Shown here: one piece after another, positions 1 to 64,000 of the stretch
Numbering within the stretch: the stretch's first letter is position 1
How the letters are laid out: every line of letters begins with the position of its first letter
Origin: Lewinella sp. IMCC34183
GTDB lineage: Bacteria; Bacteroidota; Bacteroidia; Chitinophagales; Saprospiraceae
Direction of reading: 5' to 3'
Assembly (NCBI RefSeq): GCF_003390915.1
Contig: NZ_QMEM01000002.1
Location: forward strand, 496,001 to 560,000
DNA: 64,000 nucleotides
Notes under the pieces: model-generated
What the model saw: the letters and a program-made list of their open reading frames with translations, nothing else
Told to the model about the DNA's origin: nothing
Databases searched by the model: none
Program-made: the position numbers and the translations under genes

Positions 1-138
1 GAAAGCAAGTCCGCCCGCAACGACGACTTCAAGCAGAGCGTCAGCAAGGACGTCTATATTCGCGAAGCCGTCAACATCGTGGAGGACATGATCCGCCTCG
101 AAGGAACCGGCGCCGAGAAAGTGGGATACCAGGAGTAG
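1..138 (+). CDS. C-terminal fragment of a probable carboxy-terminal processing protease
   Basis: The first 45 codons are open from base 1 and end at TAG 136-138, so only the tail of a gene lies in the window. The tail reads NDDFKQSVSKDVYIREAVNI, followed by VEDMI and an acidic end. By memory this resembles the extreme C-terminus of Prc/tail-specific S41 peptidases of Bacteroidota, where a KD(I/V)Y..EA.N...DM segment precedes the stop. No catalytic part is visible, so the family call is an inference. It converges on hisS across a strong hairpin. Confidence 0.4.
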   Translation, partial: ESKSARNDDFKQSVSKDVYIREAVNIVEDMIRLEGTGAEKVGYQE

Positions 139-162
139 GTTAGCTTGTAGCAAATAGCATTT

Positions 163-209
163 AGCTAGAAGGGGGTAGTCGCCATCAGTGCGGCTACCCC
201 CTTCTAGCT
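163..209. terminator. Bidirectional hairpin between convergent genes
   Basis: A perfect 16-bp inverted repeat (arms 163-178 and 194-209, sequence AGCTAGAAGGGGGTAG and its complement) with a 15-nt loop lies between the protease fragment and hisS. The right arm covers the hisS stop codon (208-210). A second short pairing, AGCTTGTAG with CTACAAGCT, extends the structure outward. Neither side has a strong T run, so termination efficiency is a guess, but the position between converging genes fits. Confidence 0.6.
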
Positions 210-1557
210 ACAAGCTACCCGCTTCAAGCTCACGAAGCGAACGAGTCGTCTGCTCCCCCGTAGCCATCTCCTTCACCGAGTACTGCATGCTGGCGGCTTC
301 CCGCGAACCGATGATCACGACCCGGGGCGCGTTGCGCTGGTCGGCGTACTTCATCATTTTGCCCAGCTTGGCGGCTTCGGGGTACAGATCGGCGTTGCGG
401 CCGGCCCGCCGGAGCTTGCCGAGGAGCTCAAAGCCGTGGATGAGGCTTTCGTCGTCGAGGCACAGCAGCAGGTAGTCCAGGTCCTTGCTGGCATCCTCCG
501 GGAAGAGTTCCAGTTCTTCCAGCACGTCGTAAATACGTTCCGCCCCGAAGCTGACCCCTACGCCCGACAGGTCGCGCCCGCCGAAGATGCCCGTGAGGTC
601 GGCGTAGCGTCCCCCACCGGCGATGCTGCCCATGCGGATATCCGGGTGCGCGTCGGTATCGACCGCCACTTCGTAGATACAGCCGGTGTAGTAGTCCAGC
701 CCGCGGGCCAGGGTGACGTCGAACTCAAGCCGGTTGGTGAGGCCCCCTACCCGGTCGAAGACCGCCTGCAGTTCGGCAATGCCCCGGCGGCCTACCTCGC
801 TGTCGGCGAGGAGGGGGGCCACCTTTTCCAGGCTCGTGACGCCCAGGAACTGCTTGATCGTGTCTACGGCTGCGGGATCTACCCCCCGGTCCAGCAACTC
901 CTTTTCCACACCGGCTTCCCCGATCTTGTCGAGTTTGTCGATGGCAATGGTAATGTCCATCATGCGGTCGGCGTGACCGGCGATCTCGGCCAGACCGGCC
1001 AGGATCTTGCGGTTGTTCAGGCGGATGACGGTCTTCAGTCCCAGCGTAGCGAACACCTCGTCGAGCAGCTGCGTAAGCTCGGCTTCGTACAACAGGGAGT
1101 CGGAGCCGACCACGTCCGCGTCGCACTGGTAGAACTCGTTGTAGCGCCCCTTCTGCGGCCGGTCGGCCCGCCAGACCGGCGCGATGGCGTACCGCTTGAA
1201 GGGGAAGGCCAGGTCGTTCTGGTGCATCACCACGTAGCGGGCAAAGGGTACGGTAAGGTCGTAGCGCAATCCCCGCTTCGAGATCTGCGGCAGCACGGCG
1301 TCGCTCTGCTGGTCGGCGAGTTGTTGCGGGTCGGCCTTGCGCAGGAAGTCGCCGTTGTTGAGCACCTTGAAGAGCAGCCGGTCGCCTTCCTCCCCGTACT
1401 TGCCGGTGAGGGTACTGAGGTTCTCCATCACCGGCGTCTCGATGGGCTGGAAGCCGTAGCGGCGAAAGTGCCGGCGGATGACGTCAAAAATGTAGTCGCG
1501 CCGCCGCACTTCGTGGGGCAGAAAATCGCGGGTGCCTTTGGGGATGGACGGTTTCAT
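208..1557 (-). CDS. hisS: Histidyl-tRNA synthetase
   Basis: Class II aminoacyl-tRNA synthetase that charges tRNA-His with histidine in the cytoplasm. The 449-residue protein opens with KGTRDFLP, the usual HisS beginning. It then shows the motif-2 region RGLRYDLTVPFARYV, the histidine-specific ARGLDYYTG segment and the motif-3 region GGGRYADLTG. The C-terminal ~100 residues are the anticodon-binding domain (LLLCLDDES... ADLYPEAAKLGKMMKYAD). The length is typical for the family. The start at 1557 fits homologous N-termini (MKPSIPKGTRDF). It is a single gene, convergent with the upstream protease fragment and followed on the same strand side by the sigma-like/TPR gene. Confidence 0.97.
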   Translation of the reverse strand: MKPSIPKGTRDFLPHEVRRRDYIFDVIRRHFRRYGFQPIETPVMENLSTLTGKYGEEGDRLLFKVLNNGDFLRKADPQQLADQQSDAVLPQISKRGLRYDLTVPFARYVVMHQNDLAFPFKRYAIAPVWRADRPQKGRYNEFYQCDADVVGSDSLLYEAELTQLLDEVFATLGLKTVIRLNNRKILAGLAEIAGHADRMMDITIAIDKLDKIGEAGVEKELLDRGVDPAAVDTIKQFLGVTSLEKVAPLLADSEVGRRGIAELQAVFDRVGGLTNRLEFDVTLARGLDYYTGCIYEVAVDTDAHPDIRMGSIAGGGRYADLTGIFGGRDLSGVGVSFGAERIYDVLEELELFPEDASKDLDYLLLCLDDESLIHGFELLGKLRRAGRNADLYPEAAKLGKMMKYADQRNAPRVVIIGSREAASMQYSVKEMATGEQTTRSLRELEAGSL

Positions 1558-1618
1558 GACCGCGAAGGTAGGGAAGTACGCAGTCTACGGGGAGCAACGG
1601 AAGCACGCCGGTACCCGG

Positions 1619-2770
1619 CTACAGGGCCCCGAGCAGTTCCCGGGCCCGGTCGGCGTAGGGATGATCCGCCTCCCCGGCAATGCCGCGCAGCAGGCCCGTG
1701 GCCCGCGCCCGGTCGCCGGCGGCAAGGAGCGCCAGCGCCCGGTACCAGGCGGCCGGGGCGGCGTAGGGGCCCGGATCCTCTACCCGCGCCAGCCATTCCC
1801 GCGCCCGGGTCGGATCCCCGAGCTCTAGGGCGGTGACGCCCAGGTAGAGGGGCGCGGCGGGGTAGGCATCGGCGGTGGGCAGCAACTCGTCGTAGGCGGT
1901 GCGGTAGTCGCCGCGGTCGTAGTAGTACAGGATGCGCTCCAGATCACGCTCCTCGCTGGTGGCGGGTGGTGTGGTCTCAAAAACATTCGGGTACGGATCG
2001 AAGAAATCGGCGTACAGCCCCTCCGGCGCCGCGTTGGCGTAGAAGGTATCGTACAACAGGTACAGCAGGACGCCCGTGAGCAGGCCCGCCACCACGATCG
2101 CCGGCGTCGGCAGGCCCAGCGTCCGGCGGCGACGGCGCGGGGATAGGCGCACATCAGCCGTTTCCGGCGCGGGCGCGGGTGCGGGGTCCTCTTCTTGCTC
2201 TGGCTCTTCCCGGCCTAGTGTTTCCATCAGATCCTGGCGGCCGGCCACCCGCAGGGCCGGGCGGTAAAGCAGCGCGCCGCCCGGTACGCTGGCCTCGAGG
2301 TCGTAGCGGCAGGCGTCGATCTGGTCGCTCAGCTCGTCGATCTCCCCCTCCCGGTCGAGGGCCCGGGCGATTGCGCCGGCCTCCATCTGGTGGTAGTCGG
2401 CCAGCAGCAGCAGGTCGCGGCAGTCGGCGTCCGCCTTCAGAGCCGCCAGAAGCTGCTGGCCGCGCGCGTCGAGGTGTACCGGCTCCGGCAGGTAGGCCAG
2501 GGGCTCGTCGCCGAGAGGAAATTCCTCGGCCACCGCATCGGCGGTCCCGCCGAAGTACCGTTCCGCTACCGTGGTAAGGTAGGGGTAGACGTCGCCCGCA
2601 TAGGGCCGCTCCTCGCGGAGCCGCGCCTCGTACCAGCCGATCAGGGCCCGCCGGTAATTGAGCAGGGTATTGGCTTCGGGGTACCCCCGCTCTTCGGCCC
2701 AGTCGAGGTAATCGGACAGGTAGGTGCCGTAATGTTGCCGCAGCTCAGCCAGCAGTCGACCGTCTTGCAT
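1619..2770 (-). CDS. Sigma-like N-terminal domain fused to a membrane segment and TPR domain
   Basis: The 383-residue protein starts at ATG 2770; the longer frame to 2959 would overlap csbD antisense. Residues 12-163 align by eye with the ECF sigma factor at 17193-17753. PYLTTVAERYF matches the region-2 RTYLFSIGKRL, and DCRDLLLLADYHQMEAGAIARAL matches the region-4 PCREILTLYYYHHYPIESIADAV. Region 4 is degenerate, lacking the basic recognition helix. An acidic Pro/Glu linker, an Arg cluster (residues 212-216) and one membrane helix (about 222-241) follow. The rest is a TPR-like periplasmic domain, much like that of the anti-sigma protein at 17763. It therefore looks like a sigma/anti-sigma relative combined in one chain. 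Function is not known; the role in envelope signalling is inferred. Confidence 0.6.
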   Translation of the reverse strand: MQDGRLLAELRQHYGTYLSDYLDWAEERGYPEANTLLNYRRALIGWYEARLREERPYAGDVYPYLTTVAERYFGGTADAVAEEFPLGDEPLAYLPEPVHLDARGQQLLAALKADADCRDLLLLADYHQMEAGAIARALDREGEIDELSDQIDACRYDLEASVPGGALLYRPALRVAGRQDLMETLGREEPEQEEDPAPAPAPETADVRLSPRRRRRTLGLPTPAIVVAGLLTGVLLYLLYDTFYANAAPEGLYADFFDPYPNVFETTPPATSEERDLERILYYYDRGDYRTAYDELLPTADAYPAAPLYLGVTALELGDPTRAREWLARVEDPGPYAAPAAWYRALALLAAGDRARATGLLRGIAGEADHPYADRARELLGAL

Positions 2771-2845
2771 AAGGGAGGAGATTGCACGGGTTCGAACACC
2801 GCCGGGGCTGCTCCCGTTTGCACTGATACACCAAATCCAAGTATC

Positions 2846-3037
2846 ATGAGTGCACAGGGAGATAAAATTCGCGGCGACTGGAACCAAGTTAAGGGCAAGG
2901 CCAAGCAAGAATACGGCCAGCTCACCGACGACGACCTGAAATACCAGGAAGGCAAGCACGACGAGTTCGTGGGCAACCTTCAGAAGAAGCTGGGCAAGAC
3001 CAAGGATGAAGTGAAGAGCTGGATCGACAGCCTGTAG
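2846..3037 (+). CDS. CsbD family stress protein
   Basis: A small hydrophilic protein of 63 residues. KIRGDWNQVKGKAKQEYGQL is the classic CsbD start, and LQKKLGKTKDEV closes it. CsbD proteins are abundant general-stress proteins of unknown biochemical role. The start at ATG 2846 follows the family N-terminus (MS...GDKIRGDWNQ); upstream in-frame codons run antisense through the neighbouring gene. It is a monocistronic gene divergent from the sigma-like/TPR gene and followed by two hairpins. Confidence 0.92.
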   Translation: MSAQGDKIRGDWNQVKGKAKQEYGQLTDDDLKYQEGKHDEFVGNLQKKLGKTKDEVKSWIDSL

Positions 3038-3070
3038 GCCCCCGGCTCCAGTCAGCCCATCAAGAAAAGC

Positions 3071-3124
3071 CGTCCGAACCGCCCTTCGGACGTGCTGCGT
3101 AGGCGGACCCTAACCGGTCCGCCT
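3071..3124 (+). terminator. Double hairpin terminator after csbD
   Basis: There are two successive perfect stems: CGTCCGAA/TTCGGACG (3071-3078 with 3085-3092) and AGGCGGACC/GGTCCGCCT (3101-3109 with 3116-3124). The second is followed directly by ATTTCATTTT. This arrangement fits a rho-independent terminator for csbD. Confidence 0.75.
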
Positions 3125-3143
3125 ATTTCATTTTCCAATCCCC

Positions 3144-3167
3144 CCCGCACCCGCGCTCCGCCGCCCC
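3144..3167 (+). repeat. Copy of the GC-rich upstream element
   Basis: CCCGCACCCGCGCTCCGCCG lies about 140 bp before the transketolase start. It is one of ten related elements in the window (family description in the findings). Confidence 0.5.
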
Positions 3168-3302
3168 ACCCCACCGGGAAATCGGAAAACCGGACCAATG
3201 CGCGCCACCCCCGGGAAACAAAACCCGGGTCGATGCCTTACAACTACTTAAATTCGCGGCTTCCCCGCCGGCCCCGGCACCGCACAAAATCACACCCACT
3301 TT

Positions 3303-4166
3303 ATGGCAGACATTAAAGAACTGAAGAAAATCGCCCAGCAGGTACGCCGCGACATCATCCGCGAAGTATACGGTTGTCAGAGCGGCCACCCCGGTGGTGC
3401 CCTGGGTAACGCCGACCTCCTCGTCGCCCTCTACTTCGAGGTAATGAAGCACGACCCCTCCTTCAACATGGAGGCCGAGGGGGAAGACGCCTTCTTCCTC
3501 TCCAACGGGCACATCTCGCCCGTCTTCTACAGCGTACTCGCACGCTCCGGCTACTTCCCCGTGGAGGAGCTCAAGACCTTCCGCGCCATCGATAGCCGCC
3601 TGCAGGGTCACCCCACCACCCACGAGGGACTACCCGGCGTACGCGTGGCCTCCGGCTCCCTGGGACAGGGCGTCAGCGTAGCCTGCGGCATGGCCCTGGC
3701 CAAGAAAATGAGCGGCGACGACCGCACGGTCTTCGTACTCACCGGCGACGGCGAGCAGCAGGAAGGACAGATCTGGGAAGCCGCCCTCTTCGCCCCCGAC
3801 AAGAAGCTCGACAACCTCGTGCTCATCGTGGACGATAACGGACAACAGATCGACGGATCCACCAAGGACGTGATGTACATGGGCTCCTTCGCCGACAAGT
3901 ACAAGGCCTTCGGCTGGGACGTGATGAAGATGAACGGCAACGATATGGAGGAAGTGGTCACCACCCTCAAGAAGTGCCAGACCAAACGCAACGGACAGCC
4001 TACCTGCATCGTGATGCAGACCGAAATGGGTATGGGCGTAGACTTCATGATGGGCTCCCACCACTGGCACGGCAAAGCCCCCAGTAAGGAGCAGGCCATC
4101 GACGCCCTTGGCCAGCTGGAGGAAACCCTAGGCGACTTCCCCGCCGAAGAGGAACTCGTACCCTAG
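3303..4166 (+). CDS. Transketolase, N-terminal subunit
   Basis: Thiamine diphosphate-dependent transfer of two-carbon units in the pentose phosphate pathway. This 287-residue half carries the TPP-binding part, with SGHPGGALGNADLL near the start, SNGHISPVFYSVLARSG, and GDGEQQEGQIWEAALFA, which is the Gly-Asp-Gly TPP/Mg motif. It ends before the pyrimidine-binding domain, which is encoded by the next gene 65 bp downstream. Split transketolases of this kind are common in Bacteroidota, archaea and Gram-positive bacteria. The pair is evidently one operon. Confidence 0.95.
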   Translation: MADIKELKKIAQQVRRDIIREVYGCQSGHPGGALGNADLLVALYFEVMKHDPSFNMEAEGEDAFFLSNGHISPVFYSVLARSGYFPVEELKTFRAIDSRLQGHPTTHEGLPGVRVASGSLGQGVSVACGMALAKKMSGDDRTVFVLTGDGEQQEGQIWEAALFAPDKKLDNLVLIVDDNGQQIDGSTKDVMYMGSFADKYKAFGWDVMKMNGNDMEEVVTTLKKCQTKRNGQPTCIVMQTEMGMGVDFMMGSHHWHGKAPSKEQAIDALGQLEETLGDFPAEEELVP

Positions 4167-4231
4167 CCCGCCCCGGCACCCCGGCCCGTCAGCGGCCCAT
4201 TTTCATCAATCAACCAAGAATATTCTAGCGT

Positions 4232-5191
4232 ATGCTAACCCTCGATAAACTGAAATCCACCGGCAAGAAAGCCACCCGTGACGGCTTCGGCGCCGGCCTA
4301 AAGGCCGCCGGCGACGCCAACGATAAGGTGGTCATGCTTACCGCCGACCTGCGCGGCTCCATGAAATCGGAAGACTTCATCACCACCTACCCCGACCGCT
4401 TCATCCAGTGTGGCATCTCCGAAGCCAACATGATGGGCGTAGCCGCAGGCCTGGCCACCGCGGGCAAGATCCCGATGACGACCACCTTCGCCAACTTCAG
4501 CACCGGCCGCGTCTACGACCAGATCCGCCAGTCCATCGCCTACAGCGACAAGAACGTCAAGATCTGCGCCAGCCACGCCGGCCTGACCCTCGGAGAAGAC
4601 GGTGCCACCCACCAGATCCTGGAAGACATCGGCATGATGCGCATGCTCCCCGGCATGACCGTCATCAACCCCTGCGACTACAACCAGACCAAGGCCGCCG
4701 TACAGGCCATCGCGGAGTACGAAGGCCCGGTTTACCTGCGCTTCGGCCGGCCGAGCTGGCCCATCTTCATCCCCGAGGATACCAAATTCGAGATCGGCAA
4801 GGCCCTGCAACTCAGCGAGGGAACCGACGTGACGATCTTCGCTACCGGACACCTGGTCTGGAAAGCCGTCGAGGCCGCCCGCCAGCTGGAGGAGGAAGGC
4901 ATCAGCGTCGAACTGATCAACATTCACACGATCAAGCCCCTCGACGAGGAGGCCGTCATCGCCAGTGCCAAGAAGACCGGCGCGGTAGTGACCTGTGAGG
5001 AGCACAACATGTACGGCGGACTTGGCAGTGCCATCGCCGAATGCCTCAGCAAGCACCAGCCGACCCGGCAGGAGTTCGTGGCTACGAAGGACACCTTCGG
5101 TGAATCCGGCGAAGCCGAAGAGCTGCTCGAGAAGTACGGCCTCGGCACCAAGGACGTGGTCGCTGCCGCCAAGCGACTGCTCGGTAAGTAG
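4232..5191 (+). CDS. Transketolase, C-terminal subunit
   Basis: Second half of the split transketolase (319 residues). It contains the pyrimidine-binding domain (ADLRGSMKSEDF, ERF-type FIQCGISEANMMGVAAGLA with the catalytic Glu, TFANF) and the C-terminal transketolase domain (VTIFATGHLV, INIHTIKPLD, GGLGSAIAECL). It would combine with the preceding gene product to form the active enzyme. It is followed by a strong terminator, which closes the two-gene operon. Confidence 0.95.
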   Translation: MLTLDKLKSTGKKATRDGFGAGLKAAGDANDKVVMLTADLRGSMKSEDFITTYPDRFIQCGISEANMMGVAAGLATAGKIPMTTTFANFSTGRVYDQIRQSIAYSDKNVKICASHAGLTLGEDGATHQILEDIGMMRMLPGMTVINPCDYNQTKAAVQAIAEYEGPVYLRFGRPSWPIFIPEDTKFEIGKALQLSEGTDVTIFATGHLVWKAVEAARQLEEEGISVELINIHTIKPLDEEAVIASAKKTGAVVTCEEHNMYGGLGSAIAECLSKHQPTRQEFVATKDTFGESGEAEELLEKYGLGTKDVVAAAKRLLGK

Positions 5192-5213
5192 ACCTACCCG
5201 GTCGTGACCGACG

Positions 5214-5256
5214 AAAAGGATTGGAGGGGCCTCGCGCCGCTTCAATCCTTTTTTAT
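5214..5256 (+). terminator. Rho-independent terminator of the transketolase operon
   Basis: AAAAGGATTG (5214-5223) pairs with CAATCCTTTT (5243-5252), and the transcript then runs into TTTATTTT. The position, 22 bp after the transketolase stop, and the T-rich tail make this a convincing terminator. Confidence 0.85.
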
Positions 5257-5279
5257 TTTACACCACCAACTCAGAAATC

Positions 5280-5867
5280 ATGCCCGACAAACCACTGAAG
5301 GTCACCCTGGCCAATAAAGATTACCAACTTAAGCAGATCCTCGAACTGCAACAGGCCAACGTACTCGAGCACGTCGACGCGGACACCGCAAGCTCCCAGG
5401 GTTTCGTAACGGCAACCCACGACCTGCCCCTGCTCAAGAAAATGACGGCCGCAGCCTCCTCCGTGGTTGCCCAGCGGGACCGTAAGGTGCTAGGCTACTG
5501 TCTGGCTATGACGCGCGATTTCTCCCGTGACGTGGCCGTCCTCACCGCCCTCATCGCCCGGCAGGACAACCTCAAGCACCGCGGCAAGCCCCTCGGAGAG
5601 AGCGGCTACCTGATCATGGGGCAACTCTGCGTGGCCAAGGAAGCCCGCGGACAAAAGCTGGCCGACCGGATGTACAAGTACCTGCGCGGCTGCTACCACC
5701 CCCGCTTCCCCTACTGCGTAACGGCCATCGACGAGCGAAATACCCGCTCGCTGCACGTCCACCGACGCATCGGTTTCGAGGAGCTGGACCGCTTCAGCAG
5801 CCCGGACGGCCGCAACTGGGTGCTCGTGATCTGGAACTGGCGCGACGGGTTGGAGGAGTACGCCTAG
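5280..5867 (+). CDS. GNAT family N-acetyltransferase
   Basis: A 195-residue protein with a GNAT fold. The GQLCVAKEARGQKLADRMYKYL stretch is motif A (acetyl-CoA pyrophosphate loop, R..GxA type), and AIDERNTRSLHVHRRIGFEEL is motif B with the usual N...H.R.GF ending. The acceptor substrate cannot be told. The gene has no partner on its strand, and its stop overlaps by 4 bp the stop of the convergent lipoprotein gene. Confidence 0.85.
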   Translation: MPDKPLKVTLANKDYQLKQILELQQANVLEHVDADTASSQGFVTATHDLPLLKKMTAAASSVVAQRDRKVLGYCLAMTRDFSRDVAVLTALIARQDNLKHRGKPLGESGYLIMGQLCVAKEARGQKLADRMYKYLRGCYHPRFPYCVTAIDERNTRSLHVHRRIGFEELDRFSSPDGRNWVLVIWNWRDGLEEYA

Positions 5868-6346
5868 CGGACCGCATCGCCGGTCGGAGCCGCGGCGAGT
5901 TCCGCCCCCTCGACGTAGGGCACCCCGGGGAGCAGGTTGATCGCGTCGGCCTGGGGCACGTGGAGGTGTACGTAGAAGTCACTGTTCAGATCCACGACGA
6001 TCATCTGGTGGCCCAAGTAAACGACCTTGGCCCGATCGATGGTCTGGGGAAACTCGATGTCGCCAACCGCGTCGAAGCTGAACGTACGCTCGTACTTGCG
6101 GTGGTCGAAGGTAAAGGTCAGGCTCTCCGTACCATCCGCCTCCTCGTGCACCTCTACATCCCGTACCTCACCCACGGCGGCAAAGCCCCGGTCGGCTACC
6201 GTAGCCGCGGCGGGGAGCCCCTCGTTGTATTCCTCAACCAGGGTTTCCGCGTCGACGCCGGTGACGGGCAAGTCGTCGTCTTCGCAGGAGGCCAGGAGGA
6301 GACAGGCGCCCAGCAGGGCGGGAAGGTACAGGGGGGGAAAGCGCAT
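5864..6346 (-). CDS. Uncharacterised lipoprotein
   Basis: 160 residues with a lipoprotein signal (hydrophobic stretch then LLASC, lipidated Cys at residue 21) followed by an acidic EDDD tether, which in Bacteroidota often marks export towards the surface. The rest is a soluble domain with alternating beta-like segments (SLTFTFDHRKYERTFSFDAV). No family was recognised. It is monocistronic and convergent with the GNAT gene. Confidence 0.75.
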   Translation of the reverse strand: MRFPPLYLPALLGACLLLASCEDDDLPVTGVDAETLVEEYNEGLPAAATVADRGFAAVGEVRDVEVHEEADGTESLTFTFDHRKYERTFSFDAVGDIEFPQTIDRAKVVYLGHQMIVVDLNSDFYVHLHVPQADAINLLPGVPYVEGAELAAAPTGDAVR

Positions 6347-6479
6347 CGTTGGTTGTGTTGGTAGTGTTCGACGTGAAAGCTCCCGGAAACTACGGCTTTA
6401 TCGCCGATTTGTCAAGGGCTGTCCCCAGGCAACCGCGGGCGGGTACGGGTGTTACTGATGTAGATACAATAATTCAGTC

Positions 6480-7352
6480 ATGCGCCACCGCACCGTTGCC
6501 CGCGTTCTTCCCGCACACGCCCTGAATATGGGTGCCTTCGCGGTCCACCAGCCCCTCCCCACCCAGCGGGTGGACCAGATCGATCCCTTTCTCCTGTTGC
6601 ACCACTTCGGTCCCTTCCCGGTGGAGGCCGGCGGGCGCGACCCCCTGGACCTTGGGCCCCACCCGCACCGCGGCTTCGAGCCGGTGACCTTCCTGTACCA
6701 GGGGGGAATGCGCCACCGCGACAGCCGGGGCAATACGGGGCACCTCCGGGCCGGCGACGTGCAGTGGATGACGGCCGGCATGGGCATCATCCACAGCGAA
6801 CGGGCCAGTAGAGAATTTATGGAGACGGGGGGAACGATGGAGGGTATCCAGTTGTGGGTGAACCTGAGCCCCGCCAACAAGATGGTCCAGCCCCGCTACC
6901 AGGACCTGAAGGCGGCTTCCATCCCAACGGTCGAGCTGCCCGGGGGAGGCGTACTCCGCCTCGTGGCGGGAGCGTACGGCGGGGTCGCGGGTGCGGCGCA
7001 GACCCACGAATCCGTACTTGCCTGGCAACTGGAGCTGCCGGCCGGGGTTGCCACGGACCTTGCTATCCCCAAAACCTATAACGCTGCCGCCTACCTGCTG
7101 GACGGCGGGGTAGCCACCCAATCGGGGCTGCCGCAGGACGCCCGTACCCTGCTTGAGTTCCGCCACGACGGCGATACCATCCACCTGGAAAACACCGGGG
7201 GCGAAGCCGCCCGCGTGCTCGTCCTGGGCGGCCAGCCCATCGGCGCCCCGGTCGTGAGCCACGGCCCCTACGTCATGAACAACCAGACGGAGATCATGCA
7301 GGCGATGCGGGACTACGGGATGGGAAAGATGGGCTTCTACGTAGAGGAGTGA
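6480..7352 (+). CDS. Pirin family protein
   Basis: A 290-residue bicupin of the pirin family. The metal-binding cupin is clear: HHFGPF, then GPHPHRGFEPVTFLYQGG and GMGIIHSE supply the His/Glu ligands. The second half keeps the pirin C-terminal cupin (RVLVLGGQPIGAPV...YVMNN). Pirins act as quercetin dioxygenases or as protein-binding regulators; which applies here cannot be decided. It stands alone, with a dispersed repeat copy immediately downstream. Confidence 0.93.
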   Translation: MRHRTVARVLPAHALNMGAFAVHQPLPTQRVDQIDPFLLLHHFGPFPVEAGGRDPLDLGPHPHRGFEPVTFLYQGGMRHRDSRGNTGHLRAGDVQWMTAGMGIIHSERASREFMETGGTMEGIQLWVNLSPANKMVQPRYQDLKAASIPTVELPGGGVLRLVAGAYGGVAGAAQTHESVLAWQLELPAGVATDLAIPKTYNAAAYLLDGGVATQSGLPQDARTLLEFRHDGDTIHLENTGGEAARVLVLGGQPIGAPVVSHGPYVMNNQTEIMQAMRDYGMGKMGFYVEE

Positions 7353-7397
7353 GCTTGGGGGAGCGGCCCAGGTATTCGTCGCTGCGCGATTTAGGAA

Positions 7398-7572
7398 GGT
7401 TAACCACTGAGGCTTCGCTTCACAGAGGTGACACAGCCTAGAGAAGGGGTGTACGGGTGGGCCGTTGGCCCGCCAATAATCTGCGCAATCCTATTGTTCT
7501 GCGGGAAGTTGCCGGAGGCAGCAGCGAAGCTACTCTGTGCACATCTGTGCCGGAGCGCAGCGAGAGCTGTGC
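7398..7572 (-). repeat. Solo inverted copy of the 210-bp intergenic repeat family
   Basis: GGTTAACCACTGAGGCTTCG followed by a CACAGAGGTG box, a GGGTGGGCCGTTGGCCCGCC core and a CTCTGTGCACATCTGTGC box match, in inverse orientation, the four-copy array at 47099-47918. It is diverged from those copies. No coding frame through it is credible. Confidence 0.7.
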
Positions 7573-7722
7573 TAGCCCACCAAAAGTTTTGGGTTAAATA
7601 TCAGACACCCAATGCTGTCAAAGGATGATACCGCTCCGCCTGCTAGAACCCACGGACCAGCCTGTCCAGAGCAAGCGAAGCGAGTATGCCCAGAGCGTAT
7701 CCACCTCCGGGTTCCCGCAAAA

Positions 7723-7808
7723 CCCGGCACCCGCGCCCCGCCGCCCACCAACCCGAACTCCGACAACCCGTAACCCGACCATCAACCCAACAACTTTCCG
7801 TACCTTGC
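7723..7808 (+). promoter_or_regulatory. Upstream region of parA: GC-rich element plus -7 box
   Basis: CCGGCACCCGCGCCCCGCCG, a copy of the GC-rich upstream element, sits at 7724-7743. TACCTTGC at 7801-7808, 22 bp before the parA ATG, resembles the Bacteroidota -7 element TAnnTTTG with one or two mismatches. No clear -33 TTG was seen. Confidence 0.45.
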
Positions 7809-7829
7809 GGCCCACACCAAGCACCTTGC

Positions 7830-8636
7830 ATGGCAACTGTATTAAGCTTACTGAACCACAAAGGCGGCGTCGGAAAAACCACCAGCGCCATCAACATCGG
7901 AGCCGGACTAGTCGAATTAGGAAAACGGGTACTGCTCGTGGACCTCGATCCGCAGGCTAACCTGAGCCTGAGCCTTGGTATCCCCCGCCAGCCGGTCACC
8001 ATCTACGAGAGTATGATGGGCGAGTCGGACCTGGTCCCCTTCGAGATCAAGCCGAACTTCCACGTGATCACCTCCAGCCTCGACCTATCGAGCGCCGAGA
8101 TGGAACTCGTGAACGAGGCCGGCCGGGAGTTCATCCTGCGCGAGCTCTTCGCCAACGTTGACGAGGACTACGACTTCATCATCATCGATTGCCCGCCGAG
8201 CCTTGGCCTGCTCACGCTTAACGCGCTGACCAGCAGCCAGCAGGTGATCATCCCGCTACAGACCGAGTTCCTCGCCATGCAGGGACTGGCCAAGATCAAG
8301 CAGGTCATTCAGAAGGTGAAGCTGCGCCTCAACAAGGAACTGCACATCAGCGGCGTACTTGCCACCATGTACGACCAGCGCAAAGTGCTGAACCGCGACG
8401 TAGTGGAAACGATAAAAAAGTACTTCGGCCCGCTGCTCTTCGAAACTTACATTCGGGATAACGTTTCTCTTGCGGAGGCCCCGGCCAACCGGCAGGACAT
8501 TTTTACCTACAGCCGGTCGAGCCACGGCGCCAAGGATTACCTCAAAGTTTGTAAGGAAATCCTCGCACGGACGGAGAACCCCATCCAGAACCGCCCGCGC
8601 AAACAAGACCAACCCGCCACGACCCCCGTCAAGTAA
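7830..8636 (+). CDS. ParA/Soj family ATPase
   Basis: A 268-residue deviant Walker A ATPase that partitions DNA or other cargo. KGGVGKTT at residues 11-18 is the deviant Walker A motif, LLVDLDPQANLS is Walker A', and IIIDCPPSLGLLT is Walker B. ATG 7830 was chosen because MATVLSLLNHKGGVGKTT is the family start; the open frame further upstream runs through the promoter region. The gene is followed after 6 bp by a protein with a ribbon-helix-helix-like C-terminus rather than a ParB. Confidence 0.93.
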   Translation: MATVLSLLNHKGGVGKTTSAINIGAGLVELGKRVLLVDLDPQANLSLSLGIPRQPVTIYESMMGESDLVPFEIKPNFHVITSSLDLSSAEMELVNEAGREFILRELFANVDEDYDFIIIDCPPSLGLLTLNALTSSQQVIIPLQTEFLAMQGLAKIKQVIQKVKLRLNKELHISGVLATMYDQRKVLNRDVVETIKKYFGPLLFETYIRDNVSLAEAPANRQDIFTYSRSSHGAKDYLKVCKEILARTENPIQNRPRKQDQPATTPVK

Positions 8637-8642
8637 CCAGCA

Positions 8643-9083
8643 ATGGCCAAGAAACGCTTCACCGACGACCTATCCGGACTCTTCGAGGACCCTTACCTCG
8701 CGGATACCGACACCGCCGACCACGAGGAAGCGGTAGAGGTCAGCGTGCCCGTGCGGACCAAGAAGGCCAAGAAGAAGATCTCCAGCAAGAACTTCACGCA
8801 GAACCTCGACGTCTTCCTGAGCGACGATCAGCGCGCCGCCGCCGGCCGCTCCACCCCCGCCGGCCAGCCCCGCCGCCGTACCGGTCTTGACTACCTGATC
8901 CGCAGCACCGTCGAGGACGAGGACCGCCAGGCCGCTACCGAGCCGCCTAAGCCGGATACCAAGCGCGTGACCCTGATCTTCAACAAGGACCACCTTCTTA
9001 CCCTCAAGGAAGAAGCCAAGGAGCGCAAGATGTACCTCAAAGATGTCGTACAGGAAATGGTCGCGCAGTACTTGGAGAAGTAG
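8643..9083 (+). CDS. Putative ParA partner with C-terminal ribbon-helix-helix-like domain
   Basis: 146 residues, 6 bp after parA and certainly co-transcribed with it. The first ~100 residues are low-complexity and charged, with a Lys-rich patch (TKKAKKKISSK) and a disordered Pro/Arg stretch. The last ~40 residues (KRVTLIFNKDHLLTLKEEAK ... YLKDVVQEMVAQYL) read as one beta strand and two helices, the ribbon-helix-helix plan of DNA-binding ParA partners. No ParB HTH or CTPase motif is present. Assignment as a centromere-binding or adaptor protein is inferred from context. Confidence 0.65.
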   Translation: MAKKRFTDDLSGLFEDPYLADTDTADHEEAVEVSVPVRTKKAKKKISSKNFTQNLDVFLSDDQRAAAGRSTPAGQPRRRTGLDYLIRSTVEDEDRQAATEPPKPDTKRVTLIFNKDHLLTLKEEAKERKMYLKDVVQEMVAQYLEK

Positions 9084-9677
9084 ATCATTGTTTGATCACA
9101 CGCCCGGTGAAGGCGTGATCCTCCTCCGCCACCCGCAAGTGGTACACCCCCGCGGGCAAGCCGTCCAGATCGACTTCTGAGGCACTTCGTAGTTCCCGCA
9201 GCAACCTCCCACCGGCGTCGCAGCGTGCTACCCGGTCGCACGTCCGCCCCAGGAAACTTTCCCGGAGGTAGGGTTGGGATACAGTACCGCAGACCTTTCC
9301 TCCGGATCAGCCACCGCAACCAACGCATCGAGTGCGCGCCGCCCGATGTACACCTGGTCGACCGGACGGACGTGAGGGGCTGCTGTCGCGTACGGCGGTC
9401 ACGCAGGGAAGGTAAACCACTGCGCCCCGTATTGCGGCCGCTCCCCGGCCGCTCCCCGGCCGGGGGGGGAAGCACCAGCGGCGTAGCCGATTTGGTCAGG
9501 TCGGAGGACAGGTATCCCACGGTAGCCGCAGTCCGGACGGGGAAGGTGATCCGCCAGCCGGGTGTGTTGGTTGTCGTAGGCGTACCGGGTTTCTATTCCA
9601 CCAGACTGGGCGGGCAACCGGGCGGCAGCAAACAGAAACAGGCAAAGCAGCGGGGGCAAGGGATTAAGGTTGGACAT
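9084..9677 (-). pseudogene. Decayed small T9SS-secreted protein
   Basis: A signal peptide (MSNLNPLPPLLCLFLFAAAR) starts at 9677 and a clear T9SS type A sorting domain lies at the other end. That domain has YPNPTSGKVSW in one frame, then RVARCDAGGRLLREL and VDLDGLPAGVYHLRVAEED in a second frame, ending with RVIKQ and a stop at 9084-9086. Between them the frame is broken by an in-frame TGA at 9399-9401, a frameshift near 9225 and probably another near 9500, where ITFPVRTAATVGYLSSDLTK in the neighbouring frame looks coding. With three lesions in 590 bp this is a pseudogene rather than one sequencing error. Confidence 0.7.
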
Positions 9678-9781
9678 CGTTGGGGGGCTTGGTGAAGGTT
9701 ACTCTACCGAGGATGCGCCTTAATCAGATATTACATACCTGACCGACAAACAATTCTTAACATATTGGTAGGGCGGACCGT

Positions 9782-9789
9782 TAGTTTTG
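9782..9789 (+). promoter_or_regulatory. -7 promoter box of the 9815 gene
   Basis: TAGTTTTG exactly matches TAnnTTTG and lies 25 bp before the ATG. A TTG at 9765-9767 could be the -33 element, but the spacing is shorter than usual. Confidence 0.5.
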
Positions 9790-9814
9790 GGATCACATCA
9801 GGTAACTTCCGTTC

Positions 9815-12800
9815 ATGCGTATAGGTCTGACCCTTCTTTTATCGTCGCTACTGTTGGCCGGCCTGTCGGCCCAGACTTCCCGCGTGGAGTTCGGCAAGAA
9901 CCGTGTGCAATACCACAAGGACTTCGACGAGTGGGAGAAATACGAATCCGACAACTTCATCACCTACTGGTACGGTAACAACCAGGGGGTCGGTCAGGCC
10001 GTCGTGCAGCTGGCGGAGTACGATTTCGCCTACATCCAGAAGATGCTGGAAAGCCGGATGAATGAGAAGGTGCAGCTGATCACCTACCGCGACATCACGG
10101 ACGTCAAGCAAAGCAATATCGGCAGCGAGGAAGTCTTTGAGCTGACGGGTAACCAGTCGCTCAACGCCAACACCAGCTACATCTCCGGTACCGAGGCCAA
10201 GTTCCTCGGCAACAAGGCCTTCGTCTACTTCAACGGCGACCACGCCGACCTGCGCCGCCAGGTACGCGAGGCTATGGCCAGCGTCTACATCGAGCAGTTG
10301 CTCTACGGATCCACCGTGCAGGAGGTGGTACAGAATGCGGTACTGCTCAACCTGCCGACCTGGTTCAAGCCGGGACTAGTCGCCTACCTGGGTCAGGACT
10401 GGAGCAGCGAGCTCGACGATCAGCTCCGCGACCTGCTGGCCACCGGCGAGTACGAGGACTTCAACGACCTGGCGGCGGATTACCCGCGGCTGGCCGGCCA
10501 CTCGTTCTGGTACTACATCGCCGAGAACCTCGGCAAGCCCACCGTCTCCAACCTGCTCTACCTCACCCGGATCAACCGGTCCGTGGAGAACGGATTCCTC
10601 TACGTTCTCGGCAGCAACTACGAGACCGTATTGTTCAACTGGGAGGAGTTCTACCGCAACCGGTACAACGAAGACAGCCGGGGGCGCAGCCTGCCGACGG
10701 AGGGCCTGTTGCCGGTCAAGAACAAGAAACACTTGCCGATTACCCAGCTGAAGGTGAGCCCCGACGGGCAGAAGATCGCCTACGTGCTCAATGAGATCGG
10801 CAAGTACCGGGTCTACCTACAGGACGTGACCACCGGCGACCGCGAGCTCCTCCTGAAGGGCGGACAGCGCAATCTGCTGCAGGCCACGGACTACAACTAT
10901 CCGATCATTGACTTTTCGCCCACCAACCAGGAGGTGGCCATCCTGTATGAGTTCCGCGACCAGCCCAAGTTGCTGCTGTACGACCTCAACACCGGAAAGT
11001 CGACCACCGATATTCTCGGCATCCGCCTCGACCGGGTACTCAGCATGAAGTACTACGATCCGGCCAACTTCCTCATCTCGGCGATGGCCGACGGCTTCAG
11101 CGACATCTACACCTACTACCCCGCTTCCCGGCAGGCGGTGAAGATCACGAACGACTTCTGGGATGACCTGGATGCCGTACCGGTAAACGTCCGCGGGCGG
11201 CGCGGCGTCGTCTTCGCCAGCAACCGGCCGGACACCTCCCTCCTGCCCCAGACCCTCGATACCCTGTTGCCGATCGGTCACTACGACCTTTTCTATTACG
11301 ACCTGGAAAATAAGCCGGGAGAGCTGGTCCGCGTCACCGATACCCCACTTGCCGACGAGCGTTCTCCCGCCCCTATCGACGATGAGCACTTTGCCTTCCT
11401 TAGCGACGCCAATGGTATCTACAACCGGTACCAGGCCCACCTGGAGGAGTACCTCGACCACTATGAGCAGACGATCTACCTGAACGACGGTACGGAGATC
11501 GTCCTGCACGGGGACTCCACCCTCGAATCGCTCGATACCATGTTGATCGATTCGATCTCGCTTTATCCGGTGTTTAAGGAGCGGGCAGTGACCGAAGCCA
11601 CTACCAACTTCAACACCAACATTATGATGCTCGACGGCAGCAGCAAGTTGCCCGTAGGTGTGGAAAGCTATCTGGTGGAGGGAGAGACCTTCGTTCGCCG
11701 CTTTACCTTCGACACCACCCGCACGGTCAACCTGACGCCTACGGCCTACCGCCGGCGCAGCTACCAGGCCGCCGGACAGGTAGTACCGCGGTTCACGAAT
11801 ACCGCCACGCTCTCGCCCGACCGCGTGATGCGGCCGAACCGGATCAACCCCTCCATCGAGAACGACGATTCGGGGCTACTCTTCCAGACGCGTTTTCAGG
11901 ATACCATACCGCCGCCGCCCGTTGAGGAGGCCCCGGCCGGAGACATCCTCTCCGACCCACCTTCCGACGTGACCACTATAGCTCCCCCGCCCGCGTCCGA
12001 CTCCACCGGTAGCCGCCCCCCCCTGACCGTGGTCGGAGGCGATCGCCCGCCGCGGCGTCCGGACCGTACCGCCGCAGGACCCAGCATTTTCCGTGGCGAG
12101 CGGCCGGTGCCCCAACTCAACCGCATTTACCGCTTCCGCCCGGGGCGGGTGACCTCGTACCGGACCACCTTCCGGGTCAACTACGTGAAGACCACGGTCG
12201 ATAACGAGCCGCTGTTCAACGGAATGAACGTCTTTGCTGCCAACCCGGACGGCTACACCCAGCAGCCGGTCGGTATCCTGGTGAAGGGCAACGTCCTCGA
12301 CCTGCTCGAAAATTACAGCATCACGGGGGGTATCCGCGTTCCCACGAGTTTCAACGGGACGGAGTACTTCCTGACCGGCTCGGACCTGAAGCACCGTCTC
12401 GACCGCATCTACACCATCTACCGCCGGAACCGGCGCACCCAAGAGGGCAACTACCCGAACTCCGCCTTCATCAACGGGGCACGGCTCGTGGAGGAGAATA
12501 CCCTTATGGCCCAGTACGGCGTGCGCTACCCCCTGGATATCTTCCGCAGCCTGCGCGCCACCGCCACGATCCGGCGTGACCGGGTACAAACCCTATCCAC
12601 GGAACTCGCGGCCCTGCGCACCGAACCGCTCAGCACGGAACGGGTAGGTCTCCGCCTGGAGTACGTGTTTGACAACACCATCAACCTGGGCACTAACCTG
12701 CGCATGGGTACCCGCTACAAGGTTTACGGCGACGTGTTCAAGAGTTTCAACATCAGCTTCGACGACGGCGTCGACGGTCAGTTCGAGCCCGGTTTCCTGG

Positions 12801-13414
12801 GAATCATCGGTGTCGATGCCCGCCACTACGAGCGTATACTCAAGCGCAGCGTCCTGGCCTTCCGGCTGGCCGCGGCCACCAACTTCGGGCAGCAGAAGAT
12901 CCTCTATTACCTCGGCGGGGCCGACAATAGTGTGATCAACAACTTCAACAATGGCATCCCCACGCCGCAGACCGGGGAGTTCGTGTTCCAGGACCTGGCC
13001 AATCCCCTCCGCGGTTTCGACATCAACATCCGCAACGGTGGCACCTACACCCTGGCCAATGCCGAGTTACGGGTCCCCGTATTCAACTACCTGTTCGGCA
13101 ACCTGCGCTCGGCCTTCCTCCGCGATTTCCAGTTGGTCGGCTTCTTCGACGCCGGTACGGCCTGGGCCGGCAAGGACCCCTTCGACGAGGACAACCCCGT
13201 CAACATCACCGAATATCCCGACCGCAACGCCTCCGGCTACAGTCCCGTCCGCGTCCGCGTTCGCCGCTTCCGCGAACCTATCGTCTACGGCTACGGCGGC
13301 GGGGTGCGCACTACCCTCTTTGGCTACTTCATCCGCGCCGATTACGGCTGGGGTGTGGAAACCGGAAATCGGCAGTCGGGTAAGCTGCACGTTTCGCTGG
13401 GAATGGATTTTTAG
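9815..13414 (+). CDS. Large outer membrane protein: inactive peptidase-MA-like domain, TolB-like propeller, beta-barrel
   Basis: 1199 residues with a signal peptide (first 19). Residues ~25-300 resemble a gluzincin 'peptidase MA-like' domain: LPTWFKPGLVAYLG matches the usual LP.WF.EGLA.Y. The preceding position where HExxH should stand reads VREAMASVYIEQLL, so it cannot bind zinc in the usual way. Residues ~300-640 carry TolB/WD40-like repeats (LKVSPDGQKIAYVLNEIGKY, IDFSPTNQEVAILYEF). After a Pro-rich linker, residues ~800-1199 look like an Omp85/surface-antigen type barrel ending in ADYGWGVETG...LHVSLGMDF with terminal Phe. Function is unknown; a role in envelope assembly or scaffolding at the outer membrane is inferred. 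Confidence 0.8.
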   Translation: MRIGLTLLLSSLLLAGLSAQTSRVEFGKNRVQYHKDFDEWEKYESDNFITYWYGNNQGVGQAVVQLAEYDFAYIQKMLESRMNEKVQLITYRDITDVKQSNIGSEEVFELTGNQSLNANTSYISGTEAKFLGNKAFVYFNGDHADLRRQVREAMASVYIEQLLYGSTVQEVVQNAVLLNLPTWFKPGLVAYLGQDWSSELDDQLRDLLATGEYEDFNDLAADYPRLAGHSFWYYIAENLGKPTVSNLLYLTRINRSVENGFLYVLGSNYETVLFNWEEFYRNRYNEDSRGRSLPTEGLLPVKNKKHLPITQLKVSPDGQKIAYVLNEIGKYRVYLQDVTTGDRELLLKGGQRNLLQATDYNYPIIDFSPTNQEVAILYEFRDQPKLLLYDLNTGKSTTDILGIRLDRVLSMKYYDPANFLISAMADGFSDIYTYYPASRQAVKITNDFWDDLDAVPVNVRGRRGVVFASNRPDTSLLPQTLDTLLPIGHYDLFYYDLENKPGELVRVTDTPLADERSPAPIDDEHFAFLSDANGIYNRYQAHLEEYLDHYEQTIYLNDGTEIVLHGDSTLESLDTMLIDSISLYPVFKERAVTEATTNFNTNIMMLDGSSKLPVGVESYLVEGETFVRRFTFDTTRTVNLTPTAYRRRSYQAAGQVVPRFTNTATLSPDRVMRPNRINPSIENDDSGLLFQTRFQDTIPPPPVEEAPAGDILSDPPSDVTTIAPPPASDSTGSRPPLTVVGGDRPPRRPDRTAAGPSIFRGERPVPQLNRIYRFRPGRVTSYRTTFRVNYVKTTVDNEPLFNGMNVFAANPDGYTQQPVGILVKGNVLDLLENYSITGGIRVPTSFNGTEYFLTGSDLKHRLDRIYTIYRRNRRTQEGNYPNSAFINGARLVEENTLMAQYGVRYPLDIFRSLRATATIRRDRVQTLSTELAALRTEPLSTERVGLRLEYVFDNTINLGTNLRMGTRYKVYGDVFKSFNISFDDGVDGQFEPGFLGIIGVDARHYERILKRSVLAFRLAAATNFGQQKILYYLGGADNSVINNFNNGIPTPQTGEFVFQDLANPLRGFDINIRNGGTYTLANAELRVPVFNYLFGNLRSAFLRDFQLVGFFDAGTAWAGKDPFDEDNPVNITEYPDRNASGYSPVRVRVRRFREPIVYGYGGGVRTTLFGYFIRADYGWGVETGNRQSGKLHVSLGMDF

Positions 13415-13425
13415 AGGGCTACGCC

Positions 13426-13492
13426 GGTAGAGGCGCTCCGCGCGGTAGAGGCTTCGCCGGAAGAGGCGCTCCGCGCGGTAGAGGGTTTCGCC
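13426..13492. repeat. GGTAGAGG direct repeats (inverse of the downstream 22-mer)
   Basis: Four short units beginning GGTAGAGG or GGAAGAGG alternate with CGCTCCGCGC and TTCGCC. GCGGTAGAG is the reverse complement of the CTCTACCGC that starts the adjacent 22-bp repeats, so the two clusters can fold against each other. Confidence 0.6.
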
Positions 13493-13508
13493 GATTGTGG
13501 GTAAATTT

Positions 13509-13640
13509 CTCTACCGCGAGCAAAGCGAGCCGCTACCGCGAGCAGAGCGAGTCTCTAATGCGAATAAAGCGAGTCTTTACCGCAAGCGCAGCAAGTCTCT
13601 ATCGCGAGCAAAGCGAGCTTCTACCACGAACGCAGCGATC
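13509..13640. repeat. Six tandem copies of a 22-bp repeat
   Basis: Exactly 132 bp made of six 22-bp units; the first 20 bases of unit one are CTCTACCGCGAGCAAAGCGA. Later units vary at several positions but keep the register. The array fills the gap between two convergent genes. It has no spacers, so it is not a CRISPR array. Confidence 0.85.
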
Positions 13641-13642
13641 TT

Positions 13643-14707
13643 CTAGATAATCAGCATGGCATCCCCGTAAGCGAAGAACTTGTACTTCTCCTTCTGCGCC
13701 TGCGCGTACGCCTCCAGGATGAGGTCGATGCCGCCAAAGGCACAGGTGGTGATGAAGAGACTGCTCTTGGGCAGGTGGAAGTTGGTGAGCAGGTGGTCGG
13801 GGATGTGGAAGTCGTAGGGGGGGAAGATGAACTTGTTGGTCCAGCCTTCATTGGTGGCCAGCAGCCGCTCGGCGCTGACGCTGTTCTCCACGGCCCGGAG
13901 GGTGGTGGTCCCCACGGCACAGACTAGGCCGCCGTCCTTCTTGGTGGCGTTGACGGTATCCACGGCGGGCTGCTCGATCCGGAAGTACTCGGCGTCCATC
14001 TTGTGCTTGGAGAGGTCCTCGACCTCGATGTCGCGGAAGGTACCCAAGCCCAGGTGCAGGGTGACTTCGGCCTTCTTGATGCCGGCCAGCTCCATGCGCA
14101 TGAGCGTCTCGCGGCTGAAGTGCAGGCCGGCGGTGGGGGCGGCTACGGCACCTACTTCCTTGGCGAAGACGGTCTGGTACCGCTCGGCGTCGCGGCTGTC
14201 GGCTTCCCGCTCGAGCAGCTTGGGTAGTGGGGTGTTGCCCAGTCCGTGCAGCTCCTTGGTGAACTCATCGTTGGGACCGTCGTAGAGGAAACGGATCGTG
14301 CGGCCCCGGCTGGTGGTATTGTCTACCACCTCGGCTACGAGGCGGTTATTGCCGCGCTTGTCGTTGAAGTACAGCTTATTGCCGACGCGAATTTTGCGGG
14401 CGGGGTCCACCAGCACGTCCCAGAGGCGGGCCTGGGTGTTGAGTTCGCGCAGCAGGAAAACCTCGATGCGTGCCTGGGTCTTCTCCTTGAGGCCGTACAG
14501 CCGCGCCGGAAAGACCTTGGTATTGTTAAAGACCAGGCTGTCGCCCTCGTTGTAGTAATCGAGGAGGTCGGTGAACTGCTTGTGCTCGATTTCGCCGGTG
14601 GCCCGGTTTACCACCATCAGGCGGCTATCGTCGCGCCGCTTGCTTGGGGTACGGGCGATAAGTTTGTCGTTCAGTTCAAATTTGAATTGCGAAAGCTTGG
14701 TCCTCAT
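13643..14707 (-). CDS. queA: S-adenosylmethionine:tRNA ribosyltransferase-isomerase
   Basis: Converts preQ1 at the tRNA wobble position to epoxyqueuosine using the ribosyl group of SAM. The chosen start at 14707 ([18 protein letters not shown]) matches QueA N-termini and gives 354 residues; the frame upstream to 14779 looks non-coding. Family landmarks are seen: [42 protein letters not shown] (the conserved AAPTAGLHF), [19 protein letters not shown], and [17 protein letters not shown] near the end. Single gene, convergent with the 9815 gene across the repeat cluster. Confidence 0.96.
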
Positions 14708-14863
14708 CCCTTTATCGTGTATTTTTTGGTTGTCTACCTGCGTATCAAACAGCGCGCGAAGGTAAGTGTTTCCTGCCAAGTGGTGCGGCGGTTACTCCTG
14801 GCTGCCGGCAATCCCAACCGGAACGGGTGCGTCCATCCGATATTCTGCGCTTTTCGTCTATCC

Positions 14864-14898
14864 CCCGGCACCCGCGGCCCCGCCCCGCCCTACTTTAG
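14864..14898 (+). promoter_or_regulatory. GC-rich element abutting a -7 box
   Basis: CCCGGCACCCGCGGCCCCGC and further C/G bases (14864-14890) run directly into TACTTTAG (14891-14898), a near match to TAnnTTTG, 20 bp before the permease ATG. Here the element occupies the position where a -33 box would be. Confidence 0.5.
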
Positions 14899-14917
14899 CG
14901 GTTCAACGCAAATCTCT

Positions 14918-16168
14918 ATGGTCCTCTCCAAGGTTCTGGCGGAAAGCCTGCGGCAGGCATGGCAGCAACTGACCGGCAATAAGCTGCGCACCTTCCTCTC
15001 CCTGCTCGGTATCTCCATCGGCATCTTCTGTATCATCGGGGTACTGTCGGCCGTGCAGTCGCTGCAGGACAACGTATCCGGCAGCCTCTCCAAGCTGGGC
15101 GACGACGTGGTGTACGTCGATAAGTGGCCCTGGCGCGACAACAGCGACGACTGGTGGGAGTACGTGCAGCGCCCCTACCCCGACCACGATGACTACGAGT
15201 CCCTGACCGAAAACCTCGCCACCGCCCGCACCATTGCCTACTGGACCGTACCCGGGCAGCGCACCCTGAAGTGGAACGGCAAGGCCGTTGAAGGCGGCTA
15301 CGAGATCGCCTCCACCTTCGAGATCAACCAGATCTTCAACATGGAGATCGCCGCGGGGCGCTATTGGTCCATCGCGGAGTACCGCACCGGTTCCGACAAG
15401 ATCATCATCGGCAATACCCTCGTAGAGGAGCTGTTCGGCGGCGTTAACCCCGTCGGCAAAACCGTGAAGATGCAGGGCCGGAAGTACGAGGTGATCGGTA
15501 CGCTGGCCCCTTCTGCCAAGGACCTGATCAACTTCATGAATTTTGACGACGCCATCTTCGTCGGCTACCCCAACGCCGCCCGCTACATGAATATGGGCAA
15601 CCGGAGTGAGTACGGCGGCACGGTAGCCGTGAAGGCCCGCCCGGGCATCGAGATCGCGCAGCTGCAGGACGACGTCCGGGGCATCATGCGCTCCGCCCGC
15701 CGGCTGCGGCCGCGGGAGGTGGACAACTTCGCCCTCAACGAACTCAGCATGACCACCGAGGCCCTCGGCAACATCTTCGGGGTGCTCAACATCATCGGGT
15801 TGGTCATCGGCGGGTTCTCCATTATCGTGGGAGCCATCAGCGTAGCCAATATCATGTTCGTCAGCGTCAAGGAGCGCACCAGCCTCATCGGCGTAAAGAA
15901 GGCCCTGGGCGCCCGGCAGTACATCATCCTGCTCGAGTTCCTGACCGAATCCGTCATCCTGTGCGTCTTCGGGGGGCTGATCGGACTGGTGATGGTACTG
16001 GGTATCACCACCATCCTCAACCAATTTTTGCCGGCCTTTCAGATCACCCTAAGCCTGGTGTACGCACTAGCGGGCGTAGTGATCTCCGCCGTCGTTGGCA
16101 TCCTGGCGGGGCTCATCCCGGCCCTGCTGGCGGCGCGGATGGATCCGGTGGAAGCCATGCGCAGCTGA
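14918..16168 (+). CDS. ABC transporter permease, MacB/FtsX type
   Basis: 416 residues starting at ATG 14918 (the open frame upstream lies antisense to queA). Order: N-terminal membrane helix (FLSLLGISIGIFCIIGVLSA), a MacB-type periplasmic core domain, then three C-terminal helices of the FtsX domain. The last region includes ISVANIMFVSVKERTSLIGVKKALGA, the typical coupling segment, and ends in ALLAARMDPVEAMR. No ATPase gene is next to it, so its MacB-like ATPase must be elsewhere. Likely role is export or extraction of a lipoprotein, peptide or other envelope substrate. Confidence 0.92.
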   Translation: MVLSKVLAESLRQAWQQLTGNKLRTFLSLLGISIGIFCIIGVLSAVQSLQDNVSGSLSKLGDDVVYVDKWPWRDNSDDWWEYVQRPYPDHDDYESLTENLATARTIAYWTVPGQRTLKWNGKAVEGGYEIASTFEINQIFNMEIAAGRYWSIAEYRTGSDKIIIGNTLVEELFGGVNPVGKTVKMQGRKYEVIGTLAPSAKDLINFMNFDDAIFVGYPNAARYMNMGNRSEYGGTVAVKARPGIEIAQLQDDVRGIMRSARRLRPREVDNFALNELSMTTEALGNIFGVLNIIGLVIGGFSIIVGAISVANIMFVSVKERTSLIGVKKALGARQYIILLEFLTESVILCVFGGLIGLVMVLGITTILNQFLPAFQITLSLVYALAGVVISAVVGILAGLIPALLAARMDPVEAMRS

Positions 16169-16172
16169 TCGT

Positions 16173-17003
16173 TTACTGCACGCGGCGCACGGCGGCATCG
16201 GCGTATCCGGCGCGGCGCACGCGGTCGCGGAGGTTGCGGGCCTCGTCCTGGAAGTAATAGTGACCGGTGTAGACGCGAAATACCTTGCCCGCGGGTTCGG
16301 ACCAGGCGTCTGGGAAGCCCTTGTCCTTGAGTGCCTGCACGAGGGTGGCGGCATTGTTTTCCTTACCGAAGGCACCTACCTGCACGCCGTACAGCAGCGC
16401 GTCGTCGGCAAAGATGCGGCGGCCCGGAGCGACCCCTTTCGCGGTCAGGGCGGGGGCGGCCGGCGCGGGTGCCACGGTCGCGGGGGGAGCGGGGGCGGCG
16501 GGTTGGGCGGCCGGCGGCGGGGTCACGGCCACGGTGGTCACGGTGGGGGGCACGGGGCCGTTCTTGGCGTCCGCTTTCCGCTTGCGTTCGGCGCGGGACC
16601 AGGCGCCGCGGTTGCAGGTGGGTCCGTCGTCGCCGATCTCGATGACGCGCAGTTTCACCTTTGCGGTGCCGGTGCGGAGCAGGCCGATCTTGCGGCCGGC
16701 GGCCCCGCTGAGGTCGATGATGCGGTCGGGATGGTGGGGCCCGCAATCATTGACCCGCACCCGTACGGTCTTCCCGCTAGCCACGTTGGTGACCTGCAGG
16801 AGGGTATTGTAGGGATATTCCTTACTGGCGGCCGTCAGGGCATTTTTGTTGTAGGTTTCTCCGGTACTGGTGGGCTTATCGTGGAAGCGGTCGGCGTAGT
16901 AGCTGGCCAGTCCCTCGGAAGACTGGGCGGACAGCCCCGCCGCAAAAAAGAGAAAAAGTCCGGCGACCAAAAGGGGCCGGAATCGCGTGTCGATGTAGTG
17001 CAT
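16173..17003 (-). CDS. RlpA-like double-psi beta-barrel protein with SPOR domain
   Basis: 276 residues with signal peptide (PLLVAGLFLFFAAGLSAQ). The RlpA core follows: GLASYYADRFHDKPTSTGE, NKNALTAASKEYPYNTLLQV and VRVNDCGPHHPDRIIDLS. A Pro/Ala-rich linker leads to a C-terminal SPOR domain (YGVQVGAFGKENNAATLVQALKDKG...YRVYTGHYYFQDEARNLRDRV), which binds denuded septal peptidoglycan. Proteins of this build act in daughter-cell separation as lytic transglycosylase-like factors. Monocistronic, divergent from the sigma gene. Confidence 0.93.
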   Translation of the reverse strand: MHYIDTRFRPLLVAGLFLFFAAGLSAQSSEGLASYYADRFHDKPTSTGETYNKNALTAASKEYPYNTLLQVTNVASGKTVRVRVNDCGPHHPDRIIDLSGAAGRKIGLLRTGTAKVKLRVIEIGDDGPTCNRGAWSRAERKRKADAKNGPVPPTVTTVAVTPPPAAQPAAPAPPATVAPAPAAPALTAKGVAPGRRIFADDALLYGVQVGAFGKENNAATLVQALKDKGFPDAWSEPAGKVFRVYTGHYYFQDEARNLRDRVRRAGYADAAVRRVQ

Positions 17004-17149
17004 GTATGTACAGTTGTGGCTATGAATGTAAGCAATTTTGCCCTCCCGGCCGGCAACCGCGCAAATAACTGGTCGTTGCCGTAACAGAACACCCCCGCGG
17101 AGAATAGAGGGTAAAGACCCACGCCGTGGGAAAACGCTAACAAAACCAC

Positions 17150-17157
17150 TACATTTG
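17150..17157 (+). promoter_or_regulatory. -7 promoter box of the ECF sigma operon
   Basis: TACATTTG matches TAnnTTTG exactly. The predicted transcript start (~17164) leaves only 8 bases before the TTG at 17172 but 29 before ATG 17193, which supports the latter as start codon. Confidence 0.6.
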
Positions 17158-17192
17158 ACAACGACGACCTATTGACCACGCAACGGTACCGA

Positions 17193-17753
17193 ATGCAGAC
17201 CCAGACGGAGGATAATGCGCTCTTCGAAGCGATTAAGGGGGGCAGGCACGAGCTGATCGACCAGCTGTACCTGCACCACCGCGACGCCTTCGTGACCTAC
17301 GCGCAGCGCCAGCTGTACGCGACCGGGGAAGATGCGGCCGATTGCTTTCAGGACGCGGTGATCGCCTTTTACAAAAACATCGTGAGCGGCCGGCTTACGG
17401 AGCTTACCTGCTCCATACGCACCTACCTGTTCAGCATCGGCAAGCGCCTCGTGTACCGCCGCAACCAGAAGCGGCAGCGCGAGCGCCCCACCGACCACGA
17501 GGAGGGCGTGCAGCCCGCCGACGAGCTGGACTGGAGCCTGATCGACCGCTTCGACCGGGAGCACGACCACCGCCGCCTGCAGACCGCGATGGAACAGCTG
17601 GGCTCACCCTGCCGGGAGATCCTCACGCTGTACTATTACCACCACTATCCGATCGAAAGCATCGCCGACGCCGTCGGACTGCCGTCGGCCGGAGCCACGC
17701 GGGTCAAGAAAATGCGTTGTTTGAACGCGCTGAAGCAGCTAGTCAAACCCTGA
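17193..17753 (+). CDS. RNA polymerase sigma factor, ECF family
   Basis: 186 residues from ATG 17193 (an upstream TTG at 17172 is less likely, see the -7 box). Region 2 is seen as EDAADCFQDAVIAFYKNI and RTYLFSIGKRLVYRRNQK. Region 4 is PCREILTLYYYHHYPIESIADAVG followed by a helix rich in Lys/Arg (TRVKKMRCLNALKQL). It is followed 9 bp later by a membrane protein with TPR repeats, presumably its anti-sigma factor. The pair probably responds to an envelope signal. Confidence 0.92.
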   Translation: MQTQTEDNALFEAIKGGRHELIDQLYLHHRDAFVTYAQRQLYATGEDAADCFQDAVIAFYKNIVSGRLTELTCSIRTYLFSIGKRLVYRRNQKRQRERPTDHEEGVQPADELDWSLIDRFDREHDHRRLQTAMEQLGSPCREILTLYYYHHYPIESIADAVGLPSAGATRVKKMRCLNALKQLVKP

Positions 17754-17762
17754 ACCCCAACC

Positions 17763-18542
17763 ATGCCCAACGAAGAACAGCAAGACCGGATCGACGCCTA
17801 CCTGAGCGGCCGGCTCGCCGATCCCTCCGCCTTTGAGCGCGAGCTGGAGGCCGATCCACAACTACGATCCGAAATGGAAGCTACCCGCCTGGCCCTGCAG
17901 GCCGTCGAAGTGACCGAGCATTTTAACCTGAAGGACCGCCTGCGCAAGCTGGAGGCCGGCCTGGCCCCTCCGCAAGCCACCCCGGAACCGGCCGCGGCCC
18001 CGGAGGCACCGAGCGCCCGGGTCGTGCCCCTTAATCCCCGCAGCCGGTCGCGCCGCTGGCTTCCCTACGCCGCCGCCGCGCTGCTGCTCTTCCTGGCCGG
18101 CTACTTTTTCCTGCGGCCGGTGCCCGACGTACCGGCAGCCTACGCCTTCAGCGACGTGGCCCCCATGGACAACATCGCGTACAGCGTCACGAAGAGCGGA
18201 ACCGGCGACCCCCGCGCCGCCGCCTACGCCGCCTACGAGTCCGGCGATTACGCCGCCGCGGCCCGCGCCTTCGAGGCCCTGCCGGAGGAGCAGGAAACGG
18301 ATCGGTTCTACCTCGCCCAGAGCCTCTACGGCCAGGGCCGCTACGCGGAAGCCGCCGAACGGTTCGCCGAGTTGTCGATGATCGCCGGCTTCAAGCTGGC
18401 CGACGAGGCCGAATACTACCAGGCCGTGTCCGAACTGAACGCCGGCCGCCCCGCCGACGGGACCGCCATGCTACGCCGCATCGCCAACCTGCCCGACCAC
18501 GCGATGCAGGCCGACGCGGCCCGCCTCCTCGAAAACCGCTGA
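17763..18542 (+). CDS. TPR-containing membrane protein, probable anti-sigma factor
   Basis: 259 residues. The N-terminal ~90 residues form a small cytoplasmic domain (DRIDAYLSGRLADPSAFERE is typical of anti-sigma zinc-less N-termini in Bacteroidota). Then come a basic stop-transfer region (SRSRRW), one membrane helix (LPYAAAALLLFLAGYFFL) and a periplasmic part with TPR-like helices (AYAAYESGDYAAAARAFEAL, YLAQSLYGQGRYAEAAERFAEL). It sits 9 bp after the ECF sigma gene and 4 bp before folB. The anti-sigma role is inferred from position and layout. Confidence 0.8.
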   Translation: MPNEEQQDRIDAYLSGRLADPSAFERELEADPQLRSEMEATRLALQAVEVTEHFNLKDRLRKLEAGLAPPQATPEPAAAPEAPSARVVPLNPRSRSRRWLPYAAAALLLFLAGYFFLRPVPDVPAAYAFSDVAPMDNIAYSVTKSGTGDPRAAAYAAYESGDYAAAARAFEALPEEQETDRFYLAQSLYGQGRYAEAAERFAELSMIAGFKLADEAEYYQAVSELNAGRPADGTAMLRRIANLPDHAMQADAARLLENR

Positions 18543-18546
18543 CCGC

Positions 18547-19026
18547 ATGACCGCCAGGATCGGCCTCGAAGACGTGCGCTTCCACGCCCCGCACGGGTTC
18601 TTCGAAGAGGAGCACCTCATGGGCAACGAATTCAGCATCGACGTGGAAGTCGACGCCCAGGTAGCCGACGCCGCTACCGAAGACGACCTCGGAGGCACCG
18701 TCAATTACGCGACCATCTACTACCTGCTGCAGGCCGAGATGAAAAAGCCTACCCAGTTGCTGGAGGCCCTGGCGTACCGCATGGGCAGCCGCATCCTCAA
18801 CCAGTTCGATACGGTGACGGCGGTGCGCCTCAAGCTGCGCAAGCTGAGCCCGCCCCTCGGCGGGCGCGTGGGAGCCGCCTACGTGGAGGTGAGCCTCGGC
18901 GGGCCGGGCGGCGCTCCGGGGCTACCCGGAGCGGGCGGCCAACAAACCTTCGAGGATCCGGAGGAGGATTTCGACGACGAGGATTTCGGGCCGGGCAACT
19001 TCGACCTCAGCGGTTTTAACTTCTGA
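18547..19026 (+). CDS. folB: Dihydroneopterin aldolase with acidic C-terminal extension
   Basis: Folate biosynthesis: cleaves dihydroneopterin to 6-hydroxymethyl-dihydropterin and glycolaldehyde. Seen: the FolB start (IGLEDVRFHAPHGFFEEEHLMGN), NYATIYYLLQAEM, and VRLKLRKLSPPLGG with the conserved Lys and Pro. The enzyme proper ends near residue 118. A ~40-residue Gly/Pro then Asp/Glu-rich tail (FEDPEEDFDDEDFGPGNFDL) follows, which is not usual in FolB. It is the third gene of the sigma/anti-sigma operon, which is an odd partnership. Confidence 0.9.
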   Translation: MTARIGLEDVRFHAPHGFFEEEHLMGNEFSIDVEVDAQVADAATEDDLGGTVNYATIYYLLQAEMKKPTQLLEALAYRMGSRILNQFDTVTAVRLKLRKLSPPLGGRVGAAYVEVSLGGPGGAPGLPGAGGQQTFEDPEEDFDDEDFGPGNFDLSGFNF

Positions 19027-19102
19027 GCGAACCCTTAACTCGGCGGCGGCAAACCAATGGTCACTCATTCGGCTTATAGAGAGGCCTCACCAACGTATAC
19101 TT

Positions 19103-19822
19103 ATGCAGCGCCTCCTGTTTTTACTCTTTCCCCTGCTTTTTGCGGGGTGTACCAGCCAGCAAATCAACCAGACCCTTAATACCGTCCTCAACGGCGGCCT
19201 GACCAGCGCCGACATCGGCAACGGCCTGAAGGAAGCCCTACGCATCGGTGCCCGCGAGGGGGCCGAGGAACTGGCGCGGCCGGGCGGTTACTTCGACGAC
19301 CTGACCTACCGCATCCTGCTGCCCGAGGAGGTACGTAAGGTGACGGACCGGCTGCAGAACGTGCCCGGCTTCAGTAACATCGAAGAGGTAATTTTGAAAA
19401 AGATCAACCAGGGCGCAGAGGATGCGGCCACGAAGGCTGCCCCCATCTTTGTCGATGCCATCCGGCAGATGACCATCCAGGATGCCGTCGGCATTCTCCG
19501 GGGATCGGACGACGCGGCGACCCAGTACCTTGTCACCAATACCTCCCAGGCGCTCACCGCCGAGTTCGCTCCGGTAATCAACGCCAGCCTCGACAAGTAC
19601 GATGCCAACAAGCTCTGGAACGACGCGGCCACGGCCTACAACAACTTCCCCCTGACCCGCCAGAAAGTGAACACCGACCTGGGCGCCTACGTCACCGAAC
19701 GCGCCCTGGAGGGACTATTCCTGAAGGTGGCCCTGAAGGAAAAAGACATCCGGGAGAACGTTTCGGCGCGGACCACCGATCTGCTGCGCCGGGTATTCGC
19801 GCAACAGGACAATCTCAACTAG
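19103..19822 (+). CDS. DUF4197 family lipoprotein
   Basis: 239 residues. The signal ends in LLFAGC (lipidated Cys at residue 16). The DUF4197 pattern is recognisable: GLKEALRIGAREGAEEL, a segment equivalent to the conserved P.....L...G, EEVILKKINQGAEDAATKAAPIFVDAI, ATQYLVTNTSQAL, and a C-terminal ALEGLFLKVALKEKDIRENVSARTTDLLRRVF. The function of this family is unknown. It is probably co-transcribed with the zinc peptidase gene 20 bp downstream. Confidence 0.9.
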   Translation: MQRLLFLLFPLLFAGCTSQQINQTLNTVLNGGLTSADIGNGLKEALRIGAREGAEELARPGGYFDDLTYRILLPEEVRKVTDRLQNVPGFSNIEEVILKKINQGAEDAATKAAPIFVDAIRQMTIQDAVGILRGSDDAATQYLVTNTSQALTAEFAPVINASLDKYDANKLWNDAATAYNNFPLTRQKVNTDLGAYVTERALEGLFLKVALKEKDIRENVSARTTDLLRRVFAQQDNLN

Positions 19823-19842
19823 CACTACACAAGCCAACAACT

Positions 19843-20736
19843 ATGAAAATTCAGGGTAGAAGAAAAAGCAGCAACGTCGAGGACCGTCGCGGACAGGGTG
19901 GCGGCGGCATGATGGGCGGCGTCGGCAAGGCCGGCGGCTTCGGCATCGGCACCGTCGTCATCATGATCATCGTATTCCTCCTCGGCGGCAACCCCCTCGA
20001 GTACGTCGGCATCGGCGGCGGGGGCGGCGGTGCACCGGTGCAGACCGACACGCCCCGCTCCGAAGGCGGCGTCGCTACGAGCGAAACCAATGCCGATATC
20101 GTGCAGGTGACCCTGGCCGAAACCGAAACCACCTGGAACAACCTGTTCCCCGAACTCTATAATGCACAGTACCGAGAGCCCGTGCTGGTGCTGTTCGACA
20201 ACCAGGTGCGCTCCGCCTGCGGCTCCGCCGGTTCGGCCACCGGTCCGTTCTACTGTCCCGCCGACCAGAAGGTGTACATCGACCTGTCGTTCGCCGATCA
20301 GCTGCGCCAGCGCTTCGGGGCGCCCGGCGACTTCGCCCTCGCGTACGTCATCGCCCACGAAGTAGGCCACCACGTGCAGAACCAACTCGGCTACAGCCAG
20401 CAGGTGAGTCAGGCCCGTAACCGCATGAGTGAGGAGGACGCCAACGCCATGTCGGTGCGCCTCGAGCTGCAGGCTGACTACCTGGCCGGCGTCTGGGCCC
20501 ACTACGCCGACCGCAACGCCGGCATCCTCGAATCGGGCGATATCGAGGAGGCCATCGGGGCCGCGACGGCCATCGGCGACGACCGGCTGCAGCGGGAAAG
20601 TCAGGGGTACGTAGTACCGGAAAGCTTCACCCACGGCACCTCCGAGCAACGGGTACGGGCCTTCACGAACGGATACGAAACGGGCGACGCCAGCAAGGGA
20701 GCGCTGGATAAGTACTTCTCGGCGCGTAGCCTGTAG
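19843..20736 (+). CDS. Neutral zinc metallopeptidase, YpfJ family
   Basis: 297 residues. Short basic N-terminus, one membrane helix (GTVVIMIIVFLLGG, residues ~36-49) preceded by a Gly-rich stretch, then the metallopeptidase domain. The zinc site is AHEVGHH at residues 171-177, and the downstream LELQADYLAGVWAHY supplies the Glu/Asp ligand side. FDNQVRSACGSA and GPFYCPADQKVYIDLSF are typical of the family, with two cysteines. Substrate unknown. Confidence 0.93.
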   Translation: MKIQGRRKSSNVEDRRGQGGGGMMGGVGKAGGFGIGTVVIMIIVFLLGGNPLEYVGIGGGGGGAPVQTDTPRSEGGVATSETNADIVQVTLAETETTWNNLFPELYNAQYREPVLVLFDNQVRSACGSAGSATGPFYCPADQKVYIDLSFADQLRQRFGAPGDFALAYVIAHEVGHHVQNQLGYSQQVSQARNRMSEEDANAMSVRLELQADYLAGVWAHYADRNAGILESGDIEEAIGAATAIGDDRLQRESQGYVVPESFTHGTSEQRVRAFTNGYETGDASKGALDKYFSARSL

Positions 20737-20739
20737 CCA

Positions 20740-21729
20740 TCAGGCATTCACCTCGCCGTACACTTCACGGATCTCGTCCAGCGTGGCATGGAGTACCGCG
20801 GGATCGAACTCGCTGACCAGCGTTTTGCGGTACTGCTTGATGTGCGGCAGCCCGCGGAAGTAGTTCGTGTAGTGCCGGCGCATCTCCAATACGCCCAGGG
20901 TGTCCCCCTTCCAGTCCAGGCTCCGCTCCAGATGCTCCCGGGCCGCGGCTACGCGCTCCTCCACTGTAGGCGGGGCCAGTAGCTGGCCGGTGGCGAAGTA
21001 GTGCTTGATCTCCCGGAAGATCCAAGGGTAACCGATGGCGGCGCGGCCGATCATGATACCGTCCACGCCGTAGCGGTCGCGGTAGGCGGCGGCCTTTTCC
21101 GGGCTGTCGATGTCGCCGTTGCCGAAAATAGGAATGTTGATGCGGGGGTTATCCTTGATCTTGCCGATGAGCGACCAGTCGGCCTCGCCCTTGTACATCT
21201 GCTTGCGGGTGCGGCCGTGGATGCTGAGGGCCTTAATGCCCACGTCCTGCAGCCGTTCGGCGACTTCCTCGATGTACTTACTGTTGTCGTCCCAGCCGAG
21301 GCGGGTCTTCACGGTCACGGGCAGGTCGGTCCGGTCGACGATCGCCTTGGTCAGTTCCACCATTTTGGGAATATCCTGCAGGATACCGGCACCGGCCCCC
21401 TTACAAACCACCTTCTTCACGGGGCAGCCGAAGTTGATGTCGAGCACCTCGGGCCGGGCCTCCTGTACGATATCCGCGGCCTGCACCATGCTCTCCAGGT
21501 TAGCACCGAATATCTGGATGCCGACGGGTCGCTCGTAGTCGTAAATGTCAAGCTTCTCCACGCTCTTGGTGGCGTCGCGGATCAGGCCCTCCACACTGAT
21601 GAACTCCGTATACATCATGTCACAGCCCTGCGCCTTGCAGAGCGCGCGGAAGGGTGGATCGCTCACGTCTTCCATGGGGGCGAGTAACAGGGGAAATTCC
21701 CCGAGTTGGATGTCGGCGATCTTGACCAA
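20740..21729 (-). CDS. dusB: tRNA-dihydrouridine synthase
   Basis: FMN-dependent reduction of uridine in tRNA. Seen: LLAPMEDVSDPPFRALCK at the N-terminus, DINFGCPVKKVVCKGAGAG with the catalytic Cys, PVTVKTRLGWDD, ALSIHGRTRKQMY, IPIFGNGDI and GIMIGRAAIGYPWIF. The longest frame runs to 21939 but crosses the CACATC palindromes and looks non-coding. The TTG at 21729 gives 329 residues, the normal DusB size, and lies ~15 bp after a TAATTTTA box on this strand. Start therefore TTG, moderately sure. Confidence 0.93.
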   Translation of the reverse strand: MVKIADIQLGEFPLLLAPMEDVSDPPFRALCKAQGCDMMYTEFISVEGLIRDATKSVEKLDIYDYERPVGIQIFGANLESMVQAADIVQEARPEVLDINFGCPVKKVVCKGAGAGILQDIPKMVELTKAIVDRTDLPVTVKTRLGWDDNSKYIEEVAERLQDVGIKALSIHGRTRKQMYKGEADWSLIGKIKDNPRINIPIFGNGDIDSPEKAAAYRDRYGVDGIMIGRAAIGYPWIFREIKHYFATGQLLAPPTVEERVAAAREHLERSLDWKGDTLGVLEMRRHYTNYFRGLPHIKQYRKTLVSEFDPAVLHATLDEIREVYGEVNA

Positions 21730-21793
21730 GTGGTTCTTGCGGTTGGGGCAGGTAAAATTACAACTTGCGGAGGCTAAAGGTTGCTCGGCGGTC

Positions 21794-21844
21794 GTCGCGC
21801 TCCGCACATCGGATGTGTCGCACATCCGATGTGCGGAGCGCGAC
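21794..21844. repeat. 24-bp perfect inverted repeat containing two CACATCSGATGTG palindromes
   Basis: Arms 21794-21817 and 21821-21844 are perfectly complementary with a 3-nt centre. Each arm contains CACATCGGATGTG or its complement, itself a palindrome around one base. It lies upstream of dusB. Related copies are at 22016-22028 and 23191-23225. Confidence 0.85.
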
Positions 21845-22015
21845 CTGCCTGCGGGACCCGCCGGTGACAGGCTGTCAGCAGGCCTCACCCGGACCACTAC
21901 CCCATTCGCAGATTCATAATTCGCTGAATCCCAAATCATAGCTCCCGAAATTCGTGCCCGACCCTCAGTTTATGCGACCATCGTATCCCCCTAATCTGAC
22001 AAACGGACAGCCGAC

Positions 22016-22028
22016 CACATCCGATGTG
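22016..22028. repeat. Single CACATCCGATGTG palindrome
   Basis: CACATCCGATGTG identical to one arm of the repeat at 21794-21844, about 62 bp before the start of the propeller lipoprotein gene. Confidence 0.7.
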
Positions 22029-22089
22029 CGGGCAGGTACGGGCCGGAACCCGCAGGGCTCCTTATCCGTTGGATAAATAAATTGCCTCC

Positions 22090-23178
22090 TTGAATACCCG
22101 CCCAGCTCCTGCGTACGCCTGCCTGATCGCCCTGCTCACTCTGCTCCTGTCTTCCTGCGGACCCGCCCCTACCGATACCGGCGACGTCACGCAACCCGAC
22201 GCTCCCCAGGCCGATGCCCGGCCGGAACTCGTGGCGGAAATCGAAGGAGTACAGGTCACCGGCGTCACTGTGACGGACCAGGGGCGCATCTTTGCCACCT
22301 TCCCCCGGTGGCGGAAAGGCGTACCCTACACCCTCGCCGAGATCGTGAACGGGGAACCTCGCCCCTACCCCAGTGCCGAGATCAACGCCTGGGACGTAGG
22401 CCAGGACCCCGGCGGGCAATTCGTCAACGTCCAGAGCGCCGTCGCCGTCGGCAACATCCTCTACGTAGCTGATACCCGCAACCCCCTGATGGAGGGCCTC
22501 GTTACCCCGCCCCGGCTGCACCTGTACGACCTGAACACCAACCAACTGATGCGCACCTACGAGATCGCGGCGGAGGCGACGGTACCGGCCACCTACGTGA
22601 ATGACCTGCGCGTCGACCGCACCCGGGACCTGGTATACTTCACCGATTCCGGCGAGGGCGCCATCCTGGTCCTCGACCTCGACACCGGCGAGAGCTGGCG
22701 GATGCTCGACGGTCACCCCTCGGTACAGGCCACCCTCGACAGCCTCGTCATCGACGGCGAAGCCTGGAAGCGCAAGATCCCCTCCGACGGTATCGCCATC
22801 GACCCGGCCAACGAACGACTGCTCTACCACGCACTTTCCGGCTACACCCTCTACGCGATCCCCCTCGACGTACTGGCCGACCGCGAGTCCCCCAACGCGG
22901 GCGATGCCGTCGAGACCGTCGCCACCACCCCAGCCTGCGATGGCATGTGGCGCAGCGGCGGCCGCACCCTGATGGCCGACCTGGAGGAGCAATCCGTCGT
23001 CAGCGTTACCGACGATGGAGCGATTACGACCCTCGCCCAAGGTGAGGAGGTCGGCTGGGCCGACACTTTCACGGAGTACGACGGCTATCTCTACTTCACC
23101 AATTCCAAACTGCCCCAGGCGGGCGACGACGTGAGCGGCATGACCTTCCCTATCTGGCGGCTGCCGCTCGGCGAATGA
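22090..23178 (+). CDS. Major royal jelly / yellow-type beta-propeller lipoprotein
   Basis: 362 residues with TTG start and lipoprotein signal (LIALLTLLLSSC). The body matches the MRJP/yellow family: VTVTDQGRIFATFPRW at the first blade, WDVGQDPGGQFVNVQSAVA, then VNDLRVDRTRDLVYFTDSG, GAILVLDLDTGESWRML, SDGIAIDPANERLLYHALSG and GWADTFTEYDGYLYFTNSKL. Bacterial members are of unknown activity, though some are called dopachrome-tautomerase-related. It is bracketed by CACATCSGATGTG palindromes on both sides, which suggests a transposable or co-regulated unit (inference). Confidence 0.88.
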   Translation: MNTRPAPAYACLIALLTLLLSSCGPAPTDTGDVTQPDAPQADARPELVAEIEGVQVTGVTVTDQGRIFATFPRWRKGVPYTLAEIVNGEPRPYPSAEINAWDVGQDPGGQFVNVQSAVAVGNILYVADTRNPLMEGLVTPPRLHLYDLNTNQLMRTYEIAAEATVPATYVNDLRVDRTRDLVYFTDSGEGAILVLDLDTGESWRMLDGHPSVQATLDSLVIDGEAWKRKIPSDGIAIDPANERLLYHALSGYTLYAIPLDVLADRESPNAGDAVETVATTPACDGMWRSGGRTLMADLEEQSVVSVTDDGAITTLAQGEEVGWADTFTEYDGYLYFTNSKLPQAGDDVSGMTFPIWRLPLGE

Positions 23179-23190
23179 GCCGCCCCCGCC

Positions 23191-23225
23191 CCCTACATCG
23201 GATGTTCGGGACATCCGATGTGGGG
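23191..23225. terminator. Hairpin with CACATCSGATGTG arms after the propeller gene
   Basis: Arms 23191-23205 and 23211-23225 pair over 15 bp with one mismatch and a 5-nt loop, 13 bp after the stop. The arms belong to the same palindrome family as 21794-21844. It may serve as terminator; no T tract follows. Confidence 0.55.
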
Positions 23226-23260
23226 AGTTGACGACACCCGAAAAAGATTAATTTCACCCC

Positions 23261-24019
23261 ATGAACCAGACCGGCAGCATCACCACCGACCTGCGCGCGG
23301 GCTTCGCGCGCATCATCTTCAGCCACCCCGCCCACAACAGCCTGCCGTCACACCTGCTGGCCGAGCTCGTCCGCCATATCGACGCCGCGGGAGAGAACGA
23401 CGCCATCCGCGCCATCCTGCTGCGCAGCGAGGGGGAGGGCAGCTTCTGCGCCGGGGCCAACCTGGACGAACTGCTGGCCCTCCAGGAGGAGGACGCCGCC
23501 CGCGATTTCTTTATGGGCTTTGCCAACGTGATCCTGGCCATGCGGCGCTGCCCCAAGCCCGTCGTGGTTGCCGTACAGGGCAAGGCCATCGGCGGGGGCG
23601 TGGGCCTGGCCGCGGCGGCCGACTATACCCTGGGCTGCCGCGCGGCGGAAGTAAGGCTCAGCGAGCTGGCCATCGCCATCGGCCCCTTTGTCATCCTGCC
23701 GGCCCTGACCCGCAAGATGGGCGTGGCCGCCGCCAGCGAGCTCTGCCTGGACACCGAGTGGCACGACGCCAAGTGGGCCCGCGAGAAAAGCCTGTACCAG
23801 CGGATATTTGCCGGACCGGAAGAACTCTTCCGGGAGGCGCGCCTCGTCATGCGCCGGCTGGCGACCTACAGCCCCGCCGCCGCCCGCGAACTGAAGCAGA
23901 GCCTCTGGGCCGGCACCGACCACTGGCCCGAACTGCTCGCCGAACGGGCCAGCGTAACCGGACGGCTCGTGCTGCAACCCGATGCCAAAGCGGCGCTGGC
24001 GAAATTCAAGAGTAAGTGA
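23261..24019 (+). CDS. Enoyl-CoA hydratase/isomerase family protein
   Basis: 252 residues of the crotonase fold. Seen: ILLRSEGEGSFCAGANLDELLAL (first oxyanion-hole segment), KPVVVAVQGKAIGGGVGLAAAADYTLG (second), and RLSELAIAIGPFVILPAL, where classical hydratases carry catalytic Glu residues. The exact reaction (hydratase, isomerase or methylglutaconyl-type) cannot be assigned. Its stop TGA overlaps the GTG start of the sirtuin gene by 3 bases, implying translational coupling. Confidence 0.9.
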   Translation: MNQTGSITTDLRAGFARIIFSHPAHNSLPSHLLAELVRHIDAAGENDAIRAILLRSEGEGSFCAGANLDELLALQEEDAARDFFMGFANVILAMRRCPKPVVVAVQGKAIGGGVGLAAAADYTLGCRAAEVRLSELAIAIGPFVILPALTRKMGVAAASELCLDTEWHDAKWAREKSLYQRIFAGPEELFREARLVMRRLATYSPAAARELKQSLWAGTDHWPELLAERASVTGRLVLQPDAKAALAKFKSK

Positions 24020-24708
24020 AGCACGTCGTCGTACTCTCCGGCGCGGGCATCAGCGCCGAGTCCGGCCTGAAAACCTTCCGCGACGCCAACGGCCTCTGGG
24101 AGGAGCACCGCGTAGAGGACGTCGCCACCCCCGAGGCCTTCGCCCGTGACCCCGAGCTGGTCATGCGCTTCTACAACCTGCGCCGTGCCCAGTTGCTCAG
24201 TGCCACGCCCAACGATGGCCACCGGCTGATCGGCGAGCTGGAACGAACGTACCGCGTCACCGTCATCACCCAGAACGTCGACGACCTGCACGAGCGGGGC
24301 GGCTCCACCAACGTCATCCACCTCCACGGGGAACTCACCAAGGTGCGGCCGGTCAGCGGCGGCAGCCCGCGCGCCTGGAATGGTGACCTGGCAATCGGCG
24401 ACCTCGACAAGCGGGGCGTTCAGCTGCGGCCCCACATCGTGTGGTTCGGCGAACAGGTACCCATGATCGAGCACGCGGCCCGCGAGACGGCCACCGCCGA
24501 CGCCGTGATCGTAGTGGGCAGCTCCCTGCAGGTATACCCGGCCGCAGGCCTGATCGAGCTGGCGCCCGCCGATGCGCCGGTCATCTATATCGACCCCGCC
24601 CCCGACGGCAACTACGAGTTACGCAGCCGCAAGCACCTCCATATCCTCGAGATGGGCGGTAGCGCCGGTATGCGCGAGGCTACGCGGCTCCTCCGCGAGC
24701 TCCTGTAA
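24016..24708 (+). CDS. NAD-dependent protein deacylase, sirtuin class III type
   Basis: 230 residues with GTG start inside the previous gene's stop (GTGA overlap). VLSGAGISAESGLKTFRD is the NAD-binding start, ITQNVDDLHERGGS carries the Asn-Asp motif, VIHLHGEL the catalytic His, and IVVGSSLQVYPA the late NAD loop. The YNLRR segment corresponds to the YxxR motif of SIRT5-like desuccinylases. The zinc-ribbon cysteines are absent (TKVRPVSGGSPRAW), as in many Bacteroidota sirtuins. Coupling to an acyl-CoA enzyme fits a role in removing acyl groups from lysines. Confidence 0.92.
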   Translation: MKHVVVLSGAGISAESGLKTFRDANGLWEEHRVEDVATPEAFARDPELVMRFYNLRRAQLLSATPNDGHRLIGELERTYRVTVITQNVDDLHERGGSTNVIHLHGELTKVRPVSGGSPRAWNGDLAIGDLDKRGVQLRPHIVWFGEQVPMIEHAARETATADAVIVVGSSLQVYPAAGLIELAPADAPVIYIDPAPDGNYELRSRKHLHILEMGGSAGMREATRLLRELL

Positions 24709-24718
24709 GCGAGCCGCC

Positions 24719-24773
24719 GGCACCGGCGCGGACGCGGGTGCCGGGCCCGTGGGTACCAAGGCCTGTACTTTTG
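24719..24773 (+). promoter_or_regulatory. GC-rich element and -7 box of the TonB receptor gene
   Basis: GGCACCGGCGCGGACGCGGG (start of the element at 24719) has GGCACC/GGGTGCC ends that are themselves inverted. TACTTTTG at 24766-24773 matches TAnnTTTG exactly, 28 bp before the ATG. Confidence 0.6.
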
Positions 24774-24801
24774 GCGTTCGCTTTTCTTTACCCCGGTTAC
24801 T

Positions 24802-27345
24802 ATGCGTCTGACACCCACGCTCGTTGTTCTTCTGGTATTGCTCTGCACCTGCGTTCGCGCCCAGGTCGAAACGGCCACGGTGACGGGAAAAGTGACCGAC
24901 CTGGTCACCGATATGCCCGTGGACTTTACTACGGTCTACGTCCGTGGCGCCACCAGCGCCGCCGAGACCAGCGAGACGGGGCGGTACGTCGCCACGGTGC
25001 CCGCCGGGGAAGCCTTCATTCTGGTCTTCAGCCGCATCGGCTACCGGGAGACCGAGGTACCCGTCGCCGAGCTGCCGGCCGGTACCCGCAAGCAGATCGA
25101 CGTGGCCCTGGCCCCCGTGGAGAGCGACCTGGAGGTCATCGTGCGCGAAAGCAAGATCGAGGAGGGTGGTATGGTGCGCGAGGACCCGGCCCAGCTGCGG
25201 CTGCTGCCCTCCGTGACCGGCAACCTGGAGAACCTACTCCCCAGCATCGCCCTGGGCGTCAGTAGCGGCGCCGGCGGCGAGCTCACCAGCCAGTACAACG
25301 TGCGCGGCGGCAACTACGACGAAAACCTGGTGTACGTCAACGACTTCGAGATCTACCGCCCGCAGCTTATCCGGCAAGGACAGCAGGAGGGCCTCACCTT
25401 CGCCAACCCCAAGCTGATGCGCAGCCTGAGCTTCAGCTCGGGGGGCTTCGAGGCACGCTACGGCGACAAGCTCTCCTCGGTACTCGACATTAAGTACAAG
25501 CGGCCCGACAGCACCCGCGCCTCGCTGGAGGCCAGCCTCCTCGGCGGCGGGGCCCACCTGGAGGGCAGCAAGCGGCTGGGCCGCAGCTCCTACCAGCGCC
25601 TGCGCTACCTCGTGGGTGCCCGCTACAAGACGACCCGCTACCTGCTCGGCTCCCTGGAAACGACCGGCGAGTACCTGCCCAACTTCTTCGATATCCAGGC
25701 CTACGTGACCTACGACTTCAGCCGCACCCTGCAACTGGGCCTGCTGGGCAACTACAACCAGAGCGTCTACAACTTCAGTCCGGTACGCCGGGAAACCGCC
25801 TTCGGGGGCTTCTTCGAGACCCTGCAGCTGGTGAGCGTATTCGACGGGGCGGAGCAGGACGACTTCCTGACCCAGATGGGCGGCCTGTCGCTCACCTACA
25901 TCCCCGAGCGGACGGCGAACCCGCTTTTCCTCAAGTTCCTGACCTCGGCCTTCCGCAGCGATGAGAACGAGGGCATCAGTATCGGCGGCCGCTACGTACT
26001 GGGCGAGCTCGACACCGACCTGGGCTCTGACAACTTCGGGGAGATCACCCGCACCGTAGGCACCGGTACCCAGCAGGAGTACGTGCGCAACTTCCTGGAT
26101 ATCCAGGTCTACAACGCCGAACTGCGCGGCGGCCTGGAGATCAACGGCGGCGACGCGACCACCACCCGCGCCCACTTCCTGCAGTGGAGCGTGAAGGCCC
26201 AGCACGAGCGGGTCAACGACTACATTCACGAGTGGGAGCGGCTTGACTCGGCCGGCTACAGCCTACCCTTCGACGAGGACGGCGTGCGGCTCTTCAGCAC
26301 CCTGGATACCGAGAACGAGCTCATCAGCAACCGCTTCAGCGCCTTCTTCCAAGATACCTACACCTGGCGGGAGGAGGACCGCGCCGACATCCGACTCAGC
26401 GCCGGGGTGCGGGCGGTGGCCTGGGACCTGAACAACAACGTCGACGTGAGCCCGCGCGCCCAGCTGCTCTACAAGCCCCTGGGCGGCTCGGCCGACATCA
26501 CCTACAAGCTGGCCGGCGGGCTCTACGTACAGCAGCCGTTCTACCGTGAGATGCGTGCCCCCGACGGCACCGTCAACACCGACCTGCGCAGCCAGAAATC
26601 GCTGCACTTCGTGGGCGGCATCACGAGCGACTTTTACTACGGAAAGCGGAACCCCAAGAAATTCCGCCTCATCACCGAGGCCTACTACAAGTCGCTGTGG
26701 GACCTGGTGAGCTACGAGATCGAGAACGTGCGTATCCAGTACTCGGGCCTCAACGACGCCAGCGGCTACGTGGCGGGCCTCGACTTCCGCCTCAACGGCG
26801 AGTTCGTGCCGGGGGCCGACAGCTGGCTGAACCTGAGCCTGCTGCGGGCCCGCGAACGGCTGCTCGGCGTCGAGCACCGCGAGGTGATCGGCCGCGGTGA
26901 GGACGGCGAGGTGATCGACGAGGTGAAGGAGTACGTGCCACGCCCCACCGATCAGCTGTTTCAGCTGTCGCTCTTCTTCCAAGATTACCTCCGCAATAAC
27001 CCCAACTTCCGCACCCACGTCAACCTGACGGTCGGCGGCGGCCTCCCCTTCGGCATCCAGGGCAACAACACGGTCTACCGCAATACCCTGCGCTTCGACA
27101 CCTACCACCGCATCGACATCGGCTTCAGCCTGCGCCTCTTTGACGAGGCTACCTCCCGCAACCGGGCGACCTCACCGCTGCGCTTCACCCGCTCCACCTA
27201 CCTCAGCCTGGAGGTCTACAATATGATGAACGTCAGCAATCAGGCCGGAAACACCTGGATCAAGACCATCTTCCAGCAGCAATATGCCGTGCCCAACCGA
27301 CTGACGGGGCGGCGGGTAAATCTGCGGTTGTTGGTGGAGATTTAG
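24802..27345 (+). CDS. TonB-dependent receptor with carboxypeptidase-regulatory-like domain
   Basis: 847 residues. Signal peptide (LVVLLVLLCTCVRAQ), then a CarboxypepD_reg-like domain (ATVTGKVTDLVTDMPVDFTT...FSRIGYRETEV, residues ~24-115). The plug follows (ENLLPSIALGVSSGAGGELTSQYNVRGGNYDENLVYVNDFEIY, where the RGG..D..LVYV..F motif is typical), then a large barrel. No SusD-like partner is adjacent, so this is a stand-alone receptor rather than a SusCD pair. The substrate is unknown. The gene has its own promoter and is followed by a GC-rich repeat region. Confidence 0.93.
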   Translation: MRLTPTLVVLLVLLCTCVRAQVETATVTGKVTDLVTDMPVDFTTVYVRGATSAAETSETGRYVATVPAGEAFILVFSRIGYRETEVPVAELPAGTRKQIDVALAPVESDLEVIVRESKIEEGGMVREDPAQLRLLPSVTGNLENLLPSIALGVSSGAGGELTSQYNVRGGNYDENLVYVNDFEIYRPQLIRQGQQEGLTFANPKLMRSLSFSSGGFEARYGDKLSSVLDIKYKRPDSTRASLEASLLGGGAHLEGSKRLGRSSYQRLRYLVGARYKTTRYLLGSLETTGEYLPNFFDIQAYVTYDFSRTLQLGLLGNYNQSVYNFSPVRRETAFGGFFETLQLVSVFDGAEQDDFLTQMGGLSLTYIPERTANPLFLKFLTSAFRSDENEGISIGGRYVLGELDTDLGSDNFGEITRTVGTGTQQEYVRNFLDIQVYNAELRGGLEINGGDATTTRAHFLQWSVKAQHERVNDYIHEWERLDSAGYSLPFDEDGVRLFSTLDTENELISNRFSAFFQDTYTWREEDRADIRLSAGVRAVAWDLNNNVDVSPRAQLLYKPLGGSADITYKLAGGLYVQQPFYREMRAPDGTVNTDLRSQKSLHFVGGITSDFYYGKRNPKKFRLITEAYYKSLWDLVSYEIENVRIQYSGLNDASGYVAGLDFRLNGEFVPGADSWLNLSLLRARERLLGVEHREVIGRGEDGEVIDEVKEYVPRPTDQLFQLSLFFQDYLRNNPNFRTHVNLTVGGGLPFGIQGNNTVYRNTLRFDTYHRIDIGFSLRLFDEATSRNRATSPLRFTRSTYLSLEVYNMMNVSNQAGNTWIKTIFQQQYAVPNRLTGRRVNLRLLVEI

Positions 27346-27418
27346 GAGGTTGTTGCTTTGTTGGGTTGGTGAGTTGTTGCGTTTCTCGCGGGTCTTCAGC
27401 CCCTTGCTTTGCTCGGTC

Positions 27419-27593
27419 AATTCGGGTGGAGCCCCCGGCTTGATCTGTCGATTCGGGTTGAGGGCCTCCGGCCCGATTCCCCGCCGGTAACCGCACGAAA
27501 CCGCGTAGCCACAGGAAACTCGTACCTCTTCGCGCCACCTGTATTCCTCGTTACCGTATTGCCTCCCCGGGTTGAGGGCCTCCGGCCCGATTC
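27419..27593. repeat. GAGGGCCTCCGGCCCGAT repeat, three direct copies
   Basis: GGGTTGAGGGCCTCCGGCCC occurs at 27455 and 27569, each followed by GATTC. A degenerate version with GGGTGGAGCCCCCGGC precedes them at 27419-27443. A fourth copy lies inverted at 27664-27688. All are between the TonB receptor and the MFS gene. Confidence 0.75.
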
Positions 27594-27640
27594 TTTTCCC
27601 GACAACCATACGAGCTTGCGTCATACACATCCTTGCATTG

Positions 27641-27710
27641 CCCCTAGCTTCGCTCGGGTGTGCATCGGGCCGGAGGCCCTCTACCCGGCCCACCCGAGCG
27701 AAGCGAGGGG
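27641..27710. terminator. 20-bp inverted repeat enclosing an inverted repeat copy; bidirectional terminator candidate
   Basis: CCCCTAGCTTCGCTCGGGTG (27641-27660) pairs with 27691-27710 with one mismatch across a 30-nt loop that holds the inverted copy of the GGGCCTCCGGCCC repeat. The position between convergent genes fits a terminator. Confidence 0.5.
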
Positions 27711-27723
27711 TAGGCGAAGCGCG

Positions 27724-27763
27724 GGCAACGCAGTAATTGAGTAACGCAGCAATTCAGCAATCC
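27724..27763. repeat. AACGCAGCAATTCAGCAATCC repeat, left of the MFS gene
   Basis: CAACGCAGTAATTGAGTAACGCAGCAATTC and the following GCAATCC recur in similar form at 29034-29092, so related AT-leaning repeats stand on both sides of the transporter gene. Confidence 0.6.
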
Positions 27764-27775
27764 CCCCCTCCCCCA

Positions 27776-29005
27776 CTACAACCGACCCTCCCGCGGAAAA
27801 GCCACCAGAAAAAACACCGCAGCCGCCACCCCCACGCAGCCCGGCACCAGCCAGATGGACCACCAGTCGTGGGTACCGTCGGGGAGCAGGTGAGCGCTGA
27901 CGGTCGCCCCGGCGATCCAGCTGCCGAGGAAGGCACCGATGCCAAGATTGGCGAAGGAGATCAGGCCCTGAGCGGTATTGCGGAGGTACTTGGGTACGCG
28001 GTTGTTGACGTATATCTGGGCGGCGATGATGATCCAGGCAAAGGCTACTCCCTGCACCACGATACCCGCGTAGAGGAGCCACTCGTTGTCCCCGGGACGC
28101 CCGAGGCCGAAAGCGAAGTAGCGCAGTCCCCAGGCCATCAGTCCCCAGAAAATGATGCTCCGGAAGCGGAAGCGGCGAAAGATGAAGGGCATGGCCAGCA
28201 CCACCCCGATCTCGAACAGCTGTCCCAGGGCCATCTTGGCGGCCGCGGCCGGCCAGCCGACCTCGTTGAGGAAGGGGTTCAGGAAGCTGTAGTAGAAGGA
28301 CGAAGGAATACAACTCGCCAGCAGGGCGATGAGCAGCACGATCATGCCCCGTTCCCGGACGATGCCGCGCACCTCCTCCCCCCGCAGCGTAGTCCAGTTG
28401 AAACCGGGCTCGGGCGGTGTATGCGGCAGCAGCAGGGAGTAGGCGGCCAGCAGCAGGCCGGTAAGGCCGCCGGCGAGGATCGGCAGTGGGGAGTTTTCCA
28501 CGTTAAAGACGCTCAGCGCGACCCCCACCAGCATGAAGGACACCGTGCCCCACACCCGGATCAGCGGGTACTGCTGCGCCGGTCGCTCCAGGTGGTAGAA
28601 GCACATCGCCGCCGCCAGGCTGAAGGTGGGTATAAAGCACAGGTTAAACAGCAGCATCCACCCGTAAAACCACGGAAAGCTGACCGTGAAGTAGCAGGCA
28701 ATGAGCGCGCTCCCCCCCACCGTATTGAGTACCCCCATGAGGCGCTCGGAGGGGTAGCTGCGGTCGGCGAGATAACCCATCAGGGGCGGGGCCACCGTAG
28801 CCGCGATGGCGTTGGTGGCGTAGATCATTCCTACCTGCAGCCCCGTAAAGTGCAGGCTCTCGAGCAGGTAGGTACCCAGGTTGATCAACCAGCTGGCCCA
28901 GACCGCAAACTGCAGGAAGAGCAGCCCGGAAAGGCGAGTGCGCAGAAACGAAGTGGGTGGGGCGGCGGGGGTGATGGTCGGAGGGGATTTATCTGGGTGG
29001 TGCAT
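27776..29005 (-). CDS. MFS transporter, nucleoside:H+ symporter family
   Basis: 409 residues and about 12 membrane helices. The start at 29005 (MHHPDKSPPT) is preferred over 29044, whose extra 13 residues fall in repeat sequence. Typical nucleoside-symporter features are seen: RLSGLLFLQFAVWASWLINLGTYL at helix 1, GLQVGMIYATNAIAATVAPPLMGYLADR, and the C-terminal IYVNNRVPKYLRNTAQGLISFANLGIG. Likely an inner membrane nucleoside importer. Flanked by similar direct repeats. Confidence 0.88.
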   Translation of the reverse strand: MHHPDKSPPTITPAAPPTSFLRTRLSGLLFLQFAVWASWLINLGTYLLESLHFTGLQVGMIYATNAIAATVAPPLMGYLADRSYPSERLMGVLNTVGGSALIACYFTVSFPWFYGWMLLFNLCFIPTFSLAAAMCFYHLERPAQQYPLIRVWGTVSFMLVGVALSVFNVENSPLPILAGGLTGLLLAAYSLLLPHTPPEPGFNWTTLRGEEVRGIVRERGMIVLLIALLASCIPSSFYYSFLNPFLNEVGWPAAAAKMALGQLFEIGVVLAMPFIFRRFRFRSIIFWGLMAWGLRYFAFGLGRPGDNEWLLYAGIVVQGVAFAWIIIAAQIYVNNRVPKYLRNTAQGLISFANLGIGAFLGSWIAGATVSAHLLPDGTHDWWSIWLVPGCVGVAAAVFFLVAFPREGRL

Positions 29006-29033
29006 TGCTGCGTTGCTGCGTTGCGTGCAGGAC

Positions 29034-29092
29034 CTGCGGGCCAACGCAGCAATTCACCAATTCAGCAATCCACCAATTCACAATTCACCAAA
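29034..29092. repeat. CAACGCAGCAATTC repeat, right of the MFS gene
   Basis: CCAACGCAGCAATTCACCAA and a following TTCAGCAATCC resemble 27724-27763; a run of CAATTCACC units follows. It may be the trace of an insertion of the transporter segment or simply the same intergenic repeat used twice. Confidence 0.55.
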
Positions 29093-29104
29093 ACAACTCA
29101 GTCC

Positions 29105-30790
29105 TCAGCCAAAAAGGCGCTCCCCTACCCGATCGGCGATCTTCTTCACGACGCCGTCCTCGAAGGGATTTTCCAGGCCGGCCAGCTTGACGAGCTCCAG
29201 GAAGGACTGCGAGCCGCCGGCTTTGCACAGCTTGACGTAGTCGGCCCAGGCGGAGGCGTGGTCCTTCTCGTCCTTGAGCAGGAACTGGAAGGCACAGATC
29301 TGCGCCAGGCAGTAGTCGATGTAGTAGAACGGGACGCTGAAGATGTGGCCCTGGCTCTGCCAGAAGGTGCCCGCCTGCAGGTGATCGTTGTCGGAGTAGT
29401 CGAGGTGCGGCAGGTAGGCGGCCTCCATCCGCTTCCAGATGGCGTTGCGGCCGGCGTTATCGAGGTCGGGGTTCTCGTAGACGTGGTGCTGGAACTCGTC
29501 GACCGCGCAGCCGTACGGCAGGAAGCGGAAGGCCCCCGCCAGGTGACTGTAGTAGTACTTCTCGGTATCGGCCCCGAAGAAGCCCTCCATCCAGGGGTAG
29601 GTGAAGAACTCCATGCTCATCGAGTGGATCTCGGCGGCGTCGAAGGTGGGCCAGTTATACTCCATCGGCCGTTGGTCACGGCTGCTGTAGACCTGGAAGG
29701 CGTGGCCAAACTCGTGGGTGAGCACGTCGATGTCGTGGCTGGTGCCGTTGAAGTTGCTGAAGATGTATGGTGCCTGGTGCTCGTTGACGAAGGTGCAGTA
29801 GCCGCCGGGTGCCTTGCCATCCTTGGCTTCGAGGTCCATGAGCTTGCGGTCCTGGAGGACGCGGAAGAAATCGCCGGTCTCCTGGCTGAGCTCCTGGTAC
29901 ATGCGGTCGGCGTGGGCCACGATCTCCGCCGGACTGCCCGTGGGCTTGGGGTTGCCGTCGGGAAAGCGGAAGGACAGGTCGTAGTAGTGGAGACGCTCCA
30001 CACCGATGCGTTCGCGCTGCCGCTCGTACAGGCGCTGGGCCACGGGTACGATGTACTCCCGGACCTGCCGGCGGAAGTTGGCCACCTCCTCGGGTCCGTA
30101 GTCGGTCCGGTTCATGTTGGCATAGCCGAGGCCGACGTAGTTATCGTAGTCGAGCTTGTGCGCCATGGTAGTTCGCAGTTTCACCATTTCGGCGTAGATG
30201 TCCTCCAGTCGCTGGCGGTTGTCGGCGAACCAGTTCCACTTGGCGGTGCTGGCCTCCTTGCGCTTCTCGCGGTCGGCCACCTGCTCCAGCGGCGTGATGC
30301 TGGAGAGGTTGTACGTCTTGCCGTCCACCTCGATCTCGGCACCGCCGCGCAGCTGGGTGAATTCGCTGCTGAGCTTGTTGACTTCCTGCAGTTCGGCCAG
30401 GATCTCCGGGCGGAAAGTATTGATACTGAGAGTGGCCGAGTCGAACAGCTGCTGCCCGAAGTGGGCCTCCAACGCCGCGCGGTGCGGATTGTCCAGCAGG
30501 ACCCGGTAGTAGTCTACCCGCCACTGCTCGGTGCGCGGCAGGTGGTTGTCGAACCAGTCCTTCTCCTCCCGGTAGAATTCGTCCTTGGTATTGATGCTGT
30601 AGCGGATATAGCCAATGTTGTAGGCGGTAGCTACACTGGCGCGGATGGCGTCAATCTGCTCTACGGCAGCCACGGCGTCGTTGACGGTCTCGGCGGTCTT
30701 GAGTTCCTCGAGGACCTGGTTAAAGGCGGTTTCGAGGCGGTCCAGATCGGGGCGCTGGTATTCGAATTCGGGGAAGGTTAGTTGCGACAT
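29105..30790 (-). CDS. M3 family oligoendopeptidase
   Basis: 561 residues, cytoplasmic (no signal), of the PepF group of zinc peptidases that cleave oligopeptides. The zinc motif is LTHEFGHAFQVYSS, with HEFGH as HExxH, and the downstream DAAEIHSMSMEFFTYPW carries the third ligand Glu. The long helical N-terminal domain (QRPDLDRLETAFNQVLEEL) is usual. Monocistronic, with its own promoter region shared divergently with rpoN. Confidence 0.95.
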   Translation of the reverse strand: MSQLTFPEFEYQRPDLDRLETAFNQVLEELKTAETVNDAVAAVEQIDAIRASVATAYNIGYIRYSINTKDEFYREEKDWFDNHLPRTEQWRVDYYRVLLDNPHRAALEAHFGQQLFDSATLSINTFRPEILAELQEVNKLSSEFTQLRGGAEIEVDGKTYNLSSITPLEQVADREKRKEASTAKWNWFADNRQRLEDIYAEMVKLRTTMAHKLDYDNYVGLGYANMNRTDYGPEEVANFRRQVREYIVPVAQRLYERQRERIGVERLHYYDLSFRFPDGNPKPTGSPAEIVAHADRMYQELSQETGDFFRVLQDRKLMDLEAKDGKAPGGYCTFVNEHQAPYIFSNFNGTSHDIDVLTHEFGHAFQVYSSRDQRPMEYNWPTFDAAEIHSMSMEFFTYPWMEGFFGADTEKYYYSHLAGAFRFLPYGCAVDEFQHHVYENPDLDNAGRNAIWKRMEAAYLPHLDYSDNDHLQAGTFWQSQGHIFSVPFYYIDYCLAQICAFQFLLKDEKDHASAWADYVKLCKAGGSQSFLELVKLAGLENPFEDGVVKKIADRVGERLFG

Positions 30791-31177
30791 GCCATGTAGA
30801 CAACTGGTAGGGCTAGTAGGTTTGGGGGTAGGTTACTGCATAAACGGGGCAGGGGGCTACGGATCCAACGTATTGGCCCGGCGGCCATATGGCAAGGGCG
30901 GAAACGCAGGTGCGGGGTTCGGACCGAACCGAAACCGGCCCCTGGTTGCTGTCCGGACGGGGACAGTCCCGCGCAGGCTAATTCATATCGGTGACGTAGC
31001 GGCTCTGATTCCTGGGTGGTGTTCCTATATTGCCCGGCCGCCACTCCCGTTTCCCCGGGTCCGTACGGTTCCGGAAGCGGCACCGCACCCGCGCGCCGCC
31101 GCCCGAACGTCGCCGGGGAAGGAAATCCCGTCCGCCCTGAACTGAACACTTACCTTCCCGCGTTTCGTTTTTCTACT
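30791..31177. other. Divergent promoter region between pepF and rpoN
   Basis: 387 bp without a credible gene. It holds two copies of the GC-rich upstream element in opposite orientation, at 30896-30917 (facing pepF) and 31081-31104 (facing rpoN). TACCTTCC at 31151-31158 may be the rpoN -7 box. Confidence 0.55.
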
Positions 31178-32677
31178 ATGCTAGGCCAGTCGCTCAAACA
31201 GTCGCAGCTCCAGAAGCTCAGCCCCCGGCAGATTCAGCTCATGCAGCTGATGCAGCTCCCGCTGTACGAGCTCGAGCAGCGGGTCAAGGAGGAGCTGGAG
31301 CGCAACCCCACCCTGGAAGAGGCCGTGCCCGAGCCCGACGGGCTGCCCGACCGCGACGCCCAGGAGCTGGACCAGGCCGAGGGCGGCGACGACCCCTTCG
31401 AAATGGAGGAACTCTTCCAGCAGTATGTCGACGACGACCCCACCAACTACCAGCAGAACGGCAACAGCGACGATACCTACGACGCCCCGGGCAGCTACAC
31501 CGCCGACGAGAATTCCTTCTTCGAGTACCTGGAGGGCCAGCTCGCCAATCTCGAATTCGATACCGCCCTGGACCGCACCATCGCCCTGCAGATCATCGGC
31601 AACCTCGACGACGACGGCTACCTGCAGCGGCTGCCCAGCGCCATCGCCGACGACCTGCTGATCAACTACGACCTGGAGGTGGACACCCGCCGCATCAAGC
31701 AGGTGCTGCGCACGGTACAGTCGCTCGAGCCCCCCGGCCTGGCCGCCCGCAACCTCCGCGAGTGCCTGCTGCTGCAACTAAACCACAAGGTCGACACCGG
31801 CGACGAGCTCGACGACCACCAGTTCGCCGACCTCATCCTGGCGCAGACTATCATCCGCGACCACTTCGAGCTGTTCAGCAAGAAGCACTACGACAAGCTG
31901 CGCGACAAGCTCGAGGTCGACGAGGACGAGCTCCGCGATGCCCTCGGCGAGATCCTCAAGCTCAACCCCAAGCCCGCCAGCGGCCTGAGCGGGCGGGCCG
32001 GCGGGCGCGCGGCCCGGGTGGTGGTGCCCGACTTCCTGGTTACCGTCGACGACGGCGAGCTCAAGCTGAGCCTGACCGCCCGCAACGCCCCCGACCTGAA
32101 GATCAACGACTATTACCAGGAACAGCTGGCCGAGTACCGCCGCAAGCAGAAGGAATCCGGAAAGCTCACCACCGCCCAGAAGCAGGCCGCCGGCTTTATC
32201 CGGCAGAATATCGACTCCGCCCACTGGTTCATCGAGGCCATCCAGCAGCGGCAGCAGACGCTCTACAGCGTGATGCACGCCATCGTGCGCTACCAGGAAG
32301 CCTTCTTCCGCACCGGAGACCTGAAAATGCTGCGGCCGATGATCCTGAAGGACATCGCCGGTCCCACCGAGCTCGATATCAGTACCGTGAGCCGGGTGGT
32401 GAACTCGAAATTCGTACAGACCGACTTCGGCACCTACTCCCTGCGCGACTTCTTCAGCGAAGGCATGACCAACGAGGAGGGCGAGGAAGTGAGCACCACC
32501 CAGGTCAAGAAAGTACTCGGCGAGATCATCGCCGGAGAGAACAAGCGTAAGCCCCTCAACGACAGCAAACTGCAACGCGCCCTGAAAGATGCCGGCTACG
32601 AGATCGCCCGCCGCACCGTAGCCAAGTACCGCGAGCAGCTCGGCCTGCCGGTGGCCCGCCTGCGCAAGGAATTATGA
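31178..32677 (+). CDS. rpoN: RNA polymerase sigma-54 factor
   Basis: 499 residues from ATG 31178. The N-terminal activator-interacting region is LKQSQLQKLSPRQIQLMQLM with LPLYELEQRVKEELERNP. An acidic linker, the core-binding domain (ASGLSGRAGGRAARVVVPDF) and the HTH (TELDISTVSRVVNSKFVQTDFGTYSLRDFFSEG) follow. ARRTVAKYRE near the C-terminus is the RpoN box that reads the -24 element. The enhancer-binding activators needed for its use are not in this window. First gene of a run with the GNAT and GT2 genes. Confidence 0.97.
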   Translation: MLGQSLKQSQLQKLSPRQIQLMQLMQLPLYELEQRVKEELERNPTLEEAVPEPDGLPDRDAQELDQAEGGDDPFEMEELFQQYVDDDPTNYQQNGNSDDTYDAPGSYTADENSFFEYLEGQLANLEFDTALDRTIALQIIGNLDDDGYLQRLPSAIADDLLINYDLEVDTRRIKQVLRTVQSLEPPGLAARNLRECLLLQLNHKVDTGDELDDHQFADLILAQTIIRDHFELFSKKHYDKLRDKLEVDEDELRDALGEILKLNPKPASGLSGRAGGRAARVVVPDFLVTVDDGELKLSLTARNAPDLKINDYYQEQLAEYRRKQKESGKLTTAQKQAAGFIRQNIDSAHWFIEAIQQRQQTLYSVMHAIVRYQEAFFRTGDLKMLRPMILKDIAGPTELDISTVSRVVNSKFVQTDFGTYSLRDFFSEGMTNEEGEEVSTTQVKKVLGEIIAGENKRKPLNDSKLQRALKDAGYEIARRTVAKYREQLGLPVARLRKEL

Positions 32678-32730
32678 GGGAACATCTGTGCGTGCGCGAC
32701 GTACTATTGCACTCCGCAAAACGCAAGCCT

Positions 32731-33024
32731 ATGTCCATGTCCAGCGACACCGTAGTCAATAATGAGGCCAAGAACCAGTTCGAGATCGAATCCGGCAGCC
32801 AGAAATCCAAACTGCAGTACCGCCTGACCGGCGACGGCCGGATCGACCTCGTCCACACCGAAGTCCCCGAAGACCTTACCGGACAGGGCCTCGGCAGCTC
32901 GCTCGTCGTGGCGGCCCTCAAGTACGCCCGCGACAATGACCTCCAGGCCATCCCCTCCTGCCCCTTCGTGGCCAGCTATGTGGAGCGTCACCCGGAGTGG
33001 AACGACGTGGTCACCGAGCCCTAG
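32731..33024 (+). CDS. Small GNAT-like N-acetyltransferase (YjdJ/COG2388 type)
   Basis: 97 residues from ATG 32731; the longer frame would overlap the end of rpoN. The whole chain is the short GNAT form: FEIESGSQKSKLQYRL, DLVHTEVPEDLTGQGLGSSLVVAALKYAR with the acetyl-CoA loop, and IPSCPFVASYVERHPEW with the conserved Cys. Substrate unknown. It follows rpoN by 53 bp and precedes the glycosyltransferase by 3 bp. Confidence 0.9.
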   Translation: MSMSSDTVVNNEAKNQFEIESGSQKSKLQYRLTGDGRIDLVHTEVPEDLTGQGLGSSLVVAALKYARDNDLQAIPSCPFVASYVERHPEWNDVVTEP

Positions 33025-33027
33025 CCC

Positions 33028-34125
33028 ATGCTGCTACTCCTGCTGGTTGCCACGGCCGTCCAGCTCCTCGTCTGGGGGTTCATTTTTCTCCCCGCCCTCA
33101 GCGGCTCCGTGTCCGGCGCCCCCCATGAGCGGCCGGTATCGATCGTCGTCTGCTTTCGCAACGAGGCCGCGCGCATCGTCGACTGCCTCACGGCCCTCCT
33201 AGCACAGGAGCACGCGGAACTCGAGATCATCGCCGTCGACGACCACTCTGATGACGAAACGGCCGACTTGATCCAGCAACTGGCGGCGGACCACCCGCAG
33301 CTGCGTATGGTGCGCCCCGACTTTTCCCGCCCGGGTAAGAAGGACGCCCTGAGCACCGGCATCGCCGCGGCCCGTCATCCCCTGTTGCTACTCACCGACG
33401 CCGACTGCCGGCCCGTGGGCACCGACTGGGTCACCCGCATGACCGCCCCCCTGGCGGCGGAGACGGCCGATACGGTCCTCGGCTGCTCCCCCTACCGCCG
33501 CACGCCGGGGGTGCTCAACTTCTGGCAGCGCTTCGAGGCCACGCAGACGGTACTGCAGTACCAGGGCCTGGCTCGGCTGGGCCTACCGTACATGGGGGTG
33601 GGCCGCAACTTGGCGTACACCAGGGAGTTCTTCACCGCCGCCGACGGCTTCACGGAGCACCTCAGCCTGCCGGGCGGCGACGACGACCTGCTGATCAACC
33701 GCCACGCCACCCCTACCCGCACCGCCCGCGCGACGCAACCCGGCAGCTGGACCGTCTCAGAGCCGTCCGTGAGCTGGGAAAATTACATCTATCGCAAGGT
33801 GCGTCACCAGTCGGTAGGCTTCCACTACCGGCGGCGGCACCAGCTGCTGCTGAGTGCGATCGCTCTCAGCCACGGCCTGTTCTACCTGGGGGGCCTAGTA
33901 CTGTTGCTCACCCCGGTCTGGTCGTGGGCCCTGGCGCTGTACGGCCTGCGGGCCGTGCTGGTGGTGGCTACCTACGTGCGGGCCCCCGTCGCCGACTTCC
34001 TGGGCGGGGCCGCGGGTGCGGGGAAGGTGGGACGGATTCCGGCGCTGCTGGTTGCCGATGCCCTGTATTCCTTCTACTATTTGTTCCTGCTCTTCGCCAC
34101 CTTTTCCGACCGGCGCAGCTGGTAG
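33028..34125 (+). CDS. Family 2 glycosyltransferase
   Basis: 365 residues. One N-terminal membrane helix, then the GT-A domain: VSIVVCFRNEAARIVDCL, IIAVDDHSDDETADLI (nucleotide-sugar binding), LLLTDADCRP (DxD metal site) and GGDDDLLINR (probable catalytic Asp region). The acceptor-side motif Q/RxxRW is replaced by RKVRHQSVGFHYR. Three or four helices follow at the C-terminus. A processive or membrane-linked transfer to an envelope glycan is likely; the product is unknown. Confidence 0.92.
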   Translation: MLLLLLVATAVQLLVWGFIFLPALSGSVSGAPHERPVSIVVCFRNEAARIVDCLTALLAQEHAELEIIAVDDHSDDETADLIQQLAADHPQLRMVRPDFSRPGKKDALSTGIAAARHPLLLLTDADCRPVGTDWVTRMTAPLAAETADTVLGCSPYRRTPGVLNFWQRFEATQTVLQYQGLARLGLPYMGVGRNLAYTREFFTAADGFTEHLSLPGGDDDLLINRHATPTRTARATQPGSWTVSEPSVSWENYIYRKVRHQSVGFHYRRRHQLLLSAIALSHGLFYLGGLVLLLTPVWSWALALYGLRAVLVVATYVRAPVADFLGGAAGAGKVGRIPALLVADALYSFYYLFLLFATFSDRRSW

Positions 34126-34199
34126 GCCGCCACACCGACACCGATGGCCCGGTGGGCTGCCCTATCTTCCGCCCCCGTTACCCAGCAAGTACATTCTCT

Positions 34200-34742
34200 A
34201 TGGCAGCGAAGTCCCGCCGCAAGCGGCAGGCTAAGGTTCTACGGCAGACCCGGAGCATCCACCGGTGGACGGGCCTGGCCCTGTTCCTCTTCTTCTTCGT
34301 GATCGGCGTGACCAGCGTGCTGCTGGGCTGGAAAAAGGACAGCGAGTGGATCATGCCCTCCACCGCCCGCGGCAGCAGTACCGAGCTGGCCGAGTGGCTG
34401 CCCACCCCCGAGCTGGTCACGCGCGCGCAGACCGCCCTGGTCGATTCCCTGGGGCCCGCATACGACCCAGCCATCGATCGCCTGGATTTCCGCCCCGACA
34501 AGGGCGCCATCAAGTTTCTCTTCAAGGACCACTACGGCGAGGTACAACTCGACGGCGCTACGGGAGAGGTGCTCAGCGTCGGTATCCGCCGCTCGGACTT
34601 CATCGAGCAGATCCACGACGGCAGTATTGTCAGCGACGGGGCGAAGCTGGTCTACTCCACGGTCATGGGCCTGGCCACGATCGTGTTTACGGTGAGCGGG
34701 TTCTGGCTCTGGTACGGCCCCAAGCGGATGCGGCGGGGGTGA
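34200..34742 (+). CDS. PepSY-associated membrane protein
   Basis: 180 residues from ATG 34200. Basic N-terminus, first membrane helix SIHRWTGLALFLFFFVIGVTSVLLGW (the typical PepSY_TM start H.W.GL), a PepSY-like external domain (DRLDFRPDKGAIKFLFKDHYGEVQLDGATGEVL) and a final helix VYSTVMGLATIVFTVSGFWLWYGPKR. Such proteins are often tied to iron reduction or TonB systems, but no such partner is adjacent. TATCTTCC about 38 bp upstream may be its -7 box. Confidence 0.85.
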   Translation: MAAKSRRKRQAKVLRQTRSIHRWTGLALFLFFFVIGVTSVLLGWKKDSEWIMPSTARGSSTELAEWLPTPELVTRAQTALVDSLGPAYDPAIDRLDFRPDKGAIKFLFKDHYGEVQLDGATGEVLSVGIRRSDFIEQIHDGSIVSDGAKLVYSTVMGLATIVFTVSGFWLWYGPKRMRRG

Positions 34743-34773
34743 GCGATCCGCCGCATCCGGCGGGCGATCGGTA

Positions 34774-37305
34774 CTACTTGACCGTATTCTTGAAGGCCGT
34801 ACCGAAGATCAGGTAGTTGGTATTGCCACCGATGGTGCCCTCGTTCTGCCCCCAGAGGAAGGGCCAGTCGTCGTAGTTCTCGAAGTGGTCGGGCTGGCGG
34901 AAGAGCAGGCCGGGGGCCACGTTACCGGGAATGAAGCTGAAGTCGGCGCGGTTGTTACCGTAGAAGACGTTCTTGGGCCGCGTGGCGCCCAGGGTCGCTA
35001 CCAGCGAGTAGTTGTGGTAGGGGTGGTTACCGAAAAGCCAGTCGGTGACTTTGAAGGCGTGATCCTTAGCGATGATCTCGGGGAAGTACTTGTTGGCGAA
35101 GCAGAGCGTAGTACCGAAGCTTACGATTTGTCCGCTTCCGGCCCAGTTGCCCAGGCCGATAGGTACGCCGTAGGGGTTATCCTCCTCCAGGCCCATCACG
35201 TACTCCCGGTATTCCTCGACGTAGGGGCGCAGTTTTTCCTTATAGGCCGCATCCATGTGGGGGATAGCATCCAGAGCGGTCAGGAGGTTCCAGCTGACGT
35301 TGCGGTCGAGCGCCGGCCAGAGCAGTTCCGCGAACTTGTCGGCGTACTGCTGCTCGCCGGTGGTGATGTACAATTGCAGGTTCGAGGAAACGTCCGCGGA
35401 TCCCCAGCGCCGTTCGTTACTGTCCTCGGGCATCTCGGCAAGCAGCTCGGTGGCTTCGGAAAGCAGCCGTTTCGACTGCTTCAGCGCGCGCGCCGAGAGG
35501 TCGTCGTTGTAGCCCTTCAGTGCGCGGCTAGCCGCGGCCAGGGTGGTTGCCGCACGCATGTCGCGTCCGGGGCTCCGGCTGGTGAAGGCCCACATATCAT
35601 CCTTCACGCCGCTGGATTTACCGTCCGCGGCGACTTCGTAGGGGCCCAGCTCCGGGTTGTAGGGCAGGCCGTCGGTGATCGAGGCCGCGTCGCCGAGGTG
35701 GTGATAGTTGTCGAGAACGGAGTTGGTGAGCGTCAGCGCCATATGGCCGAGGATCTCGGCCTGGGCCACCAGGTTCAGGGTACCGTGCTCGAGGTACTGC
35801 AGTACGTCGGGCTTGCCGTCCGGGCGGTGCAGGTCGACGTAGCGCTGCTCCTCGTCTACGAAGGTCTGGTCGCGGGTGGGCTCGAAGTATTCCCAGGCCT
35901 GTACGAAGTTCTGCACTACGCCCAGGTTGGAGCCGGTCTCGATGTCGAAGTCGCCGGCGTCGAAGAAGCCGCCGACGTTCAGACCGGGAATGGTTTCCAG
36001 CGGCTCGTAATCCGTATCCGTGGTGGGGCCCTGCGCGTGGATATCGAAGTGGTCCGTATTGGGGGGCGCTTGCTTGTACCCTTCCTTGAACGGCTCGCCG
36101 TGCCAGACGCGGTAGGCCTCGTTCACGAACATGTGGTTCATGTGGATGGGTATCCAGACGTCGCTGGTGGCATCGGTGATCTGGTCGTAGACGTCTTCCC
36201 CGATGAGGAAGTTATTCGTAGCGACGTCGCCGTACTTGATGTAGTAAATGCCGGGAGTGGTAACCGCGCTGAAGTCGAACTTCACGTAATTGTACTTGAA
36301 GTAATCGCCCCACGCTTCCACGTCACCGCTGAAGGCTTCGGTCTCGGTACCGTCCTCGCCGATGCGGTAGAGAGAGGCCTGGGCGAGCGGTTCGCTGGCC
36401 TTATCCAGCTCGATGACCGACACCTTGGGCTGGCCGGGGAGGTAGCCCACCTGCGACAGTCCGATGTTGGGTTCGCGCACCCAGCCGTCGATGGCGTTGG
36501 GCTCGACCGTCCAGGTCAGTACCTTGCCGGTCTTGCCCGCCGGGAGGAGGCTGCGCACGACGAACCAGCCGTTCTGGGCCAGGATCCGGCCGTCAAAGAG
36601 CATGAGGTCGGCGTCTTCGGAGGTGATCTTCACCAGGCGTTCGGGGTCGTCGGGAGCCATCAGGAGGCTGCGGCCCGTTTCGAGCGGCAGCGGGTCGATG
36701 AAGGAATCGGTGCCGCGGTCATCCGAGGTGACGTACCCCTTGAATTGCTTGGGCTTCTCGCTGTTGGGCCGCGTGCGGGTGTTACCGACGACGTAGCGGG
36801 GGAAGCGGTTCAGGCGACCGTCCATGAGGTATACCTTGTTCCAGTACTTCGAGGGTAGGAATTCCAGGTTGAATCCGGCGTCGCCCTCGAGTTCGGCGGG
36901 AAGGGGCTCGTCGAGGTAGACGGCAATCTCGACTCCCCGACCCTTCGGGGTGACCACCACGCGCGAATCGAAGTCGTAGTCCGCGTAGCGCAGGGTAGCC
37001 TCAATAGTGCCGGCCACCGAATCTACCGTGCGGGTCGGGATATCGGGGACCAGGTCCCACTGCTCCGGCGTATTGGAAAGCCGTACCGCCCCGCCCTGGG
37101 CGGTGCGTACGCCGTGGTGGATGATCTCGATCCCGGCGTTCTTCTCGTCATTGAAGCCCCCGGTGAAGAGATTGCTGTAGACGAGGACGTTGACGCCTTG
37201 GGTCTCGAAGTACTCCAGCTCGTTCAGCTCAAGTTCCTGCCCGAAGAGTTGCATCGGAGAAGCGAGCAGCAGCAGGGCAACGGGTAGTAGGGAAAAGGAT
37301 TTCAT
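34774..37305 (-). CDS. Glycoside hydrolase family 9 (endoglucanase-like)
   Basis: 843 residues with signal peptide (LLPVALLLLASPMQLFG). Residues ~25-270 form an extra N-terminal beta-rich module. Residues ~280-372 are the CelD-type immunoglobulin-like domain (IGLSQVGYLPGQPKVSVIE...GIYYIKYGDVATNNFLI). The (alpha/alpha)6 catalytic domain follows, with DAGDFD at 449-454 holding the catalytic-base aspartates and a C-terminal FGNHPYHNYSLVATLG segment equivalent to the conserved H/N region. Expected to hydrolyse beta-1,4-glucans or related plant/algal polymers. Monocistronic; a palindrome lies 54 bp upstream. Confidence 0.93.
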   Translation of the reverse strand: MKSFSLLPVALLLLASPMQLFGQELELNELEYFETQGVNVLVYSNLFTGGFNDEKNAGIEIIHHGVRTAQGGAVRLSNTPEQWDLVPDIPTRTVDSVAGTIEATLRYADYDFDSRVVVTPKGRGVEIAVYLDEPLPAELEGDAGFNLEFLPSKYWNKVYLMDGRLNRFPRYVVGNTRTRPNSEKPKQFKGYVTSDDRGTDSFIDPLPLETGRSLLMAPDDPERLVKITSEDADLMLFDGRILAQNGWFVVRSLLPAGKTGKVLTWTVEPNAIDGWVREPNIGLSQVGYLPGQPKVSVIELDKASEPLAQASLYRIGEDGTETEAFSGDVEAWGDYFKYNYVKFDFSAVTTPGIYYIKYGDVATNNFLIGEDVYDQITDATSDVWIPIHMNHMFVNEAYRVWHGEPFKEGYKQAPPNTDHFDIHAQGPTTDTDYEPLETIPGLNVGGFFDAGDFDIETGSNLGVVQNFVQAWEYFEPTRDQTFVDEEQRYVDLHRPDGKPDVLQYLEHGTLNLVAQAEILGHMALTLTNSVLDNYHHLGDAASITDGLPYNPELGPYEVAADGKSSGVKDDMWAFTSRSPGRDMRAATTLAAASRALKGYNDDLSARALKQSKRLLSEATELLAEMPEDSNERRWGSADVSSNLQLYITTGEQQYADKFAELLWPALDRNVSWNLLTALDAIPHMDAAYKEKLRPYVEEYREYVMGLEEDNPYGVPIGLGNWAGSGQIVSFGTTLCFANKYFPEIIAKDHAFKVTDWLFGNHPYHNYSLVATLGATRPKNVFYGNNRADFSFIPGNVAPGLLFRQPDHFENYDDWPFLWGQNEGTIGGNTNYLIFGTAFKNTVK

Positions 37306-37358
37306 GGATTCGACTTATGTGGTAGAAGCAGCTTGTGCGTTCAGAAAGGGCCGGTAAG

Positions 37359-37378
37359 TTACGCAATGGATTGCGTAA
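37359..37378. promoter_or_regulatory. Palindrome upstream of the GH9 gene, operator candidate
   Basis: TTACGCAATGGATTGCGTAA: perfect 9-bp arms with a 2-bp centre, 54 bp before the GH9 start. The size and symmetry are those of a dimeric repressor/activator site. No regulator for it is known here. Confidence 0.5.
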
Positions 37379-37464
37379 GTTTTTATATATGTCCCCTTTT
37401 CCTTCGTGCCGGGAAAGCGGGGATGGATTTCGAGGACGCCGGTAAAGAAAAGAGGAAGGACCTA

Positions 37465-38229
37465 TTACAGATCGAAGCAGCTAACGAAACTAGGGGCATC
37501 GCCTTCCTTCCCGTAGTAGAATACGGCGAGATAAACCTCCGTGGCGGTAGGTATGGAATCCCACTTCCACCGGTACGCCTTGCCTGAAGCCCGGATTCCA
37601 CGCCGGATGGCCCGGTCGAGTTTGCGGTTGGCAAAGCGCTTCAGTCCCGTAACCTTTCGGATGTTGAGGTCTTCGTCCACGCGGATCCTGAAAAGCGCAA
37701 AATCCTGCTCCGGATTGGCGTAGCCCCTTAGTTGGTCCGCGTCGTCGGTATAACCGATGCCGAGGCCGTAAGTATTCGTCGGTTCGATGTCGTTGGCCCT
37801 GAGGTAGCGAAGGAAGCCGATAACGCGGCTGACGCCCGCGTAGTGATTTCTGTTGGCCCGGGTGGCACCCGCCCACTTTGTCCGGGTGATTTCCTCATTG
37901 CCCGAGCAGTAGGAAAAGGACAGCTTCCCCTGGAAAGTCTGGGCGAACAGCAGCCACTGGCTGCCCGTGCGGGGCAGGAAGGCGCAGGAACTGTTCAGCT
38001 GGCTGTGCAGCAGTATCTCCGTCCGGGGTGTCCCCTTGTACAGCTCCTCGATCCGGATCTTGACACGGTGATAGCCGTCGAGCGTGTCCACCGGCCGGGT
38101 ATCCAGAATGGTGACCGCCGCGATGAACCCACTGCTCTCCACCCGGTCTACTATCAGGTCCGTAACACATGAGCACCCCCGGGCAAACGACACGTAGCTG
38201 AGCGCCAGCAAGATGAGTAGTGTCCGCAC
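37465..38229 (-). CDS. Secreted protein with TIMP/NTR-like N-terminal domain
   Basis: 254 residues. Signal peptide ends at ...SFARG and the mature chain would start CSC, as in tissue-inhibitor-of-metalloproteinase-like (NTR/OB-fold) proteins. The following FIAAVTILDTR, VKIRIEELYKG, SSCAFLPRTGSQWLLFAQ pattern with spaced cysteines supports that fold. The second half, with IGYTDDADQL and a basic segment, is not recognised. No function is assigned. Confidence 0.7.
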   Translation of the reverse strand: MRTLLILLALSYVSFARGCSCVTDLIVDRVESSGFIAAVTILDTRPVDTLDGYHRVKIRIEELYKGTPRTEILLHSQLNSSCAFLPRTGSQWLLFAQTFQGKLSFSYCSGNEEITRTKWAGATRANRNHYAGVSRVIGFLRYLRANDIEPTNTYGLGIGYTDDADQLRGYANPEQDFALFRIRVDEDLNIRKVTGLKRFANRKLDRAIRRGIRASGKAYRWKWDSIPTATEVYLAVFYYGKEGDAPSFVSCFDL

Positions 38230-38329
38230 GGTGGCAGGGTTTACTAAGTGAAGCGTACGGTGTTCCCCGGGATTCGCTCATATTACCGGGCGAAGCCTTG
38301 AGCAATCCGGTCAATATACGTCCCGCCCC

Positions 38330-39172
38330 TCAGTCGAGTATCGGATGGCGGTAGGAGGTTCTGCCGTGCGATTCCCGACCGGTCCGGTGGCAGTACCGTT
38401 CGGGGTAGTCCTCGTTCTGAAACTGTAACCAGGTGTAGTAGGCATCGGAAGACAGCGGCCGGCGGGGATTAAAGGTGATGACGGCTCCGGTGCGGATACA
38501 GTAGCCTTCATCGCCGTTCCCGCCCCGCGTATGGTTGCTGTAGGTCCGGTTCCTTCCTCCGGAAGAACTGTAGTTGGATGCAGCGGGTGCCGCCTGGTAG
38601 GGCCAGTCGTCCTTTTGGTAGTACTTGTCCAGCTCATCGTGGGTCACCAGCGGCTCGGAATATTTCTTCCTGAGTCCGCCGAAGGAGGTGACCACCTGCG
38701 GTTCCCGCTTGTAAATCAGGTCGGCGTCGGTATACACCTGCTCGAAGTACCCGTACGCATGCTGGTCGGTGGTGCTGTTGCCCAGCAACAACTTGGGCTT
38801 AAAGAGTACTCCGGCCTCGATGTTATGGTTCATGGAATACTCATAGAGATTCATCGATGTCAGTATCGAAGCATTCTCGCTGGCGTAAAACTTGGCGTGC
38901 AGCCGGGACTCGTGGCGAATTTCTACGTCCGGGAATCCCTGCAAGAACCGGACGGTCTCGTAGGACAGGCTCTTGCTGATCTGATCGTCGTTCTTACCGC
39001 AGAGGATGCGGAGCTTGAGGTCGTTGCGGGTAGCGTGGGTCTTTAGGGCGTCCACGACCCGGGGGTGGAACTTAATAAATGGAGACACCAGCAGAATGAT
39101 CTTTCTGGCATCGCGGATCAGGCTGATCACCTCCATATTCAACTCTTCGCCCTGGATAAATTTGCTGGACAC
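38330..39172 (-). CDS. Phospholipase D-like protein with C-terminal zinc-ribbon-like motif
   Basis: 280 residues without signal. IILLVSPFIKFHPRVVDAL and RHESRLHAKFYASENASILTSMNL form one PLD-type half, with HxK then a downstream S/N instead of the full HKD; SMN fits the PLDc_2 variant. A Ser/Asn-rich linker leads to a C-terminal GYCIRTGAVITFNP...YCHRTGR, a C..TG/C.xTG pair that could hold a metal with other ligands. Such stand-alone PLDc proteins are often nucleases or helicase-associated; the role here is open. Confidence 0.75.
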   Translation of the reverse strand: MSSKFIQGEELNMEVISLIRDARKIILLVSPFIKFHPRVVDALKTHATRNDLKLRILCGKNDDQISKSLSYETVRFLQGFPDVEIRHESRLHAKFYASENASILTSMNLYEYSMNHNIEAGVLFKPKLLLGNSTTDQHAYGYFEQVYTDADLIYKREPQVVTSFGGLRKKYSEPLVTHDELDKYYQKDDWPYQAAPAASNYSSSGGRNRTYSNHTRGGNGDEGYCIRTGAVITFNPRRPLSSDAYYTWLQFQNEDYPERYCHRTGRESHGRTSYRHPILD

Positions 39173-39567
39173 CTTACTCGGTTTTGGTTTGGCAGGTCAA
39201 ATTACCGTAAGGAGCAACGCCCGTTTGTATTTCCGAAGTGCTTATTAACCGGGACTTAACCCGTGGCGATACGCGCTATCTCCGGCCGGGTCATTGGCCG
39301 CGACCGGCCCGCCATGAGGCTCCTTGGTGACTGGTGGGCGTGTAGTGCAGGCGCGCACGTAAATACGGCATGAAAAGAGACTAACGGAAGAATTTGGGGT
39401 AAACATCGCGCAAAAGACACAACCCTCATTAGCTATATTGAGCCGACCCGGCATTAGGTTGTCGCAACAACCGTAGTTACATTGTCTGCCGTCCGGTCGC
39501 CCCCCGGGGCCCCGATCGCGGCAAGCTTTCTAAAACCAACCCATCTACCTAAACTCAACACAACACC
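39173..39567. other. Intergenic region with promoter of the metallopeptidase gene
   Basis: No credible gene. TTG at 39459-39461 and TACATTGT at 39478-39485 (16-bp gap) form a plausible -33/-7 pair for the gene at 39568, and GGTTGTCGCAACAACC makes a small hairpin over the TTG. The rest shows no recognisable feature. Confidence 0.4.
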
Positions 39568-40650
39568 ATGCCAACCAAAAGCTTACCCTTTTTCACCCCC
39601 CGCCTCCGGGCACGTGCCTTCCGGGCACTGGGCGCCGCCCTTCTCTTCCCCCTGTTGTTCACGGCCTGTACGGAAGATACCGAGGATATCGCTCTCCCCC
39701 AGGAGGCAGCCCTCCCCCAAATGATCCAGCTTGCTCCCGCCCCCAGCGAGTGGGTGACCCTGCAGGGAACGGAAGGGACCGACTTTGACGACCTCGAAAA
39801 GGCCAAGCGCGCCACCACCGCGCCGGGTGTCGACCGGGGCCGCTTCAACATCACCCTCAAGTACATCGTACCCACTACGGATGAGCAAAAAGCCGTCTTC
39901 GAGGGTGCCGCGGCCCGCTGGGAGCGCATCATCATCAAGGACGTGCCTTCCTTCACGGGTACCATTCCCTCGGCCTTCACCGGCTTCCCCCCCGCCATTA
40001 ACGGCACCATCGACGACATCGTCATCGAGGTAGCCCTGGCGCCCATCGACGGCCCCGGCGGCACCCTGGGTCAGGCGGGTCCCCGCTTCGTGCGCACCAG
40101 CGACAACCTGACCCTCTCGGGCGTGATGTTCTTTGACGTAGCCGACCTCGACTTCCTCGACGAGATCGGTCTCTTCGAAGAAGTCATCGTACACGAAATG
40201 GGCCACGTCCTGGGCGTCGGTACCCTTTGGGACTTCGGCGGCCGCAACCTGCGCCGTGCCGAAGACACCAATCCCTACTTCGCCGGCAAGCAGGCCAACG
40301 TATTCTGGAACGCCGAAGGCGGCACCTACGAGCTACCCGTAGAAAACTCGGGCGGTCCCGGTACGGCCCTGAGCCACTGGCGCGAATCCGTCCTCCGCAA
40401 CGAGCTGATGACCGGCTTCCTTAACCTGGGCGAAAACCCGCTGAGCCGCATTACCGCCGGTTCCATGCGTGACCTGGGCTACGGCGCCGCCATGGTTGGC
40501 GAACAGTACGACCTGCCCGACGGCGCCATGGGCGTCAACATCGACGGCGACGACGACGGCATGGACGACGAAGCCAACGGCAACGCCGGAATCGATATCG
40601 CCGCCCGCGAGATCACCCTGCTGCCCATCGGTTCGGTAACGACCAAGTAA
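39568..40650 (+). CDS. Leishmanolysin-like zinc metallopeptidase, lipoprotein
   Basis: 360 residues. Lipoprotein signal ends LLFTAC (Cys at residue 34). HEMGHVLGVGTLW at residues 209-221 is the metzincin-type HExxH, with His 270 (ALSHWRES) as third ligand and a Met-turn at LMTGFLN (Met 281), the spacing seen in M8/leishmanolysin-like bacterial proteins. The C-terminal part ends in a run of Asp-rich residues (NIDGDDDGMDDE) that may bind calcium. Likely cell-surface proteolysis. Followed by a strong terminator. Confidence 0.88.
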   Translation: MPTKSLPFFTPRLRARAFRALGAALLFPLLFTACTEDTEDIALPQEAALPQMIQLAPAPSEWVTLQGTEGTDFDDLEKAKRATTAPGVDRGRFNITLKYIVPTTDEQKAVFEGAAARWERIIIKDVPSFTGTIPSAFTGFPPAINGTIDDIVIEVALAPIDGPGGTLGQAGPRFVRTSDNLTLSGVMFFDVADLDFLDEIGLFEEVIVHEMGHVLGVGTLWDFGGRNLRRAEDTNPYFAGKQANVFWNAEGGTYELPVENSGGPGTALSHWRESVLRNELMTGFLNLGENPLSRITAGSMRDLGYGAAMVGEQYDLPDGAMGVNIDGDDDGMDDEANGNAGIDIAAREITLLPIGSVTTK

Positions 40651-40696
40651 CCGACGCACCGGATACGGGGCCTCACGGCCCCGCCGTTGCTACCTG

Positions 40697-40738
40697 AAAA
40701 ACCCCCGCACGGACTTGCTCCGTGTGGGGGTTTTCCTT
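40697..40738 (+). terminator. Rho-independent terminator after the metallopeptidase gene
   Basis: AAAAACCCCCGCACGGA (40697-40713) pairs with TCCGTGTGGGGGTTTT (40719-40734) with one G-U pair and a 5-nt loop, then TTCC. It may also serve the convergent M56 gene. Confidence 0.85.
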
Positions 40739-40770
40739 TCGGTCGGGGAGACTGCGCCGCCTTATCCGGT

Positions 40771-42252
40771 TTACTGCTGCTTGGTGGTGATTAGGATCAC
40801 GCCCTCCTTTGCGGTGTCGTAGCCCAGTTCGGCTATTTTGGACTTGTCCTTTACCACGTTCACCGCCTCGATCTGACTGGGTTTCAGCGTCAGGCCCTCC
40901 GGATCGACGACCTTGCCGTCGACGACCAGGATCACGTCGCCGGATAGGTTGGGAAAGAGCAGGTCTTCGCTACCTGCCCCGGAGCCGCCGCCGCGGGCCT
41001 CCTTCTGCTGCTTCGTCAACTCAACGGTGAAGTCCCGGTCCTTCACGTTGTCGAAGACGATCTCTTTGGACACGTAGCCCACGTAGTTGACGGACAGCGT
41101 CATTTCCCCCTCCCCGCTCCAGTCGAGCCGGAACGCTCCGTCGATGTCGGTGATGGTGCCGGTGTTGGTGCCCTTGACCATGATGGCCGTACCGATGAGC
41201 GGCTCCCCGGTGGCCGCGTCGACGACCTTGCCCGTAATGATGGCGTCGGGGCCCAGGTCAATCGGGGGGGCCAGCGTACCGAAGACTAGCAGGGCAAATA
41301 GCGGCAGCGAAAGCAGGGGGGCAAAGAGGTAGCCGTCGCGGCGGGAAGTCGCAGCGGCCGGGGCAAAGAGGCGATGCACCCGGTGCGAGAAAGAGGAACG
41401 TTCGGTGGCGGACACGGTAAAGGGAATTTTAGGGTGAAGGGAATAGGTCGCCACGCGCAGTAGCGCACGGGCGTAGGTCTTGCGGCCGGAGGGACCGGCG
41501 GCGAGGTCATCGCAGGCAAACTCCCGTTCGCGGTCCAGGCTCCGGCAGAGCCAGTGGACCCCGGGGTGGTAGAAGAAGAGCGTAGCTACGTACTGCTGCA
41601 GGGCCTGCCAGAGCGGGTCCCGGCGGCGCAGGTGGGCCAGTTCGTGCCGCAGAATGGCGTCGACCTCGGCCGGGGACAGCTCGTTGACCAACGCCAGCGG
41701 AAAGAGGATCATGGGACGCCATATGCCCACGGTCAGGACCTCCCCCACCCGGGCCGACAGCCGCCACTCGGCCCAGGAACCGGGAGCCAGGGTCTGGCGC
41801 AGGGAAAAGTAATCTGTCCGCCGCCCGGGTTCGGGCAGTAGGGAGCCCCGCCGCAGGGCGGCCATGCGGTGGTAGGCCCATCCGGTACGGCCACCGGCCA
41901 GTAACAGCCCGCAGAGGTAGGCAACGGCCAGCATGGGTAACCCCTGGGTCCACCCCTCCCTCACGGATCTGCCTTCCGCGCTCGGCCCCGCCGAGAGGGT
42001 AAACGGCTCCATCCCGACCGAGGTATCCGGCAGGGCCGCGGAGGCAGCTGGCATACCTAGCCAAACGAGCAGCAAGAATACCAGCGGCAGCGCAGCCAGT
42101 ACGACCAGCAGCACCGTATGTCGCCGGGCGGGGTCTGTGAAGGCCCGGGCGGTGAGTTGGGCGATAGCGGCGAGCAATCCGAATATCCAGACGGAGTGCA
42201 GTAAGGCGTACCCCAGGGCCGTCAGCAGGGGGTGCCCGATCAGGTCACTCAT
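40771..42252 (-). CDS. BlaR1-like M56 membrane peptidase with carboxypeptidase-regulatory and plug-like domains
   Basis: 493 residues. Four membrane helices, with the M56 zinc peptidase between helices 3 and 4: HELAHLRRRD at 203-212 (HExxH) and REREFACDD at 241-249 (third ligand Glu). After the last helix (~311-328) comes a CarboxypepD_reg domain (ITGKVVDAATGEPLIGTAIM...GYVSKEIV). A segment like the start of a TonB-receptor plug closes the chain (DVILVVDGKVVD...ESVNVVKD-type: IEAVNVVKDKSKIAELGYDTAKEGVILITTK). In place of a penicillin-binding sensor this exposes an outer-membrane-receptor-like sensor domain. Overlaps blaI by 8 bp. Confidence 0.9.
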   Translation of the reverse strand: MSDLIGHPLLTALGYALLHSVWIFGLLAAIAQLTARAFTDPARRHTVLLVVLAALPLVFLLLVWLGMPAASAALPDTSVGMEPFTLSAGPSAEGRSVREGWTQGLPMLAVAYLCGLLLAGGRTGWAYHRMAALRRGSLLPEPGRRTDYFSLRQTLAPGSWAEWRLSARVGEVLTVGIWRPMILFPLALVNELSPAEVDAILRHELAHLRRRDPLWQALQQYVATLFFYHPGVHWLCRSLDREREFACDDLAAGPSGRKTYARALLRVATYSLHPKIPFTVSATERSSFSHRVHRLFAPAAATSRRDGYLFAPLLSLPLFALLVFGTLAPPIDLGPDAIITGKVVDAATGEPLIGTAIMVKGTNTGTITDIDGAFRLDWSGEGEMTLSVNYVGYVSKEIVFDNVKDRDFTVELTKQQKEARGGGSGAGSEDLLFPNLSGDVILVVDGKVVDPEGLTLKPSQIEAVNVVKDKSKIAELGYDTAKEGVILITTKQQ

Positions 42253-42631
42253 CTTCTTCTTTTTGTGCGTCCAGCCAGCGCTGGAGCTCGTTCAGTTCGT
42301 CCGGGGAGGGCCGGTCGGTACCCAACGCCTTCAGGGCGAGCCGCACGGCCGATCCGTCGGACACCTTATCGGACAGCCGCCGAATCAGTTCGGCCTCGAC
42401 CTCGGCCCGCGTACCCACGGCCCGGTAGTGGTGCTGCAGGCCCTCGCGCTGTCGTTTTACCAGTCCCTTCTTGTGCATGCGCTGCAGCTGCGTCAGTACG
42501 GTGGTGTAGCTGACCTCCCGCTCGTGGGTGCACATCCACTGGCGTACGTCGTGGACGGAGGCACCGGGCTCCTCCCACAGGGCCTGCAGGATGCGTAGTT
42601 CGGCGTCAGAGGGAAGCGGAAGCGTGGACAT
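42245..42631 (-). CDS. BlaI/MecI family transcriptional repressor
   Basis: 128 residues: winged helix (LPSDAELRILQALWEEPGASVHDV, REVSYTTVLTQLQRMHKKGLVKRQREG) and a dimerisation C-terminus. The family is inactivated when the partner M56 protein triggers its cleavage. A perfect TACTACA/TGTAGTA operator lies 12 bp upstream of the start, so autoregulation is expected. Operon with the M56 gene (8-bp overlap). Confidence 0.95.
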   Translation of the reverse strand: MSTLPLPSDAELRILQALWEEPGASVHDVRQWMCTHEREVSYTTVLTQLQRMHKKGLVKRQREGLQHHYRAVGTRAEVEAELIRRLSDKVSDGSAVRLALKALGTDRPSPDELNELQRWLDAQKEEDE

Positions 42632-42643
42632 ACGCTAAATATA

Positions 42644-42659
42644 TACTACATGTGTAGTA
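42644..42659. promoter_or_regulatory. BlaI-type operator
   Basis: TACTACATGTGTAGTA is a 7+2+7 perfect palindrome matching the known BlaI/MecI site TACTACA..TGTAGTA, placed immediately upstream of blaI. Confidence 0.85.
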
Positions 42660-42750
42660 TTTGCAACTTTCCACGTGCTTTTCTGCTCGTCACGCGATAA
42701 AAACAGACCCTGTATTGCCCGCTCCCGAAGACCGGTAGTGCGTATTTCAG

Positions 42751-42770
42751 GCGCGGACGCAGGTGCGAAG
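42751..42770 (-). repeat. Copy of the GC-rich upstream element before blaI
   Basis: GCGCGGACGCAGGTGCGAAG; read in the blaI direction it fits the family (CGCACCTGCGTCCGCGC), 120 bp before the start. Confidence 0.45.
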
Positions 42771-42812
42771 CCAATCAGCAAAATCCGGTCCGTCCCGGCT
42801 CGCGGCCGACCC

Positions 42813-44246
42813 TCAATCCTCGGACAGCACCGGCATGGAAGCGTACCACTCCACGACCTCCTGCACCATATCCTCCACTACTTCCGGCCGTTCGGAGGCC
42901 AGGTCGTGTTCCTCTCCGACATCGGTTTCCAGATTGTACAGTTCCGGGCGGCCGCCGTCGTAATCGCAGAGCAGTTTCCACTGGTCCTGCCGCATGGCGA
43001 GGTCGGGCAGGTTATCGATGCCGTAGTAGTTCTTGCGATCGGGCGGACGGCTCCAGAAGATCGGGGCGGACCGGGATGCGGTCCGCTTCCCCAGCAGGGT
43101 CGCGAGCAGGTCCTCGCCGTCGGTTATGTCCCCGCGAGCGGATACGCCGGTGAAGTCGAGCAGGGAGGGTTTCAGGTCGATGGCCGAGAAGACGGACTCC
43201 CGGTTGCGGGTGCCGACCGCAGCGGGGTCAAGGAAGCCCGGGCCCCAGACGATCAGCGGTGAGCGGATGCCCCCTTCGTAGAGGTGGGTTTTATACCCCC
43301 TTAGCGGCCCCGCCTGTCCGGCACCGAGTTCCGGGCCGTTGTCGGAGCAGAAAACGATGAGGGTGTTATCGCGCAGTTGCTCGTTGGACCGTACGTAATC
43401 AAACAGTTGCCCGAATTGCTGGTCCATGGCCTCCAGTACCGCCAGGTAGAGCCCGCGCTTGCCGGCCTCCTTCGCCAGTCCGTAATCCTCGTAGGGCGGC
43501 CAGAAGGGACTGTGTACGTCGTCGGGCCAGACGTTGACGTAGAAGGGCTGCTCCGCCTCTGTGGCCGTCTCGATGAAGGCCAATGCACTATCGATAAATC
43601 CGGAGGTGATGGTGGACCGCTGCATCCAGGTGACCGGCCCGCCGAGGATCTCGGCGTCTTCCCAGATGCGGCCCACTTCGCCCGTTTCGTCCTTCGTCAG
43701 GGGCAGGAGCTTGGGGCCCATCCCTTCGAAGTTGGTCAGCGAGGCATCGAATCCGTACGCCGCGATGGGCGGAGCATCGTTCACGTCGCGCTGTCCACCC
43801 ATGTGCCACTTTCCGAAGTGGCCGGTCGCGTAGCCCGCGGTCTGCAGGTCCCGCGCCAGCATGGGGGCTTCCAGGTTCAGCCAGTTGGCCATGCCCCGAT
43901 TTGCGTTCGATTCCCGGCGCTCGAGGAAGGAAGTGATGTTCCACCGTTGGGGGTAGGTACCCGTCGAGAGGGCTACCCGCGACGGCGAGCAGATCGGCGA
44001 GTTGACGTAAAACTGCTCGAACAGCAGCCCCTCGGACGCCAGCCGGTCGATGTTCGGCGTCTCGGCATCTACGTTGCCGAAGGAGGAAAGATCGGCCCAC
44101 CCCATATCGTCGATGAATACCATGATGACGTTGGGTCGTCTGGCCGTTGCGCCGGAGTCGCGCGGCGGAGAAGCGCAGGCTACCAGGAGGGTAAGCAACA
44201 GGACTAATGTGCCGGCCTTTGGAAGCGGGAAATGGAGTGGGTGCAT
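42813..44246 (-). CDS. Sulfatase (arylsulfatase family), lipoprotein
   Basis: 477 residues from ATG 44246; the longer frame adds 8 residues before the signal. Lipobox LLVAC (Cys 24). FIDDMGWAD holds the metal-binding Asp pair, and CSPSR at 86-90 is the site where Cys becomes formylglycine. GKWHMGG and FCSDNGPELG complete the active site set. Expected to remove sulfate esters from sulfated polysaccharides at the cell surface. The maturase (anaerobic SME or FGE) is not in the window. Confidence 0.94.
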   Translation of the reverse strand: MHPLHFPLPKAGTLVLLLTLLVACASPPRDSGATARRPNVIMVFIDDMGWADLSSFGNVDAETPNIDRLASEGLLFEQFYVNSPICSPSRVALSTGTYPQRWNITSFLERRESNANRGMANWLNLEAPMLARDLQTAGYATGHFGKWHMGGQRDVNDAPPIAAYGFDASLTNFEGMGPKLLPLTKDETGEVGRIWEDAEILGGPVTWMQRSTITSGFIDSALAFIETATEAEQPFYVNVWPDDVHSPFWPPYEDYGLAKEAGKRGLYLAVLEAMDQQFGQLFDYVRSNEQLRDNTLIVFCSDNGPELGAGQAGPLRGYKTHLYEGGIRSPLIVWGPGFLDPAAVGTRNRESVFSAIDLKPSLLDFTGVSARGDITDGEDLLATLLGKRTASRSAPIFWSRPPDRKNYYGIDNLPDLAMRQDQWKLLCDYDGGRPELYNLETDVGEEHDLASERPEVVEDMVQEVVEWYASMPVLSED

Positions 44247-44411
44247 CAGGTCAGTGAATTGACTCGTCAATATACCCTATCCCGATTATAGCCTTAATTG
44301 CCGCAACTACCCTGCCCTCCCCGCCGCCTGCCGGGTAGAAATGCCACGCGTAGGACCTGGAGGCTTCTAACACCTGGTATTCGTGCGTGACCCTCAGCAG
44401 TACTATGACCG

Positions 44412-44624
44412 CTAGCTAATTAGACGATATACCCTTTGGAAGCCCACATAGGCTACAATAGAGATGCAGGCGATCACAATTAGTCCCAGGGTGAATTCAG
44501 GAAACGCTGCCCACAGATAAAATTCACCCGCCCACTGGCCTTTAAGGAGTGCAGAAGCGAAGCAGGCGGCGATAATATTTATTTTTACTATTACGGCTAT
44601 AGTCTGGGAGGTTGTTTTCGTCAT
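44412..44624 (-). CDS. Small membrane protein, unknown
   Basis: 70 residues with two predicted helices (IAVIVKINIIAACFASALL and FTLGLIVIACISIVAYVGF). No family recognised. The composition is AT-rich compared with its neighbours. The start at 44624 is the only ATG that keeps both helices. The gene status is uncertain. Confidence 0.5.
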   Translation of the reverse strand: MTKTTSQTIAVIVKINIIAACFASALLKGQWAGEFYLWAAFPEFTLGLIVIACISIVAYVGFQRVYRLIS

Positions 44625-44784
44625 ACTTGCGGATTTGCGATATCCAGCTAACTACTTTGCTATTGAATGGTAATGGCTTTGTGCTGGCTTATACTTTGAA
44701 TATAGGTCATTATCCGGATGTATTTCACTGTAGTTGTTACCTACCAAGTGCTCTATTGCTCTCTTTGATCCGGACCATATATCC

Positions 44785-44863
44785 GGGCGGCGGAGCGCAG
44801 GTGCCGGGTAAACCCGGTGGGCAGGAGCGCTTTGGTACGCCCCCCTGCACCTGCGTCCCCGCC
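44785..44863. repeat. Two inverted copies of the GC-rich upstream element
   Basis: GGGCGGCGGAGCGCAGGTGC (44785-) and CCTGCACCTGCGTCCCCGCC (44844-44863) face each other, so each points away from the centre towards one of two divergent genes (44624 and 44964). The remaining intergenic bases 44625-44963 hold nothing else recognised. Confidence 0.6.
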
Positions 44864-44963
44864 AATTAAAGGTCCATATTCCCGCAAATGACTTAATTTG
44901 CTACGCTATCGATTGCGTCATTCCTATCATTTCCCGGCCTCCTCCGGCCCTTAGTTTCCGATC

Positions 44964-47048
44964 ATGTACCAGACCACCTTCCTCGTCCGCCGGTTGCCGG
45001 CCCTGTTGCTTTGTTTGCTCATTCTGCCGTCGCTCGCTGCCCAAAAGGTGGCCGACGAAACGGCCATGGTAACGACCGACTTCAACAACCCCGGCTACGG
45101 CAATCCCTACCTGCCGCTGTGGGAGCACCTCCCCGACGGTGAGCCGCGGGTGTTTGAGGATCCGGACAATCCGGGGAAGTACCGCATCTACATCATCGGC
45201 TCCCACGACGTGCGGGTGAACGGATACTGCGGTCCGGACATCCGGGCGTGGTCGGCACCGGTGGAGGACCTGTCCCACTGGCGCGACGAGGGCTCCATCT
45301 TCACCTACTTGGTGGAGGGCGACTGGGACGTGATGTTCGCCCCCGACCTGGTGGCGGTGGAGGAAGCCGACGGCAAGAAGGCGTACTACCTCTACCCCCA
45401 CAGCCGCGGGCGCGGACGGGAGGCGATGGTGGCGAAGGGCGACCGTCCGGACGGCCCCTTTACGATCCTCAACCTGAACGAGGACGGCACCCGGGCCGTG
45501 GCGGGCAGCACGATGGGCTTCGACCCGGCGGTCTACATCGACTACGATGCGGACGGCGAAAGCACCGCGGCGGGCTACCGGGCCTTCGGCTACTGGGGCT
45601 TCCAGCGATCGCAGGCGGGGGAGCTGGACCCGGAGACCATGTACTCGCTGAAGCCCGGGACGGAGGTCATCGACCGCTTCATCCCCTCGAGCCGTCGCTA
45701 CGGGGAGGTACGGGACCCGGACGCGGATTACCCCCACGTCTACCCCGGCGAGGACCTGGGGGCCTTCAACTTCTTCGAGGCGGCCTCCATCCGGAAGATC
45801 GGCAATAAATACGTGTGGGTGTACAGCGGCTACTCGGGACCGGACTACGGCCTGAGCAGCACCAACTCCGCCCTGCGCTACGCCTACGGCGACTCGCCGC
45901 TCGGCCCCTGGAAAAGCGGCGGCGTGCTCGTCGACTCGCGGGCGGTGGTACCCGACGCGGACGGCAGCAGTCTGCGGACGACCTATGCCGGCCACAACAC
46001 CCACGGCAGCATCGAGAAGATCAACGACCAGTGGTACGCCTTCTACCACCGCGCGCCACGGGGCTTCGGCAACGCCCGGCAACCTATGGTCGCTCCCGTG
46101 ACCGTGAGCTGGGACGAGGTTCCCGTCTCCGAAGGTGGCAAGGTCATCATCCGCGCCTACGATCCCTACGCGGCCGACAGTACCTGGACGGCCGCCGACA
46201 GTCAGGGCAATACCTACACCGGTGCCGAGGTGACCTCGGAGGGCTTCCAGATCTACGGCCTGGACCCCTACCGCTACTACTCGGCGGGCTACGCCTGCTA
46301 CCTTTCCGACCTCGGCATCCAGCAAGATTCCTGGGACATTTGGGACAACAGCATGCCGATCACGGGCGTGACGGACAGCACGGTCATCGGCTATAAGTAC
46401 TTTGGTTTCGGTGGGCTCGATGAGGCGAAGAAGGGCCTCACCCCCTTCGCCGGAACCGCCCCCGGCAACGAAACCTACCTGGATCTTTTCCTTACCCCCA
46501 CCACTGACGCGGCCTTCGAGGTACAGGTCTGGCTGGACGGCCCCACCACCGGTGCCCCCTGGAATGGCCAGCAGATCGGCACGATCAGCGTCCCCGCCGG
46601 AGTCGATTCAGAAGCGGCCCGCTTCTCGGTCGACGTATCCGATGCCGTGGATACCCTCGACGGCAAGCACGCCCTCTTCCTGATCGCTGACGGTGGCGGT
46701 AGCGATACTACTAAGTTGTTTGACCTGCTAGGGCTGGGCTTTAGTTCCGCCGAAAAACAGATTGAGCGTCCGGTTCCGCCGACGATCAGCATCACCGTGA
46801 ACGGGCAGGCGATCGACCTGCCGCCCTACCCCGTCCGCTCTACGGATGAGAATGGGTTGGTGAATCTGGACCTTTATGAGGCTACTTATACCCCTGAATC
46901 CGGTAAGGCCACCTTGGACGCGTCCTCGGGCGACCCTGCGGTGCAGGTGGAGGTCACGCAGCCGGATGGGACTACTGGTGTGGGGATGGTGCGCTTTGAT
47001 TATGGGGGCGTGGTGAAGCGGTATCGGGTGGTGCCGGTGGTGGAGTAG
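44964..47048 (+). CDS. Secreted GH43-like five-bladed propeller protein with C-terminal modules
   Basis: 694 residues, signal peptide (LLLCLLILPSLAAQ). Residues ~30-400 look like a GH43/GH62 five-bladed propeller: EPRVFEDPDNPGKYRIYIIGSHD, DVMFAPDLVAVEEADGKKAYYLY, FDPAVYIDYD, NFFEAASIRKIGNKYVWVYSG and AGHNTHGSIEKINDQWYAFYHR, where the Asp/Glu positions could be the family's catalytic triad. A carbohydrate-binding-like beta-sandwich (TYLDLFLTPTTDAAFEVQVWLDG) and a further domain follow. Likely removes side chains from plant/algal polysaccharide. Confidence 0.82.
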   Translation: MYQTTFLVRRLPALLLCLLILPSLAAQKVADETAMVTTDFNNPGYGNPYLPLWEHLPDGEPRVFEDPDNPGKYRIYIIGSHDVRVNGYCGPDIRAWSAPVEDLSHWRDEGSIFTYLVEGDWDVMFAPDLVAVEEADGKKAYYLYPHSRGRGREAMVAKGDRPDGPFTILNLNEDGTRAVAGSTMGFDPAVYIDYDADGESTAAGYRAFGYWGFQRSQAGELDPETMYSLKPGTEVIDRFIPSSRRYGEVRDPDADYPHVYPGEDLGAFNFFEAASIRKIGNKYVWVYSGYSGPDYGLSSTNSALRYAYGDSPLGPWKSGGVLVDSRAVVPDADGSSLRTTYAGHNTHGSIEKINDQWYAFYHRAPRGFGNARQPMVAPVTVSWDEVPVSEGGKVIIRAYDPYAADSTWTAADSQGNTYTGAEVTSEGFQIYGLDPYRYYSAGYACYLSDLGIQQDSWDIWDNSMPITGVTDSTVIGYKYFGFGGLDEAKKGLTPFAGTAPGNETYLDLFLTPTTDAAFEVQVWLDGPTTGAPWNGQQIGTISVPAGVDSEAARFSVDVSDAVDTLDGKHALFLIADGGGSDTTKLFDLLGLGFSSAEKQIERPVPPTISITVNGQAIDLPPYPVRSTDENGLVNLDLYEATYTPESGKATLDASSGDPAVQVEVTQPDGTTGVGMVRFDYGGVVKRYRVVPVVE

Positions 47049-47098
47049 GTTTTCCCAGGACTCAGCGCGGTGGGTTCATCCTTTAGCACCCGCATGAT

Positions 47099-47918
47099 AG
47101 GTTTCTCACAGATCGCCTACGGCGACACAGATCTCGCTGCGCTCCCACGCAGATTAGCTTCGCTGCTGCCTTCGGCGGTTCTCCCGCAGGATATTTGGAT
47201 TCCTCTAATTATTGGCGGGCCGGTGGCCCACCCGCGCACCACTGCCCGCCTCTGTGGCACCTCTGTGAAACCCTCCGTGTAGCGAAGCCTCTGTGGTTAA
47301 CCCTTTACTGCCCGCTTGACAGGTTTCTCACAGATCGCCTGCGGCGACACAGATCTCGCTGCACTCCCGCACAGATTAGCACAGATTTTCCAGCAGGACA
47401 TTTAGATTCCTCTGATTATCGGCAGGCCGCCGGCCCACCCCCGCATCGCACCGCCCAGCTCTGTGGTACCTCTGTGAAGCTCTCCGTGTAGCGAAGCCTT
47501 TGTGGTCAACCCATTACCGCCCCCGTGACAGGTTTCTCACAGATCGCCTGCGGCGACACAGATCTCGCTGCACTCCCGCACAGATTAGCACAGATTTCCC
47601 GCAGGACATTTAGATTCCTCTGATTATCGGCAGGCCGCCGGCCCACCCCCGCATCGCACCGCCCAGCTCTGTGGTACCTCTGTGAAGCTCTCCGTGTAGC
47701 GAAGCCTTTGTGGTCAACCCATTACCGCCCCCGTGACAGGTTTCTCACAGATCGCCTGCGGCGACACAGATCTCGCTGCGCTCCCGCACAGATTAGCACA
47801 GATTTCCCAGCAGGACATCTGGATTCCTCTGATTATCGGCGGGCCGCTGGCCCACCCGCGCATCGCACCGCCCGCCTCTGTGGCACCTCTGTGAAGCGAA
47901 GCCTCTGTGATTAACCCT
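47099..47918. repeat. Four tandem copies of a 208-222-bp intergenic repeat
   Basis: Copies begin with AGGTTTCTCACAGATCGCCT at 47099, 47321, 47530 and 47738. Each has CACAGATCTCGCTGC, an ATTCCTCTGATTAT segment, a GCCGCCGGCCCACCC core, CTCTGTGGTACCTCTGTGAA and AGCGAAGCCTTTGTGG. Copies 2-4 are nearly identical, copy 1 is diverged. The ORFs through it differ between copies and are not credible. The gap 47049-47981 contains nothing else. Confidence 0.9.
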
Positions 47919-47981
47919 AAGTCGCGCAACGACGACATTGACCATAGAACTGCGCTCTGCTGATCGCGGGGCAGGTTTTAT

Positions 47982-48422
47982 CTACCCTAGCAGCCAGCGG
48001 GTCATATAAAGGGTGATCAGGAAGCAAATGCCGATCACGCTGAGGTTGGCGAGTGCACGGATGAGCCAGCGCTGGTTGGCGTGATTTTGTCTGAATAGCT
48101 TGCTGGCCAGGGTCGCGAGTCCCATTAGCAGGAACCAGCCCGTGAAGAAGAAGGAGGTGAAGCCGCGGAAGAGGACCGTGACCGCGTCGTGGATCAGCCC
48201 GCAGCACACGAAGGTCAGTACCAGGGCTACGGCCACCGGCAGGAATCGCTTGAGCGGCTTGAAGACAAAGCGGCCGAGGGAGTAGCCGAAGATGGGGTTC
48301 CAGTAGGTCCAGAAGTGCGCGAAACTGGGGGCGCCCAGGGAGCGGTGGAGGTTGTTTCGAAGCGATCCCGCTTGCCCCATGGCTACGCCGTTCTTTCGTT
48401 GGATGTAGTCTCGGAGGGTCAT
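47982..48422 (-). CDS. MBOAT-like membrane protein
   Basis: 146 residues from ATG 48422, chosen because a TACCTTAC box at 48445-48452 would put the transcript start after the alternative ATG at 48485. SFAHFWTYWNPIFGYSLGRFVFKPLKR matches the FW..WN segment of membrane-bound O-acyltransferases, and FVCCGLIHDAVTVL contains the conserved His in a helix. It is much shorter than full MBOATs (usually ~400), keeping only the C-terminal active-site part. Catalytic ability is uncertain. Confidence 0.65.
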   Translation of the reverse strand: MTLRDYIQRKNGVAMGQAGSLRNNLHRSLGAPSFAHFWTYWNPIFGYSLGRFVFKPLKRFLPVAVALVLTFVCCGLIHDAVTVLFRGFTSFFFTGWFLLMGLATLASKLFRQNHANQRWLIRALANLSVIGICFLITLYMTRWLLG

Positions 48423-48444
48423 CGTACTCGGGGAAGTTTTGGGG

Positions 48445-48452
48445 GTAAGGTA
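48445..48452 (-). promoter_or_regulatory. -7 box for the MBOAT-like gene
   Basis: TACCTTAC on the minus strand, a one- or two-mismatch fit to TAnnTTTG, 22 bp before ATG 48422. Confidence 0.4.
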
Positions 48453-49031
48453 GCTGGTAGTGGGGTCACCATCAGAAAACGACATTTTGCGCGGACGCCT
48501 TGCACGCTGGTTCGCATTCGCATAGATCAGCTTGCCTACCTGTCGCCGTTGACGCCTCCCCGATATAGGTAAGGCAGAGAGGCGCGTGTGGAAAGGATAG
48601 TCCAGGAAGCACTACTCCCTCCTGAACACACAAGGCACCGAGCTGTAAATCAAGGGCGTACCCCGTTTTCCACACCCCCTAACAGGCTGTGGAAAACCTG
48701 CGGGTGGCGGACTATGCAGGTGGCGCGCCGGTCCCTGTCCGAAGGCTGTTTCCCTCAGGGGGCACCCATCACTGACCTTGCAGCTTCCCTCCGCCGTATT
48801 CCATGGTCGGTCTGATCCTGCAGGATTTCTTCCTCCTGATCGTAGTAGTTGATCGACGGCAGTTCCCGCATCGGGATGTCGTGCAATTTATCTGTAATAC
48901 TACCAGGTTAGCTCTCCCACTCCCGCGGGCATGCAGATCGGATGACAGCAGGAATGCAATCCGTTACGGAATGGACGCGCTACCGACGTCGACTCACAGA
49001 GATAGGTTTGGCACCCGGGTCGGGCAAGAGA
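48453..49031. other. Intergenic region with DnaA-box-like hairpin and a short open frame
   Basis: GTTTTCCACA (48665-48674) and TGTGGAAAAC (48688-48697) form a hairpin whose arms differ by one base from the DnaA box TTATCCACA; another TGTGGAAA lies near 48587. On the minus strand a 43-codon frame (TTG 48886 to TGA 48755) reads HDIPMRELPSINYYDQEEE, which looks coding, but it could equally be a gene remnant. Nothing else is recognised. Confidence 0.35.
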
Positions 49032-49439
49032 TCAGTCGAACTTCCGGCCGAAAACCTCGAGGGTAAGTTGTCCGAGTTCGGCCAGCAGGACCTCGTCCGC
49101 CCGGTGGTAGAGGTCACCGAGGTGGTCATTGATTTGTTTGCCGACGGGACAGTCCGGATTCGGATCGTTAGTCCGACCGAGCACCGGACGTTCACTGACG
49201 ATCCGATATACGTCCGACAAGTAGATCTGCACCGCGGGCTTCCCCAGGGCGTAGCCTCCTCCCCTACCCTCCTTGCTGCTTACCAGACCATGGTCACCCA
49301 GATTCTTGAGTTCCTTACGTACCACCGCCGGGTTGACGTTCACGCTGCCAGCCATGTAGTCGGACGACAGCAACTCCCCCTCCTTCACGTGCAGTAGGGT
49401 CAGCAGATGTAGCGCTGTGGCGAAGCGTCCATTGGGCAT
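49032..49439 (-). CDS. Rrf2 family transcriptional regulator
   Basis: 135 residues: RFATALHLLTLLHVKEGELLSSDYMAGSVNVNPAVVRKELKNL is the winged-helix domain and GRGGGYALGKPA the wing. The C-terminal part keeps one Cys only (DPNPDCPVGKQI), so it lacks the three-Cys cluster of IscR/NsrR-type Fe-S sensors and probably senses something else. Divergent from the DUF983 gene across a palindromic site. Confidence 0.92.
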   Translation of the reverse strand: MPNGRFATALHLLTLLHVKEGELLSSDYMAGSVNVNPAVVRKELKNLGDHGLVSSKEGRGGGYALGKPAVQIYLSDVYRIVSERPVLGRTNDPNPDCPVGKQINDHLGDLYHRADEVLLAELGQLTLEVFGRKFD

Positions 49440-49538
49440 GCTGGATGAGAATTCTTGGTTGGAGAGGACATGAGGGAACGGGGCGGTGGACCGGGGCAGC
49501 TAAACTCGGCGTAATACGCAAACCGGATCAACTAATTA

Positions 49539-49559
49539 CTGTAACAAAGGTTATTACAG
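49539..49559. promoter_or_regulatory. Inverted repeat in the Rrf2/DUF983 divergent region
   Basis: CTGTAACAA AGG TTATTACAG: 9-bp arms with one mismatch around 3 bases, 100 bp before the Rrf2 start and 138 bp before the DUF983 start. A likely Rrf2 operator (inference). Bases 49440-49697 hold no gene. Confidence 0.5.
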
Positions 49560-49697
49560 AATAGTTCCCGGACGTCCGTGCCCCTTGGCCCGGGCCGATG
49601 GCGGTGGACAGTTACTGCCCTCCGACGAAAGTCTTTCAACGCCCATTACTGGACCCTGCCGCCCCCGCGGCGGGATACGTCCACAAAATCCTAAAGC

Positions 49698-50120
49698 ATG
49701 GCTTCCACCATCGCCAACATCTTTGCCCTGCGGTGTCCTACCTGCCACCACGGGGAGCTATTTCCCACCGGCTCGCTCTCCTTTGATCGTCCGTTCGAGC
49801 AATACAAGCACTGTCCGGCCTGTGGCCAGAATTACTTCCCCGAACCGGGCTTCTACTACGGGTCGATGTTCATCTCCTACATCGGCTCGGGATTTGCCTG
49901 TCTGGGGATCGTGATGTTCCTGCGGTGGGTACTGGGTTGGTCGATGGTCGCCTCGTTTGCCACCCTCCTCGCGATTGTTGCGATCTGCTTTGTCTGGTGG
50001 TTCCGGTTCGCCCGTTCGATCTGGATTCATATGGTTTGCCGGTACAAGCCCGAAGTGGCTGCTGCCGTCGAAGCGGGTACGCTGCAGGTAGCTCCTCCCG
50101 GGACGTCCAATCGGAGCTAG
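49698..50120 (+). CDS. DUF983 family protein
   Basis: 140 residues. LRCPTCHHGELF and KHCPACGQNYFPEPGFYYGSMFISY are the two CxxC knuckles and the signature after them; two membrane helices follow (FACLGIVMFLRWVLGW, FATLLAIVAICFVWWF). A widespread inner membrane protein of unknown function in Bacteroidota and alpha-proteobacteria. Its likely regulator is the divergent Rrf2 protein. Confidence 0.93.
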   Translation: MASTIANIFALRCPTCHHGELFPTGSLSFDRPFEQYKHCPACGQNYFPEPGFYYGSMFISYIGSGFACLGIVMFLRWVLGWSMVASFATLLAIVAICFVWWFRFARSIWIHMVCRYKPEVAAAVEAGTLQVAPPGTSNRS

Positions 50121-50300
50121 CGGCTGCGGCTTGAGCGGGAGGCTACCCAGCCCACACTGTTTACGTTGGTAGTTTGGGCCCAACCAATTTATGCGCGGCA
50201 GAAGCATCACTTTCCGGGCTGGTGGTTTGTTGCGAGTATCTGCCGGCTATAGCTAATATTCAGCCGGCGCTATACCTGCACGGTGCCAGTGGTAGCGTTG

Positions 50301-51215
50301 TCAGTTAAAGGACTTTCTAAAGTCCAGAGGAGTAGTGTTGGTCACTTTCTTGAATAACTTACTGAAGGACTGCGGATGCTCGAAACCCAAATCGTAAGCA
50401 ATCTCACTGATGGATTGATTGGAGATCGATAGCTTCCGCTTGGCCTCGCTGATCAACTTATCGTGAATGTGTTGCTGTGTGCTTTTACCCGTTAGCGATT
50501 TCAGCACGGTACTCAGGTAATTCGGGGAGATATTCAGCGATTCGGAGATGACTTGCACGGAAGGAAGACCTTTGTTGACCGTCCCTTCGCCCTTAAAGTA
50601 GTTGTTCAGCGTATTCTCCAGCGCCTCCAAGATTCTATGGTTGACAATTTTACGGGTGACGAATTGCCGCTGGTAAAACCGTTCGGCGTAGTTCAGCAAG
50701 GTCTCAATCTGGGAGACGATGATGCTTTGGCTGAATCTGTCAATATTATTATGGCATTCCTGTCGAATGTTTTCAATGAGGCCGTTGATCACCCTTTCCT
50801 CTTTATCCGAGAGGAATAGCGCTTCGTTTACGGCGTAGTTGAAAAATTCGTACCGCTGTATCGCCTTGGATAAGGCAGTCTTCCAGAAGAAATCCGGATG
50901 GACGAGCAGCAACCAGCCCTGCTGCTTGATAAGCTCGTCCCTGGAATGCTCGATTCTGAAGACCTGATTGGGCGCGATGAAGTACATCAGGCCTTCATCG
51001 AAGTCGTATTCGCTCTGCCCGTAACCGAACTTGCCGTTGAAGTCCCGTTTCAGGGATATAGAGTAGTAGTCCAGCACCATATTGATCGGTTCGCTGTAGT
51101 GCTTGATATCCTGAACGTCGACCACACTGATCAAAGGATGTTCCGGTGGCGGCAGACTTCTGGAGCGGTGGAATTCGCTGATCTTCCTGTAATGATTGAT
51201 AGTTTGCTTTGCCAT
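50301..51215 (-). CDS. AraC family transcriptional regulator
   Basis: 304 residues. N-terminal cupin-like sensor (SISLKRDFNGKFGYGQSEYDFDEGLMYFIAPNQVF), then two HTH units: SVQVISESLNISPNYLSTVLKSLTG and ISEIAYDLGFEHPQSFSKLFKKVTNTTPLDFR, the standard AraC signature. It heads an AT-richer region and probably controls the adjacent membrane/VOC genes on the same strand, which lie just upstream of it. Confidence 0.94.
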   Translation of the reverse strand: MAKQTINHYRKISEFHRSRSLPPPEHPLISVVDVQDIKHYSEPINMVLDYYSISLKRDFNGKFGYGQSEYDFDEGLMYFIAPNQVFRIEHSRDELIKQQGWLLLVHPDFFWKTALSKAIQRYEFFNYAVNEALFLSDKEERVINGLIENIRQECHNNIDRFSQSIIVSQIETLLNYAERFYQRQFVTRKIVNHRILEALENTLNNYFKGEGTVNKGLPSVQVISESLNISPNYLSTVLKSLTGKSTQQHIHDKLISEAKRKLSISNQSISEIAYDLGFEHPQSFSKLFKKVTNTTPLDFRKSFN

Positions 51216-51226
51216 TATTCGCCGGT

Positions 51227-51442
51227 TTAACTTATGAGCCAGTTGCGAAATTTCCCCTGTAGCACACCTAACAGAAGTACCATTAGAGGAACCAAAATAA
51301 TCGTTGAGATCAGCGTCCTAAGCAGCTGATCGAGCCCCGAGAGATAAGGACCTAGCAGGAAGGAGATGATATTCAGCAAAGGATAAATACAGGTCCAGCT
51401 CAACACCATCATCTTCCACTTCTTTGGAGTCTTTTCCTGCAT
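51227..51442 (-). CDS. Small two-helix membrane protein
   Basis: 71 residues from ATG 51442; the longer frame overlaps the VOC gene. MMVLSWTCIYPLLNIISFLLG and LRTLISTIILVPLMVLLLGVLQGKFRNWL resemble the two-helix module known as a stand-alone protein or fused to antibiotic-biosynthesis monooxygenases. Function unknown. Its start lies 14 bp after the VOC stop, so the two are co-transcribed. Confidence 0.75.
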   Translation of the reverse strand: MQEKTPKKWKMMVLSWTCIYPLLNIISFLLGPYLSGLDQLLRTLISTIILVPLMVLLLGVLQGKFRNWLIS

Positions 51443-51455
51443 AACTTTCTTGGTT

Positions 51456-51902
51456 TTACGGCCGGAGTGCTTCCGCGAATTCAATCGTATTACCGAAGGG
51501 ATCGCTGATGAACGCTACCCGCTTTCCGATGACGGGCACCTCAAAGCTTCTGTCGATTTTGATGTTCCGAAGCTTCAAGGCAGCCATGGTTTCCTCCAGG
51601 TTGGCCACGCTGAAACAGACGTGATCGTAGCCCTCGTTCACTTTTGAAGATGATACCTCACTGCCTGTGACCCCCAGCACTTCCAGGAGGAAGTCATTAT
51701 CACCGGGGGGCGCAATCAATGCTAATTGCATTTCTCCGGCGGTAAATGCTTTGACCATCCTGAAGTCCAGCTTATCCTGGTACCAGGCGATAAGGCCTTC
51801 AAAATGGGTTGTCCGTATGGCCACGTGCCACCCCTTGACATCTTGGAACACGCTGCTTTCATCGCGTTCGGGATAGTCTAGGGTTGAAATTAAATTGTTC
51901 AT
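51456..51902 (-). CDS. VOC superfamily protein (glyoxalase-like)
   Basis: 148 residues with the paired beta-alpha-beta-beta-beta units: WHVAIRTTHFEGLIAWYQDKLDF, LLEVLG, YDHVCFSVANLEETMAALK and AFISDPFGNTIEF. His (WHVA), Glu (LLEV), His (YDHVC) and Glu (IEF) are possible metal ligands. It could be a dioxygenase, glyoxalase or resistance protein. First gene of a three-gene run with the small membrane protein and AraC. Confidence 0.88.
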   Translation of the reverse strand: MNNLISTLDYPERDESSVFQDVKGWHVAIRTTHFEGLIAWYQDKLDFRMVKAFTAGEMQLALIAPPGDNDFLLEVLGVTGSEVSSSKVNEGYDHVCFSVANLEETMAALKLRNIKIDRSFEVPVIGKRVAFISDPFGNTIEFAEALRP

Positions 51903-52649
51903 GGTTTAGGTTTTTGGGGTTTGTGGCAAGCTTTGGCAGAGTCCGTCGTGTAATATTTCAGTCTTGCCCTTCTTAGATCACGCCCGTTCTTATCGCAGTC
52001 TTTGCCAGGGGTGTTCTTGGGCTGATTGAGGCGCTGGTCGCTGCCACATCGACGCTGCCATAAAATCACAGGAGCAAAATTAGGATCGCCAGCAAAGGCG
52101 GGGGTAGCCGTATCTACGCATGACGTATCCGATTCTATTTAGCGGCCGCCCTTTGCAGTTAATTCCACTCCTCTCCCAGCCCGATAAAGAGGTTACGGGC
52201 AGTAGCTGGGTCAGTCCTACCAAAAGGCTTGCAGACGTTCTTCTATCGCCTTTTTCTCTCAGGGCCGTGATTTCACCTTTTCAGCATCGGTGTCCAAGAG
52301 CCAGTTAGATCACGGGAACGCTACTTCACCCACAAAGCCTAGATGTGAGTAGGTAGGTCACCTATCGTACCTCACCAACCTTGCCTGGCACAGCCACGGG
52401 TTGACCAGTGAAACTTCCAGGGAGTCAGCTGCATATCCAACCCGAACCTGACCCTGCCCGGCCAGCGCAACGGATTGTCACTCACGTTTACGGCTGGCCG
52501 GCAATCGGCAAGGCTTCAACTAGATATTACGTTTCCTCAACTATTTAATGAAGGGTAAAGAACATCCTTACTGATTCGATAATTATTCGGGGCACAGGCT
52601 TTTCCAGCAACCCGAAATCTCTACTCTACCAACTAAAACCGAGCCGATC
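51903..52649. other. 747 bp without recognisable gene
   Basis: Short frames exist (for example 52120-52308 on the plus strand) but none has coding character. No terminator, repeat or promoter could be identified with confidence. Confidence 0.5.
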
Positions 52650-53057
52650 ATGCCCCTTATCAGAATTGACCTCAACGAAGGCAGAACCGATGAAGAACTC
52701 AAAGCCATCATGGACACCGTCCAGGACTGTTCCGTGGAAACCTTAGGCGTACCCGAGCGGGACCGCTACCAAATCGTCACCGAGCACAAACCGGGACGAA
52801 TGATTCTCCTCGATACGGGGTTGGGCTTCGAGCGCAGCGACAAAGCCATCGTGATCCAGGTATTCACGAGTCCCCGGGCGACCATCAACAAGACGAAATT
52901 CTACGAAATGCTGTCCCAAAAACTGGAGGCAAACTGTGGTCTGGCCCGAAAGGATCTGCTGGTGTCGGTAATGACCAATACCGATGTGGACTGGAGCTTT
53001 GGCTTTGGTGAGACGCAGTACCTTTCTGGGCAACTGCCTAAGGATGAGGAATCTTGA
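52650..53057 (+). CDS. Tautomerase family protein
   Basis: 135 residues. MPLIRIDLNEGRTDEELKAI gives the N-terminal catalytic Pro-2 and the usual tautomerase start. DRYQIVTEHKPGRMIL and AIVIQVFTSPRATINKTKFYEML are typical of the longer 4-oxalocrotonate tautomerase-like (MSAD-like) group. Probably a cytoplasmic enzyme acting on enol/keto acids. Followed by a strong terminator. Confidence 0.92.
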   Translation: MPLIRIDLNEGRTDEELKAIMDTVQDCSVETLGVPERDRYQIVTEHKPGRMILLDTGLGFERSDKAIVIQVFTSPRATINKTKFYEMLSQKLEANCGLARKDLLVSVMTNTDVDWSFGFGETQYLSGQLPKDEES

Positions 53058-53078
53058 TAAATAATCAATATGCATTTT

Positions 53079-53120
53079 GATGCTCTTGGAAACCTGCGGT
53101 TTCCAAGAGCATCAGTCTTT
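53079..53120 (+). terminator. Perfect 16-bp hairpin after the tautomerase gene
   Basis: GATGCTCTTGGAAACC (53079-53094) pairs perfectly with 53098-53113 around a 3-nt loop, followed by AGTCTTT. Confidence 0.8.
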
Positions 53121-53278
53121 ATAGCCATCACAGGACTGATCAAGTTACCCCTTAGACTTTCAGGAGAAAGAAAGGTCCATTCTCGTTTCTATAGCGCCTA
53201 AAACTCTCCTTTTACTGAACTATGGTATAGGGGAGAGTCCAACCTCTACGGGTGGTATCCGCTATGGACGATCCGAAA

Positions 53279-53704
53279 TTACCTCTCTACCCGTTTAAGC
53301 CCACTCACTACTCCGTTCCGGACCAAGGTACCGTATTCGTCATCCGGCAGCGAATCGAAATGCTCCATTGCCCGGGTGTAATTCAGACGGGCCCGTTCCC
53401 GATCGCCCAGGTCTTCGTAACCTTTGCCCACGTTCAGGTACAGCGAGGGCAGTACGCTGCGCGTAGCATCCCCTTTTATCCTTAGGGCATGGTTCAGGGC
53501 CGTGGTGTCCCAGTGGAGTTTATCTTCGATCGTCGCCTGATTCCGGGCCACGTAATGGGCGGCCGTGAATTTTTCGAGATCGGTCCGGGCCATAGCCCAT
53601 GCTTCCCGCAACAGCGCCGCTGCCTGTTGCTTCTCCCCCACTCCTTCCAGCTCCATGCCCTGGGCGCAGCGCTTTACGACTTCGTTTTCCGGGTCAAATT
53701 GCAT
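53279..53704 (-). CDS. TPR-like soluble protein
   Basis: 141 residues, all helical. Repeats such as QGMELEGVGEKQQAAALLREAWAMA and LNVGKGYEDLGDRERARLNYTRAMEHF are TPR units; between them AAHYVARNQATIEDKLHWDTTALNHAL is conserved in a small Bacteroidota family I recall only loosely. No signal peptide. Partner or function unknown. Confidence 0.75.
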   Translation of the reverse strand: MQFDPENEVVKRCAQGMELEGVGEKQQAAALLREAWAMARTDLEKFTAAHYVARNQATIEDKLHWDTTALNHALRIKGDATRSVLPSLYLNVGKGYEDLGDRERARLNYTRAMEHFDSLPDDEYGTLVRNGVVSGLKRVER

Positions 53705-53848
53705 GAGTTTCCTGGTTCTACGTATCGGTCACTAATTAGGCCAGCCACCCTACCGAGTCACGTAAGTGCTTTCCTTAACTGTACAATCTCAAAGAGTCAC
53801 CCAGCATAAGCGTATATCCCCAATTCCGCCCGGTTATGCCTGGTGGCG

Positions 53849-54310
53849 TTAGGGACAATATTTGCCTAAGATTTTATCGATCCGTGCTTTGTTATACTGC
53901 TGCAACAAGACCGGATAACCGTTCAGTAGTACGTTCAGCACTATTCCCAGGAGGAGGAATACCCCGTTTGTGTACTTGACATACACAAGTGTCAATATAA
54001 GTTGCGCACTTACTAACCCGATCAAATGGCCTAGTTCCGCGTCCGTCATCTTTTTCCTTAGTTCCCGTACTTCCCGACAGTTTCCCCCATTAACTGCTAG
54101 CGACGTATTGATTTTTCCATACACCGTCTTGGTAACAATTTCCTTGAACAGATGCACCCCCAAGTAGGTATTCAGTTCATCACTCTTGATCAGTCGCAAG
54201 TTGGAAAGTGAAGCGGCGGAAAGGTTCGTTATATGTAGATAGCGGGTGACTATAGCTCCTATCGCCCAGGAACTGAAGATGATCGAGGCTAGGTGGATTA
54301 GAGAATTCAT
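53849..54310 (-). CDS. Membrane protein, possibly CrtO-acyltransferase-like
   Basis: 153 residues with an N-terminal helix (SIIFSSWAIGAIVTRYL) and two C-terminal ones (GLVSAQLILTLVYVKY, GVFLLLGIVLNVLLNGYPVLLQQYN). The layout, with YLGVHLFKEIV, a KKMTDAELGHLIGL segment and N.YPVLLQQYNKARI at the end, recalls the CrtO family of glycosyl-carotenoid acyltransferases, but this is a weak resemblance. AT-rich. Downstream neighbour of the ATP-grasp gene on the same strand. Confidence 0.6.
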   Translation of the reverse strand: MNSLIHLASIIFSSWAIGAIVTRYLHITNLSAASLSNLRLIKSDELNTYLGVHLFKEIVTKTVYGKINTSLAVNGGNCREVRELRKKMTDAELGHLIGLVSAQLILTLVYVKYTNGVFLLLGIVLNVLLNGYPVLLQQYNKARIDKILGKYCP

Positions 54311-54326
54311 TTTTTGTTACTGACTA

Positions 54327-54554
54327 CGGCCGTCACGGTACTTTTGACCAATCGCCCAGGTCTCCCATGTTGGCTTGACCAAAACTACTTCCGATAGAGA
54401 ATGCCGTGGCATACTTTATGCAATACTCCCTCTGGATCCGCGAGGGCGGCCGTAACTGTATTTTTTTGCCCACGGCTCCCGGCCTTCTACAAGGGCTTGA
54501 CCTAAACCTGCTCCCGCTATAAAATATCTTGACACATTTTCTTCAATACTCCCT
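54327..54554. repeat. Two diverged tandem copies of a ~105-bp element
   Basis: 54327-54431 and 54447-54554 both run from CGGCCGT through a T-rich box, a GGCTTGACC box and a final CAATACTCCCT. They are clearly related but diverged. The second copy touches the stop codon of the ATP-grasp gene. No reading frame is kept between them, so this is non-coding. Confidence 0.7.
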
Positions 54555-55536
54555 AGACAACCCCACACCCCGCTTTTTGAGTAACCCTATGTTCTTCTAT
54601 TGACTGAATGAGGAATTGAGAGAAAGAATTAGTAAGATCATATCCAGTCAGTGCTTCTCCAAAAAGAAATTGACCCTGAGTATTGATTTCAAGCCATACC
54701 AGGTCGCCATCACTATTGTATTTTAAATCCATGATACCCATTCTTAAGTCTAATTTGCACAATATTTGATAAAGCTTTCGCTCCCATTCATCTTCTAATC
54801 TATATTCCTTGAATGGAACCGACAAATCCCTACGCCAATCCAACCTATTCGCTTCTATAAGTATCGGGTGAATGTTTCTACCAAAGCAATTTACTCTTAA
54901 GTGGGTATTGCCATCAATGACCTCTTGATACATAGCCGGACAAAGTAAAATTGCTTCTTCTGCCGCCCTTAGATCAGTCGACGATAGCTTTAGTGTAACA
55001 AGTGGGCGTAGGCTTGTCCCAAGTAGCTTTTTAACTATGACCTCCCCGCCCAACTTATCACAAAATTCAATTACAGCATTGAAATCCTGAGAGATAAGGG
55101 TTTTCGGTACGCGAAATCCCACATCCTTAGCAACGTTGAGGTGATAAAGTTTATTACCGCCGTACAAATCAGTATGCGGCTTATTGACCCATACGCCTTT
55201 AAACTTGTCTAATATTATACCTAGTAGAGATGACTTCCACTCATTTGTAACTATCTCCTTGCTTATATCGTCGTTCACCCGATCAGTTTCCAACTGAGGT
55301 TGATTAACCCTTCTCCACCATATCAAATCTAACTCTTCGACATTAAACCATTCACCTTCGTATGACCTTAATAAGGCCTTATTGTCGCAATCATTCCTCC
55401 AAATAATACCTCCGTGAGTCACCGTAGCATTAGTAGCAACAAAATGACACTTCACTCCGTGGACCTTCCGGAGATTATCCATAATGGCATAAGCATGGAT
55501 ATCCAGCTCTAACGAAAAAATCGCTATCGTAAACAT
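54553..55536 (-). CDS. ATP-grasp peptide maturase (graspetide/microviridin type)
   Basis: 327 residues. LDLIWWRRVNQPQ (residues 69-81) is the W.RR..QP signature of MvdD/PsnB-like ATP-grasp ligases. EVIVKKLLGTS (165-175) carries the ATP-binding Lys. YQEVIDGNTHLRVNCFGRNI is the central strand region. MDLKYNSDGDLVWLEINTQGQFLFGE (269-294) contains the Mg-binding Asp, Glu and Asn and the NxQGQFLF ending of this group. Known members join Ser/Thr or Lys side chains to Asp/Glu side chains of a precursor peptide. Strongly AT-rich relative to the chromosome, so probably acquired. The precursor candidate lies 143 bp upstream. Confidence 0.88.
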   Translation of the reverse strand: MFTIAIFSLELDIHAYAIMDNLRKVHGVKCHFVATNATVTHGGIIWRNDCDNKALLRSYEGEWFNVEELDLIWWRRVNQPQLETDRVNDDISKEIVTNEWKSSLLGIILDKFKGVWVNKPHTDLYGGNKLYHLNVAKDVGFRVPKTLISQDFNAVIEFCDKLGGEVIVKKLLGTSLRPLVTLKLSSTDLRAAEEAILLCPAMYQEVIDGNTHLRVNCFGRNIHPILIEANRLDWRRDLSVPFKEYRLEDEWERKLYQILCKLDLRMGIMDLKYNSDGDLVWLEINTQGQFLFGEALTGYDLTNSFSQFLIQSIEEHRVTQKAGCGVV

Positions 55537-55637
55537 GGCATAAGCGAATGCAGTGCAGTACCCGACTGTTTGAGTATACAGCTAGAAATAACACCGTGTG
55601 AAAACTTGAATCTTAATCGATGAGATCCTAATTACAA

Positions 55638-55670
55638 AGAAGTCCAGACAGTATAACTGCCTGGACTTCT
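55638..55670 (-). terminator. Hairpin between precursor and maturase genes
   Basis: AGAAGTCCAGACAGT (55638-55652) pairs with 55656-55670 over 15 bp with one mismatch and a 3-nt loop, 9 bp after the precursor stop. On the minus strand it is followed by a weak TTTGTAATT run. It may be a leaky terminator that keeps the precursor transcript more abundant than that of the maturase. Confidence 0.65.
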
Positions 55671-55678
55671 GATTAACA

Positions 55679-55966
55679 TTAGTCCTGATCGCAGTCGTTC
55701 GAAGGAGATCCGGATTCGCAGCAGGTTCCAGAATTCGCAAGAATGTCATTTGCGATCTCTTTGCCTACAATGCCTTTCATTCCTACTCTTTCAATGAGCA
55801 TTGACTCCCACTTTCTTAGGTCCTCCGGGTCTTCCAGAACGGTAAACATTTGTGGTTGAAAGTGAAATACTACTGGAGTAGTGTACTTAGAATGAAATTT
55901 GCTCGACGCAACAGCCTCCGCATTGAATTGCATTTCGCGTTCTCTCTTTTTTGAATACTCGCTCAT
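55679..55966 (-). CDS. Probable graspetide precursor peptide
   Basis: 95 residues from ATG 55966 (MSEYSKKREREMQFN). The first ~77 residues would be the leader, with VVFHFQPQMFTVLEDPEDLRKW and VGMKGIVGKEIANDIL as its most structured parts. The last 18 (NSGTCCESGSPSNDCDQD) hold three Cys, five Ser/Thr and four Glu/Asp: hydroxyl donors and carboxyl acceptors for the ester links that ATP-grasp maturases make, plus unusual cysteines. The family was not recognised; precursor identity rests on position, size, leader/core build and the maturase next door. It could instead be an unrelated small protein. Confidence 0.6.
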   Translation of the reverse strand: MSEYSKKREREMQFNAEAVASSKFHSKYTTPVVFHFQPQMFTVLEDPEDLRKWESMLIERVGMKGIVGKEIANDILANSGTCCESGSPSNDCDQD

Positions 55967-56383
55967 AGCTGAATGGGTTGAAGTGAACGCTCTGGTGCTT
56001 GCACACCTGACGGCCACCTAGGTGATGAATTAAATTTTCCTACGAACAGAATCATATTATACTTAAAGCGCGTAAATGATTATCTATTCGTAAACTGTCT
56101 TACCTAATTTACAGCATAGCGGATTTAAAGTCAAGTAAAAGAATGCGAAAGTTAAAATTTCACTATATATAGGTATGCTTCCGCTTTAAATGTAATATTG
56201 AACAAAAAAACATATAACAAGTTAAAAGCGCGTATACCTGCAATGTACAGTTGGATTTGCCTAAATTGAGATAACCATCCCACACAGCCGCCGCCGTTCA
56301 CCCTAGCACCTTTCGGTTTAGGGTCACAGCGGTCAGAAATGCCAACCTGGCCGGTACGCGTTTTGGGGGTGGGCTCACCCCCC
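55967..56383. other. AT-rich upstream region of the precursor gene
   Basis: No gene. Very AT-rich, with two AAGCGCGTA motifs (near 56066 and 56227) that may be regulatory. This is the right border of the AT-rich stretch; base composition returns to G+C-rich at about 56280. Confidence 0.4.
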
Positions 56384-56938
56384 CTACCTCCACTTAATCC
56401 CACACCCAGCACTAGGGTACTGCTTCTCCGGACTGGGCTCCCCCTTCAGCATGGCGTCGATGGCGTGGCGCAGGTCTTCGCCGGTGACGGGCTTACCGGA
56501 GCGCGGACGGCTCTCGTCCAGGCGGCCGCGGTAGTACAGCTTGCCCTGCCCGTCGAAGAGGTAGAGGTCGGGGGTGCAGGCGGCGTCGTAGGCCTTGGCG
56601 GCGGACTGCTCCTCGTCGTAGAGGTAGGGGAAGGTGAAGAAGTTGTTGAGGGCGAAAGCCTCCATGTTGTCGGGACTGTCGACGGGGTACTTCTCTACGT
56701 CGTTGCTGCTGATGGCCACGGCACCGACGCCCCTGGGCTCGTAGTCGTTGGCTACGTCCACCAGCTCCTCGATGGTGTGGAGCACGTAAGGACAGTGGTT
56801 GCAGATGAAGTACACCAAGGTTCCCTTCTCCCCCTTGACGTCGTCGTAGGTGAGCTTGGCACCGGACATGGTGTCGACGAGCTTGAAGTCGGGGGCCGGG
56901 GTGCCGATAACGACCATGGTGGATTCTGTGAGGGCCAT
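56384..56938 (-). CDS. Thioredoxin-like peroxiredoxin-family protein
   Basis: 184 residues of the AhpC/TSA-Redoxin group: IGTPAPDFKLVDTMSG, LVYFICNHCPYVLHTIEEL with a CxxC at Cys 46/49, AISSNDVEKYPVDSPDNM, AACTPDLYLFDGQGKLYYRG and PVTGEDLRHAIDAML. Widely present small redox protein of unknown partner. The ATG at 56938 is the accepted start, although MVVIGTPAPDF eight residues later is possible. A heptanucleotide repeat lies immediately upstream. Confidence 0.9.
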   Translation of the reverse strand: MALTESTMVVIGTPAPDFKLVDTMSGAKLTYDDVKGEKGTLVYFICNHCPYVLHTIEELVDVANDYEPRGVGAVAISSNDVEKYPVDSPDNMEAFALNNFFTFPYLYDEEQSAAKAYDAACTPDLYLFDGQGKLYYRGRLDESRPRSGKPVTGEDLRHAIDAMLKGEPSPEKQYPSAGCGIKWR

Positions 56939-56940
56939 GC

Positions 56941-56989
56941 GGGTTGCGGGTTGCGGGTTGCGGGTTGCGGGTTGCGGGTTGCGGGTTGC
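56941..56989. repeat. (GGGTTGC)7 heptanucleotide tandem repeat
   Basis: Seven perfect copies of GGGTTGC end two bases before the thioredoxin-like start codon (read on the minus strand: CGCAACC units). An ATG at 56993 lies just beyond the repeat; it is out of frame with the gene by one base and would be brought into frame by loss of one unit. Confidence 0.9.
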
Positions 56990-57439
56990 ACATTATAAGG
57001 CACTTTGCGCTGCCGGGGTTGACTTAATCCCCTCCTTTCGACTACCACGGGGGAGCGGGTACATTCTTTCCACCAGCATTGTGCCCGATGCAGGTGCTCC
57101 CCCACCCGCGGTCGAACGGGCTTTCCCGTATCCGGCTCAGCTGTTTACCGTAGCTGCTTGATGATTTGAGCAATTTCCCTGCGCGAGCCGAAGCACTTCC
57201 TTCACCCGACAATCGGGTCCCCGCAGCTGACCAGGAGGTAGGCGTGCTGTCCCCGCCGGCAGATCCGGAGGAGAAAGTGCGTGCGCGAGAGAATTACGCG
57301 ATGGGCAGAAACGTTAATGGAGGGCTATCCTACTGGCTCCTGGTCCGCTGAGATTTCGGGAACGCATACAGGGGCAGGGGGCTTGACGCCCCGGGATGGT
57401 GGACTTAACTAAGTTGGAATATTCCTCTTCTCGACTCTC
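56990..57439. other. Intergenic region without recognised gene
   Basis: TATAATG at the repeat border (minus strand) may belong to the thioredoxin-like promoter. No credible ORF; GTTGGAATATTCC near 57411 precedes the adhesin start. Confidence 0.4.
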
Positions 57440-58171
57440 ATGAAAACACCTGTACCCACCCAACTGGCCCGGGCTACGTTTGCGCTGCTCTGTCTGCTCG
57501 CCATTCACGCCACCAGCTTTGCCCAGACGCCCGGTCTGATTTACCGACCCGCCAGCAGCGGCGGCAACCTGGTCCTCGACCCGAATGGCGACGGCTACGT
57601 GTCCGCCCCGCGGGTACCGGCGGGTTTTGCTACCACCCGCGACGAAGGTGCCGGCTTCAGTGAGATTCCGTACCGCCAATTCCCCGCCCTGGAAACCGAA
57701 GTGCTCGGCGACCTCAATACCGGTCGGTCGGGCGGACATACGGACCTGGCCTTCCCGGTCAGCTACGATGGTTCCACCGGTTCACCGATTGCCGCCTACT
57801 TCAACGGTACCCATCTCCTGTTCCGCGTAAGGCTGGGGGGTGCCTCCACGGCCTCCAAAGGCTACAGCGTGGTCATCGATACGGACGGGGCGTTTGCTTC
57901 TACCAGCACGGCACAGCCCGACGGGACGACCAACCCCGGCTTCGAATTTGAAGTGACGTTCGCCTCCAATTTCGACGTGAGTATCTACGATCACCGGAAT
58001 TCCCCCACCACCAAGATCTTTACCGGCTCGGTCGATCAGTTCTCGCAGCGATCCATTGCCGCCTCCACGGACGGCGGGGATGCCGACTACTTCTACGACT
58101 TTTACGTGCCCCTGTCCGGCTTCGGCGGGGCGATCACCGCCGCTACCCCCCCCTGCGTTTATCCGGCCTGA
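57440..58171 (+). CDS. Giant T9SS adhesin, N-terminal part (frame broken at poly-C)
   Basis: 243 residues up to a premature stop. Signal peptide (LLCLLAIHATSFAQ), then a domain opening with LIYRPASSGGNLVLDPNGDGYVS, common at the start of very large T9SS-secreted proteins of Bacteroidota. A beta-rich region follows (AYFNGTHLLFRVRLGGASTASKGYSVVIDTDG). At the run of eight C (58146-58153) the frame is lost. One extra C would continue the chain as PPLRLSGLTVTSGQSG into the next reading frame, giving about 1477 residues in all. It is therefore one gene with a single-base lesion. Confidence 0.85.
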   Translation: MKTPVPTQLARATFALLCLLAIHATSFAQTPGLIYRPASSGGNLVLDPNGDGYVSAPRVPAGFATTRDEGAGFSEIPYRQFPALETEVLGDLNTGRSGGHTDLAFPVSYDGSTGSPIAAYFNGTHLLFRVRLGGASTASKGYSVVIDTDGAFASTSTAQPDGTTNPGFEFEVTFASNFDVSIYDHRNSPTTKIFTGSVDQFSQRSIAASTDGGDADYFYDFYVPLSGFGGAITAATPPCVYPA

Positions 58172-58194
58172 CCGTCACCAGTGGGCAGTCCGGA

Positions 58195-61100
58195 TTGGAT
58201 GGCACGGTTTCCGATGTGGGGGGCGTAAATTTTGCCGCTTACGGCTTTGATCCCTGGAAGGCCTGGACCACGGTGATCAACACCTTTCCGCCCACCAGCC
58301 TGAACCAGCTTCAGGCCGGAAACTTCGCGCCGATCCAGGCTACCGCACCGGTCATCAGCGGCCCGGTGTACGCCGGCAGTACCACGGTCTCCGGCACCTC
58401 GGTGGAGGCGGCCGGATCTGCGGTCACGGTGTTCAGAAACGGGATACAGATCGGTACGGCTACCGTACAGGCCAACGGAACCTGGTCGCTGACGGGCATC
58501 GCCGCCAGCCTGCTTAAAGCCGCCGATAAACTTACCGCCACCGTTGCGGCTACCAGCAAGTCAGCCTCCGGCCTGTCGAACGAGGTCACGGTTACCGCGC
58601 CTGCCGTCTGTAGAGCGACGCCTACCGCTACCCTGACCGGCAGTACTACTACCTCGGGCAACCGGTATATGACGGGTACGACCGGCTACATCGGCAAGCA
58701 AAAAATCACCATCTATACGGGTACCGTCGTAAGTGGTGTGCACACGTATACTTTCGAAGGGTCATACATTTTCACGTCCACTACCGGGGCAACTGGGTTG
58801 CCGACTACTCCGGGAGGGATGACCAATGTAACGGGAACCGTTACCCTGAATAAGGCCACCAACTACGTAGTAACGGTAACTCCACTGGATGCTGCTAACA
58901 ATCCCAGCGGTTGCGAATCCGTACGGTCGAATCAACTCTGCTACAGCAATGGAAACTCCGCGCCCATCAATTCGAATACCCCAACGATCACCAGAGCTAC
59001 CGGAACCAGCGGCCTGGTATATACCACGCTTTCCGATTTGCCGGCTCAATTGGCATCCGTTTCCGGTACGATTCCGTCGGCCGGTACGGGGGTGAGCGTT
59101 ATTTTATTCGTAAACGGTAATCAGACCACTTATAGATCGAGCACCTTTACTCAGACCGGCACGGCTCCCGTCGTAAACAACTGGACAATAGACATTTCCG
59201 GCTTGACGCTGTCACCCAACGACAACCTAAACGTAAGGGCGGAGGCTGCATCGTGTAACACGGGTGGATTGTTCCTGTCTGCCCCGTCAAACATCGCCAC
59301 CGTTAAGGAAACCACCGCCACACCGGTCATCAACGAAGGTCCTTACTGCGGCAACATCAAAACGCTGTCCGGAACGGCCGAGCCAGGAAGCGTGGTAACG
59401 ATCTTTACCAACAATGTGACCACCAACCTTTCCGCTACCGCTTCCTCCGCGGGGGTATGGACGGTAGACGTGTCTTCGCTGAACGGCGGTACCGGTATCG
59501 CTCCCGGAACCCCGGTGACTGCCCGGGCTAAATCCGTCAATAAAGCGACCAGCCTGACGTCCACGTCGGTAAGTGCGACCGCTGCAGCTCCGGTTCCCGG
59601 CGGAGCGACCTTTACCATCGATCCGGTCACGGAGCCGGAAAACAACGATCAGCTGGTCACCCTAACCGGTACGGCCCCGGCCAGTGACGGCACTACGACG
59701 TACCGGGTGACCGTAGACATAAACGGAACGGTGTTCCCGCCTGTCACCACCACGGCATCCGGTACCTGGGAGCTGAGTGGCATCAGCCCGCTGGAGGTCT
59801 ATGCGGGTGCCGTGGTAACGGCCACCTTCAGTACCGGTAGCGGCTGTCCGAGCGCCCCCATCACTTCCGTGGTGCAGTGCCGGACGCCCTCCGGAGCGTT
59901 CACCACTACCCTGAGCAGCGCTTCCGTTTGCTACAACAGCAGCGTGACCATCACCCTTTCCGGCTCCGAACGCGGGGTATCCTACCGCATTACGGACAAC
60001 GGCGTTCCTACGGGGGCTTCCGTGATCGGAACGGGCGCATCGATTACCCTGACCAGCGGTTTGTTGACGGCTTCGACCACTACCCTGTCCGTCCGGGCCA
60101 CCAACGTAGGCAGCAGCGGGTGTGTTACGCCGGGCATTGGCGGCAACAAGAGCGTCACGGTGTCCGCGGCGCCTAACCAACCTACGTCCCTGGTGGCCAG
60201 TACCGCCTCCGGCTGCTCCCAGGTGACCACCAACCTGACCCTCAACGGCCCCACGGTCGGTTACACCTACCAGCTGATCAATAAGAATACCAAGGTGTTG
60301 ATCGGAACCGAGGTGACCGCCAACAGTACCGCAGCGCTCACCCTGGCTACCGGACTGAAAGTGACCGCTACCACTACCTACGGGGTGCTGATCAAAACGA
60401 GCGGTGGCAGCTGCTCGTCCGAGAGTACGGTTTCCGCTACCGTTACGGTCACCGAAGGCCCGTCGTTGAATCGGGCGGTCACCATTGACAAACCGGCTCC
60501 CTGCTCCGGCGAGACGGTGACGATCAGCGTGGCCACCCAGGCCAACGGCGGCTACACCTACACCATCCGCAACGAAAACGGCGTGGCTATCGGATCGAGC
60601 TTTACGGGAACGGGAGGAATAGTATCCAGGACCACCCCTTACGGCATAACCGCTGCGACGGCCCCCAACGACCGCACCTTCTACGTGGAAGTAAGCGGTG
60701 GGTGCTTTGCCAGCCCGACCCGGCTCGAAAATACGGTGTCCGCCGCCGCCGCTACGGCTGCACCGGCCGCCAATGCCGGAGCCGCGCAATCGGTTTGCGG
60801 GCCGGTCAGGCTCGATGCCAACTACGCGTCTCCGGGCGTGGGCACCTGGTCCGTCGTGGGCGGCACCCCGGGCGGCGCTTCCTTTTCGGACACCAACGAC
60901 CCCAAAGCCACGCTGACCGGTCTGCCATCGGGAACCTACACGCTTACCTGGACCATCACCAATTCCTGCGGCGGCGCCAATACGACCTCATCGAGCGATG
61001 TGCAGATCACGGTCAACTGCGCCGCGGAGTACCTCGTGGCGGCTCCCAAGTACGCGAATCAGTACCAGGGCGGCGACGTCCTGGCTTCCGCATCGGACGT

Positions 61101-61872
61101 GGATGGCGGCATCCAATCGGCAAGCCTGCTGTCCGGCACCCTGCCTGCGTGGGCCGAAATCCTTCCGGGCGGCAACGTTGCGGTCAGGTCGGGCATGACG
61201 CCCGTACCGGGTACGTACAGCTTTACGATGCGGACAACGGATAACTTCAGTATCACTACGGATTCGCCCCTGTCCTTCACCGTCTACGGCGAAACGCCGG
61301 CAGCCCTGGTAGTGCTCCCGGTAGAACTGCTGTACTTCACGGCAGTACCGGAACGGACCAGCGTAACCCTGCGGTGGCGGACGGCTTCCGAAGCCAACAA
61401 CGACCGCTTCATCGTGGAGCGCAGCGCCGACGGCCACCCATTCACGGCCATTGGCACCGTGAGGGGGCAGGGCAACAGCCAGGTAGCCGTTGACTACAGC
61501 TTCGTTGATGCGTCGCCCATCACGGGCACCACCTACTACCGCCTGCGCCAGATCGACCTTGACGGGACGGAATCGTTCAGCCAGGTCGTTGCCGTCGCCG
61601 CAGCGGGTGCCGCAACTACCCTGCAACTACAAACCTACCCTAACCCGTTCACCACGACGATCGCCGTGGCGGTAACGGCGCCGGGCGCCAAGAGCGCCCG
61701 CTTGCAGCTCGTGGACCTGCAGGGCCGGGTTGTGCTGGCTAGATCGGTAGTGCTGAATAAAGGCCTTAACCAGGTGGAGGTGGACGTGCAGCAGCTGGCT
61801 AGTGGGATGTATATGCTGCAATTGACCGGTGAGGGTGTCTCTGCGAAGGCCAAGGTTATTAAGTCGAATTGA
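58195..61872 (+). CDS. Giant T9SS adhesin, C-terminal part with T9SS sorting domain
   Basis: 1225 residues in the second frame, which is open back to the poly-C run. A series of Ig-like beta-sandwich modules follows (for example STTVSGTSVEAAGSAVTVFR, ISGLTLSPNDNLNVRAEA, TWTITNSCGGANTTSSSDVQ). The final region has VTLRWRTASEANNDRFIVER, a typical module, and the T9SS type A sorting domain (TYPNPFTTTIAVAVTAPGAK ... LASGMYMLQLTGEGVSAKAKV). The product would be exported by T9SS and anchored or released at the surface, as an adhesin or matrix protein. Not independent of the preceding fragment. Confidence 0.85.
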   Translation: MDGTVSDVGGVNFAAYGFDPWKAWTTVINTFPPTSLNQLQAGNFAPIQATAPVISGPVYAGSTTVSGTSVEAAGSAVTVFRNGIQIGTATVQANGTWSLTGIAASLLKAADKLTATVAATSKSASGLSNEVTVTAPAVCRATPTATLTGSTTTSGNRYMTGTTGYIGKQKITIYTGTVVSGVHTYTFEGSYIFTSTTGATGLPTTPGGMTNVTGTVTLNKATNYVVTVTPLDAANNPSGCESVRSNQLCYSNGNSAPINSNTPTITRATGTSGLVYTTLSDLPAQLASVSGTIPSAGTGVSVILFVNGNQTTYRSSTFTQTGTAPVVNNWTIDISGLTLSPNDNLNVRAEAASCNTGGLFLSAPSNIATVKETTATPVINEGPYCGNIKTLSGTAEPGSVVTIFTNNVTTNLSATASSAGVWTVDVSSLNGGTGIAPGTPVTARAKSVNKATSLTSTSVSATAAAPVPGGATFTIDPVTEPENNDQLVTLTGTAPASDGTTTYRVTVDINGTVFPPVTTTASGTWELSGISPLEVYAGAVVTATFSTGSGCPSAPITSVVQCRTPSGAFTTTLSSASVCYNSSVTITLSGSERGVSYRITDNGVPTGASVIGTGASITLTSGLLTASTTTLSVRATNVGSSGCVTPGIGGNKSVTVSAAPNQPTSLVASTASGCSQVTTNLTLNGPTVGYTYQLINKNTKVLIGTEVTANSTAALTLATGLKVTATTTYGVLIKTSGGSCSSESTVSATVTVTEGPSLNRAVTIDKPAPCSGETVTISVATQANGGYTYTIRNENGVAIGSSFTGTGGIVSRTTPYGITAATAPNDRTFYVEVSGGCFASPTRLENTVSAAAATAAPAANAGAAQSVCGPVRLDANYASPGVGTWSVVGGTPGGASFSDTNDPKATLTGLPSGTYTLTWTITNSCGGANTTSSSDVQITVNCAAEYLVAAPKYANQYQGGDVLASASDVDGGIQSASLLSGTLPAWAEILPGGNVAVRSGMTPVPGTYSFTMRTTDNFSITTDSPLSFTVYGETPAALVVLPVELLYFTAVPERTSVTLRWRTASEANNDRFIVERSADGHPFTAIGTVRGQGNSQVAVDYSFVDASPITGTTYYRLRQIDLDGTESFSQVVAVAAAGAATTLQLQTYPNPFTTTIAVAVTAPGAKSARLQLVDLQGRVVLARSVVLNKGLNQVEVDVQQLASGMYMLQLTGEGVSAKAKVIKSN

Positions 61873-62587
61873 TTGATACAACCTATTCCATGAGCGGCAC
61901 GCTATGGTTTTGTCGGAATAGGTAGCGTGCTGATGCGGTGGAGGCGGGGCGCGGGTGCCGGGGAAAACACGCACAGCAAATCTTGCCCCCGGTGGCAGCA
62001 GGGGAAGACAAAACGGTGCAACTTGTCCCCTGTCGCCAATCAAGGGGACATTTTTTGAATTTTTGGTACACGTTTTTGCGTCGTGGGATTAGCTCGTTCG
62101 TATCTCATGCAACCGACAAGTCCTATTTGCGCTGGCAGATCAGCCAAGGAATGGACCACCTCGCCACCGACTGGCTTAAGCGGCCTGAGCGCTAACGGGA
62201 AGCAACCGTCAGTCGGCCCATCGCGACGATGAACCTTCAGCATAGCCAGTTTAATGCGGGCATCGTGAGCGCAGCCAGCTATAATCCACACACATTGGAT
62301 AGAACGTGTTGAAAATTCACCGATTCTTCAACACGAAAGCATGCCTATCGGCCGGCTGGAGTAGCGCAGGTTACCCATCCACTATCTGAAGCGGCTACCG
62401 GAACAACTGGCCGTGCGGGCAATGGTCCCGGTGTTTTGCGGCGATACGAGAACAGGGACAACATCCCGTGTGAGCGTAAGACGAATTTTGGTAGAGAATG
62501 GATGGCAAACTAATCAGGGGGCGGCGGGGCGCAGGTACGGTGAAGTTATTACCAGTAATGCTCACCATTACGGGCACACTTCAAGGT
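61873..62587. other. Intergenic region with two GC-rich elements
   Basis: Copies of the GC-rich element lie at 61943-61963 and 62518-62540. The open frame ending at 62195 has a short peptide-like stretch (YLRWQISQGMDHLATDWL) but no start or family, and may be a remnant. Otherwise nothing recognised. Confidence 0.45.
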
Positions 62588-63031
62588 CTACACCATTCCT
62601 ACCAGCATCATATCAACAATTCTCTGAGAGATTGCAGGTGGATAAACAGTAACCTGATTATAGGTGTCTATATCAAATCCGAGCGTCTCTGCTTTTCTTT
62701 CTACTTCGTTGCGCAGAACTCCTGTGTTACTGAAGGTTCGCTCCGCTATTTCTCCTCGCTTGAGACTTTTTCCGGCAAGGGGGCTACCTAAGTGGCGAAA
62801 GATCATAAGCACCTCCCTGCCCCGAAGCTTTTTGCGCCGAGCCCAATCTGGAAATTTCTCCGCGGGGGTGAACAGGTCAATCCACTTGCTTAGCGTAGGC
62901 CGCCTGACACCGTACCATCGTGCAATTTGCTCTTTGGTCGATGCGAAGAGGATATCTATGCACTGGCCAAGTTTATTCGGACAGCAACACACGGCGAGGA
63001 CAAGAAGGGCGAAGACAAGGAGTAAGAACAT
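62588..63031 (-). CDS. Helix-turn-helix protein of unknown family
   Basis: 147 residues if started at ATG 63031 (the longer frame to 63280 would overlap a separate small ORF). A hydrophobic stretch at the start (FLLLVFALLVLAV, then CCCPNK) may be a membrane anchor or may not be translated. STKEQIARWYGVRRPTLSKWIDLF is a clear HTH; a basic LRGREVLMIFRHLG segment and a soluble tail follow. Possibly a mobile-element or defence-island regulator; no family recognised. Confidence 0.55.
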   Translation of the reverse strand: MFLLLVFALLVLAVCCCPNKLGQCIDILFASTKEQIARWYGVRRPTLSKWIDLFTPAEKFPDWARRKKLRGREVLMIFRHLGSPLAGKSLKRGEIAERTFSNTGVLRNEVERKAETLGFDIDTYNQVTVYPPAISQRIVDMMLVGMV

Positions 63032-63086
63032 GGCATTGATTTTGAAATGGTGTGTCGCCACCAGGAGGCAGCGACACACCAAAGAT

Positions 63087-63200
63087 TCACTTTTTAGGTT
63101 GAGGAGGTTTGTTGTCCCGGCCACCGCCGGATTTTTTTCCATCGTTTTTACTGGGCCAGTTTGGTGGGTTGCTGACCTTGGGTTGCTTGGGCTTAGCCAT
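63087..63200 (-). CDS. Tiny basic ORF, 37 residues
   Basis: MAKPKQPKVSNPPNWPSKND followed by GKKSGGGRDNKPPQPKK. It is rich in Lys, Pro and Gly, with a complete start and stop, and lies 56 bp before the HTH gene. Low-complexity basic composition resembles small nucleic-acid-binding or antitoxin-like leaders; no function is claimed. It is shorter than most gene finders accept. Confidence 0.45.
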   Translation of the reverse strand: MAKPKQPKVSNPPNWPSKNDGKKSGGGRDNKPPQPKK

Positions 63201-63345
63201 AACAAAGGGGGTTGGTTAAACAATGTCCGCAAGGTAGAGGCGACCGAAAATTGGCAAAAAATGCGTTTGCGATAGCACACGCCTTTTGCTCACAAAAGCT
63301 AAACATGGCGGCCTAACACTAGGCTTATAGGCCTGAAAATCAGGC

Positions 63346-63373
63346 AATAAAAAAATTTTGCGATTTTTTTATT
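63346..63373. terminator. AT-rich perfect hairpin between divergent genes
   Basis: AATAAAAAAAT (63346-63356) pairs with ATTTTTTTATT (63363-63373). It lies between the small ORF and the S-like gene and could limit read-through. A T tract is part of the stem itself. Confidence 0.5.
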
Positions 63374-63423
63374 CCGCGCCTCGTCAGGTGAATAGACTCA
63401 CAAAGTAATGCTGTAAGGCCAGC

Positions 63424-64000
63424 GTGAAAATAGCGTTCACGCTTAACGAATTGAGGCTTGGTTGCTTCTCCTCTTTTCTTCAGTGGAGCAATTTCACAAG
63501 TAGAATTCCCAAAATTAGAAACGTCCTACTTAAAAATAAATTTGCTGAAGTCCCGGCTCAACTCTATGTTTGCTTTAGAAAGGAACTACTAGCTGAAAAA
63601 TTGGAACACTTATTAGGCGACATCGCGGAGAAAATTAAGTACGGACCGCACTTCCCCACGTTGGAGAAAGGCGACGTCCACTACCTGAAAGGACAGCACT
63701 TCACCAACGACTACCTGCTGGGCTTGGTGGAGGATAGCTTTGTCGACAAAAGTGACGCTAAGGTCAAGAGGTCATTACTCCGTACGGGAGACGTCATTCT
63801 GGCAGCAAAGGGAACCCGCCACTTTGTGTGGGCCTATCGGCCCGATGCCGGTCCGTGCGTGGCCTCCAGTCTTTTCTACGTGATTCGGGTAGATGAGCAG
63901 CTCGTAGTGCCTAATTACTTTGCCCTATATATGAATCTTCCACCCCGCGTTCGCGCCATGCATGGCATCAGCAGAGGCGCTTCGGTACCAGTCATTCCAA
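63424..64000 (+). CDS. Type I restriction S-subunit-like protein, 5' part
   Basis: Open to the window end from GTG 63424 (no better ATG in frame; a TAA stop at 63406 blocks extension). The first ~60 residues are not recognised. From KLEHLLGDIAEKIKYGPHFP onward, a target-recognition-domain pattern appears: GDVHYLKGQHFTNDYLL, RTGDVILAAKGTRHFVWAY, ASSLFYVIRVDEQLVVPNYFALYMN and ISRGASVPVIP. This is the HsdS TRD fold. Whether it belongs to a type I system, a BREX/DISARM-like locus or is an orphan needs the bases after 64000. Confidence 0.7.
   Translation, partial: MKIAFTLNELRLGCFSSFLQWSNFTSRIPKIRNVLLKNKFAEVPAQLYVCFRKELLAEKLEHLLGDIAEKIKYGPHFPTLEKGDVHYLKGQHFTNDYLLGLVEDSFVDKSDAKVKRSLLRTGDVILAAKGTRHFVWAYRPDAGPCVASSLFYVIRVDEQLVVPNYFALYMNLPPRVRAMHGISRGASVPVIP

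Follow-up and report, generated by a model that had tools for sequence, protein, structure and literature searches.

A probable two-gene graspetide cassette with a cysteine-bearing core in Lewinella sp. IMCC34183

The window analysed here is a stretch of 64,000 nucleotides from the genome of Lewinella sp. IMCC34183. On its minus strand, a gene for a small protein with a cysteine-bearing tail precedes a gene for an ATP-grasp enzyme, which raises the question of what the pair makes and what the cysteines do. The locus is very likely a minimal two-gene graspetide cassette that makes side-chain macrocycles. The cassette is probably real and functional, and its product is probably a small ring-linked peptide. 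The kind is known, being a graspetide with a cysteine-containing precursor of the sort already reported, and the variant is new.

The order of the two genes, small protein and then enzyme, had been given in a first-pass annotation and was confirmed from the open reading frames. The precursor peptide gene (55679-55966, minus strand) is an open reading frame with 15 homologues and encodes 95 amino acids from its ATG; an alternative GTG start at 56017 would yield a precursor of 112 residues. The 95-residue protein ends in NSGTCCESGSPSNDCDQD. Residues 1-80 (55727-55966, minus strand) form the leader, which contains a conserved motif and, in the window copy, no cysteine. Residues 81-95, TCCESGSPSNDCDQD (55682-55726, minus strand), form the predicted core. 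The synthetase gene (54553-55536, minus strand; 327 amino acids) follows after a gap of 142 bases, inside which folding places a 15 bp stem-loop (55638-55670, minus strand; z -5.9). Hairpins of unrelated sequence occur at the same place in L031 and L039, the only other loci folded (z -5.0 and -3.9). By analogy with other RiPP operons the stem-loop is likely a partial terminator that would keep precursor output above enzyme output; an attenuator or a 3' stabiliser is possible.

The enzyme is a graspetide-type synthetase with an MdnC-like fold, a family call that is sound because NCBIfam, PDB profile and structural matches agree. The same three lines back the first-pass annotation, which had called a graspetide-type maturase from two signatures, W.RR..QP and EIN...QGQFLF, present in the 327-residue protein as WWRRVNQPQ and LEINTQGQFLF. 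The WWRR signature, residues 73-76 (55309-55320, minus strand), is invariant in 32 of 32 aligned relatives. EINTQGQFLF, residues 283-292 (54661-54690, minus strand), is supported by the alignment of relatives and by the PDB profile; its E and N correspond to metal ligands of ATP-grasp enzymes. A Pfam search with the enzyme returned no match. The best NCBIfam model is TIGR04187 (GRASP_SAV_5884), yet the score of 121 bits is far below the cut-off of 350. The enzyme also falls below the cut-off of the grasp-with-spasm model (59/230 bits) and the equivalog cut-offs for MvdC (109/425 bits) and MvdD (94/475 bits), and is an equivalog of neither. With a profile built from the window enzyme and 31 of its 62 matches (32 sequences in all), six PDB sequences were retrieved at E <= 1e-5, 5ig9, 7m4s, 5ig8, 7mgv, 9bou and 7drm, all of which are RiPP ATP-grasp ligases (MdnC, AMdnB, MdnB, CdnC, PruB and PsnB). 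The E-x-N site is kept in all five of the PDB alignments inspected, and the D-W-R motif is kept in 5ig9, 7m4s, 5ig8 and 7mgv and absent from 9bou. The AlphaFold2 model of the synthetase (pLDDT 92.8, pTM 0.89) has MdnC with the MdnA leader (5ig9) as its top structural match (TM 0.85/0.89). Structural matches 1-31 are graspetide synthetases (E 3e-24 to 5e-16), with LysX/ArgX and RimK next. The fold and the D-W-R and E-x-N motifs are shared with MdnB/MdnC of graspetide group 1; identity is ~20%.

The 95-residue precursor has no match in Pfam or NCBIfam. A first search of a 5.8-billion-protein collection gave 15 homologues (E <= 2.3e-14), which keep two blocks, one in the leader at mid-protein and the other comprising the last 15 residues. 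The leader motif reads P-V-V-F-x-F-Q-P-x(8)-D-P-E-D-L-R-K-W-E. A wider profile search gave 94 proteins (E <= 0.01), the sources of which include Saprospiraceae, Streptomyces, Kitasatospora, Actinokineospora and Brasilonema. Among the resulting 95 sequences P31, Q37, P47, E48, L50, W53, E54 and G62 are at least 90% conserved. MdnA likewise has a leader with a conserved segment led by Pro; the motif here is PVVF-x-F-Q-P...W-E, and that of microviridin is PFFARFL (PMC8939145). AlphaFold predicts the precursor with low confidence only (pLDDT 62.8; below 50 for residues 78-91). In L045-L048 the precursors, at 173-202 amino acids, hold two leader-plus-core units per protein and lie upstream of the synthetase; the tandem cores of L046-L048 are of the type G-G-T-[VI]-[ST]-F-C-x-R-G-G-[ST]-G-A-A-Y-R-C-D-[CS]-D. 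Cyanobacterial precursors (L032:712-990, L033:9358-9648, L034:9703-9987 and L035:9706-9987) begin with a hydrophobic N-terminus that by eye resembles a signal peptide, followed by the usual leader motif, an arrangement that would point to export of these graspetide precursors through Sec.

Pairing was followed in loci centred on the synthetase, for which 80 of 191 confirmed relatives were kept, plus 29 from another search. An iterated precursor profile, run on 11,634 small open reading frames up to 10 kb on each side of the synthetase, found 44 precursors, all among the 80 loci. In every case the distance to the synthetase is at most 353 bases; the precursor precedes it in 41 cases and follows it in three (L038 and L043, both on the opposite strand, and L061). 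Where the synthetase shares 32% identity or more with that of the window, 42 of 53 loci have a precursor; below 32% none of 27 does. Precursor and synthetase distances are correlated across 42 loci (Mantel r = 0.86; none of 2000 shuffles reached it, the highest being 0.28), a value to which shared descent of the hosts contributes, in a set that crosses phyla. For 9 of 25 precursors compared (out of the 94), the longest contig has the same size as that of a synthetase match. Co-occurrence had been proposed as a check on the small protein's precursor status, and an orphan precursor had been named as evidence against it; every one of the 44 precursor matches in the 80 loci adjoins a synthetase, and no precursor without an ATP-grasp neighbour was seen in these loci or in 395 genomes of the phylum. 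The co-location and the correlated distances mark the small protein as a real precursor that travels with its synthetase. The other 11 of the 53 loci (L036, L060, L063, L067, L069, L070, L073, L075, L076, L077 and L081) have no precursor at E < 1e-3. Eight of them, all but L036, L060 and L081, hold a weak candidate (E 0.03-0.2), and the candidates in L069, L075 and L077 have a core without Cys, which indicates that Cys is not essential across the whole enzyme family.

The tail of the window precursor had been described as carrying TCC, Ser and alternating Asp/Glu. The TCC and the Ser residues are as stated, but the acidic part is rather D-C-D-Q-D plus one Glu. All three cysteines lie in the last 18 residues and none in the first 77. 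In the genome set (n=44) Cys accounts for 13.3% of the last 22 residues, and in the protein set (the window and 94 others) for 16.4%, against 0.2% and 0.1% of the preceding 55 residues. At least one Cys occurs in the last 22 residues of 139 of 139 precursors (130 distinct), and at least three in 25/44 (genome set) and 78/95 (protein set). Alignment of the precursor C-termini, also proposed at the outset, gave a conserved core in the close homologues: all 16 sequences (the window and 15 homologues) share T81, C82, E84, S85, D91, C92, D93 and D95 without exception. The other finding named at the outset as counter-evidence, a C-terminus not conserved among relatives with the maturase, was not seen in the precursors examined. 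As these homologues keep the tail and the Cys are confined to the C-terminal end, the tail is more than chance. The microviridin core is not known to contain Cys.

The core of the close clade has the form [T/S]-x-[C/S/T]-E-S-x(4-5)-D-C-D-x-D. It contains three possible donors and three Asp acceptors, each set spaced i, i+2, i+4, and by number and spacing Thr81, residue 83 and Ser85 match Asp91, Asp93 and Asp95. The loop between donors and acceptors has five residues, or four in relatives without Pro. A D-x-D-x-D ending occurs in 24 of 96 precursors examined, with Cys between the first two Asp in every case; 21 of these also carry E-S-G/N, so that the three Asp, E84 and S85 are fixed in them by selection of the set. 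In those 21 precursors residue 81 is T (19) or S (2), residue 82 is C (19), A (1) or T (1), residue 83 is C (18), T (2) or S (1), and residue 92 is always C. A Gly precedes the core, and most close relatives have SG or GG there. In the wide family column 82 holds A 58, C 22, G 17 and others, Ser/Thr is found at column 81 in 53 of 108 precursors, Gly at column 85 in 18, and the last Asp is absent from many. A three-ring ladder would therefore be limited to the close clade.

Modelled on these features, the leader segment P-V-V-F-x-F-Q-P ... P-E-D-L-R-x-W-E would dock on the ATP-grasp synthetase, which would phosphorylate core Asp side chains, and the core nucleophiles would then attack. Up to three side-chain macrocycles would form within the 15-residue tail, the predicted donors being Thr81, Ser85 and, between them, residue 83, which is Cys in the window copy and a hydroxyl residue (Ser or Thr) in relatives, and the predicted acceptors Asp91, Asp93 and Asp95. 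A laddered hairpin is suggested by the equal spacing of donors and acceptors (i, i+2, i+4). Ester rings combined with a disulfide or a thioester, as the first-pass annotation proposed, are plausible. We infer that cleavage near Gly80, before core residue 81, releases the core; the remaining Cys82 and Cys92 may pair as a disulfide after export. Ring connectivity from covariation was considered and rejected. In the Streptomyces TEGCSCGCSDK type the donor Ser and the acceptor Asp look, by eye, to be lost together, which may be one event, and the core register is ambiguous, as MAFFT and end-anchored readings disagree for P0123, P0130 and L039. No connectivity is claimed for these reasons.

Cys83 (codon 55718-55720, minus strand) is the candidate thioester donor position, on account of its exchange pattern. 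The synthetase may natively use a Cys donor, in which case a Cys83-Asp side-chain thioester (thiolactone) would belong to a three-ring laddered graspetide. We put this forward tentatively, as a serious possibility that is nonetheless rather doubtful. It is opened by the wide family, where column 83 holds C 41, S 36, T 19, A 6, P 4 and G 2 (n=108), and so exchanges Cys with Ser/Thr in 96 of 108. This count is anchored on the following Glu, with column 83 free and column 85 limited to S/T/C/G. It covers 108 of the 130 distinct precursors, the 22 without the motif being excluded, and a few of the 12 rows with neither S, T nor C at column 83 are probably mis-anchored (L054, L062, P0128 and P0153). 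Within the close clade, well-supported sisters differ at the column: P0002 has S and P0003 has C (support 0.975), and P0144 with C is grouped with P0151 and P0156 with T (support 0.997). The tree, built on ~60 leader residues, gives a rough Fitch count of 18 changes (C/hydroxyl/other) at column 83, against a shuffled mean of 42. Such an exchange is what one would predict for a ring that can be closed by either a hydroxyl or a thiol, although selection for nothing more than a small polar side chain would leave the same picture. Ester-making synthetases can form thioesters once the donor is changed (PMC12291112, PMC13097080), and no report of a native thioester graspetide was found in the open literature searched.

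The main rival to the Cys83 thioester is a disulfide. All rings would then be esters, formed by Thr81, Ser85 or a loop Ser/Thr with Asp, and residue 82 or 83 would pair with Cys92, an account that comes close to an even chance of being right. Cys92 is invariant in the 16 close homologues and in all 24 precursors that end in DxDxD, and by spacing it occupies no donor column. Cys is about as frequent at column 82 of the close clade (19/21) as at column 83 (18/21), and P0002 (L031), with Ser at 83, has an extra Cys at 94, as if the Cys had moved. The donors of graspetides are described as Ser, Thr or Lys (PMC13097080). However, three is an odd number of cysteines for pairing, column 83 exchanges mainly with Ser/Thr, and P0156 has a single core Cys, which makes an internal disulfide impossible there.

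It is improbable that the core Cys instead act as metal ligands, in the manner of the zinc-binding cysimiditides, with the rings holding the site of a metallophore or metal-dependent effector. The many precursors that have at least three Cys among their last 22 residues would fit, and in a different RiPP class a zinc-binding motif of Cys is important (PMC13001092), but the count and position of the Cys vary widely, down to one, and no metal-transport family stands out among the recurring neighbours. Very improbable indeed is a LysW/LysX- or RimK-like system, in which the small protein would serve as amino-group carrier or polyglutamylation target and the enzyme would add an amino acid to its C-terminus without closing rings: LysX/ArgX and RimK are the next folds (query TM ~0.62-0.69) and the precursor C-terminus is acidic, yet RimK-type structures start at E 1e-14, behind the 31 graspetide synthetases, the PDB profile search yields RiPP ligases only, and donor-type residues are conserved along with the acidic ones.

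The two-gene graspetide cassette can be set beside several known systems. Rosaritide (group 21) has the Asp acceptors D22, D24 and D26, with S9-D26 and T11-D24 nested and a third ring, S8-D22, that is not (PMC13097080); fuscimiditide/ThfA has the nested stem esters T3-D22 and T7-D18 (PMC13003496). The window core resembles rosaritide in its alternating Asp acceptors and both peptides in its nested Ser/Thr-Asp pairs as predicted, but it bears Cys, whereas they have Ser/Thr donors only. Rosaritide also requires a partner protein, whereas no partner-protein gene recurs beside the cysteine-core cassette in 43 loci. The first-pass annotation knew of no graspetide core with three cysteines. That cysteine in such cores lacks precedent is not supported: Makarova et al. 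2022 reported conserved Cys in many newly predicted graspetide precursors and suggested radical-SAM thioethers (PMC8939145). In that work branch 5 combines precursors with conserved Cys, as here, with loci that encode a SPASM radical-SAM enzyme; none recurs in the present loci. The open literature searched yielded no characterised product whose core bears Cys in the pattern of the window, and the branch, which is widespread, appears to be uncharacterised. A survey of 2026 with 43 graspetide groups (PMC13097080) shows that the field has mapped many of them, and the Actinomycete part of the cysteine-core branch may therefore already bear a published group number. A cross-phylum, two-gene, Cys-loaded branch is a simple place to test native thioester formation. 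Were the thioester true, the branch would swap ester and thioester rings via Ser/Thr-Cys exchange at one donor column, and the built-in electrophile could serve the peptide as a chemical warhead or as a handle for further ligation. Were the Cys in disulfides, this would still be a graspetide branch, one that may join two types of staple with no dedicated tailoring gene adjoining the cassette.

Neighbouring genes were surveyed as open reading frames of at least 100 amino acids within 6 kb in 43 loci including the window (full extent in 36 of 43), with families judged by eye. The synthetase recurs in 43/43, followed by other frames over the synthetase and by the precursor. An ABC ATPase and a short-chain dehydrogenase are each found in 5/43, and no other family occurs in more than 3 of 43, apart from the tandem-unit precursors of four loci. 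There is no widely recurring transporter or peptidase gene within 6 kb in the 43 loci, so leader removal and export must rely on proteins encoded elsewhere. Two C39-peptidase domains are encoded in the host genome, on another contig; given the SG/GG before residue 81 a link to leader removal or export is suggestive only. A crude scan of open reading frames of at least 200 amino acids found the CxxxCxxC signature in 5/43 loci, with L059 a convincing radical-SAM protein by eye. The host genome has 16 radical-SAM domains, of which the nearest on the same contig is separated from the cassette by more than 240 kb, and no SPASM radical-SAM partner gene adjoins the ligase. The thioether explanation of Makarova et al. 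thus has no co-located enzyme here.

An NHCPY-type redoxin gene (56384-56938) lies upstream of the cassette, and one with 35% identity lies upstream in L031. It was considered as a disulfide partner and rejected. Of 20 genomes searched, the host's own among them, 19 contain a match, and in three congeners a redoxin gene of 88-89% identity stands without a cassette in the 12 kb examined. The orientation differs, and thioredoxin-like genes occur in 3 of 43 loci (crude motif scan, the window's own redoxin not counted). A possible second precursor at 54333-54568 was likewise rejected. The region between the synthetase and the next gene contains a degenerate direct repeat (54381-54554; 51 nt, 73%, spacing 123), there are stops in each forward frame, and the repeat is dispersed, with three other places in the genome. 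Further along the minus strand are a CrtO-domain protein and then a weak TPR protein (Pfam). The former (53849-54310; 153 amino acids), downstream of the synthetase, matches Pfam CrtO (glycosyl-4,4'-diaponeurosporenoate acyltransferase, E 3.3e-18) and forms no family common to other loci in the neighbour clustering.

The locus does not stand alone: it is one member of a large cysteine-core branch, with 139 precursor matches in at least five phyla. By organism name, the 44 precursors of the genome set come from Bacteroidota, Cyanobacteria, Actinomycetes, Proteobacteria and one Paenibacillus. The host genome holds one precursor and one synthetase of this kind. Among 395 Bacteroidota genomes, with limited candidates scored per genome, the precursor was found in one, the host's own, and the cassette is accordingly rare and patchy in the phylum. 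The nearest named relatives are Saprospiraceae MAGs (synthetase 72% identical). Any synthetase at E <= 1e-20 occurs in 4 of 60 relatives, the host's own genome included, and no precursor of the cysteine-core family was found around the synthetases of the other three. The G+C content is 42-44% in the two 1-kb windows that hold the cassette, which is AT-rich, compared with 49-53% over the adjoining four kilobases (50-54 kb) and 58-64% at 46-50 kb and 57-62 kb. The low G+C and the patchiness suggest that the cassette was gained horizontally. A viral origin was rejected, as a scan of viral contigs gave no relative, and so was a plasmid origin, as a plasmid search gave distant synthetases only (best 35% identity). 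The stretch of lower G+C at 50000-56400 carries an AraC regulator, a glyoxalase and a tautomerase together with the cassette. Near the redoxin gene of three congeners none of these was found except for distant AraC-domain matches (34-40%), and the stretch is a possible variable island. In one relative (L133:5679-6342), tandem small open reading frames that share the ending F-I-x-G-G-E-L ... D-[LI]-Y-D-[ST]-E-T-x-x-x-Y-I-I lie upstream of a different ATP-grasp gene, which is interrupted by a stop.
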